A program made the position numbers and the translations under genes. From Cyanidiococcus yangmingshanensis (lineage: Eukaryota; Rhodophyta; Bangiophyceae; Cyanidiales; Cyanidiaceae), in NCBI GenBank assembly GCA_013995675.1, contig VWRR01000002.1:744001-808000 (forward strand): a DNA stretch of 64,000 bases. Reading direction: 5' to 3'. Shown here one piece after another: positions 1 to 64,000 of the stretch. The number at the start of each line of letters is the position of its first letter. Positions within the stretch are counted from its first letter, which is position 1. The notes under the pieces are model-generated. The model was not told where the DNA came from, made no database searches, and was given only the letters and a program-made list of their open reading frames with translations.

Positions 1-179
1 GCAGACAGCACCTGAGATCCGATCCTAGACCGCTTGCAAGTTTGGATGGAGAGGCGTTTGGAGCTAGGACTCGTGAGATGTACTGGATATGCTCGGGGCT
101 GTCGTCGCGCGCTCTCCACAAGTGCTGACCAGACCACACATCACACGTAACTTGGTGGCTGCTTACTTGTTCCGGAACG

Positions 180-2387
180 ATGCCCGCTCAACTGAGAAGC
201 GCTCGTCGCATCATTCATCGTCAAGATTTGTGCTTCATTCGACGTATCCTCTGGTCGTTTAATCACTGGACGAGTGTGCTCCTCGTCGCAGGCTTGAAAA
301 GGGTGCTAGAACATTGGTTTTGTGTTGCATTTCGCCAGTGCTGCGCTCGTCATGCAGCGTCCATCTCTTGGGTGCTTGTCTTGGGGCTCGCCGTTTGCAA
401 CGGCTGGCTTTGCTGGTATGAACGAATCCGAATGCCGCCTGTGAAGCATATGTCTACATCGATGGTTCTGCGTCGACGACATTGGCTGCTACAGAACATG
501 CCCAGGGATGTGATCCCTGCTGTCTGGAGAGAACATGGCATTTGTCTCTCCTCCAAGTGTTGTTGTGGCTTTTGGACATACATTCCAGATGAGAAGACTT
601 ACTACCGAGCCGCTATTGGTATGCTCGGTTCTCTGCTACGTTTTCGCCAGAATATTCCGGTCGTGGTACTCTTGGGCTTCAATGCATCGGGCCTAAAGCG
701 ACAAACAAGTCCCCGTGGCCTGAACGAGAACCATGCTATTCTGGAACGAGACCTCTACATGACCACTGTGTCGCGTACCACGACGTTCAGTGAGCAAGAG
801 GTCATTGTTCGCCGACTGTTGCGTCGGTCAGCGTGTGCTTCCCAACCGCGCCGTTTGCTCCGCCTAGAGCCGCAGGCCATGCTTCTGGAACCCATTTCTG
901 AACTTTTCAGTCGCCTTGACTGGCTGCAGATTCTATCAGGCGAAATGCCAGGTCATACAATGGAACAGGTGTCGCAACCTCCACTGCGTTACCGTGTCAT
1001 GCTTTCGGAGCATCGACGATCACGGAGCCTGGGACTCGACCAGAGTCAACGCTTCGGTTGGAGTCGGCCCGACTGGCGTCTGGTATTTTTTGAAAAGAAT
1101 CTAGAACCTGGGAATTTGTGGTTTGCTTTCCGGTATGGCGACATGGACGCTGTACTCGATGTGTCGCATATGGCCTCAGAGACGGATTCCTTGCTGCTCG
1201 CTGACGTAGATCTCTCGCTCTTCTACGACTGGATGCGTCATGCAGAGCGCTGGATACGACGCGTCCATGAGAGACCCGCTGTCCCGTTGACACTGGAGAG
1301 GGATTATCGAAACCGTTTCTGTCATCAGGCGCATCGCTTTTATCATCAGCACGGTGTTGGAATGCGGTCCGAGACAACAACGAGCCATTTTACTGTGGTG
1401 GTGAACGCCTATTCTCGAGAACGAGCTCGAGCTGGTCTCTTGGATGCAATCCTGGCGCGGTATCGCAACATTTCAATGGTTGCTCGCGTCATTGTGCTCA
1501 CTTATGATCTGGAGACGCGAGCTATTGCCGAGAAGCATAACAACTGCTCTGGAATGGCCCCCGTTGTGGTTGTTTATCATGCTGGACCGGGCGCAGATTC
1601 TCTGAATCACCGTTTCTTACCACTTCCCGAGCTTGTGAACACAGCTGCAGTGCTCCATACCGACGATGATATGTTGCCAACGCAGCGTGAGCCTATCGAG
1701 ATCGCTTTCCGACTATGGCAGAGACTCTATGACCAATGTCGTGGACAGATGAATCTTGTGGGTTTTGTTCCTCGTTACGCAGACCCGGAGGCACGACTGT
1801 ATGCCCTGACCCAACCGTATACCCTTCGCGCGGACACGCTGCGCTGCTCCGGGTGTGGCTACAATCCTCGCGAGTATTCCATCGTGTTGACAAAGTTGGC
1901 GTTCGTTCCCCATGTCTACCATTTCCTCTATTCCTGTCTGCTGCCTTTTGCACCGCTCTCTGATCCGAATGCGATTGACCTTTTGGATTTGGTTGACCGA
2001 CGACGCAACTGCGAGGACCTCGTTATGCAAGGACTAGCGAGCGTCGTCGCTGCTGGGCGTCCGCCTCTCGCAGTCCGACTGCAAAATGCGTCTGATCTCC
2101 TCGACTATGGCGCACTGGAGGAAAGCAATGCGCTATCAGCAGGGTTGGATACTTCTTTCACAGCGCTAGATGGACGGGAACCGAATGCTTCTCGAGTAGC
2201 GACTGGTTTCGAAGCGCATCTGCTGCAGCGCAGCCTATGCATAGCGGCTATTCAGCGCACGTTTCAACTGGGGCAAGACCCACGCCCCATCTTGCGCTAT
2301 CAACAGGCTGTAGCAGCACCGTTCCAAGGACCCCAGGCCACGATACAATCAAGTGCTGAGCTTGAGTTACGACGAACGAGAACTTGA
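180..2387 (+). CDS. GT64 exostosin-like glycosyltransferase
   Basis: A 735-residue protein starting at the ATG at 180. Residues 61-80 form one hydrophobic segment, so it is probably a type II membrane protein with a Golgi or ER lumenal catalytic part. The C-terminal third resembles the GT64 domain of EXT/EXTL proteins: it opens with the strand FTVVVNAYSR near residue 402, has the nucleotide-sugar and metal binding DDD motif in HTDDDML near residue 493, then VGFVPR, YSIVLTKLAF and the conserved RNCED near residue 610. Such enzymes transfer N-acetylhexosamine-type sugars from UDP-sugars. The first ~380 residues match nothing I recognise. The 3' end overlaps a weak opposite-strand frame by 21 bases. 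The family call is firm; donor and acceptor sugars cannot be told. Confidence 0.83.
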   Translation: MPAQLRSARRIIHRQDLCFIRRILWSFNHWTSVLLVAGLKRVLEHWFCVAFRQCCARHAASISWVLVLGLAVCNGWLCWYERIRMPPVKHMSTSMVLRRRHWLLQNMPRDVIPAVWREHGICLSSKCCCGFWTYIPDEKTYYRAAIGMLGSLLRFRQNIPVVVLLGFNASGLKRQTSPRGLNENHAILERDLYMTTVSRTTTFSEQEVIVRRLLRRSACASQPRRLLRLEPQAMLLEPISELFSRLDWLQILSGEMPGHTMEQVSQPPLRYRVMLSEHRRSRSLGLDQSQRFGWSRPDWRLVFFEKNLEPGNLWFAFRYGDMDAVLDVSHMASETDSLLLADVDLSLFYDWMRHAERWIRRVHERPAVPLTLERDYRNRFCHQAHRFYHQHGVGMRSETTTSHFTVVVNAYSRERARAGLLDAILARYRNISMVARVIVLTYDLETRAIAEKHNNCSGMAPVVVVYHAGPGADSLNHRFLPLPELVNTAAVLHTDDDMLPTQREPIEIAFRLWQRLYDQCRGQMNLVGFVPRYADPEARLYALTQPYTLRADTLRCSGCGYNPREYSIVLTKLAFVPHVYHFLYSCLLPFAPLSDPNAIDLLDLVDRRRNCEDLVMQGLASVVAAGRPPLAVRLQNASDLLDYGALEESNALSAGLDTSFTALDGREPNASRVATGFEAHLLQRSLCIAAIQRTFQLGQDPRPILRYQQAVAAPFQGPQATIQSSAELELRRTRT

Positions 2388-2837
2388 CCTTGGATGGGAC
2401 GCCTCCAGGCTGCCACTGATTGCTAGCGTTTCGCCTTTGATCACTCGTATCATGCTCTCGGCTGCAGCATTGAGAACAAGAGTGATCGAACTTGACCAGA
2501 TGTGATGCTCGAGGCCACTGGGTAAAAGGGCGGAACCCATCCTGTTTTCCATTCTAGCAGTCGCCTGGATATAAATAGAGGTGCGCTCGATTTGTGATCC
2601 ACTGCTCTTCTTGATACGAATAATATTCATCAGTACCGCGTCGCCGATGGCTGGTATCTTGCCGCAGCTTGCGATATCGAGCATCAGCAACGAACCTCCA
2701 GTCCGTAGGAGTGGCCCTGTCTCATCTGGGATCGCGTTGCGTCGTTCGTATCCGGAACTCGATGAAGATGACCCAGTGATGGGTACACGCACCCGCCTTA
2801 TTCGCTTAGTCTGTCCGTGAAACAGGAAAATCCTCAT
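2367..2837 (-). CDS. Weak hypothetical protein
   Basis: A 156-residue frame from the ATG at 2837, convergent with the GT64 gene and overlapping its last 21 bases. It has a low-complexity serine stretch near residue 24 and alternating hydrophobic stretches after residue 45 that could be beta strands. I do not recognise it. Only its length and composition argue for coding, so it may be a chance frame. Confidence 0.25.
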   Translation of the reverse strand: MRIFLFHGQTKRIRRVRVPITGSSSSSSGYERRNAIPDETGPLLRTGGSLLMLDIASCGKIPAIGDAVLMNIIRIKKSSGSQIERTSIYIQATARMENRMGSALLPSGLEHHIWSSSITLVLNAAAESMIRVIKGETLAISGSLEASHPRSSSRSS

Positions 2838-3345
2838 CTGGTTTTTACTTTATCGTACACATCGACAGGGATCTTGATCCGAGCATTGATACGAATCCAT
2901 CAACGAGTCTTAGGGCAGTTGTTTTAATCAAATTCATCACTCTGGTAGCGTTCAACGAGTACACACGAAAGATCTCTTTCTCACCAGGTCAAACGGAAGG
3001 GTTGTATGTCAGCATGTCGTCCTGCTCTTTTCCAATCATCACGAGCGCCGGTTCCCCAGACGCAGACAGCCTCTACCAGCGAGTGGCTTCGTTCCGAGTC
3101 GCCCTCGATGTACGGTTCTGTAATACCGTTCCATAAGCAGTTGATGGAGACGACTCAACTCCATACTTTTCATGGCTTATCATTGCATCTCGTGGAACAC
3201 GTTGGATCTGTTATTCGGAATACTTGTTGACCGCACGACTATATCGAGCGCTGCTCAGGGTCTACTGGCCGATCGGCGACACTGCAGTTATGCTTTTTTC
3301 GAACTGATTCGGTGACTTTTCAAGAGTTCAGGAGTTTCGCTCGTT
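2838..3345. other. Intergenic, nothing recognised
   Basis: About 500 bases between the convergent gene ends and the bL27m start. I see no convincing gene, tRNA or repeat. Confidence 0.5.
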
Positions 3346-3810
3346 ATGGGCACCACACCGTTTAGCTTGCCTCGTCGGCTTTTGTGGTACATGGCAGGGG
3401 GCATCTATCGGGTAAAGCGAGCAGGTTTGGAAAGTCTGACTCGTGAATCAAGCGCTGGAGTCGCAGTACCGAGTTACTGGCGAGGCGCGAAGAAGAAAGC
3501 CGCTGGTAGCTCGCGCAACGGTCGTGACTCGCACGCGAAGCGTCTCGGTGTCAAAGTTGGTAATGGAGAAGTGGTGCGTGTCGGTCAGGTGCTGGTGCGA
3601 CAGCGTGGGACGCGTTGGCTCCCCGGTGAACGAGTCGGTGTTGGTCGCGACGACACCATCTACGCGCTTGCAGACGGACGGGTGCGTTTCGGTCGGAACC
3701 GTGAGAAACGAACCGTCGTCCACATAGACCGAGTGGTTGAGAGCCCCATTTCAGGCACTGGTGAGTACGGACGGGTGCCCGATATGGGGTTACAGGGCTT
3801 ATCAACGTGA
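3346..3810 (+). CDS. MRPL27: Mitochondrial large-subunit ribosomal protein bL27m
   Basis: A 154-residue protein from the ATG at 3346. After a ~45-residue basic, Ser/Thr-rich leader that fits a mitochondrial presequence comes the bL27 core: [19 protein letters not shown], then [15 protein letters not shown] and [16 protein letters not shown]. bL27 lies near the peptidyl-transferase centre of the large subunit. Red algal plastids usually encode their own rpl27, so the nuclear copy is taken as mitochondrial (inference). The C-terminal tail after residue ~130 is not conserved. A GTGAGT at 3761 and a TTACAG ending at 3795 could frame a 35-base intron altering the tail, but that would be very short, so the plain frame is preferred. 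Confidence 0.85.
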
Positions 3811-4435
3811 ACTGGGACGTGAAGAACGTGCGCGTCGTTACGAGCGGTGCACTTCGACGCTGGCGTTGCTCGAGCGGCTCCAGGGAGCTCCCCGCTGCCC
3901 CGTGACAGGCATCCAGCGAGGCCATACAAACTGAGTGCTTGTCAACCGGAGACCAAGAACGTGAATGGAACTGCGTTGAGATGATTGCATTATGAGGCGT
4001 CTTTAGTCAATCGCCAATATCTAGGACGAAAGAATCCGGGTCTGAAAGTCATGCTTGTTTGAAGCGCTCGCCCTTGAGGGATCGAGTCTCACGCTCGGAA
4101 TGATCTCTCCAGAGTATCTTTTCATATGGACAAGCTTGGGATCGATCATGAGAGGCGCGTGTTGTGAACGCTGTTTCCTCGTTCTGCCTAATCGATACCT
4201 GGAATTGGGTGCATTCGTAACGAGGGCACGTTTCCATCGGTTGCGTACCAAAAACATACCCATTTTTCCACTCAGTTGCTGCTTCAAATGCCACAGCTTG
4301 GTTGGTTCTAACCAACTGCTCCTGGTGGATACATACTCGCGCAGCAGTCGTGCATTTCGGAAGCATCAGACCCTGCATTTTCCGCCGATTGGCTTGCAAC
4401 CCGCGTTCAATGATGGTCACGCAGCGACTTGCTCG
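3811..4435. other. Intergenic, nothing recognised
   Basis: About 620 bases between bL27m and the 3' end of the RINT1-like gene. Here the missing C-terminal third of RINT1 would be expected on the minus strand, but no frame resembles it. Confidence 0.45.
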
Positions 4436-7175
4436 TCATGCAGATGCTGTCGCATCCGTCTCGTTCTCGGTTTGTCGAGACGCGTCTGCATCCAGTCGTT
4501 GTCGAAGCTTTTGCAGCATTCGAAACTGAGGAATGAAACATTTTTCGGTGCTCTGACAAACTTGCTGGCTGTAGAGCCGGATACTGGGCTCAATACTCTG
4601 CCAGATGGCTCGCACGTCATGAGCACGTCGTTCAAGCCACGTCCGATACGTATCTATTGGCCATTGCAAGCGAATGTGCGGCTGACGAATCCGCCCCTCT
4701 GAGCGAGAGATATAGAAGAGCGCAACGGCATGTAGAGGGAGTACATCGTTTTCCAGGTCTGGCATGTTGTCTGTGTGCTTCAGTTCGTGCTCCACCAATC
4801 GTTCGAGCTGCTGAATCATCGGCCATTGCATTGCCTTCTCCGTCGATGGATTCAAAGCTGGCACGTTCTCGAGCGCGGATCGCCAGGCCGGCAACGAGCT
4901 ATTCAGCAGCTGCGTCAAGTCTTCGTCCGTATTGACTGGTCGCAAGACGAAAAAGAAAATGAATGCACGTTCTAGTGGTTTCAGCAACTCTGAGTACATA
5001 TAGCGGGTCCAATGCGAAGCCTGATGCATGTGGCTGCAAACAAAAGCAGCAAGGCGACGAAGCAGGTCGCTGGCTTCTTGAACAGCTGCCCAGTCAGGAG
5101 GTTTTGTTGGATTCTCATGTCCGCGACCTTTGCTCTCATCGACGCGATAGAGACGGCTCTCTACGATGCGCGCGACCGACAGAAGCACTGTTCGGGTAAG
5201 TTGATCCGCGGATCGATCAAGCTGGTCGAGTGACGACCACCAGGAGTGCGTTCCTCCGACTGCGAACGGACTCGAAGACAGCCCCACCGGTTCGAGCAGC
5301 GTTTCCACGCATCTGGACCATTCCGTCTGGCCGCGCACGGTTTCTCGAAATGACCAAAGGCAGTGGTGGAGCGCTAACAGGGGCCCCAGCAACGACCCCT
5401 GGCTTTGTTCAATGCTCTCAGTCGCTGCACATGCCGCCTTCGCCCAATGTTGTGATCAGTTTCGCAACCTCGGCCATGACCTCTGCAAAGGCCGGAAGTG
5501 AATTTCGACATGCCCAGGCCAGTCGAAAACAAATCTCGAGTTGTGGCTCGTCGTGAAGCTTCGCATGTATTGTTGTAGCAAAACGTAATTTCGAATTCGC
5601 ATCTGGGCCTCGATGTGGTAAGCGGTACAAACTTTCAAAGTGTCGCTGCCAAGCTCGTCCAGCGAGTTTCGTAAAATCAGCAGCCAAGCAATTCAAAAAT
5701 TCGTCGACAGCGTCCCGATGAAGCGCCGATGCCTCAGCGTTCATGTCAGCGCCTCTACGCATGACTTGTTCGTGTTCAGCCAAGCGACTTTCAATGGAAC
5801 GCAAAGCCCATCCCAATTGCGGGTAGAAGGCAGCGATGATTAGCTCCGTCCGAGAGACAGAAGCGAGCGAGCGTTGCTTCCCCTCTGGTTTCGCTGACTG
5901 GGTGAACTGCTCGCTCAACGCACAGAGACGAGTGGCAAGCTCCTGAAAAAACGTCTGACCCAGTCGCTGTCGATCCTGACCAGCAAGTGCTGGTGCTTCC
6001 TTTTGATCAGCTAGAGCGCATCTGTCGTGTTGTTCGAAGGCGTTCCCAAGGCGAGCGTCAGCCAAAACATCCTCAATAAAAGCGACGTGCTCCAGGTACT
6101 CCAAAATTTCCGAATGAAATCTCTGGAGACGTTTTCTATATTCAGAGACGAGCGTTTCGATCGCTGGATCCATGTCGACGCTCCTGGGCAGGCTGAGTCC
6201 ATCAACGGGATAGAGTTTGTTCGCGAGAATCAGTGTGTTCATCAGTGCAGTCTCTTCTAGCGCCACCATGCTCGGTCGTAGTGCTCGTTCCGGCATCGCG
6301 TCAGTCTTTGAATTCGCTGATGATTGTTCATGTTCAGCGGTTTCGGATGTTTGGTGCGGGCTGGTTGATGGCTCCTCGGATCCATACGGGTCCAGCAAAG
6401 CGCTCAGCTCATCCGCTTTCGCCAAGGATTCTGCCATGAGCGCATCGAGGTATGTCGATAGGCTTTTCGTCGCATGGAGTGCTCGTAAAAGTGCTCGACT
6501 TGCACCGCTGAGACGTTGCGACACCGCTCGATCGAGAAGGAGTCGCGCAAGCGCTTCTACCTGCTTCGCATACATCTGTACTTGCGCTCTATGATGCTGA
6601 ATCCAGGGCATTCCCTCCAAGTGCTCCAGCTCCGCGAGTTGCATCATGTCGCCGACCGCGAACGCTGCCTTTTCTAGGATGCGAGCATCTTCCGAAAGCG
6701 TCCGTCTCATTTCACCCTCTTGTGCAGCGCAGTCTCGTTCACCGATTGAGTCGAGTTTTGGAACGTGCTCCCATTCGAAACGACGGAGCGCTGAAACAAA
6801 AAAGAGACATTGTCTCAAAATCAGCTCTACATGAAATAAACGATGAAGATGGTGCCATTCATGCTCCATCTGCTTCCACTGGGAAGAGATCCTTTGCCAG
6901 GGGCCTTGCTCATCGTCTGTCGACGAGCTGCCCACGAGATAAGTCAACTGTTCCGCAATTTCGCTCATACCTTGTTGTAGTTCAGACAAGGGCATTAGCA
7001 GAGCCTCCTGATGTCTCCGCATCACTCGACGCATGTGCTCTTCTAGTTCTGCCTTTATCTGTTTCACTCGCTGCCAATCCATGAGGCTTGTTCCCCGTCG
7101 AATGGAGCAGGCGACCGCCTCCTCGACGAGCGCAGCCCGCTCCGCTTCTGTAGGCTGGACCATGGGGTCGCTCAT
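4436..7175 (-). CDS. RINT1/TIP20-like (CATCHR) vesicle-tethering protein, split in two frames
   Basis: The first frame runs from the ATG at 7175 (start MSDPMVQPTEAE) to a TGA at 5418. It is helical and coiled-coil rich, e.g. DWQRVKQIKAELEEHMRR, like the N-terminal parts of Dsl1/COG/exocyst tethers. A second frame, open from 5455 to 4436 and offset +1, has no early ATG and continues with a RINT1/Tip20-like segment: PLERAFIFFFVLRPVN, then LPLHAVALFYISR and QFRMLQKLRQRLD. In RINT1 these precede a further ~300 residues, which I do not find. Lack of a start in the second frame argues for one gene. The family tethers Golgi-derived vesicles at the ER with ZW10 and NAG. COG2 is the main alternative for the first frame. 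An open frame also lies upstream to 7536, again offset by one base, but the ATG at 7175 is a natural start. Confidence 0.5.
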
Positions 7176-8917
7176 GCCAAACTCGTCCGACCAAGCTTCT
7201 TGGCCGCGAAAGAGCGGAAACGAGGCTGCTTCCGCCGATAGCACAACAAGTTTCCTGCCGCAGATCTTCCAGAGCGTCCTCTGTGGAGTCTGATGCCGGC
7301 GTCTGGTCGAGATCGGAGGCCGTCATAGCGAGCCCACGTGCTGCAGCACTTGAGTGCTCCGAGACCACTGCTTTTTGCTCTGGAGAGCTCGCTTCAACAG
7401 CGGCTGCTGTGGATCCCCGTTCGTGCGCCTCTGTTCGGAGATCGACTTTGACCGCGGACAGTCCAACCTGGGCAGAAGCCTGCGTCCAACCGGTCAAGGA
7501 TGGCCTCATACCACTCGTAGACGAGAGACGACTCACCAGCGTGGACAGACCACTGACAGCACCACTACAAGAAGTTACTTGAGTCGCGCGCCACAGAAGC
7601 CAATACTCCCAAGGAACGCTCTGAACGCAAGTTTCTTACCCTGTGGAGAGGCGTATCCCTGACTGCTAACCTGTCGTGTGTTGGTTGCATTACGCTCAGT
7701 AAGCGTCGCGCGCTGCAACCACAGTCTGGACTCGATTGATCAGATTCCTGATCAGTTGTTCGATCAACGAGAACGTCCTAATCAAAACGTTTATGGCGAG
7801 CGCTCGATAGAGGCCCAGAGAACAACAGTTTCCGCTGAAAACGCTGCTCGACAGCCGAGCCATTTAAGAGTCTGCTATGGAAACCTCGCACGGCGGCCAA
7901 ACCCTGTAGTTGTAACTAGGACGATCTCGAGAGGCAACGTTATGTACTGATTCCGAAAATCGCTTCTATACATAACGATCCTGGTATGTCGACATCTCAG
8001 TGTTTCCAAACCATAGAAATTCATGGCTTATGCATTGCTTCGCTGGAGTACCTGTCCGGAGTGAATACGCGGGAAGCCAGCGTTGGCTCTTGCCGACCAT
8101 CGAGAACTCGGTGCCAACCGCAAGAGGACCTTTTGGTGTGCATTTGTTGTCGAATAGGCACTGTGGCAACGTCTCTCTGGAACACATCATCGAGATGCTG
8201 GGACAGGACCCGCTTCGCTTCCATGAAAGGATGATCATTCGGAGCAATGACCGCTCGGACCTTGTTAGAAAGGACCAAAAAAGGTTCGCTCATCACCAAA
8301 GGATGTGTGGAGAGCCACCCCTTGCACATGATGTCCTTGCGAAGACGAGGGCGCTTCGACTGTACGATCAGGGGATCCCATCCACTTGAGCTCCGGCTCG
8401 TGCCCTCTCTACTTCTTCTTCTAATGCATTCATTCGGGAATTATTCCTAAAACCTAGCCAATCAGAGGTGTTCGTGTCCGAAACGTTGATGTCCACAACT
8501 TGCGGCGTTCATATGCATCTTGAGCTTGACACTCGAACAGCTTGTCAATATTACCCGCTTTCATGAGTACCAATGAATCGAGGTCACCATTCCGAGGAGC
8601 TTACACCAGCATCCAGAGATAGTTTATGATCGTCCTGAACAGTGTCGAAACAGTTCAATATCAGCACCAATACCTTGCCGCTGACTTGTCCAAAGGCCCA
8701 TTTCTCAAGCATATGACCAAACTGTCTCATAATAGGCTGCAGGCTTCATGTGCTGTCTATGCGAATGCTTTTGTAGAGAGATCCCTGAGAAGAAAAGGCA
8801 CTGGACTGAAAACGTTCCCGCGCGCAGCCATTCTTCGTTTGGCGCGTAGTAGGCAACTCCGCTCGACGAGGTAGGGAGTGGCTCGGCTCTTGAGTCGAAG
8901 AGAGGACACACCTCATC
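7176..8917. other. Intergenic, nothing firm
   Basis: Divergent region between the RINT1-like gene and HIRA. A Ser/Ala-rich minus-strand frame at 7176-7536 could be an upstream extension of the tether but has no homology. No tRNA or repeat was recognised in the rest. Confidence 0.45.
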
Positions 8918-11900
8918 ATGGTGATTTTTTCAAAGCCCAAATGGCTTCGTCATGCAGTTGGATCGAGTAATGGGCCCTTGTCGGCTCATCGAGGTCTTGG
9001 CACTACTGGCGAACGACCCGGTTCCACGCAAGCGCTTGGTGCTGAGTCAAGGCCCAACGGAAGCGGTGATGGCGCTAGTGTCCCGATTTTTTCCCTGGAT
9101 ATCCAACCTGGTGCCCATGACGCACCACTTGATCAGGTGCGTCTCGCAACATGTGGGCAGGATGGAAGGATCTATCTCTGGAGACTAGGCGCGCTCTGGG
9201 AGGACGCCAAACGGCAGTGTACGCGGTTCCTCGGAGCGCAGCAAGCGCTTCCAAGTGCTGCTGCTGAGAAAGAGAACGGAAAACAGGCTGATGACCTGGA
9301 TTCTGCTTTGTTAGGTGTTCTCTCGCCGGCGCATCAGGGAGCTGCCAACGTGGTGCGCTGGCACCCGGCAGGGACATTGCTGGCCTCTGGCGGTGATGAC
9401 GGCACCGTTATGCTTTTCAGTCGAGGACCAGCAACAGCGGACCCGTTCGGAAGAGGGGCCCTTTTGAACGTACCTTTCGGTCTACAGAGCAAGGAGAACT
9501 GGACTGCTTGTTCGATTCTACGCACTCATGATTCGGATGTTCTGGATATCAGTTTTGCTCCGCATGGTGAAGCGCTGGCCTCATGTTCGGTCGACAACTC
9601 GATATGCGTATGGCGTATCGAGCTGAGCACCAAACGCGCTAGCCAAGAGCAGTGGGTGACTGCAAACGGCAGTCTTGTCGCTCGATTGCGTGGCCATGAA
9701 GGCATGGTCAAGGGGATCGCTTGGGATCCCACAAACCAGTTCATTGCATCTCAGTCGGATGATCGCTCAGTGATCCTGTGGCGAACTGACCATTGGGGTG
9801 AGATCGAGAAACGTCTTCGCAAAGAGTTTGAAGCAGCAACGACGGAAGCAAACTTACGGGCTTGGTTTATGCGATTGGCGTGGTCGCCCTCGGGTGCGGA
9901 GCTCGTGACCACGAATGGCTATCGCAACAAATGCCATGTAGCTCCTCTGTATCGGCGAGCACAGGACTTTGCTGATCCGATCGAATTCGTTGGCCACAGA
10001 GCTCCTGTCGTCTCGGTTAGATGGTCGCCTTGTGTGTATACTCGATCGCCGAATGGACCCTTCGAGGGGAAGAATCGGCTCTATTTCTGCGTCGCCCTTG
10101 GAAGCAAGGATCACGGCCTGACGATATGGCGAGCCGATCATGGCAAGCCCTTTGTTTCCTTGGTCGATCTGTTTGACGGCGATGTGCTGGACTTGAGTTG
10201 GAATGCGGCTGGCAATGTACTCGTTGCATGCTCCACTGATGGGAGTGTGTTTTTCGCTCAATTCGAGCCGGAGGAGCTGGGCTATACGGTGCCGGAAACT
10301 ATCGCGAAAGAGGCCATCAGGAAGGAGATGGCACTGTTCATGGGCGGTGTCTCTACGCTGGCCTCAAAGACTCCAACCGGTCTAGGTGATGCGAATCATG
10401 GTCTACTTGATCCGAGTGTCCTAGCGATGCAGCAGCGTCAGGATTCTGAACGGCGGATGGCGTCTGCAACGGAGCAGTGCGACAACAGCACTCATGCCGG
10501 CTCGGCTACGACGAGTGCGTCGCCAGCGGGAACCTGCCTGTGCGCCGCAAACACATCCATTTGATCTGGTGACTGTGAATGGAGCTGTTCCTACACCATC
10601 GGACCAGGTCAGGTTTGAGAATCAACGGGAAGAGCGCCTCAAGGATGGCAAACGGCGAATCATTCCAGTGGCACTCGGCGGGTCGTCGTTGCCAGTTGCA
10701 CAGCCGAGTTCTGTCCCACGAGACGATGACGGGCATCCGAACCTTGCCTGGAAACGAACTGGACATCATGGCACGACTGCTGTCGAGCGCATCAAGAAGC
10801 GACATCGAACTCATTCTTTGAATGCGGCACTGAGCGGGGGGATCTTGCGAAACACTGCGGCAACGCCTGCAAAACTTGCACCGGATGGGCGGGCGCAAGG
10901 TCTTCCCGAAAATGAAGCCGCAAGGCCGAATCGCCTGTCGGCTGGAGGCGCACCACCTCAGTCGTCGAAAGTAACTTGTTTAGATATTATGGAGGAATCC
11001 TCTGGTCCAGATCTGCCGTTAGATGCGACCGCTGCGGAGAAGCGCCAAGTTTGGGTGCTCCCAGACGCCGAGGCAGATTTTGTCGTTGAATCGGTCTTGC
11101 AATCCATGCGCTGCACCCTCGTGTTTGGGGTCAAGTCTGGCGAGCAGCTGTGGAAACAGGCTGTCCGAGGCATGATTTCTGCCCTCGCAGGGTCAGGTGG
11201 TGAGGGTCTGATCCTCATCGGCACAACCGATGCTGCCCTGCATGTGTTCTCCCTTCGGAGTGGGATGCGCCTTCTGGCACCTCTTATGCTGGACGCGCCA
11301 GTAGTCTGGATGGCCTGGCATGACAAAGTGGTCTTTGCGTTAACTCGTTCCGCCTCTTTCTATGTCTATGACGTCGGAATATTGACTCGTTGGCGCCACG
11401 AATTGCATTTACGTCCTGCGCTCTGTGGTACGGCACGTTTCCTCGCGGCGCTTCGCGCACTGGACACTTTATGGCTTCCGGAGCGCTTTCTATGGAATTC
11501 AGGGCGTCGGATTCTGTTCTTATTCCTCGGCAATGGAGATCTCTATGCGTATATTGCCGCTCAAGCGCAATGGATCCGTCTGATGGATGATGCCTTTATG
11601 GCGAGTCCATACCATCGACTCGGAACGAACTCGGATGAGAATACCAGTACTGATGTCGGTACTGATCTCGCAACGCTAGACAAAACACGAGCGCTCATGG
11701 GACACACAGACAACAACGCTGAAGAGGCGGTAGATCTGCTCGAGCTGGCCGATCCCCAGCGAGAGATAAGCGACACCACAGCACATCTTGAGTTGCTCTG
11801 GTTAGCCGCGTCCAGTTTACAAAACGAGACAGAAAAGCGCTTTTGGTTGCACAAGCTGGTGAAATGGCTCGTTCAACATGGTGACGAAGCACGGCTCTCG

Positions 11901-12149
11901 GAGCTCTGTGATCGGCTTCTCGATGTTGGCGCATCCAATACGGTTGCGATTGATGAAACAAAAGAGGATTCTAGTATTTGGAGGCAGTCGCATTTGGCCA
12001 TGTTCGATCAGATCGTATTGCCAACGCTGGCCATGAACCCGGAACTCGAGAACATGCTGAATACGTATCGGGAGCTTTTCAAGATGCTGGATGCGCACCA
12101 GAAGGAAGCCGGGATGAGTTCGACTGACGAATCGCTGCGTAAGCCATAA
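8918..12149 (+). CDS. HIRA: HIRA histone chaperone, in two overlapping frames
   Basis: The first frame (8918-10564) starts with the typical HIRA N-terminus (MVIFSKPKWLRHA, then VPIFSLDIQPGA) and holds WD40 repeats, e.g. VVRWHPAGTLLASGGDDGTV and VLDISFAPHGEALASCSVDN. The second frame is open from about 10443 and runs to 12149, offset +1. It carries the B-domain-like KDGKRRIIPVALGG near 10650 and the HIRA C-terminal domain from ~11060 to 11450 (MRCTLVFGVKSGEQLWKQAV, then LIGTTDAALHVFSLRSGMRL). HIRA deposits H3.3-H4 independently of replication in the nucleus, with ASF1, UBN1/HPC2 and CABIN1. Order and content are canonical for one ~1070-residue protein, so the frame change at 10443-10564 is either an extra base, a tiny intron or a +1 shift. 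The two frames overlap by ~120 bases, and the linker there is poorly conserved, so the exact switch point cannot be placed. Confidence 0.85.
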
Positions 12150-13354
12150 ACGGCGATGGAATAGGAACGACACGAGCGCGAAGCTTGCGCTGACCGTTTT
12201 CCGACGTACTCGACACATAAGTCCATAGTGCTTCGAAACGGGTTCTCTCCAGGTCGATTCGACGTCTCGCGCTGGCCAGGAACGCCCATGATCCGTTGGC
12301 TTCGCACATGATTCGAATCCATCATGGGTGTATCACCATTGGGTGCTCCTTTCAGTCCGAGTCCCGAACGAGACAATCGCTTATCGTCAACACAATGCGC
12401 GTGCAGTGAAAACGCTAATCCAACCAAGACTGCTTTCTGTACGCAGGGATGGCAACATCGATAGCGTTCCGTTCCGCTTGGAGTGAACGCACCAGAGGAT
12501 TCGTCGAAACACACCCAAGTGCGGTTTCACGAACCGCCCGTACGCATTCCTCGGCGGCGGGTTTGCAGCTGGCGAGTCACAATGAACGCACGATCTCGCT
12601 GGACATGCAGCCAAGGCGCCTTTCGGGACGCGCCTCCGTTTCTCGCGCGCACGTCATTGGACCGCTCACTCGACACGCTCGGTTAGGAGGATGCGCAGCG
12701 GCACATCAGTGACCTGGGATGCGACGGCCCACCAGCGCTATAGGAGTGATCGTGGACGGCGCAATCATTACAGGCGCTGAAATGAACTCTGGTTTCAGTT
12801 CCAACGCACGCCACGCATCTGGTGCTGCCCTCCTTTTGAATAGTTCGTTGCCAAACGGCGTCAACTCGCTGAGCATACACAAATCTGGTATCCACGCTCG
12901 GGTGCGCATACTGCACCCCTATAGCCGATCAAAACACCCCTTCTAAGTTATGTTCCGAAAGTGCTCTTCGCAGTCGAGTGTTCTCTATATTAGCACGCGA
13001 AACCGACTGTGAGTCGCGACGAACGCTTCCAACTCGCTGTCTTTGAACTACGCATCCCAGCGTTCTCCTGCCGGTTCACGCTCATATTAGAACCATTCAA
13101 CAAAAAAAGCGCAATCAGATTTCTGAACACGCACGCACAAAAGCACTGTATCTTATTCACATTGCGTCATCGAAGAAGGACCGACGGATACGCACGAGCC
13201 AAACTCGCCAAGCCGATGCATGCATGGGTGCGTGCGTGCGTGCGTGCGTGTGGTCGCCATGCTGTGCCGTTCCCGCCCTACGCCTCCATTGTGGCGGCAC
13301 GATGATGGTACGTGTTTCGTAGCGCACTGTACAAGGCACACGCTCCAGCGACTC
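12150..13354. other. Intergenic with a GTGC repeat
   Basis: About 1.2 kb between HIRA and HOP2. Apart from the tetranucleotide tract at 13228-13250 I see no gene or RNA. The open frame that continues upstream of the HOP2 ATG reads through the repeat and is taken as non-coding. Confidence 0.5.
13228..13250. repeat. (GTGC)n microsatellite
   Basis: About five and a half tandem GTGC units, roughly 105 bases upstream of the HOP2 ATG, so in its promoter or 5' untranslated region. Confidence 0.8.
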
Positions 13355-14101
13355 ATGCCGGCGAGTTCACCTCCTTCTTCCCGAAAGAAGCGAGCGAGAA
13401 CAAAGTCCGAGAATAATGAAAACGCCGACAGTAGTAATAAACCAGCAGCGCCTGTTTTTCGGGATACCAACCTGCAGATCGTTTACGATTTTCTCGCAGC
13501 ACAGAACCGTCCTTTCTCACTCCAGAACATTGTCGACAGTCTTGCCAGCAGGTCAGAGCTGAAAAAGACTGCGTTGGAGAAAGCGATTTCTGAGTTGGTT
13601 GCGTCTGAGTACGTGACCTGTAAGGAATACGGGAAGACGAAGCTGTACCTGATTCGACAGCAGGGTATTGCTCTGCCGACGGCAGGTGAGACGGCGGCGC
13701 TGGACCAGCGGCTGGAGTCGCTACAAGAGGAACTTGGGCGAGTTACAGCTGCATGTCGAGAACGGGAGACACAAATCAGTCAGCTGTCTGCGCAACCGCA
13801 AACGGAGGAGGCGAAAGAACGGCTCGAGATACTGCAGCGAAGTATTGACGAGGCTAACCAGCGCCTTGGAACGTTGCAGGCACGCGCGGCCGGCTACGAC
13901 GACGAACGCCGTCAGCAGATTCAACGTCGCCACGAGCAGGCACAAAAAGGGTGGCGTTTGCGTCGAAACCTCGCGAAACAGATCGTGATGCAGATGGCCG
14001 AAGGACTGGAGCGCAAACCGCAAGCACTGGCCGAAGAGATCGGCATTGAAGTCGATTTCGACGATTGGCTGGGTCCCAGCCGTCGCGCAGCTACGCACTA
14101 G
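13355..14101 (+). CDS. HOP2: HOP2 (TBPIP/PSMC3IP) meiotic recombination protein
   Basis: A 248-residue protein. The start is placed at the ATG at 13355 (MPASSPPSSRKKR) because the frame upstream runs through a simple repeat. Residues ~35-110 form the winged-helix DNA-binding domain (IVYDFLAAQNRPFSLQNIVD, then KTALEKAISELVASEYVTCK and YGKTKLYLIRQ). A leucine-zipper coiled coil follows (~120-195), and the tail has the HOP2 C-terminal signature around LAEEIGIEVDFDDW. Family length is 210-230, so it looks complete. HOP2 works with MND1 in the nucleus to help DMC1 and RAD51 form joint molecules between homologues. MND1 and DMC1 are not in this window. Confidence 0.85.
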   Translation: MPASSPPSSRKKRARTKSENNENADSSNKPAAPVFRDTNLQIVYDFLAAQNRPFSLQNIVDSLASRSELKKTALEKAISELVASEYVTCKEYGKTKLYLIRQQGIALPTAGETAALDQRLESLQEELGRVTAACRERETQISQLSAQPQTEEAKERLEILQRSIDEANQRLGTLQARAAGYDDERRQQIQRRHEQAQKGWRLRRNLAKQIVMQMAEGLERKPQALAEEIGIEVDFDDWLGPSRRAATH

Positions 14102-15589
14102 GGAGCAAACAGCTCCCGCATCGAAGTGTAGCCCGACGAGCCTGTCCAGCATTGGGGACGCTTTTTCTCAATATGGCATGAACGAGTGAGGATCATCAAA
14201 GAATATAAAAACTGGACTCGTCTGGATTTGCGCGATCACCAGGGGTTGCACTTCGCGTGCGGCAGCGCTCGATCGGTGCGTCCAGTATGCTCGAGGGGCC
14301 CATTCGACGAAACGGGACGTTTTCGAATACCCTCGGCCACTGATGACCGCTAGTGGGTACGCAAGGTCGCCCATCGACGGTACCGGTGGTCGGCCTCGTA
14401 CTTACCCTACAGCGAGAGGCAGTTCGGAATCAAACTCAATTTCCGACGATACTTTGCGTTTAGGTATGCAGAAAATGCTCCATCCGATGCCAGGAATCAG
14501 AATCTGGATCCATCCATATCTTGGTGGGTGCCTCTTTTGCCTTGGGGATAGCAGAAGCTCAGAAACTAATGTCCAGAGCGACGTTGTGCCAACAATGAAC
14601 AAGATCCCTGCACGCCCTATCTCCGTGCGGCTGCCACAATGCTTACACCGACTGCACTGTTCATCAAGAGATTCTGGCACAGTCCACATATGCACTCACA
14701 TCGCTGCCGAAAAGCATTGCATGCAATGTTCCTATGCATGGTGCCGATGAATGGCGTAGCTGTACCCACTCAGACGGCGCCGAGGATGAGACGCATGGTA
14801 ATCGTCGTGTCGTGATCCGACGCACCATGCCGCGTAGCGGCCCATCGACTGGCGCGCGCGTGGCGCAGCCGAGACGCACCCACCATCATGTCCTTTTTAT
14901 GCACGTTCTGGTGTTTTCGGGAATCCGCGAATCGATCGCGACGGGACACGTGTCCATGGATCGCAACCATTGGCGCGGCGGTGAAGCGACAACAACCGCG
15001 CTCGTCATGGATGGAGGATATCGTTTCGCCGGCGAGTGCTGCACACGCACCTCGAAACGTCATCTGAATCCGGTGGGTCTACACGCCTCTCTTGACTGCG
15101 TGCGAAGGTAACCTTTCACGATAAACGTTGCTGGCGCAACGCGCATACTGTCTTTGCGGCGCCACCGAGGACTGTTTTGAACAAAGGGTTGTTTTAAAGC
15201 GTCTGTTCTCAGTGTCCAGCTTGGATCGGTGACGCATCGCGCCCCGCGCCAGTGGCACGAAGACAGCGTGTGGCGAGTCTCTCTCGCCATCGAACGAGCC
15301 ACCGAATCCACCGACAAGGGCAGTTGTGGCGCTCGTAGAAACTCGAGAGGTGCGGCGGCGACACAAACGCTACTCGTCTCTCTTCCTAAGCTGCTTTCTT
15401 ACCTAGTTGGTACAGGGAAGGTGAACGTGGCTCTTTGGGCGAGGAGATTGATAATCTCTGTCTTTTGGTGAACAGAGGCGAGATACCAGCTGGAGTGATC
15501 AAAGTATTACTGGGCACGGAAACCGAAAAAGCCGCCCAATTTCTGCCTTTTCTGCTTCATTGACCAGTCAGTCGATTTATTTCGTTTCT
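14102..15589. other. Intergenic, nothing recognised
   Basis: About 1.5 kb between HOP2 and the AGC kinase, both on the plus strand. Several 70-135 codon frames exist on both strands, but none resembles a known protein. Confidence 0.5.
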
Positions 15590-17581
15590 ATGCTCGCTCC
15601 TGCTGGACCGAGCACTTCGCCTCATCTGCTGCGCATGTCAAGAGAGCGTGCCGGAGAGCATATAACGGAATCGGATTCGGAAGGAAGCGCGTCGAGCTGT
15701 CCAACGACGCCTTTCCATTCACTTACCTTGGTCGCCTCTCCCGACCGCGAAGCTCGTGAGCGTGTTGAACGCGACAAAGGACCATCACCAGCAGCATATA
15801 GAGACTCCGTTGAGGATGCCAGACGCGACGGAAAGGTAAGTGACCCTGTCGATGATCAGGCGGGCGGCGAGAAGGAACGACGTGTGCTCTACGCCAAACG
15901 ACTGATTGAGCAGTATTATCGAAATTTTGCACATGCCTTTATCGAGGCTGAGGCTCGACGCCGAGTGCTCGAAGAACGTCTGCAGCGCCTGCGCATCACT
16001 GATGCAGATAAACAGATGCTTCGACGGGAACATTTTCGGCGAGAGAAGGAGTTTGTTCGCGAAATGCGCAGTCGAATAACGCTCGACGACTTTGAACGAA
16101 TTGCCATCATTGGCCGCGGGGCATTTGGAGAGGTCTCTCTTGTCCGCAGTTGCGAATCCGGAGAGCTTTACGCGATGAAACGTTTGCGCAAAAGTGAAAT
16201 GGTGCGCAAAGACCAAGTGGCGCACGTTCGTGCGGAGCGTGACCTTCTCGTGCTGGCGGAGTCAGCGTCCTATGTCTGCAAGCTCTATTGCACGTTCCAG
16301 GATGTGGAGCATCTTTATCTTGTGATGGAATACCTACCCGGAGGCGATCTAATGCAGTTGCTGATTCAGCGCGATACACTCGATGAGGACAGTGTTCGAT
16401 TCTACGCGGCCGAGATTGTCACCGCAATCGACCAGGTTCACCGACTTGGCTTTACACACCGTGATATCAAGCCAGACAATATTCTAATCGCCAGAGACGG
16501 ACACATCAGGCTCTCTGACTTTGGTTTGGCGGCGGCGTATGAGCTTCAAATCTACGGCATGGCGCCGCTATTGGAGCCTGGAGCAGATCTGACTTATGCA
16601 GGCCGCGACCGCATTGCCGACATGACTGCGACAGAGCGCAAGGGTGCCTGGCGGCGAGGCCTTCGTCGTCGCATGTTCTCGACGGTGGGTACACCCGATT
16701 ACATCGCCCCTGAGGTCCTCATGAAGAAGGGATACGGAAAAGAGTGCGATTGGTGGAGTCTCGGAATCATTATCTATGAGATGCTATACGGTTACCCGGC
16801 ATTTTACTCGGAGACTTCGGTCGAAACTTGCCGAAAGATTCTCAATTGGCAAACAACACTGCATTTCCCGACCGAACCCAAGGTATCGTCGACCGCCAAG
16901 GATCTCATACGCTCGCTCTTGGTTGATCCCGAGCATCGACTCGGCGCTCGTGACGGTCTCGACGAACTCAAGAAGCATCCTTTCTTTCGGGGCATCGACT
17001 GGAATCGCCTGAGAGAAATGCGTCCGCCATTCGTGCCCGAGCTTGATCATGCTGCCGATACGCGATATTTTGACCGTTTTGAAGATGAACCCGACACTTG
17101 TATCGATACGCCAACCGCTGCGATACCTGAAGCGCATCGTCGAGACGCTTGCGCAGCGCCTAACGATACTAGCTCCACCACCACTGCATCAGCAGCGAAC
17201 AGCCGTGGTGTACCGACTCGCCCGCCACCTGCCCTAGCGGATTCAGCATCGAAACGAGGACCGGAACAATCTCGCATCGGCGCGATGACAAAGGTCCTCC
17301 CGAAGACGACCCCGCAAGCAGCTACTGCGCGGTCATCCAAGTCTGCTCAGGCACCGTCTGCATCGACAACGTGCAGCCAAAAGTCCGATGCCCGCGGTCA
17401 TCTCATTCTTGGGAGCGGACGTGTACGCGTGCAGCCGTTTCCTCGCTACTCGTATAGGGACCTACACGCGCTCAAAGAGGGTGATGCATCGTTTTTGGGC
17501 TTTACGTATCGCCGCTTTGGCGCGCGGAGTCAGCAACGGTACTCTGTTCGAGATGTGTTTGATCCAAAGTCCGCACCGTGA
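15590..17581 (+). CDS. NDR/LATS-type AGC serine/threonine kinase
   Basis: A 663-residue kinase from the ATG at 15590. A Ser/Pro/acid-rich leader is followed by the basic N-terminal regulatory helix that binds MOB proteins in this family ([20 protein letters not shown]). The kinase domain follows: glycine loop [12 protein letters not shown]-binding AMKRL, catalytic HRDIKPDN, metal-binding DFGLA, and [13 protein letters not shown]. Between DFG and the APE motif there is a long basic insert ([13 protein letters not shown]), the auto-inhibitory hallmark of NDR kinases, and the C-terminal hydrophobic motif [10 protein letters not shown] ends the protein. NDR kinases act in Hippo-like and mitotic-exit networks governing cytokinesis and cell shape, activated by MOB and a Ste20-type kinase. 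The ~90 residues between the kinase extension and the hydrophobic motif are low-complexity. Confidence 0.92.
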
Positions 17582-18157
17582 TCTCGTTTGATCCTGCCTG
17601 GGTCGTGACCTCTGGCTCTCGAACGACAGGGAACGGCAGTCTGCAGTTGCGAAACTCACCCAGTCGACCTAGTTTGGTAAAAGATTGGTATGACCTTTGA
17701 GTACGTCCAGTGGTACAAGCAGCATCTACACGATCATCAACTTTGTTCATAACGCTGCTTTTCGAAGAAGCGAGCGCACCCGGCGATACGTCCAGCAACG
17801 GACTGGCGAGTTGTTTCGGGACTCGTTCGACGCCGGACCGTGGACAATAACTCCGTTTTTGCGCTTGAAAGTTAGAGCGTCTCCTTCATTGAAGTAACTT
17901 CGAAACCAAGTTTCCAACTCTTTGCCAACGATTCTAACTTTCTTCAGGTGAGTAAAGTTCCCTTCGTCAAGCGACAGTGGACGTCCGCTGCGGGTACCGC
18001 TCGGGCGACGGTTCTTGGCGTGCTCGAACGAACAGACCACTTGAGAGCAACTCGTTTCTTGGCGTCGTGTGATAGCGCTTTTCAACGCCCTGCACGGCTC
18101 GGTAGTCAGTTCGGCACGACGACAGAGTTTGGAAACGGTCGAAGGTATGTTTTTCTG
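17582..18157. other. Intergenic, possible splice-acceptor-like sequence
   Basis: Between kinase and phosphatase-like gene. The sequence TTCTAACTTTCTTCAG at 17932-17947 has a branch-point-like CTAAC, pyrimidines and a CAG, like an intron 3' end. It is in the open stretch before the phosphatase ATG, so an upstream exon is possible, but I find no convincing coding exon. Confidence 0.35.
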
Positions 18158-18922
18158 ATGCCCCCGAGTAGCTCCCAAAGCACAACCAGCGTCAGCGCAG
18201 GTGCCCAAAGCACGGGAACGTTGGCAACGCTCTCACCTCCAGACTCGTTCGGGATCGTTGAGCGGGGTGTGTATCGGTCGAACTTGCCGCATCCGCTTAG
18301 CTTTCCGTTTTTGAAGCAACTGAACCTGAAGACGGTGCTCTTGCTCTCGCAGGAGTCGCCGACCCGCGTTGTCACTCAGTTCTTCGAAGACAACCATGTC
18401 GAGTTGCTCCACCTCGGGATGCGTATCTTCAAACCAAGCGAGGCATCCTGGAAGCCTTGTCCTGAGGAACTCGTCAAGGAGGCGCTAGAAATCGTCTTGT
18501 ATCGCCCAGCGCATCCATTATTGATCTGTGGCGCGAGTGGTGTTCACGCAGTAGGTGTGGTTGTCGGATGTCTGCGAAAGCTGCTGGGTTGGAGCCTGAG
18601 CTCTATCGTGAACGAGTATCGCAGTTATGCTGGCGCCAAGATGCGTTATGTCGATGAGCAATTCATCGAGCTCTTCGACACAGATCTGGTACATGTGTCT
18701 GCCGACCCCGACAAGGTCTGGTTACCGTCGTGGTATCAGGTTTATGACCAGTATGCTGAGGAGGACCGACAGCTCTTCAGCTCGGCGAAAGCACGCGGTG
18801 ATATTAGTAGGGACGGCATCCTAACAAAGGCGACTCTGGGCTACTGGAAGTATTATTTCGCAGTAGCGGCAGCGCCGTTATGCACGTGCGAGCAGGTCGT
18901 CGAGCGCCGCAATGAGTCTTAA
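18158..18922 (+). CDS. Siw14/OCA-type dual-specificity phosphatase homologue, probably inactive
   Basis: A 254-residue protein from the ATG at 18158. The fold matches plant and fungal PFA-DSP/Siw14 phosphatases: FGIVERGVYRSNLPHPLSFP, LKQLNLKTVLLLSQE, then VVVGCLRKLLGWSLSSIVNE and the DEQFIELFD tail helix. Active members carry HCKRGKHRTG, where Cys and Arg are catalytic and act on inositol pyrophosphates or phosphoproteins. Here the same place (18520-18555) reads ICGASGVHAVG: the catalytic Cys position is Gly and the Arg position is Ala, so the P-loop cannot work. It is therefore probably a pseudophosphatase that binds partners, as proposed for some yeast Oca proteins. The open frame continues upstream to 17948 without an ATG. 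The last 11 bases overlap the ATG of a weak downstream frame. Confidence 0.75.
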   Translation: MPPSSSQSTTSVSAGAQSTGTLATLSPPDSFGIVERGVYRSNLPHPLSFPFLKQLNLKTVLLLSQESPTRVVTQFFEDNHVELLHLGMRIFKPSEASWKPCPEELVKEALEIVLYRPAHPLLICGASGVHAVGVVVGCLRKLLGWSLSSIVNEYRSYAGAKMRYVDEQFIELFDTDLVHVSADPDKVWLPSWYQVYDQYAEEDRQLFSSAKARGDISRDGILTKATLGYWKYYFAVAAAPLCTCEQVVERRNES

Positions 18923-19395
18923 AGGATCAGACGAGTTGTCTTTTATGGCGAAATCCCCCAGGTTGAGGTGTTTATCGGTATATAGAGCTGCTTATTCCGA
19001 AGCGCTGTGCGCTCGAAAAGATCGGGGCGTACGCTTAACGCCCCAGTTTGCATCCGGTTGGTCCGCATCGCAACGAGACTGTCGCACTGAATCCAGCGCT
19101 ACTCGAGAGGTATCGCCGGGCATCTGAAGTTGCGCTCGTTGGCACGTTTCTTTTCTGCGAGCCGATCATCCAGCCAGACTTCCGCTTGGTGCGCGAACAG
19201 GGCATTGCACTCCGTGGCTTGCCTGCAGGGTGTTCCTTCATTGTCTGGACCGGACACGGATCTATGATCACTGGTCCATCGATTGAATCGGGTCCACCAA
19301 TTGTGCTTCGCTGCGGCTGTACCCGCGGCCAGCTCGACAGGTTCATCAAGCAAGAGCATCTGCCTCGTCCAGTTTCATGGTTTTGCGCACCATGA
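18912..19395 (+). CDS. Weak small hypothetical protein, in two frames
   Basis: From the ATG at 18912 a frame reads to a stop at 19127, while a second frame offset +1 is open from 19039 to 19395 and has a protein-like pattern (VALVGTFLFCEPIIQPDF, then GLPAGCSFIVWTGHGS). The second frame has no ATG of its own until near residue 70. Joining them would give ~160 residues. I do not recognise the product. The 3' end lies 110 bases from the convergent NAD kinase end. It could equally be a chance frame. Confidence 0.28.
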
Positions 19396-19504
19396 TGAAT
19401 TGTCTTGGCTCTATCAAGTTGTCTTTGCGGCAGGATAGTTTCGGGGTTGGAGATGTGCTCTCCTCGACCAAATGCAGGAGGTTTGACGCTCGCCCCTGTT
19501 ACGC

Positions 19505-21034
19505 TTAGCGGTCGTTGCCGTAGGGTGAGTAGGCGTCCCACACGGCGGTCCGCGAGGAACTGCACTCTGGTGGACTTCGAAACGCATTCGCAATGCGACT
19601 GAGTGCCGACACCTCTCGTTCGGGCTCGGCGAAATCCGGTGACCCGCAATCATCCTTTGGGGATCCTACAGGCGTCGCTGAAGGGAGATCGATGAAATCA
19701 GTCGTTCCTGGCGATGCGTTGGTCTCCATCGCTGGCGGTGACGAAGGCGGTCCTGAATTCGACTCGTTACTCTCCGGATCTATATCGCTGGTTAGGTTGC
19801 GTTGTAGTGGGCGTTCGTTCCAACGAAGACAACGCGAAACAGAACGAAACCAATCCCGCGTCTGGTCATTGTAATTCAGGGTGACCAGCGGCCAAGGCGA
19901 GATTTGGACGCGTAAATGGTCTCCACGTCGCAGTTCCGTGCGTGCTCGCCCATCAAAACTAACCCAAGCCGAGCCGCGAGCATACCGAGGGACACTGATT
20001 TTCAGCGTCACATAATCAGGAAAAATGACGGGGCGAAACGAAAGCGAGTGGGGACAAATGGGGGTCAGTAAGATCGCTGGCACCGATGGGTGCACCATAG
20101 ATCCATTGCTGGATAAGGAATATGCAGTTGAGCCTGTTGGTGTTGCCAGGATCACTCCGTCTGCCTGGATACGCGTGACCGGGAAGTCATCGCAGTAGCA
20201 CTCGAGATTGCTGAGAAAGGGCGCCGGACCACGATCCACCACGACTTCATTAAGGACAGTTTTTTGCATCAATGGTCTCTGGGTAGCTCTGTCTGTAAAG
20301 ACGGCACAGTCGAGTCGCATGCGCAATGTCACGGTGGTATCCGTACCGTGCAAGACCCGTTCGATGCTGCTCTGGTACTGCTTGAATGGAAACGGCGTCA
20401 GAAACCCCAGTGATCCGAGATGAAACGGCATCAGCGGTGGTGCTGCCTCGGGAAACAGCGACGCACACACGTGGAGAATAAGCCCATCTCCGCCTAGACA
20501 GAGCACCAGATCGATAAGGTGAGCGTGTCGTTCACGGACAAACGCTTGTGTATCTGGTAGAGGAGGCTCGACCTCCGTGTACAGTGCCAGCTCGGAGTAT
20601 TCCTCCCGGAGCCACCGACAGATCCGGAGCGCTGCCTCGCGTGCAGACGCCGAGTATACAGAGAAGACGGTCAGAATATGGCGCACAGGTCGAGACCAGC
20701 GGAGACAAATGTTGCGGAAGCTGGCTGGTAGAAGCGGTCGCTGGAGCTCGCACCATTCACGCACCTCCGTCGATGCCTTTACAGAGGCTTGTTCCAGTGC
20801 CTCTGACGCTGTGTGTACATGCGGTAAACGTAACCCATCTAGAGTGATCGGTTTCGGCGGTGAGTCAGCAGGCACTGTCTGCAGCGTCCCAGCAGCGGAG
20901 AGACGTGGCGACGTCTGACGTTCGCTGGCTGCTTCGAGGCCAAGCCCACTCAACGCTCGGCGTAGTTGGGAGCTCTGTTCCTCGTGTCGTACGCCAAGGC
21001 GCCCACTGCCGAGAATAGGTCGATCAACTGGCAT
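19505..21034 (-). CDS. NADK: NAD kinase
   Basis: A 509-residue protein from the ATG at 21034. It phosphorylates NAD to NADP using ATP, in cytosol or an organelle. The family fold is clear: LVLCLGGDGLILHVCASLF contains the GGDG motif that binds ATP, followed by PPLMPFHLGSLGFLTPF and the NAD-binding ATPTGSTAYSLSSNGSMVHP. Strands SFRPVIFPDYVTLKISV and WVSFDGRARTELRRGDHLRV complete the domain. The N-terminal ~110 residues and the acidic, Ser/Pro-rich last ~90 are extensions to the usual ~300-residue core. No clear transit peptide, so a cytosolic enzyme is most likely. Confidence 0.92.
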   Translation of the reverse strand: MPVDRPILGSGRLGVRHEEQSSQLRRALSGLGLEAASERQTSPRLSAAGTLQTVPADSPPKPITLDGLRLPHVHTASEALEQASVKASTEVREWCELQRPLLPASFRNICLRWSRPVRHILTVFSVYSASAREAALRICRWLREEYSELALYTEVEPPLPDTQAFVRERHAHLIDLVLCLGGDGLILHVCASLFPEAAPPLMPFHLGSLGFLTPFPFKQYQSSIERVLHGTDTTVTLRMRLDCAVFTDRATQRPLMQKTVLNEVVVDRGPAPFLSNLECYCDDFPVTRIQADGVILATPTGSTAYSLSSNGSMVHPSVPAILLTPICPHSLSFRPVIFPDYVTLKISVPRYARGSAWVSFDGRARTELRRGDHLRVQISPWPLVTLNYNDQTRDWFRSVSRCLRWNERPLQRNLTSDIDPESNESNSGPPSSPPAMETNASPGTTDFIDLPSATPVGSPKDDCGSPDFAEPEREVSALSRIANAFRSPPECSSSRTAVWDAYSPYGNDR

Positions 21035-22215
21035 GAGAACCTCCCCTAAGGTATCGCCAAGATGAAAAGTGCTTTGAATGTGCTATATGCGCACGTTCGG
21101 TGCATGGGGCCGACCCCGATGCGGCCCGCGTTCAACGATCTGCGGTGAACTGAGTATGTGACTAGCAGCGGCACGCCCAGAGGCAGTCTCGTTCACCTCT
21201 CTGTTCCCCGACGAACAGCTGCTGAGCGCAGTATTCATTTTTTCGATACGTATGTCTGGTGCGACCCGGTGAGTGTCCGCATGAACGCGAATCATCGGAG
21301 CGCGTAGCGACATACCCCATTTTCCCGATATCCCTCGGGGGATACCGCAGCAAGCAGACACGCTCGATCCTGTCTTAACGCATGACGCTGCCATCAAGCC
21401 TGCGTAAACGATCAAATTGGAAGCCCATCCCAGTAGCAGACTGAGACTCTTGACGTCGATCATTGCACACCGAGTCGTTGTCCCACAAGTTCGGATGCGC
21501 ACCCATCGGTAACACAGAACATTGATGCTCACCGAGACGAGCATGAAGCGTCGCTCGAGAAGTGTTCAGGAGACGCACCCAATGACGTAGCTCATATTCG
21601 CGACACGTCTGGGCCGGAATCCGAACACTCATGATCGTTGACTCCACAGCCCCGTGATCTGTGTATCCAAGAATGTGGTGTAGCTCCGTCCGGTGCGCGA
21701 TCATCGGATGCTCGTGACGGCGCCCTCACCCGCCAAGTTATTCGATCCATTCGTTAAGGCGCGCGAGCGGATGGTCATCGATGGATTCATTCAATAATTC
21801 GTTCGTTCATCCATCCATTCAGGCAATGATTCATTCATTCGTTCATATGGGTCAGTGCGTCCCCGACCACGCGATCGATCGGACCAGCAGGCGGCAAAAG
21901 CCCGTCGCGGCCATCATCTGCGCGCCAGCGGACGTGACACCGCCGATGGAACGCCAACGCCCTCGTTCGCCCTCGGCGAGGAATGCCGATCGCGCCGCGT
22001 GCGTGGCTGGCGATGGAAGACGACACGTGTCCCCCTTTTTCGTGAATCGATGGCGCCGCCGCGGGGGCAGTCGCGCAGATGGCCCTGCGACCGTGATCGG
22101 CGGCACGACGAGCATCGAGAGCGCAGCTGGTGAAATCGGCGGTTTCAAACGCATTTCTTCATCAGTGCGTACCTGCGTTCGACCCGAGTCTGAGCGTTAC
22201 CCCGCACTTTTAGGA
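21035..22215. other. Intergenic with an ATTC-type tetranucleotide repeat
   Basis: Divergent region between NAD kinase and the desaturase. The tract at 21781-21846 is a degenerate ATTC/GTTC repeat. An open frame runs from 21781 into the desaturase but its first ~145 codons are repeat-derived and unconserved, so they are taken as 5' untranslated. Confidence 0.5.
21781..21846. repeat. Degenerate ATTC tetranucleotide repeat
   Basis: Tandem ATTC, GTTC and ATCC units, imperfect, upstream of the desaturase start. Confidence 0.75.
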
Positions 22216-23448
22216 ATGCAGACAACGACTGAGCTCGAGCAGCAAATACGACTATGGTCTCGTTTGGGAGTGTCTACAGAAAACGCGGAGTTTGCGGCGT
22301 CGAAACAGATTCGTCGGAAGCATCCCCACGGAAGTCGACGAGCGCAGCTGCTGCGTGAACATCCGGAGGTTTCCAAGCTTTACGGCACGAACGTCAAGTC
22401 GGCCGTGTACGTTGTGTTGCTGGTAGCGCTCCAACTCTTGGTTGCGATTCGTTTTGTAGGCCGTGGACAGTTTCCGTGGTACCTGGCTGTTTTTCTAGCA
22501 TACGTGTTCGGTGCAGTCGTGGACCACGCCCAGTGGGTGCTGATCCACGACGCGACGCACAACCTCATCTTTGGCTCTGTTGCGCTTAACCGCTTTATTC
22601 TGTGCGTTGCGAATACCATTCACGTGGTTCCGTCCGGCATGATGTTCCGCTACTATCATATTCTTCATCATATTGAACTGAATCGCGTGGAGCGCGATCC
22701 GGATGTCCCTGCCGCCTGGGAGGCACGTCTCGTGGGAAACTCCAGCTGGCGCAAGGCCGTATGGTTGGCTTTGTTTTTCGTGTTCCAGAGTTTGCGTCTC
22801 GTTTCGTATAGCCATCGTATCCCGAATTTGCGGGAGTTTGTGTGGTTTGGCGTCAATGATGCCCTGAACCTCGCAACGATGTACGGTGTCTGGCGTCTGG
22901 GCGGCTGGCTCAGCATCGTCTACCTGACGCTCTCGAGTATCTTCAGTGTTGGACTGCATCCGCTTGGTGCTCGTTGGATTCAAGAGCATTATCCGACGCT
23001 CCCATTCCAGAGTACGTACTCGTACTATGGCTGGGCGAACCGAGTTGCGTTTAATATCGGATTCCATAACGAACATCACGATCTGCCAAGTGTTCCATGG
23101 AATCGTCTTCCGCAGCTGAAGAGACTGGCACCGGAGTACTACGACACCCTTTTTGCGTATCGTTCATATCGGAAACTACTGAGAGAGTTTATTCTGGACC
23201 CGCGATGGTCACTGCTTCGACGCTGGGAGGCGGATCTGGCCGCGGCTAGAAAAGAGCTTCTTGAACAAGAAGCGTGCCAGCGTCAAGAACAAAGTCTTCA
23301 GGGCAGCGATGCAGAACCCAAGCAGATCGACAAGGACAATCTATGTGTTGAGACCGATGAAACGCCTACAGAGGATGCTACAGAATGCAGCCTTGCGGTG
23401 ATCGAATCGAGTGCCTCTGATGAAGACTCATCGTGCGGCCCGAAATAG
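22216..23448 (+). CDS. DES1: Sphingolipid delta-4 desaturase (dihydroceramide desaturase)
   Basis: The start is placed at the ATG at 22216 (MQTTTELEQQ), giving 410 residues; the in-frame ATG at 21781 would translate a simple repeat. The protein has the N-terminal lipid desaturase motif (LLREHPEVSKLYGTN), several membrane spans, and the three histidine boxes that bind the di-iron centre: HDATH, HHIELN preceded by YHILHH, and HNEHHD. It introduces the 4,5-trans double bond into dihydroceramide at the ER, making ceramide. Length is normal (~325) plus an ~80-residue acidic C-terminal tail with no family counterpart. Confidence 0.92.
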   Translation: MQTTTELEQQIRLWSRLGVSTENAEFAASKQIRRKHPHGSRRAQLLREHPEVSKLYGTNVKSAVYVVLLVALQLLVAIRFVGRGQFPWYLAVFLAYVFGAVVDHAQWVLIHDATHNLIFGSVALNRFILCVANTIHVVPSGMMFRYYHILHHIELNRVERDPDVPAAWEARLVGNSSWRKAVWLALFFVFQSLRLVSYSHRIPNLREFVWFGVNDALNLATMYGVWRLGGWLSIVYLTLSSIFSVGLHPLGARWIQEHYPTLPFQSTYSYYGWANRVAFNIGFHNEHHDLPSVPWNRLPQLKRLAPEYYDTLFAYRSYRKLLREFILDPRWSLLRRWEADLAAARKELLEQEACQRQEQSLQGSDAEPKQIDKDNLCVETDETPTEDATECSLAVIESSASDEDSSCGPK

Positions 23449-24187
23449 TCAAGGTCGAGCTGGCTGGGCTGCATAGAAGATCGCGGCCCGGGAAGAGAAG
23501 ATGTCGACCCTGGAAAGCGGCACCATTCATTGGACACGGTCATGAGAACAACTTGGCCGTTTGTGCTTGTTTTTTTTTCTGACGTTTGATCGATGACGCA
23601 GTGTGAGCGAGGTCTGTACGCATCGCCGTGACTCGAACACAACGTAGACGAACCATGTCGATTTATCCATTCCGAAAGAGTGAGCAAACGAATGAAGAGG
23701 ACGGCACCAAGGCTAGTGACGGATTCCGGCCCACGACAACAGCGCAATGCTGTCGCCAACGATCCAAGGACACGTGCGATACCGGGCATTCCCCAAACTT
23801 GAACAGGGACCACGAAACTGGATAAGAGGATCGTTGCCAGCGTCGAATCGTCAAATTGTTCTTTTTTTCAGGACATCGTTGGTCCCAACTGCACATGTAT
23901 CCATAAAACGCAACAGTACGTTCATCGTGCCCTGGCGCATGAACCACCGAGCTCGATCGCTGGCGATGCACGAGCTCGAAAATGGATGTCCGTTATGTCC
24001 ATGATCAACACTAGCGGATGAATCCTGTACAAAACGAACCCAACCGTTGCAGGTCGATGGGGCACCCACTTGAAACGCCCAACGTTGGCCAGCGCTCCAA
24101 TTTGCGACGGCCACAGCACGTTCAGGGCAAACACTCAACAGAACGCTGGTACAGTCTCGCGTTGATCTTTTGGTGTCTGTCGACACC
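23449..24187. other. Intergenic, nothing recognised
   Basis: About 740 bases between the desaturase and the coiled-coil gene. Two poly-T runs (near 23570 and 23862) but no gene or RNA recognised. Confidence 0.5.
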
Positions 24188-25645
24188 ATGTCGTCTTTCA
24201 ATGAGCGCGTCTTTGGTTCGGTGCAACGAAAGCTGCGATACAGCGACGCGAGCTCAACAGACTCCTCCGTGCACCCAGTCGGTGGTGAGTCGCCGACCCT
24301 ATCGTGCATCCTGCGTGAGCACACAGCCGAACTCCGTCGGGAGGCGCCGAAGCGCATTGACAAAGAGCAGCCTCTGGTTAGGCGGTCGGCACTAAGCGAC
24401 AAAACGAACTGTTTAGAGAAAGTGCCGCAAAACGAGTACGCGGCGCAGCTACACAGCGCTCAAAAGGCGAAAGCGACGACGACGACGCTCAAGTCAGGGT
24501 CGTTAGGTTCGCTTCAGTTACGTGACCGGCGGGACATGTGCCGAGACCATACCGAGAAAGAGGTGCAGAACCTGGGGACAAGGCGGGCGGGCAACGAACT
24601 GCAGGGTCCGTCTCGTATCAAGTTGGTGACTGAACGCCAACCGACGCCGCTCCTGCCCCAGCCGCTGGTATCGTTACTGAGCGCTCGGGCTCGTGACCGA
24701 GACAGTTCCACGGATGGTGAGTCTGGTCCAATGCAGTCGCGTAATTCATCAACATCATCATCATCGGCGAGATCACGGCACCAGTGTGCGCAACTCGATC
24801 TCGAGATTGCCAAACGCGATGCGTTGATCGCATCACTGCAGCGTCGTTGTGCCCAGCTTGAAATGGATGTTGCAGATGATCGGCAGTTGGAGCAGCTGTT
24901 GGATGAGTATCGAGAAAAGCTGGATGCTGCTGCGGAAGAGAACCGATTTCTCGAGGAGGCACTCAAGGAGGAGCGCCAGAATCAGAGCGCATTACGGGAG
25001 AAAATCGCCTCCTACAAGGAGCGGCTCGCGGAGTGGCCAGCCAAGTTGGCGGCGGAGATTCGTGCCCTCGAGTCCCAGCATGGACACCATGCAAAAGAGG
25101 CGCATCTACTCGTACAACGGTTGGAGGCTGAGAAACGACAGCTGCAGGATGAGCTCCAACGAAGCTGGGACGTGGTCGCAAACCTCCGCTCGGAGCTCGC
25201 ACGTTCGCAAGAGGAGGCTACGCGAAAGCAAGCGCAACATGTGCGACGAGAATGTGAGCAAACATATCGACGAGCCTTGATGGAACTCGAGACCCAGTTC
25301 GATGTCTATCGACAGGAGGCGAAACGAGCGCTGGAGCGATGGGAGACACGTTGTATAGATATGGAGCGCGAGCATAGGGAGCTAACGGAACTCGTTGCTC
25401 ACTATCGGAGCAAAAGTGACGAGCTTGCTCTCTCCTGTAGCGCCCTAGAGCAACGGTTGCGAGATCAAGAGACACATTCGGCGGCTCTACTTCAGCGAAA
25501 ATCCGCTACCGTGAACCAGTTGGAGTCGGAAGTCGAGGCTCTACAGAACCGAATAGGTGATTTACAAGCCGTTATCGATGAACTTGAAATGCGAGCAGGA
25601 GTTGGTTCCGGGGGCACCCGAAAGAGTCGCTTTCTACCGGCGTAG
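24188..25645 (+). CDS. Coiled-coil protein of unknown function
   Basis: A 485-residue protein from the ATG at 24188 (MSSFNERVFGS). Residues 1-~195 are Ser/Arg-rich and disordered-looking with a serine run; residues ~200-470 form an almost continuous coiled coil (QLEQLLDEYREKLDAAAEEN, LVQRLEAEKRQLQDELQRS, LESEVEALQNRIGDLQAVID). It ends in a short basic tail. I do not recognise the family; such architecture is common in centrosomal, cytoskeletal or Golgi proteins. The coding assignment is good because of the long heptad pattern. Confidence 0.7.
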   Translation: MSSFNERVFGSVQRKLRYSDASSTDSSVHPVGGESPTLSCILREHTAELRREAPKRIDKEQPLVRRSALSDKTNCLEKVPQNEYAAQLHSAQKAKATTTTLKSGSLGSLQLRDRRDMCRDHTEKEVQNLGTRRAGNELQGPSRIKLVTERQPTPLLPQPLVSLLSARARDRDSSTDGESGPMQSRNSSTSSSSARSRHQCAQLDLEIAKRDALIASLQRRCAQLEMDVADDRQLEQLLDEYREKLDAAAEENRFLEEALKEERQNQSALREKIASYKERLAEWPAKLAAEIRALESQHGHHAKEAHLLVQRLEAEKRQLQDELQRSWDVVANLRSELARSQEEATRKQAQHVRRECEQTYRRALMELETQFDVYRQEAKRALERWETRCIDMEREHRELTELVAHYRSKSDELALSCSALEQRLRDQETHSAALLQRKSATVNQLESEVEALQNRIGDLQAVIDELEMRAGVGSGGTRKSRFLPA

Positions 25646-25947
25646 TGGGGCCACACGATCGCACGCTCATTGCATTCACTCAGGAGCGGCGTTGCTGCCT
25701 CATCGGATTGTGTTGGCATCCCGGGGGCCAGAGACGCTTTCTGCCCCGAATTCGATTCAGGGTTTGCATCGGTCGCGGCTGAGCGCAGCGGAGCAGATGA
25801 AGGACGTCGTTGCCTGCGGTGCTCTCTATGATCGCGAACCATTTCCCAGACCCATTCAAGTCGACCTCAATTATGGCCGCCTCCGTCGGTCTAGGTCTGT
25901 TTCGACGTTGTTGGCCTCGACGAGGGCGCCCAGCGCATCCACGAACG

Positions 25948-26820
25948 CTATCGCAAAACTGCAAAACTGGCAAACTCATTTGAAGTAAAAGCCAGATCGT
26001 CCTCTGCGGAACGCAAATCGCTGCCACACTCGCGAGGTCCAACGATCATCACTTGTCGAATGTGCGAATCACGGCCGTTTTGATGGTTGCTATAGACCAC
26101 GATCTGTATATGAAAGGTTTCCAGCCACGCTTGGACGGGTGGTGTCCGGCGAGGGTGCACGCGCTCCCCTTCAGTTCGGGTCTGTTCAGACCGAGGGAGC
26201 GATGCTTCCGGCACCGCCCACTGATCCAGGTCTTCTTCGTCCGGGCCAGTGGTTATCTCCATTTGAGACGGCACATCGCGGTTGCCTCTGGTCCGAGGCA
26301 GGTCATGACCAGAGCGCTCATTGCTACGCCCATCGATACCTGTTGGGGATGTCATCGCGGAATCGATCGGTGGCGATGGTGGCAACACCAATCCCGCCTC
26401 GTTGAACTCTAGCACTGCAGCTGGTGGCGGGAGCGGAATCACGATCCATCCACGCGGCTCATGCAGGTGGCAAACAACCGTCTCCCGAAGGTCGTGTGTG
26501 TCGCTTCCCGTCCATAGGCCGAGTCGATTCGGTGTATAGCTCTCATCCAGTTGGTAGTTCAGGAAAACACGAACCTGGGCTACCTTCGTCTTTCGCCGGA
26601 ACTGGATGGAGATCTTATGCGGTTGCGCTCCATCGGTTTGGAAGAATGTCTGCACATTGCCGTCTCGCATCATCTCGATCCCGTTTCCCGGTTTCGCTGA
26701 CGAGACTGACCAGACCGCCTCATCACCAAGCTCTCTGAACGACACGTCCGGTGAGCGTTGCGGCGGTGTCTCCACTGACAACTGCGCCCATATTTGCGCA
26801 ATGCGACGGTCCCAGAACAC
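25948..26820 (-). CDS. APC10: APC10/DOC1 subunit of the anaphase-promoting complex, 5' end uncertain
   Basis: The DOC (galactose-binding-like) domain is clear: ELGDEAVWSVSSAKPGNGIE, DGAQPHKISIQFRRKTKVAQ, DESYTPNRLGLW, and after a gap SNHQNGRDSHIRQVMIVGP. APC10 helps recognise D-box substrates in the nucleus for cell-cycle ubiquitination. Two oddities. A ~95-residue low-complexity insert splits the domain between GWIVIPLP and the final strands. The frame stays open upstream to 26955 but has no ATG before the domain, so the first residues must come from another exon or frame; the frame open at 26915-27175 is offset by +1 and also lacks an ATG. The end given here is only the first GTG of the frame. 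Confidence 0.8.
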   Translation of the reverse strand: MFWDRRIAQIWAQLSVETPPQRSPDVSFRELGDEAVWSVSSAKPGNGIEMMRDGNVQTFFQTDGAQPHKISIQFRRKTKVAQVRVFLNYQLDESYTPNRLGLWTGSDTHDLRETVVCHLHEPRGWIVIPLPPPAAVLEFNEAGLVLPPSPPIDSAMTSPTGIDGRSNERSGHDLPRTRGNRDVPSQMEITTGPDEEDLDQWAVPEASLPRSEQTRTEGERVHPRRTPPVQAWLETFHIQIVVYSNHQNGRDSHIRQVMIVGPRECGSDLRSAEDDLAFTSNEFASFAVLR

Positions 26821-26955
26821 TTCCGGATATCGGTGTTGCAGGGTTCGGGGAAGGGCGACACGTCCAAACCGAGGTTGTTGTGCAGACGCGCGACTCGCAG
26901 CCTGAACACCGTTCTTACTTAGCGTGCTCGACGAGGGACTCGAGGACCGGTGGCG

Positions 26956-27683
26956 TCAAAGCTCCCTGTTGGCGGAGTTGCTCTCGGCGATGCTCCGTCC
27001 AGGTCCCAAACCAGGCGCTCTCGCTGACTCGGTGCTGTAGAACTGTAGACGTCGGCGGCCGCGTGGTGGTGGTTCCTCGGCTCGGGTGCCTTCGAAGAAC
27101 GCGGAGCGCGACCGCAGTCGCTCCATCGCTCCTGAAACCTGTTTTCAACTCGTTATCCAACGCGGTGACTCGTCAGATGAAAAGTGCAGGTCTAGAGGAA
27201 ACACTCGTCGTCGCCTCTGAATCAGTTGAAACGTTGACGGGTCTATCACAGGGACTGCCCCTATCGCTAGCCATGGCCAATAGGTTCAAACGCATCGACC
27301 TGGCCGCGTGAGATGCGCCGGTGGTTCCCAGCCGTCGCCTCGGGGACGCCAGCGCGGCGCCACGGCCTCTTCCCGGCTTTTCAGGAATGTGCCTCGCGGG
27401 ACACGTGCCCAGATGACTGTTTCGAGGACATTCGAGTGGCCAATGCGAGCATACGTTCTTGGGTAACTGGACCGGATGCGCGGTGTCGCTGCACGGTTCA
27501 GCTTATCGCGACTGGCCAGCAATGGAGTTGGGCGAACGAACGCTAGAGGATCCATCGTTCAAGATGCGCGCGATCCAGCGTACAGAGGTCGCTTATGCGT
27601 CTCTGCAACCGTTTGCATATGATTGCTTGGTGCACATATCGATACGTTTTGCTCGAGTTGCATGCGGTCGCGCAGCGGCGATG
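26956..27683. other. Region upstream of APC10
   Basis: Holds a minus-strand open stretch (27175-26915, LRQQGALTPPVLESLVEHAK near its end) that may be the APC10 N-terminus in another frame. Nothing else recognised before the tRNA terminator. Confidence 0.4.
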
Positions 27684-27694
27684 CAAAAACAAAA
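27684..27694 (-). terminator. RNA polymerase III terminator
   Basis: Two T runs on the minus strand (27694-27691 and 27688-27684) about 20 bases after the 5' half of the permuted tRNA, as expected for pol III. Confidence 0.7.
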
Positions 27695-27715
27695 GAGCGC
27701 GATGGCGAGAGTATC

Positions 27716-27825
27716 GAACCCACGGCCATTGGATTAAAAGTCCAATGCTCTACCGCTGAGCTACGTTGGCCCAGCGTCGCGCCGACGGGAGGATTCGGCG
27801 GGAGCGCGCGCCAACGGTGGGGATT
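27716..27825 (-). tRNA. trnK-UUU: Circularly permuted tRNA-Lys(UUU)
   Basis: The tRNA is encoded in swapped order on the minus strand. First comes the 3' half (27825-27809): AATC of the T-loop, T-stem CCCAC, acceptor strand CGTTGGC and discriminator G. After a 38-base linker (27808-27771) comes the 5' half (27770-27716): acceptor GCCAACG, TA, D-arm GCTC/GAGC, anticodon arm TTGGA-CTTTTAA-TCCAA with anticodon UUU at 27738-27736, five-base variable loop, T-stem GTGGG and TTC. Rejoined, all four stems pair fully and the T-loop reads TTCAATC, matching TTCRANN; read in plain order the acceptor does not pair at all. Flanks form a bulge-helix-bulge: GAT with ATC, three-base bulges TTC and CGA, then ACTC (27712-27709) with GAGT (27832-27829). 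A-box and B-box promoters lie in the 5' half. Maturation in this class uses splicing endonuclease, a circular intermediate, then RNase P and tRNase Z. Confidence 0.92.
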
Positions 27826-29179
27826 TCGACTCGTTTATAGATCGATCAAAACTGTATATAAAGGGATGGATTGCGCATTTCGTTCGACTGGTGGGCGTTC
27901 TGGCGACGCGTCGGGGTTTCGGTGGTTGCGCGGATCTGCGCACTGGGCCTTGGTACGAATTCCGACATCTTGCTCGCGAGTCGTGATCATCTCCATTCGG
28001 TTGGATATCTTGCAAAGCTGTCGAGTGCGATACTGTCGCGATGGGTATGATATCGGGAACAGGTTATGGAGCTTGGAGAAAAGGCTCTCAGCAACAACGA
28101 TTTGATCCCGTGCGCCTTTGAGAGGATCCTATTCGTTGTTTGTGTTGGAGGCGCGTTTCTTTCCACGGTTTGGAAACGTTGTCGCCTGAAACTTTTTGAT
28201 TTTCTTATGGTTCTCACCGGTATGAACGCGTCATGTTCGAAGAATCGGTACGATCGAGGCGTCTTGTCGTTGATGGTTCGAGCCGTGTGATGCCTTCCGT
28301 GACCGGAGCCCGGCGTTCCCCTTCGACTGCGTTTTTCATCCCGAAAGGAGCCCTGCTCCAACTCTGATGGCGATGCAGCGTTCGCGTCTCGAAATGGATT
28401 TTGGTTTCCTGTTGCACGCGATCTCGAGACTCGCGCTGTCTGTCGAAAGTCTCCATTCGTTCTCGCTCTTTACGGATAGGCAAGTGCCGGCGAGCATCGG
28501 ATGGTGACGCTTGCGAGCTCGCCCCCAACTGAGTCAAGCGTGACCACTGCGTCTCCCAGAGGCGAGTACTCCACCTCGATCTGAATCGCATCACTTGGAT
28601 TCGTATTGGTTTTAGATCTGATCGGATCCAAAATAACACACGTTCTTCTACGCGTGCTTCGTTATTTTGCTGCTGACTTTGAAGAGCATATCTGTTTCAT
28701 CCGAAAGCGTGATCGTGCTCGCAAAGCTCAACCTATCTCGTTGAATGCCGTCAACGAGAAATCTCTGTCCTTTCTTTTCCATTCATCTCACACAGCGCTT
28801 GACCAATCTCTCATGATTCTATTGATTGGTCGCGTACCCAAGACGGTGAGGAAGATCCGAACGGACACCTTGTTTGACTTGGACGCCTCATCAATTGAAG
28901 AGAGAAATAAAAACTCAAGAGTATGGAAAATGAAGGAAAAAACAGGTTTATAAATGGATCGATCCATGCATCTGAAACCGTTTGTGACCATCCCATGGAT
29001 ACGAGACATTCCATACAGGGTTCAGGGGCGCTCGAAAAGAAAACGACCGAACCAGACCGAAACCGGGCGAATGTCTCTTCGGCGCATCGGCGAAAGACGG
29101 TTATCACTTGCGTCTTGTTCGTACCAACCAAACCTGCTGTGACTGCGTCCCTACGATCCGTTGAGACCAAAAGGGCCGT
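27826..29179. other. Intergenic, nothing recognised
   Basis: About 1.35 kb between the tRNA and AHA1. AT-richer than its surroundings around 28600-28960, with no convincing gene. Confidence 0.5.
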
Positions 29180-30220
29180 ATGGCGCTGGCCGGACAAGGC
29201 GATCCTCGTTGGATTGTGCGAGACCTCGGAAAGGAGGGCAAGAACGTGGGCAACTGGCACTGGACGGAGCGGGATATCACCGCATGGGCTCGCGACCGTC
29301 TTTGCGCACTGTTTCTTGCAGAACCCATCGGGTCACTCGCAGTTGGTGAAGGAGCGATCGAGTTTCGTGTTGCCGGCCAGCCAAGTGTCAGTGGAGACTG
29401 TACGCTTTACAACCGCAAGGGCAAGTTGCGAGCGATATATGATCTGAAAGTGAGTGCTGACTGGGAAGCTCGTTCCTTTGCGGACAAGGCTGTTCGAGGA
29501 AAGGGTTCGTTCGAACTGGAGCTCTTCGATGAAAACCCCGATGTCACAGTGACATCCGACAGAACTCTTGATCAGGGCGGCCAGTTCGTAGCGTTTATGA
29601 ACCAGGAGGGAAGATCATGGGTCCAGCGTTGCATTCAGCGTTTTCTGGATGAGGCTCTACAACAAGGTAACGCAGATGAAGTCCCTCGGGCCGCTCCATC
29701 AGATGCGGCGTTCAAGCCCATGGAGAAGAAAATAGACGCGCCAATGAGTGTCGTATCTGACGGCACGAATGAGGAGAAATCGGCGGTATCCTTGCCGTCA
29801 TCGTGGGCCGAGTTGCGTCTGGAAGAGCGCTTTGCGGCTCCGGCTAGCTTGCTTTTCAAGGTGCTCACAACAGTTGAAGGTCTCCAGCGAATTACGCGAG
29901 CTCCAGCGACAAGTGATCCGACCGCTCCCAAAGGGACATTCTCGCTGTACGGCGGACAGGTGCACGGCTTCTACACTCGACTCGTTGAACCAGAAATCCT
30001 TGAACAGCACTGGCGCATGGCCGATTGGGAACCCAAAGATCACTTCTCGTTGGTTCATATACGTCTCGTGCCGATGAATAGCGGCGAAACACGTCTCGAA
30101 CTGATCCAGGAACAGATCCCTGAGGAGCACCTCGAGCGGACACGAGTCGGTTGGAAGGAACGCATCTTTGATCGGCTTCGTTTGGTGTTCAATTTAGGAG
30201 GCATGTCTCTGCAAGGATGA
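29180..30220 (+). CDS. AHA1: AHA1, activator of Hsp90 ATPase
   Basis: A 346-residue protein from the ATG at 29180, the usual family length. The N-terminal domain that contacts Hsp90 includes NWHWTERDITAWARDRL and the strand region GKLRAIYDLKVSADWE. A low-complexity linker (~170-200) leads to the C-terminal AHSA1/START-like domain: RFAAPASLLFKVLTTVEGLQ, GTFSLYGGQVHGFYTRLVEP, EQHWRMADWEP. AHA1 binds the Hsp90 middle domain in the cytosol and stimulates its weak ATPase. The Hsp90-contact NxNNWHWxE-type segment is present as NVGNWHWTE. Confidence 0.93.
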   Translation: MALAGQGDPRWIVRDLGKEGKNVGNWHWTERDITAWARDRLCALFLAEPIGSLAVGEGAIEFRVAGQPSVSGDCTLYNRKGKLRAIYDLKVSADWEARSFADKAVRGKGSFELELFDENPDVTVTSDRTLDQGGQFVAFMNQEGRSWVQRCIQRFLDEALQQGNADEVPRAAPSDAAFKPMEKKIDAPMSVVSDGTNEEKSAVSLPSSWAELRLEERFAAPASLLFKVLTTVEGLQRITRAPATSDPTAPKGTFSLYGGQVHGFYTRLVEPEILEQHWRMADWEPKDHFSLVHIRLVPMNSGETRLELIQEQIPEEHLERTRVGWKERIFDRLRLVFNLGGMSLQG

Positions 30221-31616
30221 GCAGCACCTTGTTTGGGATGTCTCTTCGTAGACAGAGCCAACCCGTACGCTGTATGGGTAGCCATTCGGACTCGTGTAGA
30301 TGCTGATGATGAAACCAGTCTCCGCGGAAATCATCAGACCGAGACGAGCCCGAACGCCGACCAGATACGATTGCTCTCCGTAGACGACACTCGCCTCGAC
30401 CAAGACGCCCAAAGCTAAAAGGTATTCAGCGAGATACGTTCCATCTAGGGCGCTCTACCGAAACCAATATCCAGCGTTACGGGTTATCGGAAGGAACTTC
30501 ATGCTCCGTCTCGGTGGAGGAGAGAATGATCGGAAACCGTCTTTCACGGTCCAGCGTGACTGCCAGCGATCTTCACGAAAGTCGCTTCATGCGGCTTTCG
30601 TATGGTGAGCTTCAGAGATAGTGATTCCAACTGACATGGTTGCCTTGAAGGGATCTGAACTGGATCTATTCTCAGGGTCTGGATCGAGGTCGTGGGATCG
30701 GATGAAAACAGATGGTGGATAGGCACACTACCGCGTCCTCGTACGGAGACGAGAATTGCCCTAAGGTGAGTTCTGAAACACAGGATCGAACGTCACTATT
30801 TCAGTAAATGATTCGGAAAGATTTGCGTCCTCTCCTACCGTGCGTAAAGAGCAACGATCAGCACGGAGTTTCATTCGGAGCGTAACGCAGAAGACGACGA
30901 ACGAGCTTGTCGGGGCCATGCAGTTCATCTGATCGTTTCCAAAGCACAAATCTTAGCTAGAAGACCGTGAATCGGTCAACTTCATATCCGATCTTGTTCT
31001 GATTACGCTTCGCCATTCACGGGTCTTAGCGTGCTCACGTTCGAGACGCTCCTCGACGTTACCGTTGGGTTCAACTGGCTGTTCCACTCGTGTCTCGATC
31101 GGACCACGCATACCTCTCTTGGAGCAAACTGAGAATCGTTCGACTTCGAAGTGTAACGGAGCCAGTATAAACGCTGCAGTGCTCTTTCGATACCCCTTGG
31201 AACCAGGTCCAGTTTCAGTTTAAAGGTGGATTCCTTTGCCGCAGTCCCGAACCAATGATTTTCGAGAAGAAAACCCCCATAGTTCATGTCATCAAGCAAC
31301 TAGATCGCTCTTCGAATCATCCTGCTCTTGACGTTTCCTCTCTAGTGCAAGCACCATTCGTGGTTCTAGGTCCCTTCGACCGTGGCTTGTGAGACCGGAC
31401 GAGCAGCAGCAGCAACCTTTTGGGGCGGGTACTCGGCTAGAAGCGCGCGCCGTTGGCTTGAGCCAACACTGCCTTGGCCAGTCTCGCTCGACTCGTTGGC
31501 GCAAAAGTACAGTGACGTCGCCCTTCACTAACGTGGGGCATAGGTAGCAAGAGAACGAGTCTTCGGAGTGCAGGGTGTGGATTCCGGGTACCCTTGCCGA
31601 TTGAACTGTTTCGTTG
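30221..31616. other. Intergenic, nothing recognised
   Basis: About 1.4 kb between AHA1 and the SPT7-like gene. Only short unconserved frames seen. Confidence 0.5.
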
Positions 31617-34401
31617 ATGCCCGGCAACCGGGGTGCAGGGCTGGAACGCGTTGGCGAAAGCGGTTTATTGACAACTGCAACCATGCGAGAGGAGGCGACT
31701 CGGCGTAGGGCAGAACCGCTGCAGCTGCTTGCTGAGACGCACCATGCGCAGTCTCTAGAGATGAACGGCTCTCCTGAGAAGCGTGCGGGTTCGGGGCCGC
31801 AACAGTTGGGTGTTGATGCCTCTGCAGCAGAACGGGCGTTCAGAAGCGGCCGCCAGTATCCTGCGGCAGTCTACGCCGACGTGGAGATGTGGCTCGATCG
31901 TGAACTATTTGAGGCGCTTGATGAAGTTCGCGATGAGTTGTCGGAGCGGAGTATATCTAGACCTTTTGATGAGCACAGAACCGGGTCTATGGAAACGAAC
32001 TTGGCTCGGACGTGGCCTATACGACCATATCCGGACCTGGATGAGTTGCATCACGAAAAAACTGAGCGCCTTTCCAAAGCCGCTAGTGCTGCCAATATTC
32101 CTACCATCGACAGCCAAGCTGCCATGAAGGGACTCACTCGCACGAAGATAGAGGCGTTGCGATCGGACGAGATAGAACCCCAGCGAGCCGCTACCAAACG
32201 ACGTCGAGCAACAGTTTCTGTACTGAGTTGCGATGAACTCAATATCTACTTGAAGGCAGCGCTTGACGAACTTGAACGTGAGATTGATTCGGCAGAGGTT
32301 GGCGAGTCCTACGTAGAGGATGCCCCTCCGCGGTCACGGACGCCGTCGATACCTACAAAGAAAGCGAGTCGCCGTGTGGCATCGCTAGAGCAGGAAGAAA
32401 ACGCCCGCGGTATCGCCCATTCCCAAACGGATACCATTGGCCAAGCTCTGCATCGCATCTATGCAGAATTGAGGCAGCGAGTACTGGCGCACAAGTACGA
32501 AACTGTAGAGGCTTTTGTTGCTGATCTCTCTCTTCTCCTGAGCGACCTCAGTCGGAGCAAAACTGACCATGCGAGCACTCGCACTGGAATCCGTCAACGA
32601 ACTGATCTGATTCGTCAACGTGTAGACGCCTTGCTCCAGCCAGCAGAGATCACGCGAGTGCTGAGGACAAGGCCCGGAGCGCCTGGGGTCTCGTCACCAC
32701 CGATGGAAACGATGCCTTTTCCGACGAAGGCGTTCCGCGATCCGCTGACCACCTACTGGCAATGGTTACAGGAGCAGCTCACCTTGGATTTCGGCTCTCG
32801 AGAAGCGCTCGGTGCTGCACTCATATCCTACTCCTCGGAGGGAGGAAACTCCGAGCAGGATACTTTCCCAGAACTATCGCGTGCTGCCCTGATGCCAGAC
32901 TTGCGAGGCGCTGTGCGTTCGCCATTAGGCTCTGTTTCGAGCTATAACGGCATGCTCGCTCTGAATGGTCATGTATCAGAGCCTCTGGTGCTGCCAAATG
33001 GTTACCGAGACCAGGTTCGGCGCATATGGCGGCTCCGTGAGCAGCGACGCTTCCTAGACGGAATGACTACCTGGATAACCCAACAGCGCGTTGTCTCGAA
33101 TACGACCAGCAAGGGAGCGACGATACTTCGCCCACGAGTCCTCTCAGCTAGACGGGCCAGAATGCCCGGAGCAGATGATATTGTGCAATCATGATAGTGA
33201 TGTTGACCAAGCCGAGCGGAAGCATTCAGAAGCGCCGCTCAAGCAGACCACCACAGACCGAGTCATGATGCCTGGCCAACTGCACGGTGCGGCCGCCTTG
33301 GTGTCCAACGAAACCCAAGTGCCAGCAGGGGAGTGGCGAACGACAACTCGCTCGATGCCGCTCTTCATTGAGACTGATCCAGGACCAGAAAACACACCTG
33401 TTGCAGCTATTGATGTCGATGATATGATGGCAGAAACCTCTGGCTCGGCACATCCTGGCGTCGAGCGTGAAACGCTAACCCATTCATTGGATCAGGTGTG
33501 TGTGTCTGCATCCTCGGAACTGATCAACAGGCCGCGAAGTAGACAAGCGGGACTCTTCGATGCCGGTGCTCCCTTGTCGATGCACGAGCTGCAACGTGCT
33601 GTTGCAGCGGTGCTCGTGGTCAGCGGGTTTACGAATGTGCATCGTTCTGCGCTGGAGGCACTCACAGAAATCGTTGCGGAACTGGTTGGCCGTCTGGGAC
33701 GCCAGTTGGCCTGGCTCCGTTACGAGACTGATCCGATGACAGCTTCGGAGCATCGGGCACCTCTGTTTAAGACCCCTTCAGCAGCGACCAATGATCTGAC
33801 TCGCCAAAACGTGTTTGATCGAGAGCGTGTTCAATGGCAACCACCGCGGGACTATGTCCATCGAAGTCGTTGCGATCTCCTGCGCGTTTCTTCATTTGAT
33901 CCTTTGCGTTATCTGGCAGAAACGATCGGCCGATGTGGTATTCGGGATGGATTCAACGGTCTGGTACACTATGGTCGAACAGAGCTACCCGCTATGGAAC
34001 AGCTTCTTACGCATAGCGAAGCGTTGATGGCGATCAAGCTGGCGGAAACCGAGCGAGCACTAGCATATCTGAAGACACAGCACCCTGGCCTTGAGCCGCC
34101 TGTATTGCACGACGAGCACAGGTCTGAGCGACCACCAACAATGCAGTCTGGAGCCGCGCCCATCGATATTGATCCGGAAACGAATGCCGTGTTCCGCCTC
34201 TTTGGCATCGTCAATGACTATGTAACGTTGGATGTGTTACAGCTCGAAAAACATGACATCGACACCGTCGCGATGCCATATAGTCTCGCGCGGCGAATAG
34301 CTTCTCAACTGGAAGAGGATGAAAGTGCGTCGTTGCACACATTCAAACCACGAATCAAGGTCGCTGTATCAACGCCAGCACTAACCCGTCGACGGCGCTG
34401 A
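31617..34401 (+). CDS. SPT7-like protein with a histone-fold (BTP) domain, split in two frames
   Basis: Frame one runs from the ATG at 31617 to a TGA at 33194; frame two, offset +1, is open from about 33079 to 34401 and has no ATG at its head, so one ~925-residue protein is likely. Frame one has a stretch resembling the end of a bromodomain (LHRIYAELRQRVLAHKYETV, then EAFVADLSLLLSDLSRSK, 32450-32560). Frame two carries a bromodomain-associated histone fold (HELQRAVAAVLVVSGFTNVH, then SALEALTEIVAELVGRLGRQ, 33580-33705). Bromodomain plus BTP fold in this order recalls SPT7 of the SAGA coactivator; TAF3/TAF8 are alternatives. A conserved-looking block near the C-terminus reads AVFRLFGIVNDYVTLDVLQL. 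The bromodomain call is weak, because the first half of the domain was not seen. Confidence 0.45.
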
Positions 34402-35078
34402 TGAGACCTCGTGCTTGTGAATCTGCTTTTTTATCGAGTATGTTTTCGATGACTTGCAGGATCGCCTGCCGCGAACGAGATGCGCATAGAAGCCACGTTC
34501 GTCGCAACACGATCTAGAGGCTGTTTGTTTTTTCCCCGAGTGCTCGGCTCGACCATCGTCACGTTTACAGCTAGGGCGCGTCCGTAGAGGCTGCCGTCGC
34601 GCCCATGACGGTACGGAGTGCGAGCGCTCAGTGACGGATGCCCCTTTGCGAGCTCGTCTTGATCGTTTGAATTGACGACTAGCTCACTGGCGAAACGTTG
34701 CACACGGGCTCTGTGCCATGGATAGAGCTATGGTCGATGGTTTCGGAACTGGCGCCAAGCACCCGTAGCGTGCTCTGGTTTGGGCCCGGAGCCAGTTCGT
34801 ATCGAAGAGTTGCTGGTAACCTCGGTGACATCCAGCGGTTTGCAGGCGTCATCCAGCATCGTCGTGTGCCCCCAGAGACGACGGATCGAGTCAATACTAG
34901 CACCTGGTGGTATGATCGGAGACCTCGTTTAGCGCTGATACGTCGGAAGCCGATGATCATGCGGGATCGTCATGATCTCAGAGCGCACTGCGTATGCGAT
35001 ACCGTTCAAACAAGTGTACTGGGAGCAGATCCTTCACCAAACGATATCCAATCAAGACGCATCATAGGCAAGTCAGTC
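34402..35078. other. Intergenic, nothing recognised
   Basis: Convergent region between the SPT7-like and RUS genes; no gene seen. The long plus-strand open frame at 34698-35522 is the shadow of the RUS gene's 3' end. Confidence 0.5.
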
Positions 35079-36755
35079 CTACAAGAGCAGGTTACGATTA
35101 CCGAGACCGTGCACGACATCGAGTTGCCAGCCGCAGCGGCTAGCTTCTGCGAAAAAAGCTTCAGTTTCGTAGATGCTCGCAAAGAGCAAGGCATCGCTCA
35201 CGGTGGCACTGGGTTGTCGAACCAAGAAGATGGCGGCAATGAGGCCTCGCAATACATCGCTCGCATTCGCGCCTCGTTTCATGACCAGACCAACTCGTTG
35301 ACTTTCCCGAGGGTGCCCACTTTGCAAGCAACGTCCAACTACAAATTGCTCCGCTCGGCAGACATCCAAAAGCGAAGCCAGTTCGGTTGGCGAATCTGTA
35401 AACCAACTCATCCGCACATCGAGGGCGAGTTCTGGGACCGTGGACCAATGATTCCGCCAATGCAGAAAGTATTCCATTTGAGCGACCTGCTCTGGACTCA
35501 GGACAGTGGGATGCTTGTCTGACGCGTCTCCATTGGTGGCCGCTGCAGCTCGTGCCTTGCTCCAGCCGCCAGACTCGTGCAGACGCATCGAGTGCAGCAC
35601 ATCAATGCGTTCGCGGACGTAGGAGTCAACGAGTAGCACTGCACGTTGCAAGTTAAGGATCGGTAACACCAACACGCGCATTGAACGAATGCGACTGAAC
35701 ATCTGTCCAGCAACCACAACCGAAAAGATGGCCCAGGTCGTCATCACGCTCTGCTTGGCAACACTTTGGAAGAGCACCAAACCGATCGCCATACCGAGCA
35801 ACTCAGCAGCGATGGACTGAGCATCTCCCTTAGCAGTCACATCGCCAATATTCGACAACGTTGCCACCGTTCGATAGATCGTACTCCGTGTCGAGTTGAA
35901 GACCACATGTGCCATCCCTTTAAGCGCGTACGCACCAGAGGCTAATCCGATGAATGCGGCAGGGAAACTCCTCGAGACGAGCTCGAGGCCAGTGCCCAGG
36001 TGCCAGAGCACATCAGCCAGCACGCGTAGACGCTTGAGGTCTCCGTCGAAGCGGTGAGCGTATCGAGAGCCAAACGCAAGGCGCACGAGGTGTCCGACAC
36101 CGTCCTTGAGGATCCAAGAGGTCGCTGCGGACGCTGCCGTAGGCAACGCATTCAGCGTTTCACTCGTTGGTGCTGTTGGGAGGACCGCTCGATTAGGGTC
36201 GGCAACCACGCCTGCGGATACCAGCAGTGCGGTTGTACCTAGCACGCTGTTGCAAGCGGTGAGCGTATTGTGCAGAAAATGCCAGAACGCATACGGAGCG
36301 TAGCTCGCAGTGACCGAATGCGGATAGTTTGTGGGCAAGAACGCCGAAGTAAACAGCCGCTTGAGGAGGTCAACACTAACTTTGCGACTGCTCCTATCCG
36401 AATAGAGCCTATTCTGCTGCTGAATGTATATTTTTCCTTGGTGTTCGCAGTATATGTCAACGCGACCTAGGTGTGGGCGTGTCTGTTGCTGCACCAGGAC
36501 TCGCTTCACCCCGCCTCCTTGACCAGTTCCTGCGACCGTATCTGCTCGGCTCACTGCAGGAGACTCCAGCTCTGCTTGAATGAAGAACTTGCAACTCGAC
36601 GAGAACTTGGCTGCTCTGAACTCGCTACAACCGAATCTAGACCAGTTCGGTGAACGGGAGCGGCGTCGGCAACGAAGCACCGTAAGCTTTGTGAAATGGT
36701 TGCCTTCTCTCACCGATAGTTGTCGGTATAAAGGTGGTCGTTTTGGATAGTGCAT
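35079..36755 (-). CDS. RUS family (DUF647) membrane protein
   Basis: A 558-residue protein from the ATG at 36755. The basic, Ser/Arg-rich leader of ~70 residues could be an organelle transit peptide. The DUF647 core follows: PTNYPHSVTASYAPYAFWHF, then ATSWILKDGVGHLVRLAFGS, LKRLRVLADVLWHLGTGLEL and STIYRTVATLSNIGDVTAKG, DAQSIAAELLGMAIGLVLFQ. In plants RUS1 and RUS2 (root UVB sensitive) act in early seedling development and auxin or vitamin B6-linked signalling, with plastid localisation reported for RUS1; the biochemical activity is unknown. The C-terminal ~150 residues match the extra domain of longer RUS members. Several hydrophobic segments suggest membrane insertion. Confidence 0.87.
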   Translation of the reverse strand: MHYPKRPPLYRQLSVREGNHFTKLTVLRCRRRSRSPNWSRFGCSEFRAAKFSSSCKFFIQAELESPAVSRADTVAGTGQGGGVKRVLVQQQTRPHLGRVDIYCEHQGKIYIQQQNRLYSDRSSRKVSVDLLKRLFTSAFLPTNYPHSVTASYAPYAFWHFLHNTLTACNSVLGTTALLVSAGVVADPNRAVLPTAPTSETLNALPTAASAATSWILKDGVGHLVRLAFGSRYAHRFDGDLKRLRVLADVLWHLGTGLELVSRSFPAAFIGLASGAYALKGMAHVVFNSTRSTIYRTVATLSNIGDVTAKGDAQSIAAELLGMAIGLVLFQSVAKQSVMTTWAIFSVVVAGQMFSRIRSMRVLVLPILNLQRAVLLVDSYVRERIDVLHSMRLHESGGWSKARAAAATNGDASDKHPTVLSPEQVAQMEYFLHWRNHWSTVPELALDVRMSWFTDSPTELASLLDVCRAEQFVVGRCLQSGHPRESQRVGLVMKRGANASDVLRGLIAAIFLVRQPSATVSDALLFASIYETEAFFAEASRCGWQLDVVHGLGNRNLLL

Positions 36756-37643
36756 CCATTCCGGTTCCGTAACGTAGGCCAAGCGACATGATTGCTGTTC
36801 ATCTGTGAAAACTAGCAGTTAGTACGTGTCCGGCTTCAGCGTCCTCCAACGGATACAGGAGATCATCTGGGCGACCGCAACGGAACTGGTGGCTCGGGCT
36901 GGGTCTTCCATCCTCGACTCGACCGTTGCCCTCAACAGTTCGGGTCTCTCGAGATCGTCTACGAGAGCCCATAGCTGAACCTAGAGCATTTTCATGGTGT
37001 AGGATGGAGCGTTACAGCCGATGACCTTGGTGAGAGAGCTCACGTTGGCGATGGACGAGTGTTCGCGCTCGCTCTCGGCACTCGCACGGGTTGGTTTCTC
37101 CGCTACGAGCGTATCGCTGCACGAAAACTGATGAAACTCGTCATTCGAAGTCGCATCTTTTAGGAGTTCTCGGGACTGGCTTCAATTAGGTTGTCTGGAA
37201 GCTATCGTTGTACCAGCGTTCAGATGCGTGCGTACGTCGAGGCGAAGAAGCGCAGTCCGTGGTCGCTGAGCTGCAGGCACCACCATGCTTTGGCGTAGAC
37301 ACCTGTGCTAGTAAAGCTGCTTGGAGACTGATGCGGAAACGAGAGAGAACGAAACGATCCCCTCCTCCGATCCAGGATGTTGAGGTGCGTTCAATGCCCA
37401 CCGAGTAGAGCGAACCAAGCACAGGAGCTTTTGTCCACGACCCGTCAGTTTTGAAAATGAGGGCTTGTTCCGGACATCACCTCTAGTATGCGCTCCTGTT
37501 CTCAATCACTGAGCGTTTACACGCAATGGTTGAGTGAGGGAACTTGCACACTGGGCACGTCACTTCGATGTGCATTCGTTGCCGCCCCAAGTCTACGTAT
37601 ATCGTTTTCGGAGTGCGAAAACACGCGCCAGTTCCTGGCGAGA
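36756..37643. other. Intergenic, nothing recognised
   Basis: About 890 bases between the RUS start and the DBP5 end (both minus). No gene recognised. Confidence 0.5.
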
Positions 37644-39251
37644 CTAGAAGTTCGACTCATCCTCGAGAATGGACACGAGCTCTTCGACACTCGAGACGCC
37701 CACGATCCGACATCGGTCCCCGTAGTATTGCTCGATCTCTTGCAGAAGGGTGCGACTCCAACGGTCATAGACAAAGTTCAGTGCAATGCCCTTGCGTCCA
37801 AAGCGGCCAGTTCGTCCAACCCGATGCAGATAGGTTTCCGGATCCGCGTGACCGCTCCGATCCCGCGGCAGGTCATAGTTGATCACCACAGTGGTTGCAA
37901 GTACGTCCACTCCACGCGACAGAACTGATGTGCTAATGAGAATGCGATCCGTTCCGGCACGAAATGAGTCAATCACTCGGTCACGCTCCTCGGGCGTCAT
38001 CTCGCCACCGTGCAACAAGGCTACCGAGTGACCCTCCGCTCGCATTCGTCGAGCGAGTTCCGATGCGTCGCGTCTTCGCTCCACGAAAATAATCGACTGA
38101 CCAATGCGCAAGGAGCCGTAGATGTCGCTCAGGACTTGGAAGCGGTTCTCTGCAGCGCCACAATCAATGTAGAACTGCTTCACGTTGTCCAAACTGAGTT
38201 GCTCTCTTTTGACGGTGATCTGGTTCGGGTTCGGCACAACCTTGAGGGCGAAATCCCGAACATGTTCCGGGTACGTTGCCGAGAAAAGCAGCGTCTGCAC
38301 ATTCGGTGAGAGCAGTTTTTTGATACGAAGCGTCTGGTCGCCCATTCCCTGCGTATCGATCATTTCGTCTGCCTCGTCCAGTACCAGAATGCGAATCGTT
38401 CGTCCGGAAAAGGCCCGATGCCGAAGCAGGTCCATGACCCGTCCCGGTGTCCCGACAATGATATGGTCTTGGACACTGGTGATGCGCGGTTGACTTCGTT
38501 CTTCTTCTCCCTGCTTCACGGCAAGGAAGACGCGACAGCCGGTGTACTTGCCCAAGTTCATGATAACGTCGCGAATTTGTCGAGCAAGTTCACGAGTGGG
38601 CACCAAGCAGAGCGCCTGCGGGATATCACTCTTGACATCGATTCGGCTGAGCATGCCGAGCACGAAACAAGCAGTTTTACCGGAGCCGTTGTGCGCTTGA
38701 GCGATGAGGTTCCGTGGTGGCGTCGCGAGAATCATCGGCAGAGAGACGGCTTGCACTTTGCTTGGCTTGCTAAACTTCATCGAGTACACCCCTTGCAGAA
38801 GCTCTACGGATAGTCCAAGCTCTTCAAACGTGGCCGCCGAGCTGTAGCGAGCCGAATCATCAGAAAGGACGACGTCGACCTGGTCGGCTCCTTCGATTTC
38901 GTTCAAACCGCGTAAGGGGAGCGGCTCGTCAACGTCGTCGTCGTCGTCGTCGTCGGCAGCAGCAGCAGCAGCACGATCACCTTCCTTGTCCCCCAGGGTG
39001 CTTTGTGTCCCGGCCTTGTCTTTCCCTTGACTAAGCTTCGGCAGCTGTTCCAGCTGTGTAATTACCTCGTCTTCATGCGTCGCTTTATTGTCCTCTGCTG
39101 ATGGCGCATCCCGCGTCATAGCTTCCGGAGCAGGCTTCGTTTTTGCGAGCGCTATGTGCTCGTCAGCTTCGCGTTCTCCGTCACACGAAACATTCTTCTC
39201 TTTAGTGACACCTTTATCCAGGTTGCTTACATGAATGTTTGTCTCCGTCAT
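37644..39251 (-). CDS. DBP5: DBP5/DDX19-type DEAD-box RNA helicase
   Basis: A 535-residue protein from the ATG at 39251. The acidic N-terminal ~140 residues include alanine and aspartate runs from trinucleotide repeats. Helicase motifs are complete: Q motif region (FSKPSKVQAVSLP), motif I AHNGSGKT, PTRELARQ, DEAD in LVLDEADEMID, SAT in LLFSATYPEH, STSVLSRGVDV, and HRVGRTGRFGRKG. The phrase NLIAQAHNGSGKTACFVLGM and the DTQGMGDQ segment are typical of DBP5/DDX19, the mRNA-export ATPase remodelling mRNPs at the cytoplasmic face of nuclear pores with GLE1 and inositol hexakisphosphate. It also acts in translation termination. Confidence 0.9.
   Translation of the reverse strand: MTETNIHVSNLDKGVTKEKNVSCDGEREADEHIALAKTKPAPEAMTRDAPSAEDNKATHEDEVITQLEQLPKLSQGKDKAGTQSTLGDKEGDRAAAAAADDDDDDDVDEPLPLRGLNEIEGADQVDVVLSDDSARYSSAATFEELGLSVELLQGVYSMKFSKPSKVQAVSLPMILATPPRNLIAQAHNGSGKTACFVLGMLSRIDVKSDIPQALCLVPTRELARQIRDVIMNLGKYTGCRVFLAVKQGEEERSQPRITSVQDHIIVGTPGRVMDLLRHRAFSGRTIRILVLDEADEMIDTQGMGDQTLRIKKLLSPNVQTLLFSATYPEHVRDFALKVVPNPNQITVKREQLSLDNVKQFYIDCGAAENRFQVLSDIYGSLRIGQSIIFVERRRDASELARRMRAEGHSVALLHGGEMTPEERDRVIDSFRAGTDRILISTSVLSRGVDVLATTVVINYDLPRDRSGHADPETYLHRVGRTGRFGRKGIALNFVYDRWSRTLLQEIEQYYGDRCRIVGVSSVEELVSILEDESNF
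38928..38974. repeat. In-frame CGT and CAG trinucleotide tracts
   Basis: CGT repeats followed by CAG repeats (plus strand) encode the poly-Asp and poly-Ala runs in the N-terminal tail of DBP5. Confidence 0.8.
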
Positions 39252-40409
39252 TGGAACCGATCTGTCTTTCGTGGAGCCTTCTCGTAGGCAGCCTAGTCAG
39301 GTCAGGGCAAGGATCGTTGCGAGTCTGCGAAGCGGGCCGCGTGCCGTGCCACCGCTGTCGTGTGCCGAACCCGACACGTTTCGAATCGGGTTTGTCTCCG
39401 CGAGTCGTTCGTTGGAAGCTACCATTGGTTTTTGAACATCGAACGTTTCGATGATGTGTGTGGATCAATCAGATAGGGACGCTTGGGTTTGGGTTGTTCT
39501 TGGATTGTTTTTGAACGACACAAACGTTAGGCGGGGTGACTGAACTGCTCGTTTCGTTCGTTATTGACGAGGTAGCGCTCCCTTGAACTGTTTCACGCGA
39601 CTGGAAATGGTTCCTCTCCTGATCGAACTGCTAGAACGTTGTAGGTGGCGGTTATGATCAACAGATGGTTACTAGAATGCTCGGTTGAACTTGCGTGCGA
39701 CGAGGCGGGTTCGTCTTTTCCTCGGCGTGGCTGTTCGAGCCGACGTTGAGCTTTATCGAGACTTTGGTCTCTTTACGCTTGGTGCGGTTCATCAAGAGCG
39801 CTTGAGAGAGAGACTTTTTGGTTCTGCTTGACAAAGCGTGCGTCCCTGAAAAAGTGCGTCCCTGGAGTGTGCATTCGGGAAACAGGTGTTCTAGGTATGG
39901 AGCACTACTGTCAGCAAAGGCGGGCTCTTGTTCGATTTCTTCAGTGGCGAGTTTGTTTCCTCAGTTCAGCGATATTTCACTCGAAACGCGATAAATTCAA
40001 GTTCCAGGGCAGCGGCGAAGCGGGAGCGCCTGTCCTTAGATATAAACATCTCCAGGATGCACTTGCAACTAAAGAAATCCGTGCGATGCCTGTTCCGAGC
40101 AGAAAACGTCCCGTTCAATTATTTGCGCTTATGCTGTGATCAAGGGTGCTACACCACGCAACGCTGCAAGACCAGTGTTGCGTAAGCGCGACCATCCGCC
40201 AACTCGACAACGCGATTGCCGTGTCGTGGAACGCTGGTGCTTGGAACGATGGTCATATACGCCGCCCGTGGTTTCGTCGCCACAATATCCCATTCGAGCA
40301 GGTTACCAACTTGGTTAAAAGCGTGAACAATCGAGTCATCTCAAAGGAGCTTGGCGGCTGCAAACTAGACCGCAGAGACGGATCTTTTCCATCAAAGTCG
40401 CAGCAGACC
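39252..40409. other. Intergenic, nothing recognised
   Basis: About 1.16 kb upstream of DBP5 and downstream of spermidine synthase. No gene or RNA recognised. Confidence 0.5.
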
Positions 40410-41405
40410 TTACCGTTCTATCGTAGCGCTGTTCAGTGCGCCAGATATCGCTCGCTGGACAAACGGCGGTAGAACGAAAGCCGACGAATGCATCTCTGGA
40501 CTATAGTATCGCAACTGGCGTTGCATGGGCTCGGATGGCTTGCGAACAGGTCGACTCGCACTTCGATCCTCTCGCCATACCGCGCCTTTGCCACAGAGCA
40601 AGAAGCCGATCTGACCACTTGGATACGTGGGCACGCTTGCTGTGGCATAGTCAACCATCTCGAAAATACCCTTCAAAATTTGGATGACTCGAGCGATCAA
40701 ATCCAAATGCAACCAGATGCTCTCTCCCTGAATGCAGGCGATACCGCCATCACGCAATGCTGCATACATCGATCGGAAGAACGGCTCCTGGTACAGCGAT
40801 TCAGCAGGCCCCAGCGGATCCGACGAGTCCGTAATAATCACATCAAACTGCTCCTCATGTTGCTGCATAAACGCGGCACCGTCCATGATCGCGATGGACA
40901 CTTTCGGGTTGGAACCGTCGAGCGCGCCCTCTGAGACCCCAGGGAGGTACTTCCTGCTGACGCGGATCACCTCTTCGTCGAGTTCACAAAGCACCACCTG
41001 CTCCAGCGCAGTACCCTGGCCGTCGTGTCGAAGCACTTCGCGTAGGACACCACCGTCGCCACCGCCGACAACAAGGACACGCGTTGGCCGCGGGTGCACA
41101 AACATAGGAACGTGCGTGATCATCTCCTGGTAGGCAAACTCGTCCCGCTCAGTCACTTGAATGGCTCCGTCTAGAACCAACACACGACCATGAGCCTTGG
41201 AGTCGAAAACGAGTATATCCTGGAAACAAGAACGCCCGCTGTAGAGAACTTGCTGGACTTCAAGCGCTAGTGCCTGTCCCGGCCAGAGCGCACCGCGTTC
41301 CAGAAACCAGCCGTCGCGAATGCAACAAAGATCTTCAGATCCGTTCGATAAGATCTTCTCATCAACTTCTGCTTGCATACCACGATCTGACGATGATGAA
41401 GTCAT
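40410..41405 (-). CDS. SPDS: Spermidine synthase
   Basis: A 331-residue protein; start at the ATG at 41405 (MTSSSSDRG). It transfers an aminopropyl group from decarboxylated S-adenosylmethionine to putrescine. Visible motifs: SGRSCFQDILVFDS, VLVLDGAIQVTERDEFAYQE, nucleoside-binding VLVVGGGDGGVLREVLRH, CELDEEVIRVSRKYL, MDGAAFM, and the catalytic VIITDSSDPLGPAESLYQEP where the two Asp residues bind and activate putrescine. The YQE/P pocket pattern favours spermidine over spermine synthase. Family length is ~300, with a short N-terminal extension. The gene diverges from the selenoprotein gene. Confidence 0.94.
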   Translation of the reverse strand: MTSSSSDRGMQAEVDEKILSNGSEDLCCIRDGWFLERGALWPGQALALEVQQVLYSGRSCFQDILVFDSKAHGRVLVLDGAIQVTERDEFAYQEMITHVPMFVHPRPTRVLVVGGGDGGVLREVLRHDGQGTALEQVVLCELDEEVIRVSRKYLPGVSEGALDGSNPKVSIAIMDGAAFMQQHEEQFDVIITDSSDPLGPAESLYQEPFFRSMYAALRDGGIACIQGESIWLHLDLIARVIQILKGIFEMVDYATASVPTYPSGQIGFLLCGKGAVWREDRSASRPVRKPSEPMQRQLRYYSPEMHSSAFVLPPFVQRAISGALNSATIER

Positions 41406-42365
41406 CCGTTCAGACACAGAGAGCGTACGCCCTGCTTCGAGCCGTCAACTCGTTAGAGGCGCGTATCGTCGGGATCAGCACATGTCGTCGCGCGCCGCAG
41501 TGGCCCCCTCGACGGTTGACGACGCCCAGGTCGCGTGTGATCGATCCAGCCTCCGTCAGCAATACGGCGGCAGTTCTCGGTCCAACGGTCATCCATTCGG
41601 ATGCTTCGGAGGTAACGAGGCTCATTTTTTTCTTTCTATGGCTGGTGCCGCTGCTCCTCTGAGACGAGCTCGATGACATCGTTTGCTATTGGGATTGCGT
41701 TCCAGTGCAGCAAACGATCCTACACAAATGGCACACAGCGTTCTTCAGCCAGAGGCAATGTTCGCATCCGAGATGCGTTGCGCGACGGGACCTGATTGCC
41801 CTGCGTCCGTAGCGTGCACCAGGCTCGAGCCAGGACCTCGCCTTGTTCTGATTGAATCATGGTTCGTTTTCGTTCGAGGTCTCGGGTCTTCTTTTGGTAT
41901 CTACTGTGTTCATTCGTCAAAGGTCAATGGTCTCATGCAGTATTCAGGTCCGGATACGAGATTGTGTTGTTGCTGCAAACAGGTGGAAGCATCTTTGCAA
42001 AACGAAGTGGAGCATGAAAAAGTTGGTTTCGTCCGACGATAGGAAACGAATGCCTTGATGGAACATATGCAGAAATCAGTGAATATGATCCTCAATCTGA
42101 TACGGGTACATTTTCCAGACGATACATGGCTCGTTCCTGCGTAGAATCGTTTGCATGGATGCATATCGAGTTCGGAGTCCAACGAGCACCGCGCGAGGGT
42201 GTCGGCGGCGCCCGCCGACGCAACGAACAGGGGACGCGTCCGCATTGGTCGCATCGCCGAATCCTATGGGCTGCCTTTGTGGTCGACCACATCTGGGTAG
42301 GTGTGCACGCTGCTAGCGAAACCGATGGCCCTAAGACCGGAACACGTAACGTTTTGAAGACGTTT
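41406..42365. other. Intergenic between divergent genes
   Basis: About 960 bases. An in-frame ATG at 42126 could lengthen the next protein by 80 residues, but that part looks unconserved. Confidence 0.45.
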
Positions 42366-43154
42366 ATGGATTCAAGACGCCTGCGTCGTGACAACTACGC
42401 CCGTGTTGGTGAGGATGAAGAGGCGGGTACTGCACGACCGGGTTCGACGCTGGCACGGCGCGGGCCAGCGAACGCCAGTACTCGCCTCACACCCTTTCGG
42501 TCAGCCCGGGCAGCGATCCAAGTTGTCGCGGTCGGCGTTGTGCTTGTCCTGATCACCACAGGTATGCTGTACGGTGCGCAACGGTACTGGTTGGAGCCCC
42601 GAACCGGAACGTCCTCGGGGCACGCGCTCTCTGCGGCGGACGCGCAGCTCCGAGCGGCGCTGGATGTTAACGCAACTGTTGTTGCTGAGGCGAGACAAGC
42701 GGTGCTCTTCACCCCAAGCGCATGAGTAAGTTGCCCAGAAGAGTGATGACAGAGATAGAAATACCTTATCTACATTGACGGAGATGCGACTGATGCGGGC
42801 ATCTCGATGAGGAATACACTAGACTACTTGACTGACCCTGGGAACAAGAGACTAACCGCGACCGAGACGAGCGATGATTGCCTTGGATATCGAGGTGCAT
42901 CGCTGCTGATGCGACAATAGGCTTTGGGGAGGTATCCCGGAGTGCGCGATTTTACTACCCGAGTTTTCGTGGCGAATACGTGGAGCTTTCAGCGGCCAGT
43001 GCGGCGTGATTTTACCGGTGGCAAACCCTTCCTCACATTCTACGGGGAAGGTGGCGTTGTCCTTCGACATGTCGCCATTGACCTGCTGAGCGCAGAACAG
43101 ATAGCTCTCGTACTAGAGAGACACGGATTTCCAAGGATACCTCCGCAATCGTAG
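42366..43154 (+). CDS. Membrane-anchored selenoprotein of the SELENOF/SELENOM family (spliced)
   Basis: Two exons, 42366-42725 and 42921-43154, give 197 residues if the TGA at 42723-42725 is read as selenocysteine (U). Exon 1 encodes an N-terminal cytosolic stretch, one membrane span (AIQVVAVGVVLVLITTGMLY) and a lumenal linker, ending AVLFTPSA-U. Exon 2 continues in frame with ALGRYPGVRDF, so the junction U-x-L-G-R-Y-P-x-V-x-x-F matches the Sec site of human SELENOF (U-x-L-G-R-F-P-x-V-x-x-F). The rest fits the thioredoxin-like fold, with GKPFLTFYGEGG and LLSAEQIALVLERHGFPR resembling the SELENOM tail. The Cys that precedes Sec in those proteins is missing. A SECIS element follows the TAG stop by 12 bases. 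The role is likely ER redox or folding (inference). An alternative start is the ATG at 42126. Confidence 0.8.
42726..42920 (+). other. Spliceosomal intron of the selenoprotein gene
   Basis: 195 bases, phase 0. The donor is GTAAGT directly after the TGA codon, a branch-point ACTAAC lies at 42851-42856, and the acceptor is CAATAG. Removing it joins the membrane part to the conserved thioredoxin-like part in frame. Confidence 0.75.
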
Positions 43155-43166
43155 CAGCGTTCAAGA

Positions 43167-43238
43167 CGAGCAGTCGTGACCATGAGACAACTTCCGAAAA
43201 GGCGGTCTCGCTCGGGAAGTGGTTGACCCGATTGCTTG
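43167..43238 (+). promoter_or_regulatory. SECIS element, form II
   Basis: It recruits SBP2 and the Sec-specific elongation factor so that UGA is read as selenocysteine. Parts: helix I CGAGCAGTCG (43167-43176) with CGATTGCTTG (43229-43238), ten pairs including G-U; core ATGA at 43182-43185 opposite GA at 43225-43226; helix II GACAACTTCC with GGAAGTGGTT, one A-G mismatch; unpaired AAAA at 43197-43200, eleven bases after ATGA; and a small extra stem GCG-GTCT-CGC closing the tip, which makes it form II. It lies 12 bases after the stop codon. Confidence 0.87.
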
Positions 43239-43944
43239 CCCTTGAGCCAATATCAGGAAAGGGAACGAAAGACTCCTTCAGGTAAGCAGGGATGATTTTT
43301 GGGGCATGTAAAGACTATTGGTCGAGCGTCGCGCTTCGGCTTATGATTCCAGGTTCCAGACTTGTGGTAGAACGACTTTTGAGGGCGAGCATCCGACGCG
43401 CCCACAGCAGTCTCCTCTTTGTCATCGGTGCTGAAGTGCGAAGTGGCGGTGGACTCAGGGAGAGCGCTGCTGCGTAGTGCGCACACAGCTTTGACGGCTG
43501 CCTGGTCCCTGGCGAAGCGAAGCTGTCATTCGTCATCATCTGACCATTCGAAGATCATCGAGAAAGCGCCCTGAAACGTCGATTCGAATGGTCGGCATTT
43601 GCGACTGACCCCAGATCGTGTCGAATATCGCTAGATCGTATTCGATCTGGTTTGTCCTCAACAAGTCAGAGGACATTGCTGCTATGGGCTGCGTATCTTT
43701 CCAGTCGATATTCGCAACAGGTACGTGCCTCCATCGCTCCATGCATCCTGTGATTTCAGGCTTTGGGAGTATAGTGCTCTACCTGAGGCGAGAGGCAGAG
43801 CACCTTCTTGGACCATTCGAGCATTGGATGCCCGTGGACCCAGATATGAGGTTCACTCTGGGTACACAGGGCGCTCTGTCTGCGATTTCGTGGCCACCTG
43901 CCTCGACATTCGCCGCGCGGTGAAGTCGAAGAACGCGTCCGCTC
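43239..43944. other. Intergenic, nothing recognised
   Basis: About 700 bases between the SECIS and the convergent unknown gene. Confidence 0.5.
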
Positions 43945-45561
43945 TCACCTGCCATCACTCGATAGCGAGGTGCACGGAATGCCACCGCCACAGATGTAGT
44001 AGCTGCCGTTCACACAAAGGATGCGACACAAACTTCCTCGATCTAGTGCTGCAGGTTCAAACCTCGCTTGCGTCATCGTTATCGTTTCGTCTCGGTTCTG
44101 GCTACGCGATGCATGCTGCGTGACGCTTCTCGGAGCAAGACCCCACTCTTCCAGCGAGCCCAAAGGATCGATATCCCCAAAATCTGCCTTGGGACCATGA
44201 CCACTTCCATTCAACGACGATGAACTCGTCGGTGTTCGAGAGACTCTCTGCCGCGCGCTAAACGGTGCTGTACCATCCGTGCCGGATTCCACAACCGTCC
44301 CCAATATGGATTCGCGATGTGCTCTCTCGCCACTTCGCTCGGTACTGCCCCTGTTCGGTGAATGGCGAGCGACCTGAGGCGATTGAATGAGACTCGCTTG
44401 GATGCGGTCCCATTCCGCCTGCAGATACGCTTGCGGATCATAGAGCAGGAGTTCGCTCCGGTCAGCGGCTTGCGAATCCAGCGTATCCATGATGGATACA
44501 TTATTTTCGAGACGTTCGTCGTAGACCTCGCGTCCGATTTCCGTGAACTCAGCTTCCAACAACGCATCCAGTACACAGTGGCTCACAAGCGTGTGATCAG
44601 CGATGCCTCGCCACCAAAATGTGGTGGTTTGCGGATACGCCGCAATCGACGCTGCTCCGTAGATCCAACGCATGAGTGCATGCGGAAGCCTCAAAAGAAA
44701 GCATAGATTCCATTTGAGTAAGCCCACTGCAGCCTGAGCTTCGTGGGCATTCGGCTGGAACTGTTCTGCCTCGGTATCGCCTCGATTACGAGGTAGACGA
44801 AGCCGACTCGGAACCAAAGTCGAGCGCAAATCGATGGCACTGTATACCAACGCTTGGGTCTGATCCCCTAAATGTTCCAGCACTGGTTCATGATCCGCAA
44901 CATCAGCTGGCATATGGCCGAGCAGCTGCTCGTCGAGCGCACGAAGAAAACTCCTACATTGGCGATAGAAGCGCAGGATCTGGCGAACCGTGGCGTCATG
45001 TCCCCAACCGTGATGAACAAGACGCCAAATGAAGTAGGACTCTATATGGAGCGTCCCTGAACCATATAGAGCCGAGTTGCGTAGCGCATCCCACGCAGTT
45101 ACGAGAACTGCATCCATCACTGCTGACTCCATGGAAGTTTTCGTTCCTTCAATCCATTCGACGACGGCGTTTACCCACGATAAGGCCATTGCTTTATCAT
45201 AATGAAGACGTGATTCATCTTTTTCACCGTAGATAAACTCCAAAAGAGTTGCCTCTTCGAAGAAAAGGTCCAGTACAGCACGGAGGTCTCGCGTCACCCT
45301 CTCTGTTTCTGGCCTCCCCTCGAGTGACCGAGCACCTCCAAAGCGCCTCTCAGTGCCAGGGATACGTTTTTGGTGGATGATTTCTCGACACAAGTTCAGA
45401 AACTCGCTCTCTGCAGCTAGACCACGGTCACTAAGGAGGCTCGCCCGTGACAGCGGGCGGTGCCAGCGACATGGCTGACGCTTGCGACGTCGTCGACACG
45501 TCTCCGACACGTATCGGATCTCCGCGACTAGACCCGATGGATGGGTCAAACCATCTCTCAT
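43945..45561 (-). CDS. Unknown 538-residue protein
   Basis: A long single frame from the ATG at 45561. The middle (~70-370) looks globular and helical (e.g. VMDAVLVTAWDALRNSALYG, LHIESYFIWRLVHHGWGHDA, TFWWRGIADHTLVSHCVLDA), the region ~390-490 is Ser/Gly/Arg-rich and probably disordered, and the end is Cys-containing (CVNGSYYICGGGIPC). No signal peptide or clear membrane span. I do not recognise a family. The frame length makes it a real gene with fair confidence; function unknown. Confidence 0.65.
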   Translation of the reverse strand: MRDGLTHPSGLVAEIRYVSETCRRRRKRQPCRWHRPLSRASLLSDRGLAAESEFLNLCREIIHQKRIPGTERRFGGARSLEGRPETERVTRDLRAVLDLFFEEATLLEFIYGEKDESRLHYDKAMALSWVNAVVEWIEGTKTSMESAVMDAVLVTAWDALRNSALYGSGTLHIESYFIWRLVHHGWGHDATVRQILRFYRQCRSFLRALDEQLLGHMPADVADHEPVLEHLGDQTQALVYSAIDLRSTLVPSRLRLPRNRGDTEAEQFQPNAHEAQAAVGLLKWNLCFLLRLPHALMRWIYGAASIAAYPQTTTFWWRGIADHTLVSHCVLDALLEAEFTEIGREVYDERLENNVSIMDTLDSQAADRSELLLYDPQAYLQAEWDRIQASLIQSPQVARHSPNRGSTERSGERAHRESILGTVVESGTDGTAPFSARQRVSRTPTSSSSLNGSGHGPKADFGDIDPLGSLEEWGLAPRSVTQHASRSQNRDETITMTQARFEPAALDRGSLCRILCVNGSYYICGGGIPCTSLSSDGR

Positions 45562-46240
45562 CGAAGCGAGGCACTTTGGCGGGGCGATGAAGGCTCGGGT
45601 TGATCGAATGGCTTCAAGAAAATCGATGTCGGTGAAGCGAGGCGCGCTGCAGATAGAACGTTACGATGCCCCGCTTCGATTCTTGTTTGCTCTCGGACTG
45701 CCCCCGAACGATTGGAAAAGCGGATTTACGACTCCAACGAGCGGTGCTGTCGCTGTAAAACGTGGCGATGCTCAGTGAAAGCTTTTGAAAGAGTTCTCTT
45801 ACGGTTGATAGCACTGATGGCTTGATGAATCCTTACTTGTTTGTGGATAGGCAATCAGGGAAGCATCGAGTGCAGCATTAGGAGTCTGGCAGTCGAAATC
45901 TGCCTTGGCAACGAACGCTCTCCGACTGAGATCGGTTGCTCCTGCTGCCTCAATCCAAGGGTAACAACGAAAACGCGTCCCGCTCATAGCGTCCAAATTG
46001 CTTTATGAATACCCTAGCTGGCAGTTCGATACACGCGTATGATCATCCGCTTCGACACAAGTTCGTTCCTCTCTCTAGTCCTGACACCTGGAAAGAAATT
46101 AGAGGCAGCGACGTTCACGCGGATCCCATGTTCAACGAACCTGATCTCCCTCCGTCATCATATTGTGAACCATGGTCCATCACCGGAGCCTCAGTTCGGT
46201 CCTTTTAGGAATCCACTTCAACGACTCGTCTTGCGTTCAA
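45562..46240. other. Intergenic, nothing recognised
   Basis: About 680 bases between two minus-strand genes. Confidence 0.5.
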
Positions 46241-46930
46241 TTATTCACGAAGCAGGACAAACACATTCGCTAAATTACCCCGCGAGATACGCATATCCTC
46301 ATCTAAGTACGTGACATCGAGCCAGCCACGCGCCCTCGCGGGTGCCCGCACGCGCAAAAAGCCGAACTGAAAGGTTTTGAACTGTACACGCACCCGTCTC
46401 GGTGGCTCCGGTGTGAACACTGCTTGCACACGGTTCGTAAGCAGCCCGAACAAGACCCGTTCCTCGTTGATAACCTCACCTCTATCCAAATAGATGGTCT
46501 GATAGATACTGTCCTTCACTGGTCGAGCGACACTTGGACGATCCAGTCCGAGCACGTTCTTCGAGTTGGTATAGATGAGGCGCCAACGTCCGTCCAGAAG
46601 CGGTGAGTCTGTCGGTACACTGGTCGGATTCTGTCGCTCAAGCGGTTGGATGTATTGCTCGTCAAGCTCCCTCGTGAGCGCCTCAGAGTAGCCACGGCGT
46701 CCCATATCGATATCTTTCACTCTTTCGATCAACGTCTGTTTCGCCTGTTCCCGTGTTGGTGTGGTCAGAAACACGCCCATCGCTAGTGAACGAGACCAAA
46801 GAGTCGCTGAATGGAGCTTGGCTTGTCGGCGGCCCCAAACAACTCGCGCTCCCTGAGAAGCGTTAGAACAATGTGCGTTCACGTCGCTCTTTCTTGAGAC
46901 AATCAGAAAAGGACTCACAAAAGCACTCAT
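46241..46930 (-). CDS. Plastid fibrillin (PAP/plastoglobulin)
   Basis: A 229-residue protein; start at the ATG at 46930 (MSAFVSPFLIVSRK). The first ~60 residues are basic and Ser-rich with an early Phe, as in red algal plastid transit peptides. The PAP/fibrillin lipocalin-like domain follows: LDGRWRLIYTNSKNVLGLDR, DSIYQTIYLDRGEVINEERV, and the terminal WLDVTYLDEDMRISRGNLAN with FVLLRE, where the DxRxxRG motif is diagnostic. Fibrillins coat plastoglobules and thylakoids and help lipid and quinone storage or transport. Confidence 0.9.
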   Translation of the reverse strand: MSAFVSPFLIVSRKSDVNAHCSNASQGARVVWGRRQAKLHSATLWSRSLAMGVFLTTPTREQAKQTLIERVKDIDMGRRGYSEALTRELDEQYIQPLERQNPTSVPTDSPLLDGRWRLIYTNSKNVLGLDRPSVARPVKDSIYQTIYLDRGEVINEERVLFGLLTNRVQAVFTPEPPRRVRVQFKTFQFGFLRVRAPARARGWLDVTYLDEDMRISRGNLANVFVLLRE

Positions 46931-47146
46931 GTTGAACAATCGGGTTAGTGAGCAGTTGTGGGTACCAGCGCCACTAGGGCCATACAGTGGCGAGTTCGCG
47001 ACGAACACCAACGCTTGGATGAGATTGCGTGGCTTCGAGACGCTGAGCCGCCTCGATACAGGCAGTTGACGCTCACGAAAACTTGTCGTTCATCTCGTGG
47101 TTTTACCTGGTGGCCCCAGAACGAACCCAGTTAAATTTCACGGACA

Positions 47147-47536
47147 ATGTCCCAGAGCACGTCATCGATGTCAGAGGCATTGATCAAAACGATCTGCGGT
47201 GAACTACAACGAGAGCTGTTTGATCTATTCGATCTACTTATCCAAAACGTCGAGGAAGCAGCCTACCAAGTGCCGTACCTCGTGATTCGAGAAAAGTATC
47301 TCAGCTGCCAGGTTCTGGTGCGAAGACTACGCGACACGATCTCTGAACCACTAGGTGACTCTGGAACTATTTATGAGCATATGCAGTATCGTTGGTTCCT
47401 CGAGCGACAGGCCGCAGCGGGAGGCGCTCGAACCCTCGAAGCACAGCGAGCGCGCCTGGAGCAGGCACAACGCAGGTTTCGCTACGTCACCGCCGGGGCA
47501 GAGACACGGCTCCATGGAGCCCCTTCTCTCACTTGA
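47147..47536 (+). CDS. Small helical protein of unknown function
   Basis: A 129-residue protein from the ATG at 47147, divergent from fibrillin. Nearly all helical, with ELQRELFDLFDLLIQNVEEA and VIREKYLSCQVLVRRLRDTI forming amphipathic helices and a Gln/Arg-rich second coil. The size and pattern recall small Mediator or kinetochore subunits, but I see no diagnostic motif, so no family is assigned. Confidence 0.55.
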   Translation: MSQSTSSMSEALIKTICGELQRELFDLFDLLIQNVEEAAYQVPYLVIREKYLSCQVLVRRLRDTISEPLGDSGTIYEHMQYRWFLERQAAAGGARTLEAQRARLEQAQRRFRYVTAGAETRLHGAPSLT

Positions 47537-48503
47537 AGTGGACCTCGCTGTGTCCCGGTGCAGTTGGCTTACTTTGTGACAAGCCAATAGGGTACGAACG
47601 CGTTTTCGTGAGAGGTTTTCGCGGACCGAGATGGACACAATCCCTCGTCTATCGAGTCGTCCAGGCTTGTTTACAAAGTCGCAGAAACCAGAGCCTGTGT
47701 TCGATGCATCGGAGCGTATTGCCGGCTCGTTTGTCGCGAGACTGGGGTATGCTGGTATTTTTTCGAATGACGGAATCGTGCATTTGCTCCCAGCCGGTTG
47801 CATGCAGGGTATCGATCACGATCCGGCTAAGAAATAGACAAGAACAGCAGTCCTGAGACATACTGGTACTCAAGCCCGACATCTCTGCGAGTCCGAAGGA
47901 TTGTGCACACTTTGTCACTCCTGCAACAAGAACCTTCTCGATATTTGAACGATCAAGGCGTATTCCGTGGGGCGGGTTCTGTGGTATGCTTGGACAAATT
48001 CTGAAATAGCTTCTGCGAATCCCTTGCGGCCAAAACTCGCCATTATGGATGTCCATCGGCGCTCAAGGCAAACCGTTTATACAGGACCGGGATGCGCTCC
48101 AGATCCCCGATCCAAGCCCTGTTCGAAACAATTGCAATGATGCAGAGGCTTGCTTCGTTGTATTCTCCGCCTAGGACGACGAGCGGTCTCTCCAGTGTTT
48201 TGTCTGGAATCCAATAGAGCTTGAAATCACCACGAGCATTCGGACGCCCACACTAGCTGCTGAGCTAGTGATCGGAGGGACACGATATATCGTCGCCGGG
48301 CGTGCTATTTCACCTTGCCAGCGCAAGAGTTATCCAACTGATTTGTTTGCCGCTTTGTAGAATTCTCGAGTAGGTCACTGCGGATACCAATGGAGATAAA
48401 ATCGGTCTGGAACTGATCCCCCTTGGCCAGCCAGAGCAGTGTACTCGAATAGGTGTTGGTACGCTACCGCACGCCGGGTGTGTCGAGAGGCTGCGCTCTT
48501 CAA
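47537..48503. other. Intergenic, nothing recognised
   Basis: About 970 bases between convergent genes. Confidence 0.5.
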
Positions 48504-50399
48504 CTAGGCACGGTAAATGAGGAGGTAAGCCGTACGCGAGAGCACCGTACTCGCCGGCACCGTCTGTACCTCCAAATCGTCACATTGCCACCAAATGCTC
48601 TCTACGCTGGGTACGCGACTGGACATTTTTGTGGCGCTCCGCGCTTTGTGCGGCCATGAGGAGCTTGGTCGACTCGCGAGAACATCGGCGATATAGTGCC
48701 CGCTCGCAAGATCCGGTCCAAGGTGGGTAATCACTGCAACAAGGTGATAGCGACGGGCTCGCGCCTCGTTGAGTTGAGCTTTCGGTACCGCGGCACTAAA
48801 CCAAGATGAATTCAAAGTCAGCTGCAGAGGGAAAGAAAGCTGTTTGAGCAGTTTTTTGCTTTGGCCGATACCGTCAGCTTGTATTGAGAAGCGCTTCAAA
48901 TGAACAATGAGCACTGGTGGCAGCGGCGTATCTAGGGTAACCTCTTTCCGCAACAGATCCGGGTTTGGCGCGGCGACCGTCGAAGTTATTTGGCTGGTTC
49001 TATCAGTTTCAGGCGTGTCGAGGAATTCCGGTTGCATGAAGAAGCGGAAAGCATCATCAAGCGTACGAATACGCTGATCATCGATATCAAGAGAGAGCAT
49101 GAGAAATGGCTCTCGCACCGCCGAGCGCTTGGCACCCGCCTTGCGCACCTCGCTACGAAGCGCCCCACTGAACAAAGTCGTTATAAATGTCGGCCGTACT
49201 TGATGCGTTCGTACAACGGCGCTGCGTCCTTTCCGGTCAACCATCTCCCATTCGGTGTTCTCCATCGAGTCCGTCGCAAGGTCGTCAGATGGCGACGATC
49301 GCTCCATGACAGTTGCGTCTGGTCCCAGATGTGTTAACAGATCAAGTACTTCGCTGTGCAACCCATCCAACATCATCATTAGCAACTCTTGGGCATCTTC
49401 TTGATGGCCAGGGCGCAGCTCTGCTGCAAGGCGCTCGCTCTCCCAAAAGTAGCTCGGTCTTAGCGGCGTCGAGTGTGTGGATGTTCGTCCCTGGTGGTTC
49501 CGGGTCTGCCGCCAGTGCGCCAACCAGTCTTTGACCAGGCGCACCCAGCCTGCGACCAGAGGGCAGCGGTGTCTCTCTACCAGCTCAAGCTCTGGGGGCA
49601 GAATTGGCGCGAGTGCAGCCCAGATGTCCCGAAATTCGTCCACAGCGAGGAGCGCTTGCAGAACAGCATTGATGTAGCACGAGTTCCCCGTGTTTGCAAA
49701 GCCAGGTCGTCTCCAGTGCGGATCCAGTTGATATGTGGACGGCCCCGTGGTCAATGTTGCGCTCCTATCTAGCACCGGACGGCCGTGCTGGAGCAGCTGC
49801 CAGAGCCGGCGATGGGACTCAGGAGAGCTCGGAGCCGACGCCTCGTTGCCTCTTTGAAAAGAATCAACATTCTTTCCGTTTTCTGGCATGATTCGGTGGC
49901 CTCTTTCCCCGCTTGTCGGCCGTTGTTGTGCTGAAGGCATTCTTTCGGGAGCGCCATGACCAGTACCAGCAGCGCCGCCACTGACGACTGCTGCCCAGCG
50001 TATTCGAGAGGAGGTAGCCACTGCCGACGATGGCGCTTTCGCAAGGCCGTCGGGACTAGCGCTCGATCGAGTCGGTGTCGACGAGCCACTTGAGGGCATA
50101 TCTGCCGCCGCCAGCACCAACGATTCTTCCGAGCGCTGATCACCGGTATTGTTCTCTACCTTTACCGAGTCCTCTGGAGTTTCGCTCGTAGGCGCGCGAA
50201 CATCCTGTGGTGCCAAAGGCGGTCGCAGCTCCTCTACACCCGATTCCTTTACCTGTCGAGTCAGGTTTATTTCCGACTCCTCATCGAGGACTCTTGTAAT
50301 TGGCTGCAGGTTTCGAATCAGTTTCCACCAATCGCGCACGGTAAGCTGGCCCAGGTAAAGTTCTTGATCACGTAGACCAGAACTATCCTGTTGCTCCAT
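48504..50399 (-). CDS. USP10: USP10-like ubiquitin-specific protease
   Basis: A 631-residue protein; start at the ATG at 50399 (MEQQDSSG). The N-terminal ~230 residues are low-complexity. The C19 peptidase domain holds the Cys box (NTGNSCYINAVLQALLA), the QEDAQELL segment, and the His box (GPDLASGHYIADV). The inserts EWEMVDRKGRSAVV and TLFSGALRSEVRKAG, and LPPVLIVHLKRFSI, match USP10 more closely than other USPs. USP10 (yeast Ubp3) removes ubiquitin from substrates including stalled ribosomes and trafficking proteins, with a G3BP/Bre5 partner. It is divergent from PAM18, with 285 bases between the two starts. Confidence 0.88.
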   Translation of the reverse strand: MEQQDSSGLRDQELYLGQLTVRDWWKLIRNLQPITRVLDEESEINLTRQVKESGVEELRPPLAPQDVRAPTSETPEDSVKVENNTGDQRSEESLVLAAADMPSSGSSTPTRSSASPDGLAKAPSSAVATSSRIRWAAVVSGGAAGTGHGAPERMPSAQQRPTSGERGHRIMPENGKNVDSFQRGNEASAPSSPESHRRLWQLLQHGRPVLDRSATLTTGPSTYQLDPHWRRPGFANTGNSCYINAVLQALLAVDEFRDIWAALAPILPPELELVERHRCPLVAGWVRLVKDWLAHWRQTRNHQGRTSTHSTPLRPSYFWESERLAAELRPGHQEDAQELLMMMLDGLHSEVLDLLTHLGPDATVMERSSPSDDLATDSMENTEWEMVDRKGRSAVVRTHQVRPTFITTLFSGALRSEVRKAGAKRSAVREPFLMLSLDIDDQRIRTLDDAFRFFMQPEFLDTPETDRTSQITSTVAAPNPDLLRKEVTLDTPLPPVLIVHLKRFSIQADGIGQSKKLLKQLSFPLQLTLNSSWFSAAVPKAQLNEARARRYHLVAVITHLGPDLASGHYIADVLASRPSSSWPHKARSATKMSSRVPSVESIWWQCDDLEVQTVPASTVLSRTAYLLIYRA

Positions 50400-50684
50400 G
50401 ACGCAATCATGTAACGGGTCTTGAGAGGGTCGCAATCCAAGGCGAATCAAGACCTAAATGTACCACCTCCTCTGATCTTCTATAAGAGAAACCACAATAC
50501 ACCTCCGTTAAACTGAGCGCCTTCCCGGAAAGAGCCTCGATGCAGTGGAACCCCGTGACGTTTCCCCAAGGGCTTTGGACTGCTTGCGTCGTCGAATGTC
50601 CAACGACTGATGCCGAACGCGTCGAGATACGACGCGACCAAGTGCCGCTCGCTCATATGTGCTTCTAGGTTCGTCTTTTCGGAC

Positions 50685-51026
50685 ATGGCGACACCACTTT
50701 TAGCAGGTGTTGCAGTGGCTGGAGCAGCTCTAGCTGGTAGAGCAGCGATAAGAGCATGGCAAGCGCTGAAAACGGCACCAGCGCGGCCAAAGTTCCCGCG
50801 AGCGTTTCTCCAGGGTGGTTTCGAGCCTACGATGAGCCGTGCGGAAGCGCTACACATTCTGGGTTTAAGGGAGGGCGCATCCCGCGAGAAGGTGCGAGAA
50901 GCGCATCGGCAGTTGATGCGAATCAATCACCCTGATACAGGTGGCAGTGCTTACCTTGCTGCGAAGGTGAACGAGGCCAAAGACGTGCTTTTGGGAACTG
51001 GACGACGACCGACTGCAGGTCTCTGA
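50685..51026 (+). CDS. PAM18: PAM18/TIM14, J-protein of the mitochondrial import motor
   Basis: A 113-residue protein; start at the ATG at 50685 (MATPLLAGVAV). An N-terminal membrane span (LAGVAVAGAALAGRAAI) is followed by a short linker with FEPTMSRAEALHILGL and a J domain with the essential HPD in INHPDTGGSAYLAAKVNEAK. Size and layout equal the family norm (~110). It sits in the mitochondrial inner membrane and stimulates Hsp70 ATPase at TIM23 with PAM16. Confidence 0.92.
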   Translation: MATPLLAGVAVAGAALAGRAAIRAWQALKTAPARPKFPRAFLQGGFEPTMSRAEALHILGLREGASREKVREAHRQLMRINHPDTGGSAYLAAKVNEAKDVLLGTGRRPTAGL

Positions 51027-51885
51027 GTCGTGTCACCAGTGACGCGCAACGTTTGTGAACGAGGAACTAGTGTATGAACATGTCATTGATGTGTGTGCGA
51101 CGTTTCTGGGTGTGAAGTTCAGCTCTCTCCGCTCTCCCACGATGTAAGCAGGTGCGTTGAGTTCTGCGTCAAGCAGGATGCGACCTGCTCATTTTTTGGA
51201 TAGAGACAAGGACGCACGCTTTCTCGGAGATAACCGTGCATTGTCTCTTTGTATATTTGGGAACTGGTCGGTCATGGCTACGTGGGTCAGTCGGGTGCAT
51301 GGGGTGTTCGTCGGCTGCTCCATGACGATGGGGCGCTTCTTGACCGTGATTGTCGTTTAGACCGGATTGTCTCATCAAAACGAACAGGATCTGAACGAGC
51401 CTGGATTCCTAAAATGGGTGTTAAGATCTCGGAAATACGACTTGCTTTCGAGATGTAAACCTGTCTCGGACAACAATCCTGGTCGATCAAGCGTTGCCAA
51501 ACACCCTACTACTCAATGGATTCGCTTTTCTCGTCGTCATCGTTATCGAACGAAACTTCGCCCAGCATCTTGGAAGATACATACAGCATAGGCAGCGCTT
51601 ATTCATGCTTGTCCAGTAGACGATACTTGCCGCGCTGGCCACAGATGGTGCTGTTATTATCCAGCTCAGTTTCTGGAGGAGTTTCGTACACTTCTTGTCG
51701 TTGTATCAGAATACCAGATGAGTCGAAGCAACGACAATGATTCGTCATGACAGGTACCTCTTCAGGTAAGCGTTACACCTCATGACGCGAACGCTATACC
51801 GCGTCACATCGTTAAAGCAAGTCTGCATCGAGTCCCAGGCAGCAGCGTTCGCGACTGCTCGCAACCAAATCATCATGCAAGCTTT
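51027..51885. other. Intergenic, nothing recognised
   Basis: About 860 bases between convergent PAM18 and SNU13. Confidence 0.5.
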
Positions 51886-52284
51886 TTAAATGAGGAGTTG
51901 CTCAATTTTCGTCCTGAGCGCGATGACTTGGTTTCTAAGCTGGCTCATGTCTGCTCTTAAGACCGCACATGCGATAACGGGTCGCGAAACACCACATGCT
52001 CGCCCCAGTGCAGCCTTCGATGGGACAAAGACGTAAGGTACTGCCTTGTCTTCGGCCACCAGCGGCGCAGAAAGAAGAATCTCCAGAGGCTGGGTATCTG
52101 CTGCTAAAATCACAAACTCTGCTAGTCCACGGTTCATGGATTTGAGCACTTCGTTCAGGCCTTTCTTGATCTGCTTGTAGTTGCTTGCTTGCTGGACCAG
52201 TTCCAATATTTCTACCACAAGATCGGCGGGGGCGAGAGGGTACGCCCTCGGATCAGCTTGGTTAATTTCAGCTTCCTCCTCCAT
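51886..52284 (-). CDS. SNU13: SNU13 (15.5K/NHP2L1), U4 snRNA and box C/D snoRNA-binding protein
   Basis: A 132-residue protein from the ATG at 52284. It belongs to the L7Ae family: LAPADLVVEILELVQQASNY, KQIKKGLNEVLKSMNRGLAE where the GxNEV/T segment binds the k-turn, FVILAADTQPLEILL, and VPSKAALGRACGVSRPVIAC. It nucleates U4/U6.U5 tri-snRNP and C/D snoRNP assembly in the nucleus. The usual T in the GANEATK loop is V here (GLNEVLK). Its presence is of interest because these algae have few introns, yet still keep tri-snRNP proteins. Confidence 0.93.
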   Translation of the reverse strand: MEEEAEINQADPRAYPLAPADLVVEILELVQQASNYKQIKKGLNEVLKSMNRGLAEFVILAADTQPLEILLSAPLVAEDKAVPYVFVPSKAALGRACGVSRPVIACAVLRADMSQLRNQVIALRTKIEQLLI

Positions 52285-54567
52285 TGCTCCCTAGAGATGT
52301 GCCTGCAATACCTCTTCTGTTTTGCAGACGAGAAACTGGGTCTGTCGTTCAGACTCTAGATAACGTCGAAACGACGTCCGTTCGTGTCGCCCGCCACGGA
52401 CGTACCGAACAAACTATGTTGTGTTCCGCCTCTCCAGAACGTGGTTTATACAGAGGCTAAAAAAACTGTGGAGCCAGCAACTCAACAGACTGCGACGGAG
52501 AGGCGTCTGCGTGCTGGTGTGGCGCTCGCGCTGTAGGACGCCCACGTTCAGCGTGTGAGCCGCACCAAGTCCCTCGGTCGACGAGTTCGTCTCGATACGC
52601 GAGCTCTGCGATTTTTGCACAGCAGCAATGATGACCAGAAAAATCGACGATCCTGATCGATCGTTGGGGTTAAAGACTAGGTGAAACAAACTAGGGCTAG
52701 TGATCTTGAAGCGCGTTTGTTCAAAACAGCCGCACAACGTTTCACTGGTAACCATGCGGCATTCAAAGCGCGTGCTTGAACAGAGCGATCGCCGACGTCG
52801 TCCTTTCATATGCGACAAAATGGTCTCTATGGGAAGCATGGGCAAGCTGCTGCGAACCCCAATGCATGCATCCTTGATGAGAGAACCTCAAATAGATTTC
52901 TCCGATAGGTATATTCCAGATCATTCGAGTGTCTGGTCGTCGTCATAGAACATGAGGCCTGTGCCCATCCTTTACTTGGATGCTGCGTTGGGTTCCAAGC
53001 TCGTACGCCGTTCCGAACCATGAACGAGTCCGCAGGATCTGGCTGTCCATTGGTCGGGCAGTCCTCCACTCGATGATAGCACTCGCATACGTTCAGGACA
53101 GTACGCAGACCGCGAACGATGCGGGCGGGCAGTTGGGTGAACTGCAGCCGACTGGTCGCCCAATAAGGGACATCGTCGCTCAGAGCAGGGGCTTTTGTTC
53201 TGCATCAGCAGGTTATCCGTCGTTTGCACTCGGTGTCGATCGAGTCGCGGCCACTAGTGCGCGAGCGCACACGGCGCACTGCTTCCATGAACGAAGCACT
53301 AGATTGGGTGCGATACGATACCAGATAAAAAAGTAGTGACGTTGGGTGTCCTCGAATCCACTGTGATCGGCATCTGGGTCGAACGACCTTGCTACAGCCA
53401 CTAGGTCGGGCCAACACCGGTCGAGCGATCAAGTCGAGGTCCAGTTCACAGCTCGGCTTGGGTACACGGCCACTGCAATGCATATCCGGCGTTGAGGACA
53501 CTCGTCCGCTGACAGACTCGGGTGCAGTTTGCGTGGACTCGACACAATACGCGGGGCCGACCAGTTCTAGACTCACCAGGCGTAGCAGAGACGATTCCCT
53601 CGATATCGACTCCGCCCTATGCTGCCACGATTGCACTGGGTCACAGAGGGGCGCAGCGCTCAGGACAGTCACGGTCGCATACACGCTTCATGGGCAGCTC
53701 CTGCACGCTATGCTTGAACCAGCATTCATAGCCGGCATGCCTTGCCGCTGGCGCCTCACGAGGGGCCTTGTCGAGCCAGCGCAAACCGACACGCCAGCAG
53801 TGAACGGACCAGTGGGACTGGGAAAAGAGCAAAGATGATTGGCCAAAAGAAGGTCTTGAGACACTCCACGGGAGAGAGCATGCGCCGACCGGATGTGTGC
53901 ATTTGCTCTCTGATAGGGACGAGGGCGTCATCTCCTCCCAGTATTTGATCGTTGACCAGACTGTTTCAGTGGTTCGCATGTCGGTGCTTTTGCTCGATAT
54001 CGACGCGAGCGCAGGGGTTCTCCCTGTTGCACCGCCCCAGCGGCAGTAGACCCGGATCGCATCTGGGAGTTTCTGCGCACCCTGCTGGCTTGCCGGGCCT
54101 TGCACCAAGCTGGGCGTGCTCCTGGCTATTGTTTGCGTCTAGCGGGCGCTCCATAGACTGTTGGGGTAGCCGGTACTCGACAGGCGTCTCGTTAAGCAGG
54201 GCCTCAGGGCGTTGCACGAGTTGTTTTCTGCCAACCGTGACCGGGCTCTGGGACGCGGTCCCCAAAGCCAAGGCGTCTGGTGCGGGAGCACCTGTTCGGG
54301 CAGGGTCCGGAGACGCTGGTGTTCTGTGACACGACGTTGACTACCTTGCGTTGAAAGTCTAGTCAGAGCAAGCTGCACATAACACTTTGGGCAACGACCA
54401 GAGCACCTTGAGGGCGTTTCCGAGAACAGCCGGAGCAGCTGAGTCGAGGCCTCTGTGAGCCGGCGTGTTTCTGGACGATATCTTTGTCTTTTTGACTAAG
54501 ATCAGTCAACGCTGGTGCCTCTTCTTTATGAATTCCTGCCAACTATATTATCTCTGCGAATCGAATC
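52285..54567. other. Large intergenic region
   Basis: About 2.3 kb between the divergent SNU13 and the SbcD-SbcC gene. A minus-strand frame at 52414-52845 and a set of overlapping minus-strand frames between 53750 and 54560 (one interrupted only by a single TGA, with a hydrophobic end FFWPIIFALFPVPLV) have protein-like stretches but no homology I recognise. Confidence 0.4.
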
Positions 54568-57500
54568 ATGGCGAAGTTTTCGCAATCTTGGAGTGTTTCT
54601 ACCGGAGCTCCGTACAATATATTCGCAACCCGGCGAGTACTGCGACACGCTGCAGACGTAGCGAACGCACCGTCTATGACTGGGCTCGCTTTCACCAGAC
54701 CAAGCATTGGCCAGCATAGACAGCACTCTGGCCAACTATCACTTACCTCGTCTCGGTATGAGTTTTTGCTGGGCTGCCGCCTCTGCTTGCGAATCTGTCG
54801 TTCTTCTCGATCGAGTCAAACCTTGGTTTTGCAGCGGAGAGGGTTTACGAAATGTTCATCGATCGTGGAGCCAGCCAGGTACAGCGGCTCGGCGTCACTC
54901 TCAATGAGGATGCCGAGAGCGTCTCCAAGCATGGCCGTGACTACAACGACGCCCTCAACAGTTCGCAGAGCGTTGCTGCCCTGCACCCGTTACGTTGTCT
55001 TCTCGGACTTGCACGTTGAGTTGAATCGGCTGGACACCTGCCTCCAAGTGCTCGAGCATGTTCACCAGGTGGCGTGTGCGAACGGTGCTGGCATTGTCTT
55101 TCTCGGCGATTTCTGGCATGTCCGTGGAAGCATTCCGGTGATCTGTCTCAATCGAGTGCTTGAGGCTGTCCAACGATTCACGCGCCCAGTCCTCATGATA
55201 CCAGGGAACCATGATCAAGTGACCATATGTGGGCGAGAGCACGCTCTAGTGCCGGTAGCGGCAGCCATGCCGCCTGGTCTCGCCCATGTGATCGAGCAGC
55301 CCACTGTGCTCTTCGATGCACTTTGGCTGCCGTATCGAAAACGAAATGAGGAGCTGATCGAAGCACTGCGAGCACACGGGCCTCATGTCAAGGCAGTCTT
55401 TTGTCATGCCGAGATCCGGGGTGCCTGGATGAATAATCATCTTCGTTATGATGGACACAGCGGGCTCGAGCCAGAACTCTTCCCTTTGGCACCTGTGCCA
55501 ACCTATTCAGGTCACTTCCATCGACCGCATCTGGTGCCCGGATATCCACAGATTCGCTACGTGGGCTCGCCGTATCAGGTAACACGTTCCGAGGAGGGCC
55601 AGCAGAAACAACTTCTTATTCTGCGATCATCAGACTGGCGAGTCGAACGTGAACTTCCCTTGGATCTGGGACCGCGTTTCTTCAGTGTTTCGCTGGCTCA
55701 GGCTCGGCAACGATTGCGACGTGCAGGCAAGAGTCCCGCCGATGACAAGCAGCCTGAGCTCAATCCTTGGCGAGCCGGTGATCGGGTGACGCTTCTGTGT
55801 TCCTCGTTGCAGACGTTGCGAGCTGCACAAAGCTCTCATGATGCCAAACGTGAACTGGAGCTCATTTACCGAGAACTGCGACGTCAAGGCATTCAGGCTA
55901 GCATGCGAATATGGGACGCGGAAACGACGTGTTCAGAAGGGCTCGAGAACCCCACCTCGACAACCTTTGTAGGGCATCGAGTCCGTTTGCCGGATGCAGA
56001 GCGACTTGACCCATCAGATATCCTGCGACTTTACGCTCGAAAATACCCTCAAGAGGTGGATCCGCAAGCGCTGGAGCTTGGATTGCAAATCCTTGAACAG
56101 GTCCGTACGATGAAAACCACCTCGCGATCTGCAGATCAAAGCCGGAGCCAACGTAGTGTACGACTCGTCTTTGAATCGGTTCGCATGCATAATTTCGGGT
56201 GCTTCCTCACAGCGCCCTTAGAATCAGGTACCAAGGAGGTCATTCCCGAGACGACTCTGGGAGCGAATCGAAGCGCACCAACATTTGCGCCAAACAATCC
56301 ACAGTCTAACGGCGCCGCTACGGACGGTGTCGTTGTTGCCATCGAGGAGGATCGTTTCACCTCTGGAAAGACTTTATCCAGGCAAGAAGAACAGGAAAAA
56401 GTCGGATTTTGGTATCCGTTGCATCGTCGTGGCATTGTCCTAGTCTCTGGCCGCAATATGGATGAAGATGGATGCAACTCGAACGGAACTGGCAAAACAA
56501 CATTGGCGATGGCGGCGCTCTGGGCGCTGACCGGATGCCTCGAACCGAGACAGCATTTGCGGCGCAACGTCTCGCAACTCCGAATCCTTCATGAAGACGC
56601 TACCGATGGCTTTGTGGAACTTCGAGCTCGAGTGAACGATAAACCGCTGCTGGTGCGCCGAAGAGTACGCCGCAGTGGCAAACAGAGAGAGCGTCTCAGT
56701 CAGGAACTGTTCGTGGAGTACGATTCGGTGAATTTGTCCGGACTCAGCATTGATGACACGCAACAGCGCCTAGATCGACTTCTGGACCCATCGTTGCTTC
56801 ATCATGCGGTTTTCTTTGGCCAGAGCCTCATGAATGATCTTCTATCGGCGACTGACAAAGAGTTCAAGGAGATTCTCGACATCGCCCTCCCACTTCAGGT
56901 GTGGAATGAAGCATACGCCCAGGTGACGGCGCAGCAGCGGGCTATTGGAGACGAGCGAGAACAACTCCGACGGCAGATGCAAGGCTGGCAACAGGAGATC
57001 GAACGCGAGCAAGAGCGTATCAAGCAGTTTCAGCAAACCGAACAGGATACCCTAATGGAGCTCGACCAGCAAGAACGAGAACTCAAGGGTTGGTTGCAGC
57101 GAAACCGAGGTTCCGAGACAGTGGCCGCGTCAAGCCCTGACGACATCTCCGACCAGGGTTGCTTTGCGGCACTAGAGGATGCTGTGCGAGAATTGAATGC
57201 TAAAGTTGCAGAGGGCACGGCTGTTCTAGCGAACCTGCAGCAGCGAGAGGCTAGCTTGCGCGCCGAGCTCGCACAAGCGCGAAAACTCTGGGATCAGTGG
57301 GCCGAGCTCGACCAGATGACGGTCAGTGCCTCGGGACGCGAACATCGTCTTGCGCTTCAAGAGACCAGCGAAGCGCTTAAAACAAAGCTCAGTACGCTCG
57401 AACGGAAACTCCAGGAGTTGAGGCTCGACGAGGAACGAATCAGCGCCAACGTGAGTCACCTGGACCGCTTGCTTCGCTTTCGTTACTCGAATGATGATAA

Positions 57501-58770
57501 CGCGAATGAAGATATGGATGGCGGGACCACGGAACAGCGAGCAGACTCGGAGACAACGCTTTGTGCACTCTGTCTGCAGTCCGTGAACGCCGTCTCCTAT
57601 GAGGCACGCCTGGAGACACTGCGGGATGAGCGCCAAGCCCTCTGCGAGAAACTCTTTTCCATCACGGAGCAGCGGCACGAAATTGAAACGGAGACAGTTT
57701 CGACGAAGAGAGCACTAGAAGAAACGAATACAGATCTGGCTCAGCGGCAGACATTGGAGCAGCGGCTCGAGGCGGTCTCTCAAGTCCGACCATCAACCGA
57801 GCACATGAAGGAGCTCACGCTTGCCTGGAATCGATGCGAAGCAGACTATAAGGCATTGACGCGGGAACTCCAGGGAAAGCGACAGGCGCTCCAAGACTAT
57901 GCGCGCCGTCTGCAACATCAGCAGCAACTAGCAATGCAACGACGACAATGCAAAGACGACCAAAGTCGAATTCTCCAGCAGCTTGAGTGGATCCGTCAGC
58001 AGCGTCAACGCGTCATCGAGCCGCTCGTCACCGCTATTCGACAAGCCAACGAACGCCTCGCGAGTCTGAGGCGCGCGATAGAACAGGCACGCACTCGCAA
58101 TGAAGCGCTGGAACATGAATGTACACGTTTGCAGCGTCTCGAGCGGGTATTTCATCGAGGTGGAATCCCGAGTTACCTGCTTGATCAGAGCCTCCAGGTA
58201 ATCGAGACGCTCTGTCGACAGTATCTGCAACACTTGAGCGACGATACACTGCTTCTGCGCATTCGACGACGACGCGTTCAAAAGACAAGTCGCAGCCGTC
58301 AGAACACGACCGAGGCACTACTTACCACGCCAGCACTGGAGGTAATTGTTTGGCAAGTCTACTGTCGAGATAGCAAGACAGGCGCGTTTCGCGAACGAGA
58401 GCTCGGTCTTTTGAGTGGAGGTCAGTTCCGTCGAGTCAGTTTAGCGTTATCGCTCGCATTCGCAGAATACCTCTGTCATCAAATTGGGTATTCGAGTAAC
58501 TTACTCGTCCTGGATGAGATTTTGCAACAGCTCGACCAGGAGGGCGCTCGACGACTCGCAACCCTGTTGCCGCTTCTAGAGCGAGACACTGTGCTGGTTA
58601 TCGCTCACGAGAATGTTCGTTACTTGGCGGATGTTGCTGATGCGCACGATGTTGTCGAGCGTTCTGCCGGACAAAGCACGGTCTTGTGTGATCTACCGCA
58701 ACTAGATGAACCGCTCCATGGAGACTCATGGCCTCTGGACATGGCCAGCTCCACGGAGACGTTTTCCTAA
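54568..58770 (+). CDS. Single-chain SbcD-SbcC (Mre11-Rad50-like) nuclease-ATPase fusion
   Basis: A 1400-residue protein from the ATG at 54568. Residues 1-~135 are Ser/Arg-rich with few acids, like an organelle targeting leader. Residues ~140-350 are an Mre11/SbcD-type metallophosphoesterase: SDLH (146), GDFWH (180), GNHD (213), CHAE (279), GHFH (315). Residues ~530-1400 are an SbcC/Rad50-type SMC ATPase: Walker A SNGTGKTT (~638), two coiled-coil arms (~775-995 and ~1010-1215), a zinc hook CALC (999-1002), ABC signature LSGGQ (1282), Walker B LLVLDE (1312), and the H-loop IAHE. The order SbcD then SbcC in one chain is unusual; bacteria and T4 phage use two proteins, and eukaryotic MRE11 and RAD50 are separate. 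The catalytic set looks intact. It probably processes DNA ends or hairpins in plastid or mitochondrion (inference). Confidence 0.88.
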   Translation: MAKFSQSWSVSTGAPYNIFATRRVLRHAADVANAPSMTGLAFTRPSIGQHRQHSGQLSLTSSRYEFLLGCRLCLRICRSSRSSQTLVLQRRGFTKCSSIVEPARYSGSASLSMRMPRASPSMAVTTTTPSTVRRALLPCTRYVVFSDLHVELNRLDTCLQVLEHVHQVACANGAGIVFLGDFWHVRGSIPVICLNRVLEAVQRFTRPVLMIPGNHDQVTICGREHALVPVAAAMPPGLAHVIEQPTVLFDALWLPYRKRNEELIEALRAHGPHVKAVFCHAEIRGAWMNNHLRYDGHSGLEPELFPLAPVPTYSGHFHRPHLVPGYPQIRYVGSPYQVTRSEEGQQKQLLILRSSDWRVERELPLDLGPRFFSVSLAQARQRLRRAGKSPADDKQPELNPWRAGDRVTLLCSSLQTLRAAQSSHDAKRELELIYRELRRQGIQASMRIWDAETTCSEGLENPTSTTFVGHRVRLPDAERLDPSDILRLYARKYPQEVDPQALELGLQILEQVRTMKTTSRSADQSRSQRSVRLVFESVRMHNFGCFLTAPLESGTKEVIPETTLGANRSAPTFAPNNPQSNGAATDGVVVAIEEDRFTSGKTLSRQEEQEKVGFWYPLHRRGIVLVSGRNMDEDGCNSNGTGKTTLAMAALWALTGCLEPRQHLRRNVSQLRILHEDATDGFVELRARVNDKPLLVRRRVRRSGKQRERLSQELFVEYDSVNLSGLSIDDTQQRLDRLLDPSLLHHAVFFGQSLMNDLLSATDKEFKEILDIALPLQVWNEAYAQVTAQQRAIGDEREQLRRQMQGWQQEIEREQERIKQFQQTEQDTLMELDQQERELKGWLQRNRGSETVAASSPDDISDQGCFAALEDAVRELNAKVAEGTAVLANLQQREASLRAELAQARKLWDQWAELDQMTVSASGREHRLALQETSEALKTKLSTLERKLQELRLDEERISANVSHLDRLLRFRYSNDDNANEDMDGGTTEQRADSETTLCALCLQSVNAVSYEARLETLRDERQALCEKLFSITEQRHEIETETVSTKRALEETNTDLAQRQTLEQRLEAVSQVRPSTEHMKELTLAWNRCEADYKALTRELQGKRQALQDYARRLQHQQQLAMQRRQCKDDQSRILQQLEWIRQQRQRVIEPLVTAIRQANERLASLRRAIEQARTRNEALEHECTRLQRLERVFHRGGIPSYLLDQSLQVIETLCRQYLQHLSDDTLLLRIRRRRVQKTSRSRQNTTEALLTTPALEVIVWQVYCRDSKTGAFRERELGLLSGGQFRRVSLALSLAFAEYLCHQIGYSSNLLVLDEILQQLDQEGARRLATLLPLLERDTVLVIAHENVRYLADVADAHDVVERSAGQSTVLCDLPQLDEPLHGDSWPLDMASSTETFS

Positions 58771-60020
58771 ACAGCACTGATCTGATGTGGCTTGGATGCT
58801 GCGGAGGCGAAAGCAGGCCCGCGGCCAGCTGTCGGAGCGGACACCTTGAGCGTATCTCCCTCCAGGTCGCGTCTCTTGGTGACGCCTCTGAAAATACCTG
58901 ATCGAACCAGTTGTTTTAGGATTCTGAAAGCCTGCTTTATGAGCTGTGGATCAAGTGGCATGTCTTGAGCGGCCGGTTGACCCGATGCCGCGGTATCGGT
59001 CGGATATCGTTGGTCCTCGTCGTTGGATTCGTCCTATAGCTTGATTAGAGCGGCCACGACTTTGCACCTCTAGACGGCCTCAGTCCAGGGTTTTGGATCT
59101 CTTTAGTAGTCTTGTAGCGCTGATGTGCTTTTCTCAGGCTCTATCCAGAGGCGATCAAGAAAAGTTACTTGTTGAGGGAAGCATTCAACGACGTGATATT
59201 CGTGGCGATGCGAGCAGCACGCCCTAACAGGAGCACGGATGAACAGCCCGAAATGTCGGGTAGCGTACACACCGAAAAAGGCCGCTACTATCGTTACGAA
59301 AACGATTTATGGAACACAAGTGCGATACCAGACAACACTGCCCCGCTTCGTAGCTCGGCCTCCCTCTCTCTCAAAGAAGGATCAGCCCCGATTTGAAGCT
59401 GAGTTGCGACAGTCTCTCCTCTGTGGAAGATCATCAATAGCGTTCAGGTCTCCAAACAGTTTCAAGCATTCCATCAGCCATAGCTGGAACTCATCCTAGC
59501 TAGCTGCTCGACAAGTCGCATCTCAACGTATGTCAACAGAAACAGCCGTTCATAAGCACTCGGTTACGACTGACTCGTGTTCGCTGACTGCACCAAAGTG
59601 TCGTTCACGCTCGAGTCTAGGCTTGATATCGAGACTAGAAGCTCAGATTGATGAGCCGCAACTGCGTAAAAGTGTAGCAAACAAGGAATGGTGGCTATTT
59701 GTCTCCACGGTGAGCAGGTCAATAAACAAGCTCGTTCTGTATCGGAATAGCACGCCTGGTTTTTTCGACACTGCCCGACGTGCGCCTCTGCACACTTTGC
59801 TCGCTTGGCACGCAACCAGCCCAGCATAAGTTTTTGTTCAAGAGTCACGATCTTTTCCGGAGCGAGAGAACGTTCCAAGCGTTTTGATTCAGGGGACTCA
59901 ACGTTGCGCGCTCGCTCGCCTATCGAGGACGACTTTAACGTTTCGGTTGTTGCTGGAGGAGCTGCTCGTACGAACAGTTTCGTGGAGAGGCGTCTTGAAA
60001 AGGGGTTTCGAGGTCGGCTC
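58771..60020. other. Intergenic, nothing recognised
   Basis: About 1.25 kb between the fusion nuclease and BET1. No gene or RNA recognised. Confidence 0.5.
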
Positions 60021-60485
60021 ATGTACCGTGGTGCACGGACCACGCTTGATTCGGTTGGTGTCCAGGCTCACACGCAACGCACAGGCGTAACTGGCGAGAC
60101 GAATGACCGGTCTATGACGGAACGCCCTCCTTCGACAACGACGCGGCATCACCGGGACGATCACGGTATGACTCGAGCGGACTTGCACGCGATTGAGTAT
60201 GCCAGCCTGCTGGAGCAACAGAATCAAGATCGAATCAGCTCTCTATCAGGGAAGGTTGGAGCGATGAAGGAACTCGCTATCCAGATCAATGAAGAGGTCG
60301 TAACTCAGAACCGTTTCCTGGAGCAGGACCTGAGTGACTCGATGAGTCGCGCTGTGGAGCGGCTCCGAACGACGATGCGAAACCTGGAACAGATGGTTCG
60401 TGCAGGCGGCTCCAACGCCCTCTGCTATACCGTCCTCGGTGTCGTCGCCATTCTTTTCCTGCTTCACTGGGTTTTCCCGCGCTAA
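60021..60485 (+). CDS. BET1: BET1-type Qc SNARE
   Basis: A 154-residue protein if started at the ATG at 60021; the ATG at 60114 (MTERPPSTTT) gives 123 residues, nearer the family length, and cannot be excluded. The SNARE motif spans LLEQQNQDRISSLSGKVGAM, KELAIQINEEVVTQNRFLEQ (matching the SIEIGHEVKTQNKLL region of BET1), and ends before a C-terminal anchor (CYTVLGVVAILFLLHWVF). BET1 acts in ER-to-Golgi fusion with SEC22, BOS1 and SED5. The RINT1-like tether earlier in the window serves the reverse route. Confidence 0.88.
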   Translation: MYRGARTTLDSVGVQAHTQRTGVTGETNDRSMTERPPSTTTRHHRDDHGMTRADLHAIEYASLLEQQNQDRISSLSGKVGAMKELAIQINEEVVTQNRFLEQDLSDSMSRAVERLRTTMRNLEQMVRAGGSNALCYTVLGVVAILFLLHWVFPR

Positions 60486-60678
60486 AACGAACTGTTCTGC
60501 GTTGACTCGAAGGAGACGCCTCAACAGATACAAGCGTTGCAAGGGTTGCGTTTGCAGATGGAGTTGTCGAAAACGGGCGCGTACGCAAATCGTTTACCAG
60601 TCGGATATCGTCTATCCTCAGGCGCGCTCAAGTACACAGGAAGAAATTTCTTTGTGGCCAAACAGGATCCGTACGAGT

Positions 60679-63451
60679 TCAGGGTCTTGCTTCGTGCTCG
60701 CTGATCTGTTCACGGCGCTGAACGAGAACAATACCCTCTAGGACCGGCGCGTTACAGACCCATTCGTTGGTGGCGAGTTCTGCGCGTTCTCCAACGCCAA
60801 TCAAAACTGGTGTTGTATGCGTTTGAAACCCTGTTATGGTTTTCGGACGTCCCGCTTGACCAACGGTGTCCACAGCTTGTCCGACGCGAACCAAAACAGG
60901 CACTGGCTCCTTCGAATCTGCATCGAGAGTGATGAGGAAACGTGGTCGAGCAGCTAGTGCAAGCGCATAGAAGAAAAAGTGGTAGCGACCGAGTAAGGTC
61001 TCTCGCATGGAACCAGGACCCAGGCAGAGCACGAGCAGGGTCAGGAGCCCCGCTGCAGAGACCGGATCCAGCACCGCACCGTCCGAATAAAATGGGGCCA
61101 GCGTTAAAAGGCCTCGTCCAGCATGAGTCAGTCCTTGGGCCAGGCGAACGACAAAAAGCAACGAAGGATCTTCGTTGTAGAACGCTGAGAGCTCTCGCAA
61201 GAGTCCGGCTACTCGTGCTTGGTTGGTTCCCGCGGCAACCAGTCCCATTGCTAGAATGGCCCCTGCAGCTATCTCAGCATCACCATCATGACTCAGCTTG
61301 CTGAGTGTATCCACAACTTCCAGCCGGGGATTCGAAACGTAAGCGAGTCCGAGTGCCAGCGGGACGGCTCGCCGCTGTTGATCCGATCCAAACTGCAGAA
61401 TCCGATCAAACAAGCGCAGTGACATTTGCAGGGTGATACTCTCTCCAGCGGCATTTGCAGCGGCAGCCATTGGTGCAAGGCCGGTCTCCCAGCCGAGGAA
61501 GCGCTGCAGGGCAAGCACGTCACCGGCTCCAAAGTAAGCGCAGCACTCCACCATCTCGCTAATGAATGGTGCGTTCATACCCATCGCTTGCAACGCGTCG
61601 GTGACCGGTTCTATGGATAGACCGCGCTTGTGAAGATACAGTAGGCCGAGAGCCAGAGGGAAAAACCTTGCCAACGGATGCCTGAACGTTGATTCGTTCC
61701 TATTCTCGCTCCTCGACGCTGAGTTGGGCGCAGTGCTCGGTCGTTTGGCGGCATCTGCTTCTCCCAATTCAGCAGTGTTGCCGAAACCGTTCGCTTGCAC
61801 TGAGCGATCCGCGACTTGCGCGGCATGCTCCTCATCCGCTTGGCGACGATGTGCTGAATCAGAGGGTGGCTCCAGTTCCATACGCTCCCGAGCTTGCGCC
61901 TCCTCAGCTTGCGACGGCTTGGCTGACTCGGCTGCAGAATCAGCCTTGCTCTCATCCACGCCCGCAAAAGCCTCTGAATAGTGATCCTGAATCGCTTGAA
62001 TAAATGTGGCTGCCAAGTCTGCATTCGCCGATGCCACAAAAACGAGACCTAGTGCGAGCGCGGTGACGGCTGCGACCTCCACCGGTGTGCTGGCATCCGC
62101 CAGTGTCGGCGCCAGCAGTTCCAGAATATCCATCCGATGGGTGCCAGCATACGCAAATCCCAGTCCTAGTATTGCTGCCAGCCGCATATGGGCATTCTCC
62201 GATTCAACGTACTCTGCGAGGAGCGCCAATGCCGCGTCGCAGTCGTCTGCAATGCGGCCACCGCTGAGGAGGCCGATCGCGAGTAGAGCCCCAGCCCGAA
62301 CGTACTCCTCTGGGGAATAGAGGTACTTGTCGATCTCCGCAAGACCACCATCAATATCATAGAGGAAGATCATTCCCAAAGAAGCGGTGGCAGAGAGCAT
62401 TCCGTGAGCGCGATTTCGAAAGATCCAGTTACGTCTCTCGTCCTCGGATGAACTCGTGATAAACTTGTCGGATCCGAACCCGGCATTCACAAAGGCATTC
62501 ACCAGAGATGCGGCCAGATTCTCCCGAGCAGAGTCCATATGCGTAGATCCCAACAGCGTGCCCAAGCGCCTACCCGATTCCACCAAATGGGATTTGTAGA
62601 TGTCGTCTGGGGTCTTGGCCTCGAGAATCTCAAGTTCCTGTGCTACGTCGTGATAGTGTCTCGACCAGTCTTTCGGCGTTTGCATCAGTTCCAGTTGCAC
62701 TCGCATGGAACCTGGAGGCACCTGCTCCAGAGGCACAAGTTCCGGCTCACCGAGGATATTTGCAACGCGAAACGCGTGCGTATAACGCTTGGCCATGAGA
62801 TAGAGGTCCAACGCCAGCTTCAGTGCATGCTTATTCTCCGGCTCAGGCAGGTAGTCTGCACAGGAAATGAGATAAAGGCAAACTCTATCCTGGCTCTGAC
62901 GATCACTGAACTCCAGCTCTTTGAGTCGATCAAGTTCGCCGATTTCCAGACAAAAATCACAGGCATCAATTTCGGCGTGTTTCTCCATGAGGTTGCGGAG
63001 AATCTCAGTAACCAACGCGTTCACCTCCGCACGCTCCACGACTTGTGCTTCCAGCGCTTCCCCAATCTCACCAACGAGTGACCGAACGTACTCTTGACCC
63101 CAGTAGCCGACGGAAATCGACGCGTCTCCCTGTAAGCGAAAACGCAGACATTCGTAAGAGCCGGCCTCCGCCATCGTCATCGCCAACACCGACAGCAGAT
63201 CAAAAAGGAACGATCCCTTCGGAGCACTTTCAGCTAGCTTCTTCAGCCGTACATAGTGTGGGCGAAGAAACTTGAGTGGCTTTGGCACAGATGTGAGTGA
63301 GGAAGTCGCCGAGCGACACGCTTCACCAAGTGCCGTCAACGCTGCCGGCCTGAGTTGCTGGGTCGAATACGCGATCAACCAGAAGATCCAGGCGCTCTTT
63401 CAGCTCTGCATCCTCTGGTGACAGGTCAACTGTCTCCATGAATCCGTTCAT
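60679..63451 (-). CDS. RPN1: 26S proteasome regulatory subunit RPN1 (PSMD2), with a frame break near its start
   Basis: The protein starts MNGFMETVDLSPEDAELKER at 63451 in one frame, which ends in a TGA at 63323. From about 63375 the homologous sequence continues in the +1 frame (LRPAALTALGEACRSATSSL, then TSVPKPLKFLRPHYVRLKKL) to 60679. Compared with human PSMD2 the residues across the switch keep their spacing, so one extra base between 63376 and ~63345 explains it. The body has proteasome/cyclosome repeats (YVRAGALLAIGLLSGG, MRLAAILGLGFAYAGTHRMD, PVEVAAVTALALGLVF), a Lys/Glu/Ala-rich insert near 61900, and the conserved end TNEWVCNAPVLEGIVLVQRR. RPN1 is a base scaffold binding UBL shuttle factors and UBP6. 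Confidence 0.93.
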
Positions 63452-64000
63452 GTTGAGATCTCGCGACAGTACCTGGATATGAAAACCCTTATAGACGTTC
63501 GCAAGTCGTGTCGCCAACGCCTGCCTGCTGAACGAGCGCGTGGCGGCCCACGACTGGCGCTGCTTGTGGCGAGTCGCGCGCGTCCTCCTGGGCATCAGTC
63601 CTTCGCGTACGAGACCGATGCTGAATGCGCTATATTGTTGGTCTTGTTGACGGAGTTTGGTGCTCTTTATCTGTATCGAGCGAAGCTTTCTCGGATTGGC
63701 GATTGCGTCGTCATATGCTGTTGGTGGGACCGTTGTTTGTCAAGCCTGACAAAGCGCTGGCGACTAGGATCGGTCTGTCCTCACTGCGCTCGAGGCGTGC
63801 GAGGCTCTCCCTGAGCAGCGCGTCGAGAGCAACGCACCCAACTGTACCGTCGGTTTCGAATGAGCGCTCTATCAAAATATGATGAAAAGCGGAGTCTTCC
63901 ACTTCAAAGAGTCTCTATGTTGAATGCATGAGTCACACCGTGACTCGCTTTTGTACGTGGGCGGGTGCTGCCCGCCTGTGTCGCAGGGTCCTATCAACGT
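63452..64000. other. Upstream of RPN1, nothing recognised
   Basis: Last ~550 bases of the window. The minus-strand frame runs upstream of the RPN1 ATG to 63595 without homology. No other gene seen. Confidence 0.45.

Follow-up and report, generated by a model that had tools for sequence, protein, structure and literature searches.

The question raised by this locus was whether the TGA at positions 42723 to 42725 of the window (the whole 64-kb stretch of DNA that was analyzed, from the hot-spring red alga Cyanidiococcus yangmingshanensis) ends a short gene or is read as selenocysteine (Sec) in a longer, spliced one. In Cyanidioschyzon merolae the Sec tRNA, SBP2, EFSec, SecS, and SPS2 were reported to be present together with 0 selenoproteins, which the available text of Lobanov et al. 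(2007; PMC2375036) leaves as a puzzle, with the suggestion that C. merolae has a lineage-specific selenoprotein or an unusual SECIS. As far as the available text of each goes, a 2020 algal survey (Jiang 2020; PMC7539508) still recorded no selenoprotein in C. merolae, and a 2019 survey (PMC6627142) considered that the species might represent an intermediate step in the loss of Sec use and reported PSTK as missing from it, one later passage being ambiguous on that point. The gene described here is a candidate client for this "orphan" Sec machinery of Cyanidioschyzon. No paper describing it was found in the literature searched, which lay mostly outside the subscription journals and consisted of articles without their supplementary files. 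If the gene is real, a selenoprotein in the sister genus of C. merolae would give the Sec machinery a reason to exist. Pipelines could miss such a gene because its UGA ends an exon, its homology is weak, and its SECIS is below cut-off.

The predicted gene is on the plus strand and has two exons. Exon 1 (42366 to 42725) starts with an ATG, whose Met lines up with the start of the relative P0004 (see below), and encodes an Arg-rich N-terminus, one hydrophobic segment, and a linker; its terminus is CCAAGCGCA followed by TGA, the last codon before the donor, with GTAAGT directly after. The predicted phase-0 spliceosomal intron of 195 nt (42726 to 42920) has its GTAAGT donor from 42726, the branch site ACTAAC at 42851 to 42856, and the acceptor AG at 42919 to 42920. 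The frame that runs through the UGA stays open in exon 2 (42921 to 43154), with coding sequence from 42921 to 43151 and a TAG at 43152 to 43154, and translation across the predicted junction gives FTPSA-U-ALGRYPGVRDF. The earlier note had named the TGA, donor, ACTAAC, acceptor, intron length and phase, and onward frame, and all of them were found at the coordinates it gave; its description of the stop codon as lying one base before the exon junction needs correction, as the TGA actually abuts the junction (0 nt).

The available text of PMC8831791 gives GUAAGU as the donor motif in C. merolae. When the window was scanned for splice pairs with GTAAGT donors only, 10 such sites were found (3 on the plus and 7 on the minus strand), and the one at this locus was the only one with an ACTAAC 30 to 500 nt downstream. 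Codon usage gave +19.7 bits for exon 1 and +6.3 bits for exon 2, for which the remaining sense frames scored −2.4 and +2.6 and the antisense frames +1.6, −9.7, and +4.1. Because frame 0 of the intron reached +6.1 bits, nearly equal to exon 2, codon usage alone lacks the power to prove exon 2.

The predicted spliced product has 197 residues and carries sequons at Asn36 and Asn102. Its hydrophobic segment spans residues 50 to 68 or so and has 11 K/R and 6 D/E residues on its N-terminal side. This one hydrophobic segment near the N-terminus agrees with an N-terminal anchor as proposed in the earlier note. The product has 0 Cys residues, so that the residue encoded by the UGA, number 120, is its sole Cys/Sec, and the absence of a resolving Cys before the Sec was thus borne out for the protein as a whole. 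An AlphaFold model of exon 2 alone, made from the single sequence, had a pLDDT of 68 and no fold match at E ≤ 0.001; a PDB sequence search with the spliced protein returned one unrelated match (E 0.97).

Similarity to a known family came from the domain downstream of the UGA. A search of 24,736 Pfam models with the spliced protein returned Sep15_SelM (PF08806) as the sole family, covering positions 7 to 75 of the 75 in the profile at E 0.01 and 16.3 bits, which falls short of the curated cut-off of 26 bits; rescaled to one family named beforehand, the E value is about 4e-7. Exon 2 alone matched the same family at E 0.027. A search of the whole genome with the PF08806 profile gave zero matches and, because it missed even this locus, has nothing to say about Sep15/SelM paralogues.

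Local alignments were made against human SELENOM and SELENOF sequences that carried C in place of U, which biases toward the versions containing the junction: Against SELENOM the junction plus exon 2 scored 53, equalled by 0 of 2000 shuffles, and exon 2 alone 43 (5 of 2000); against SELENOF the corresponding scores were 40 (2 of 2000) and 32 (52 of 2000). The SELENOM alignment runs from TPSAU/TCGGU through GFPR/GFYR and places the UGA on the Sec column, and the SELENOF alignment covers CxLGRYPxVxxF only. After the predicted splicing, the UGA is thus followed by a frame that continues into a conserved domain, as in a selenoprotein gene, with a domain similarity that is weak.

Both selenoproteins differ from the predicted algal protein on the N-terminal side of the Sec. 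SELENOM carries CGGU and a cleaved signal peptide; the algal protein shares with it the Sec followed by x-L-x-R, a redox domain alignable as a whole to the GF-x-R end, and the Sep15_SelM match, but has TPSAU, no Cys, and an N-terminal hydrophobic segment resembling an anchor. SELENOF carries CGU and a Cys-rich N-terminal domain; the algal protein shares LGR[YF]P-x-V-x-x-F immediately after the Sec but, having no Cys, lacks both. The earlier note had recognized the Sec site of SELENOF here, and this holds for the motif right after the U; in the shuffle-tested alignments, the full-length similarity is to SELENOM instead. We call the predicted protein Sep15/SelM-like without assigning it to either SELENOF or SELENOM, since TPSAU stands in place of the CxU/CxxU redox motif and the Pfam score lies under the cut-off. 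An altered motif is not unprecedented, since algal non-Sec homologues with CMR or DQW replacing CxU are described in the available text of PMC7539508.

Relatives of exon 1 bear on whether the TGA is conserved. The protein collection contained three metagenomic homologues, P0003, P0004, and P0005, which represent two distinct sequences, P0004 and P0005 being identical across their overlap; a profile built from the four exon-1 sequences retrieved these three again, and no others, among the 8000 best candidates scored. Identity to exon 1 of the window over the aligned part was 90% for P0003, 60% for P0004, and 61% for P0005. The exon-1 end, ...RQAVLFTPSA, is common to all three. The gene calls of P0003 and P0004 stop after FTPSA, and P0005 reads on as ...FTPSA-W-V-S-T-P, evidently having been translated with TGA as W. 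Because P0004 stops where P0005 has W, the codon after FTPSA in P0005 would most simply be TGA, with GTN as the next codon and AGY or TCN after it. A TGA directly before a GT donor thus appears to be conserved at about 60% identity, as judged from P0004 and P0005, the stop codon itself not being visible for P0003. No relatives of exon 1 were found in viral contigs or genome contigs. For exon 2 there were none in viral contigs, and the protein collection returned only the protein of the window itself; exon 2 and the SECIS could not be recovered from any relative.

The conservation beyond the TGA in P0005 led into the intron. Aligned with the window intron, the back-translated P0005 tail matched its initial 125 nt or so at a score of 83.6; 200 shuffles averaged 11.4 and did not exceed 28.1. 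The conservation is not that of coding sequence, because seven of the eight gaps have lengths that three does not divide and stops interrupt the frame of the window copy (TGA TGA ... TAG). The intron contains a box C/D snoRNA-like element on the plus strand (42734 to 42842), closed by a stem of CCCAG (42734 to 42738) and CTGGG (42838 to 42842), with boxes C (GTGATGA, 42743 to 42749), D' (CTGA, 42790 to 42793), C' (TCGATGA, 42804 to 42810), and D (CTGA, 42832 to 42835). Boxes C and D, the terminal stem, and internal C'/D' boxes are therefore all present. A pattern scan whose criteria were chosen after the element had been noticed found it as the only instance on the plus strand of the window, with 0 on the minus strand and 0 in 60 shuffles. 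An Rfam search of 42000 to 45000 up to E 10 gave no match to a snoRNA family, its single match being to a non-snoRNA. Two pattern searches for the rRNA of this genome, as a guide target, were negative.

From these features the intron appears to hold a conserved box C/D snoRNA, which the earlier note had overlooked. Its boxes C, D', C', and D and its terminal stem within an intron are shared with other intron-hosted box C/D snoRNAs; the difference is in the host, which here is a selenoprotein-like gene. About 35 introns are given for a genome of this kind in the available text of PMC13353863, and no description of an intronic snoRNA in C. merolae was noticed in literature listings or in the available text of PMC6461891.

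A candidate SECIS was found on the plus strand at 43174 to 43239, in which the AUGA is at 43182 to 43185, the apical AA starts at 43197, the UGA is at 43224 to 43226, and an extra apical hairpin makes the structure form-2-like. It sits 28 nt past the stop and is absent from the earlier note. The core was first picked by eye, and a search of 116 nt with Rfam SECIS_1 then recovered the same element over model positions 1 to 64 of 64; its score of 15.5 bits lies below the gathering cut-off of 35 bits, with E 1.2 over 4227 families and about 3e-4 if this single family is asked for. No SECIS was listed in the Rfam search of 42000 to 45000 or in the SECIS_1 search across the whole genome. Free folding of 43160 to 43260 gave z −1.6, with 14 of 200 shuffles folding at least equally well, so that the region is weakly stable for its composition. 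Two strict SECIS scans picked out 4 and 8 sites elsewhere in the window, counts that resemble those of shuffles (0–3 and 0–6 per strand), and passed over the candidate on account of its helix II, which forms just 6 pairs. With thresholds set afterwards to the candidate's own values, once the constrained fold had been viewed, shuffled sequence totalling 6.4 Mb yielded 11 structures, or about 0.0017 per kb, and the same values selected 1 of 24 core matches on the plus strand of the window, the candidate itself, and 1 of 17 on the minus strand. We regard the SECIS-like hairpin just past the stop as a candidate, not proof.

The check proposed in the earlier note, a genome search for SBP2, EFSec, SecS, SPS2, and tRNA-Sec, found most of this machinery. 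The tRNA-Sec gene scored 59.5 bits and was assigned the anticodon tca by ARAGORN. SepSecS scored 391 bits and lies on C1 within a single open frame; a near-copy on C15 shifts frame near the C-terminus. The duplicated segment is 98.7% identical across 4,049 aligned columns, and over a run of 1,529 matched bases the copies of SepSecS differ by four gaps of one base each and by 0 substitutions. The SPS has the motif GCGCK and is therefore of the Cys type. An SBP2-like L7Ae protein on C5 matched L7Ae weakly (19.2 bits against a cut-off of 22.1), and its sole PDB sequence match at E ≤ 0.1 was SECIS binding protein 2 (E 0.0018). EFSec, located through weak selB matches, is on C14 (L026 1217–3462) and is recognizable from the GTPase to the C-terminal domain, across three reading frames in the assembly. 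For the GTPase piece the best PDB match was eEFSec (E 8e-42), and the domain-2 piece gave 1.8e-5; the C-terminal piece matched eEFSec_4th at E 2.7e-5 (24.7 bits against a cut-off of 27) and had no PDB match up to E 1. The PF21208 profile matched nowhere in the genome. A GTPase adjoining the window (C12:742 kb) was considered as EFSec and rejected as eIF2-gamma.

A search of the genome for PSTK did not identify it. Two matches were rejected: a clear KTI12-family match on C10, whose best PDB match was 6qp0, a "putative chromatin binding protein" that we take to be KTI12, and a weak match on C3, which is an AAA_18-type kinase. The tRNA-Sec, SBP2, EFSec, SecS, and SPS2 set is shared with C. merolae, with EFSec here in broken frames; the difference is that no selenoprotein was found there, and a candidate client is present here in a close relative.

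We consider it likely, from the sequence features described above, that the locus encodes a 197-residue, membrane-anchored, Sep15/SelM-like selenoprotein. The reading of the TGA as Sec, advanced in the earlier note, gains support from its position on the Sec column of the SELENOM alignment, the SECIS candidate, and the presence of most of the Sec machinery. These same features argue against an ordinary stop, by which the gene would encode a 119-residue membrane protein, the intron would lie in the 3' UTR and be kept for its snoRNA, and the likeness of exon 2 would be due to chance. The gene calls of P0003 and P0004 do end at the position of the TGA, and the intron has a conserved stretch of its own; moreover, the Sep15_SelM score is under its cut-off, the match of exon 2 alone to SELENOF was equalled by 52 of 2000 shuffles, and the codon signal of exon 2 is slight, intron frame 0 giving one just as large. 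An ordinary stop is nevertheless unlikely, given that exon 2 is open in the exact frame continuing from the UGA and yields the sole Pfam match, that the SELENOM similarity extends through the UGA column, and that a SECIS-like hairpin follows in a genome with Sec machinery.

It is also conceivable that this is a former selenoprotein gene, in which Sec decoding has decayed in the strain, the UGA now terminates translation, and exon 2 is a relic. EFSec spread over three frames and a PSTK that was not found would fit such decay, as would the report, in the available text of PMC6627142, of C. merolae as lacking PSTK and possibly at an intermediate stage of loss. The frame changes in EFSec may be real decay, and this is the main threat to the gene working in this strain. 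They may also be assembly indels, because the KTI12-family gene on C10 (L029 1486–2725) is also split over two frames, where an intron is possible, and the SepSecS copies differ by single-base gaps without substitutions; both resemble residual assembly indels. With the EFSec domains up to eEFSec_4th still recognizable and exon 2 still open, we consider the relic very unlikely. That the UGA is skipped through alternative splicing, or is read through as a standard amino acid, seems extremely improbable: Intron retention is common in C. merolae (available text of PMC8831791), which makes other RNA forms possible, but no second GTAAGT–ACTAAC pair was found in the window, in a scan confined to GTAAGT donors, and the UGA falls exactly on the Sec column in a genome with a tRNA-Sec gene.

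If the locus is a spliced selenoprotein gene, splicing would join the UGA to exon 2, and SBP2 bound to the SECIS would recruit EFSec and tRNA-Sec, so that the UGA would be decoded. Anchored by its N-terminal hydrophobic segment, the protein would have its thioredoxin-like domain in the lumen of the ER. With no internal Cys available, the Sec would act with an external thiol, as a one-residue redox center that would form mixed selenylsulfides, either with glutathione or with a partner protein. A message left unspliced would be translated as far as the UGA or, if Sec were inserted, for six codons more (to the end of VSCPEE). Unspliced RNA would thus give the anchor only, with or without VSCPEE, and therefore splicing would decide whether the redox domain is produced; the same splicing event would release the box C/D snoRNA.

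The earlier note had suggested that nonsense-mediated decay (NMD) and Sec insertion might compete at this UGA. According to the available text of PMC7602710, a premature stop is generally recognized when it precedes a junction by 55 nt or more, and the UGA of GPx1 is at 105 nt. We do not favor NMD competition as the leading idea, because the distance between UGA and junction here is 0 nt against the at least 55 nt required. Under the mammalian junction rule this UGA would escape; that rule may not be the one the alga follows.

More speculatively, the gene might be the last client keeping the whole Cyanidiales Sec machinery alive, and a single transcript would couple Sec decoding to splicing and to the making of the snoRNA. 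The location of the Sec codon at the donor would then be fixed, restricting its use to spliced RNA beyond the reach of junction-dependent NMD, and the intron would be kept by an essential snoRNA; we hold this larger proposal to be possible but doubtful. If the protein is real, it would be a Sec protein without any Cys in a genetically tractable algal group and hence directly testable.

Two other open reading frames in the window were also inspected. One, of 538 residues (43945 to 45561, minus strand), is convergent with the predicted selenoprotein gene and had no Pfam match at E ≤ 0.001. The other, of 1400 residues (54568 to 58767, plus strand), for which the SMC_N and SbcC_Walker_B scores are under their cut-offs, has calcineurin-like phosphoesterase and RAD50/SbcC-like ATPase matches in one chain.
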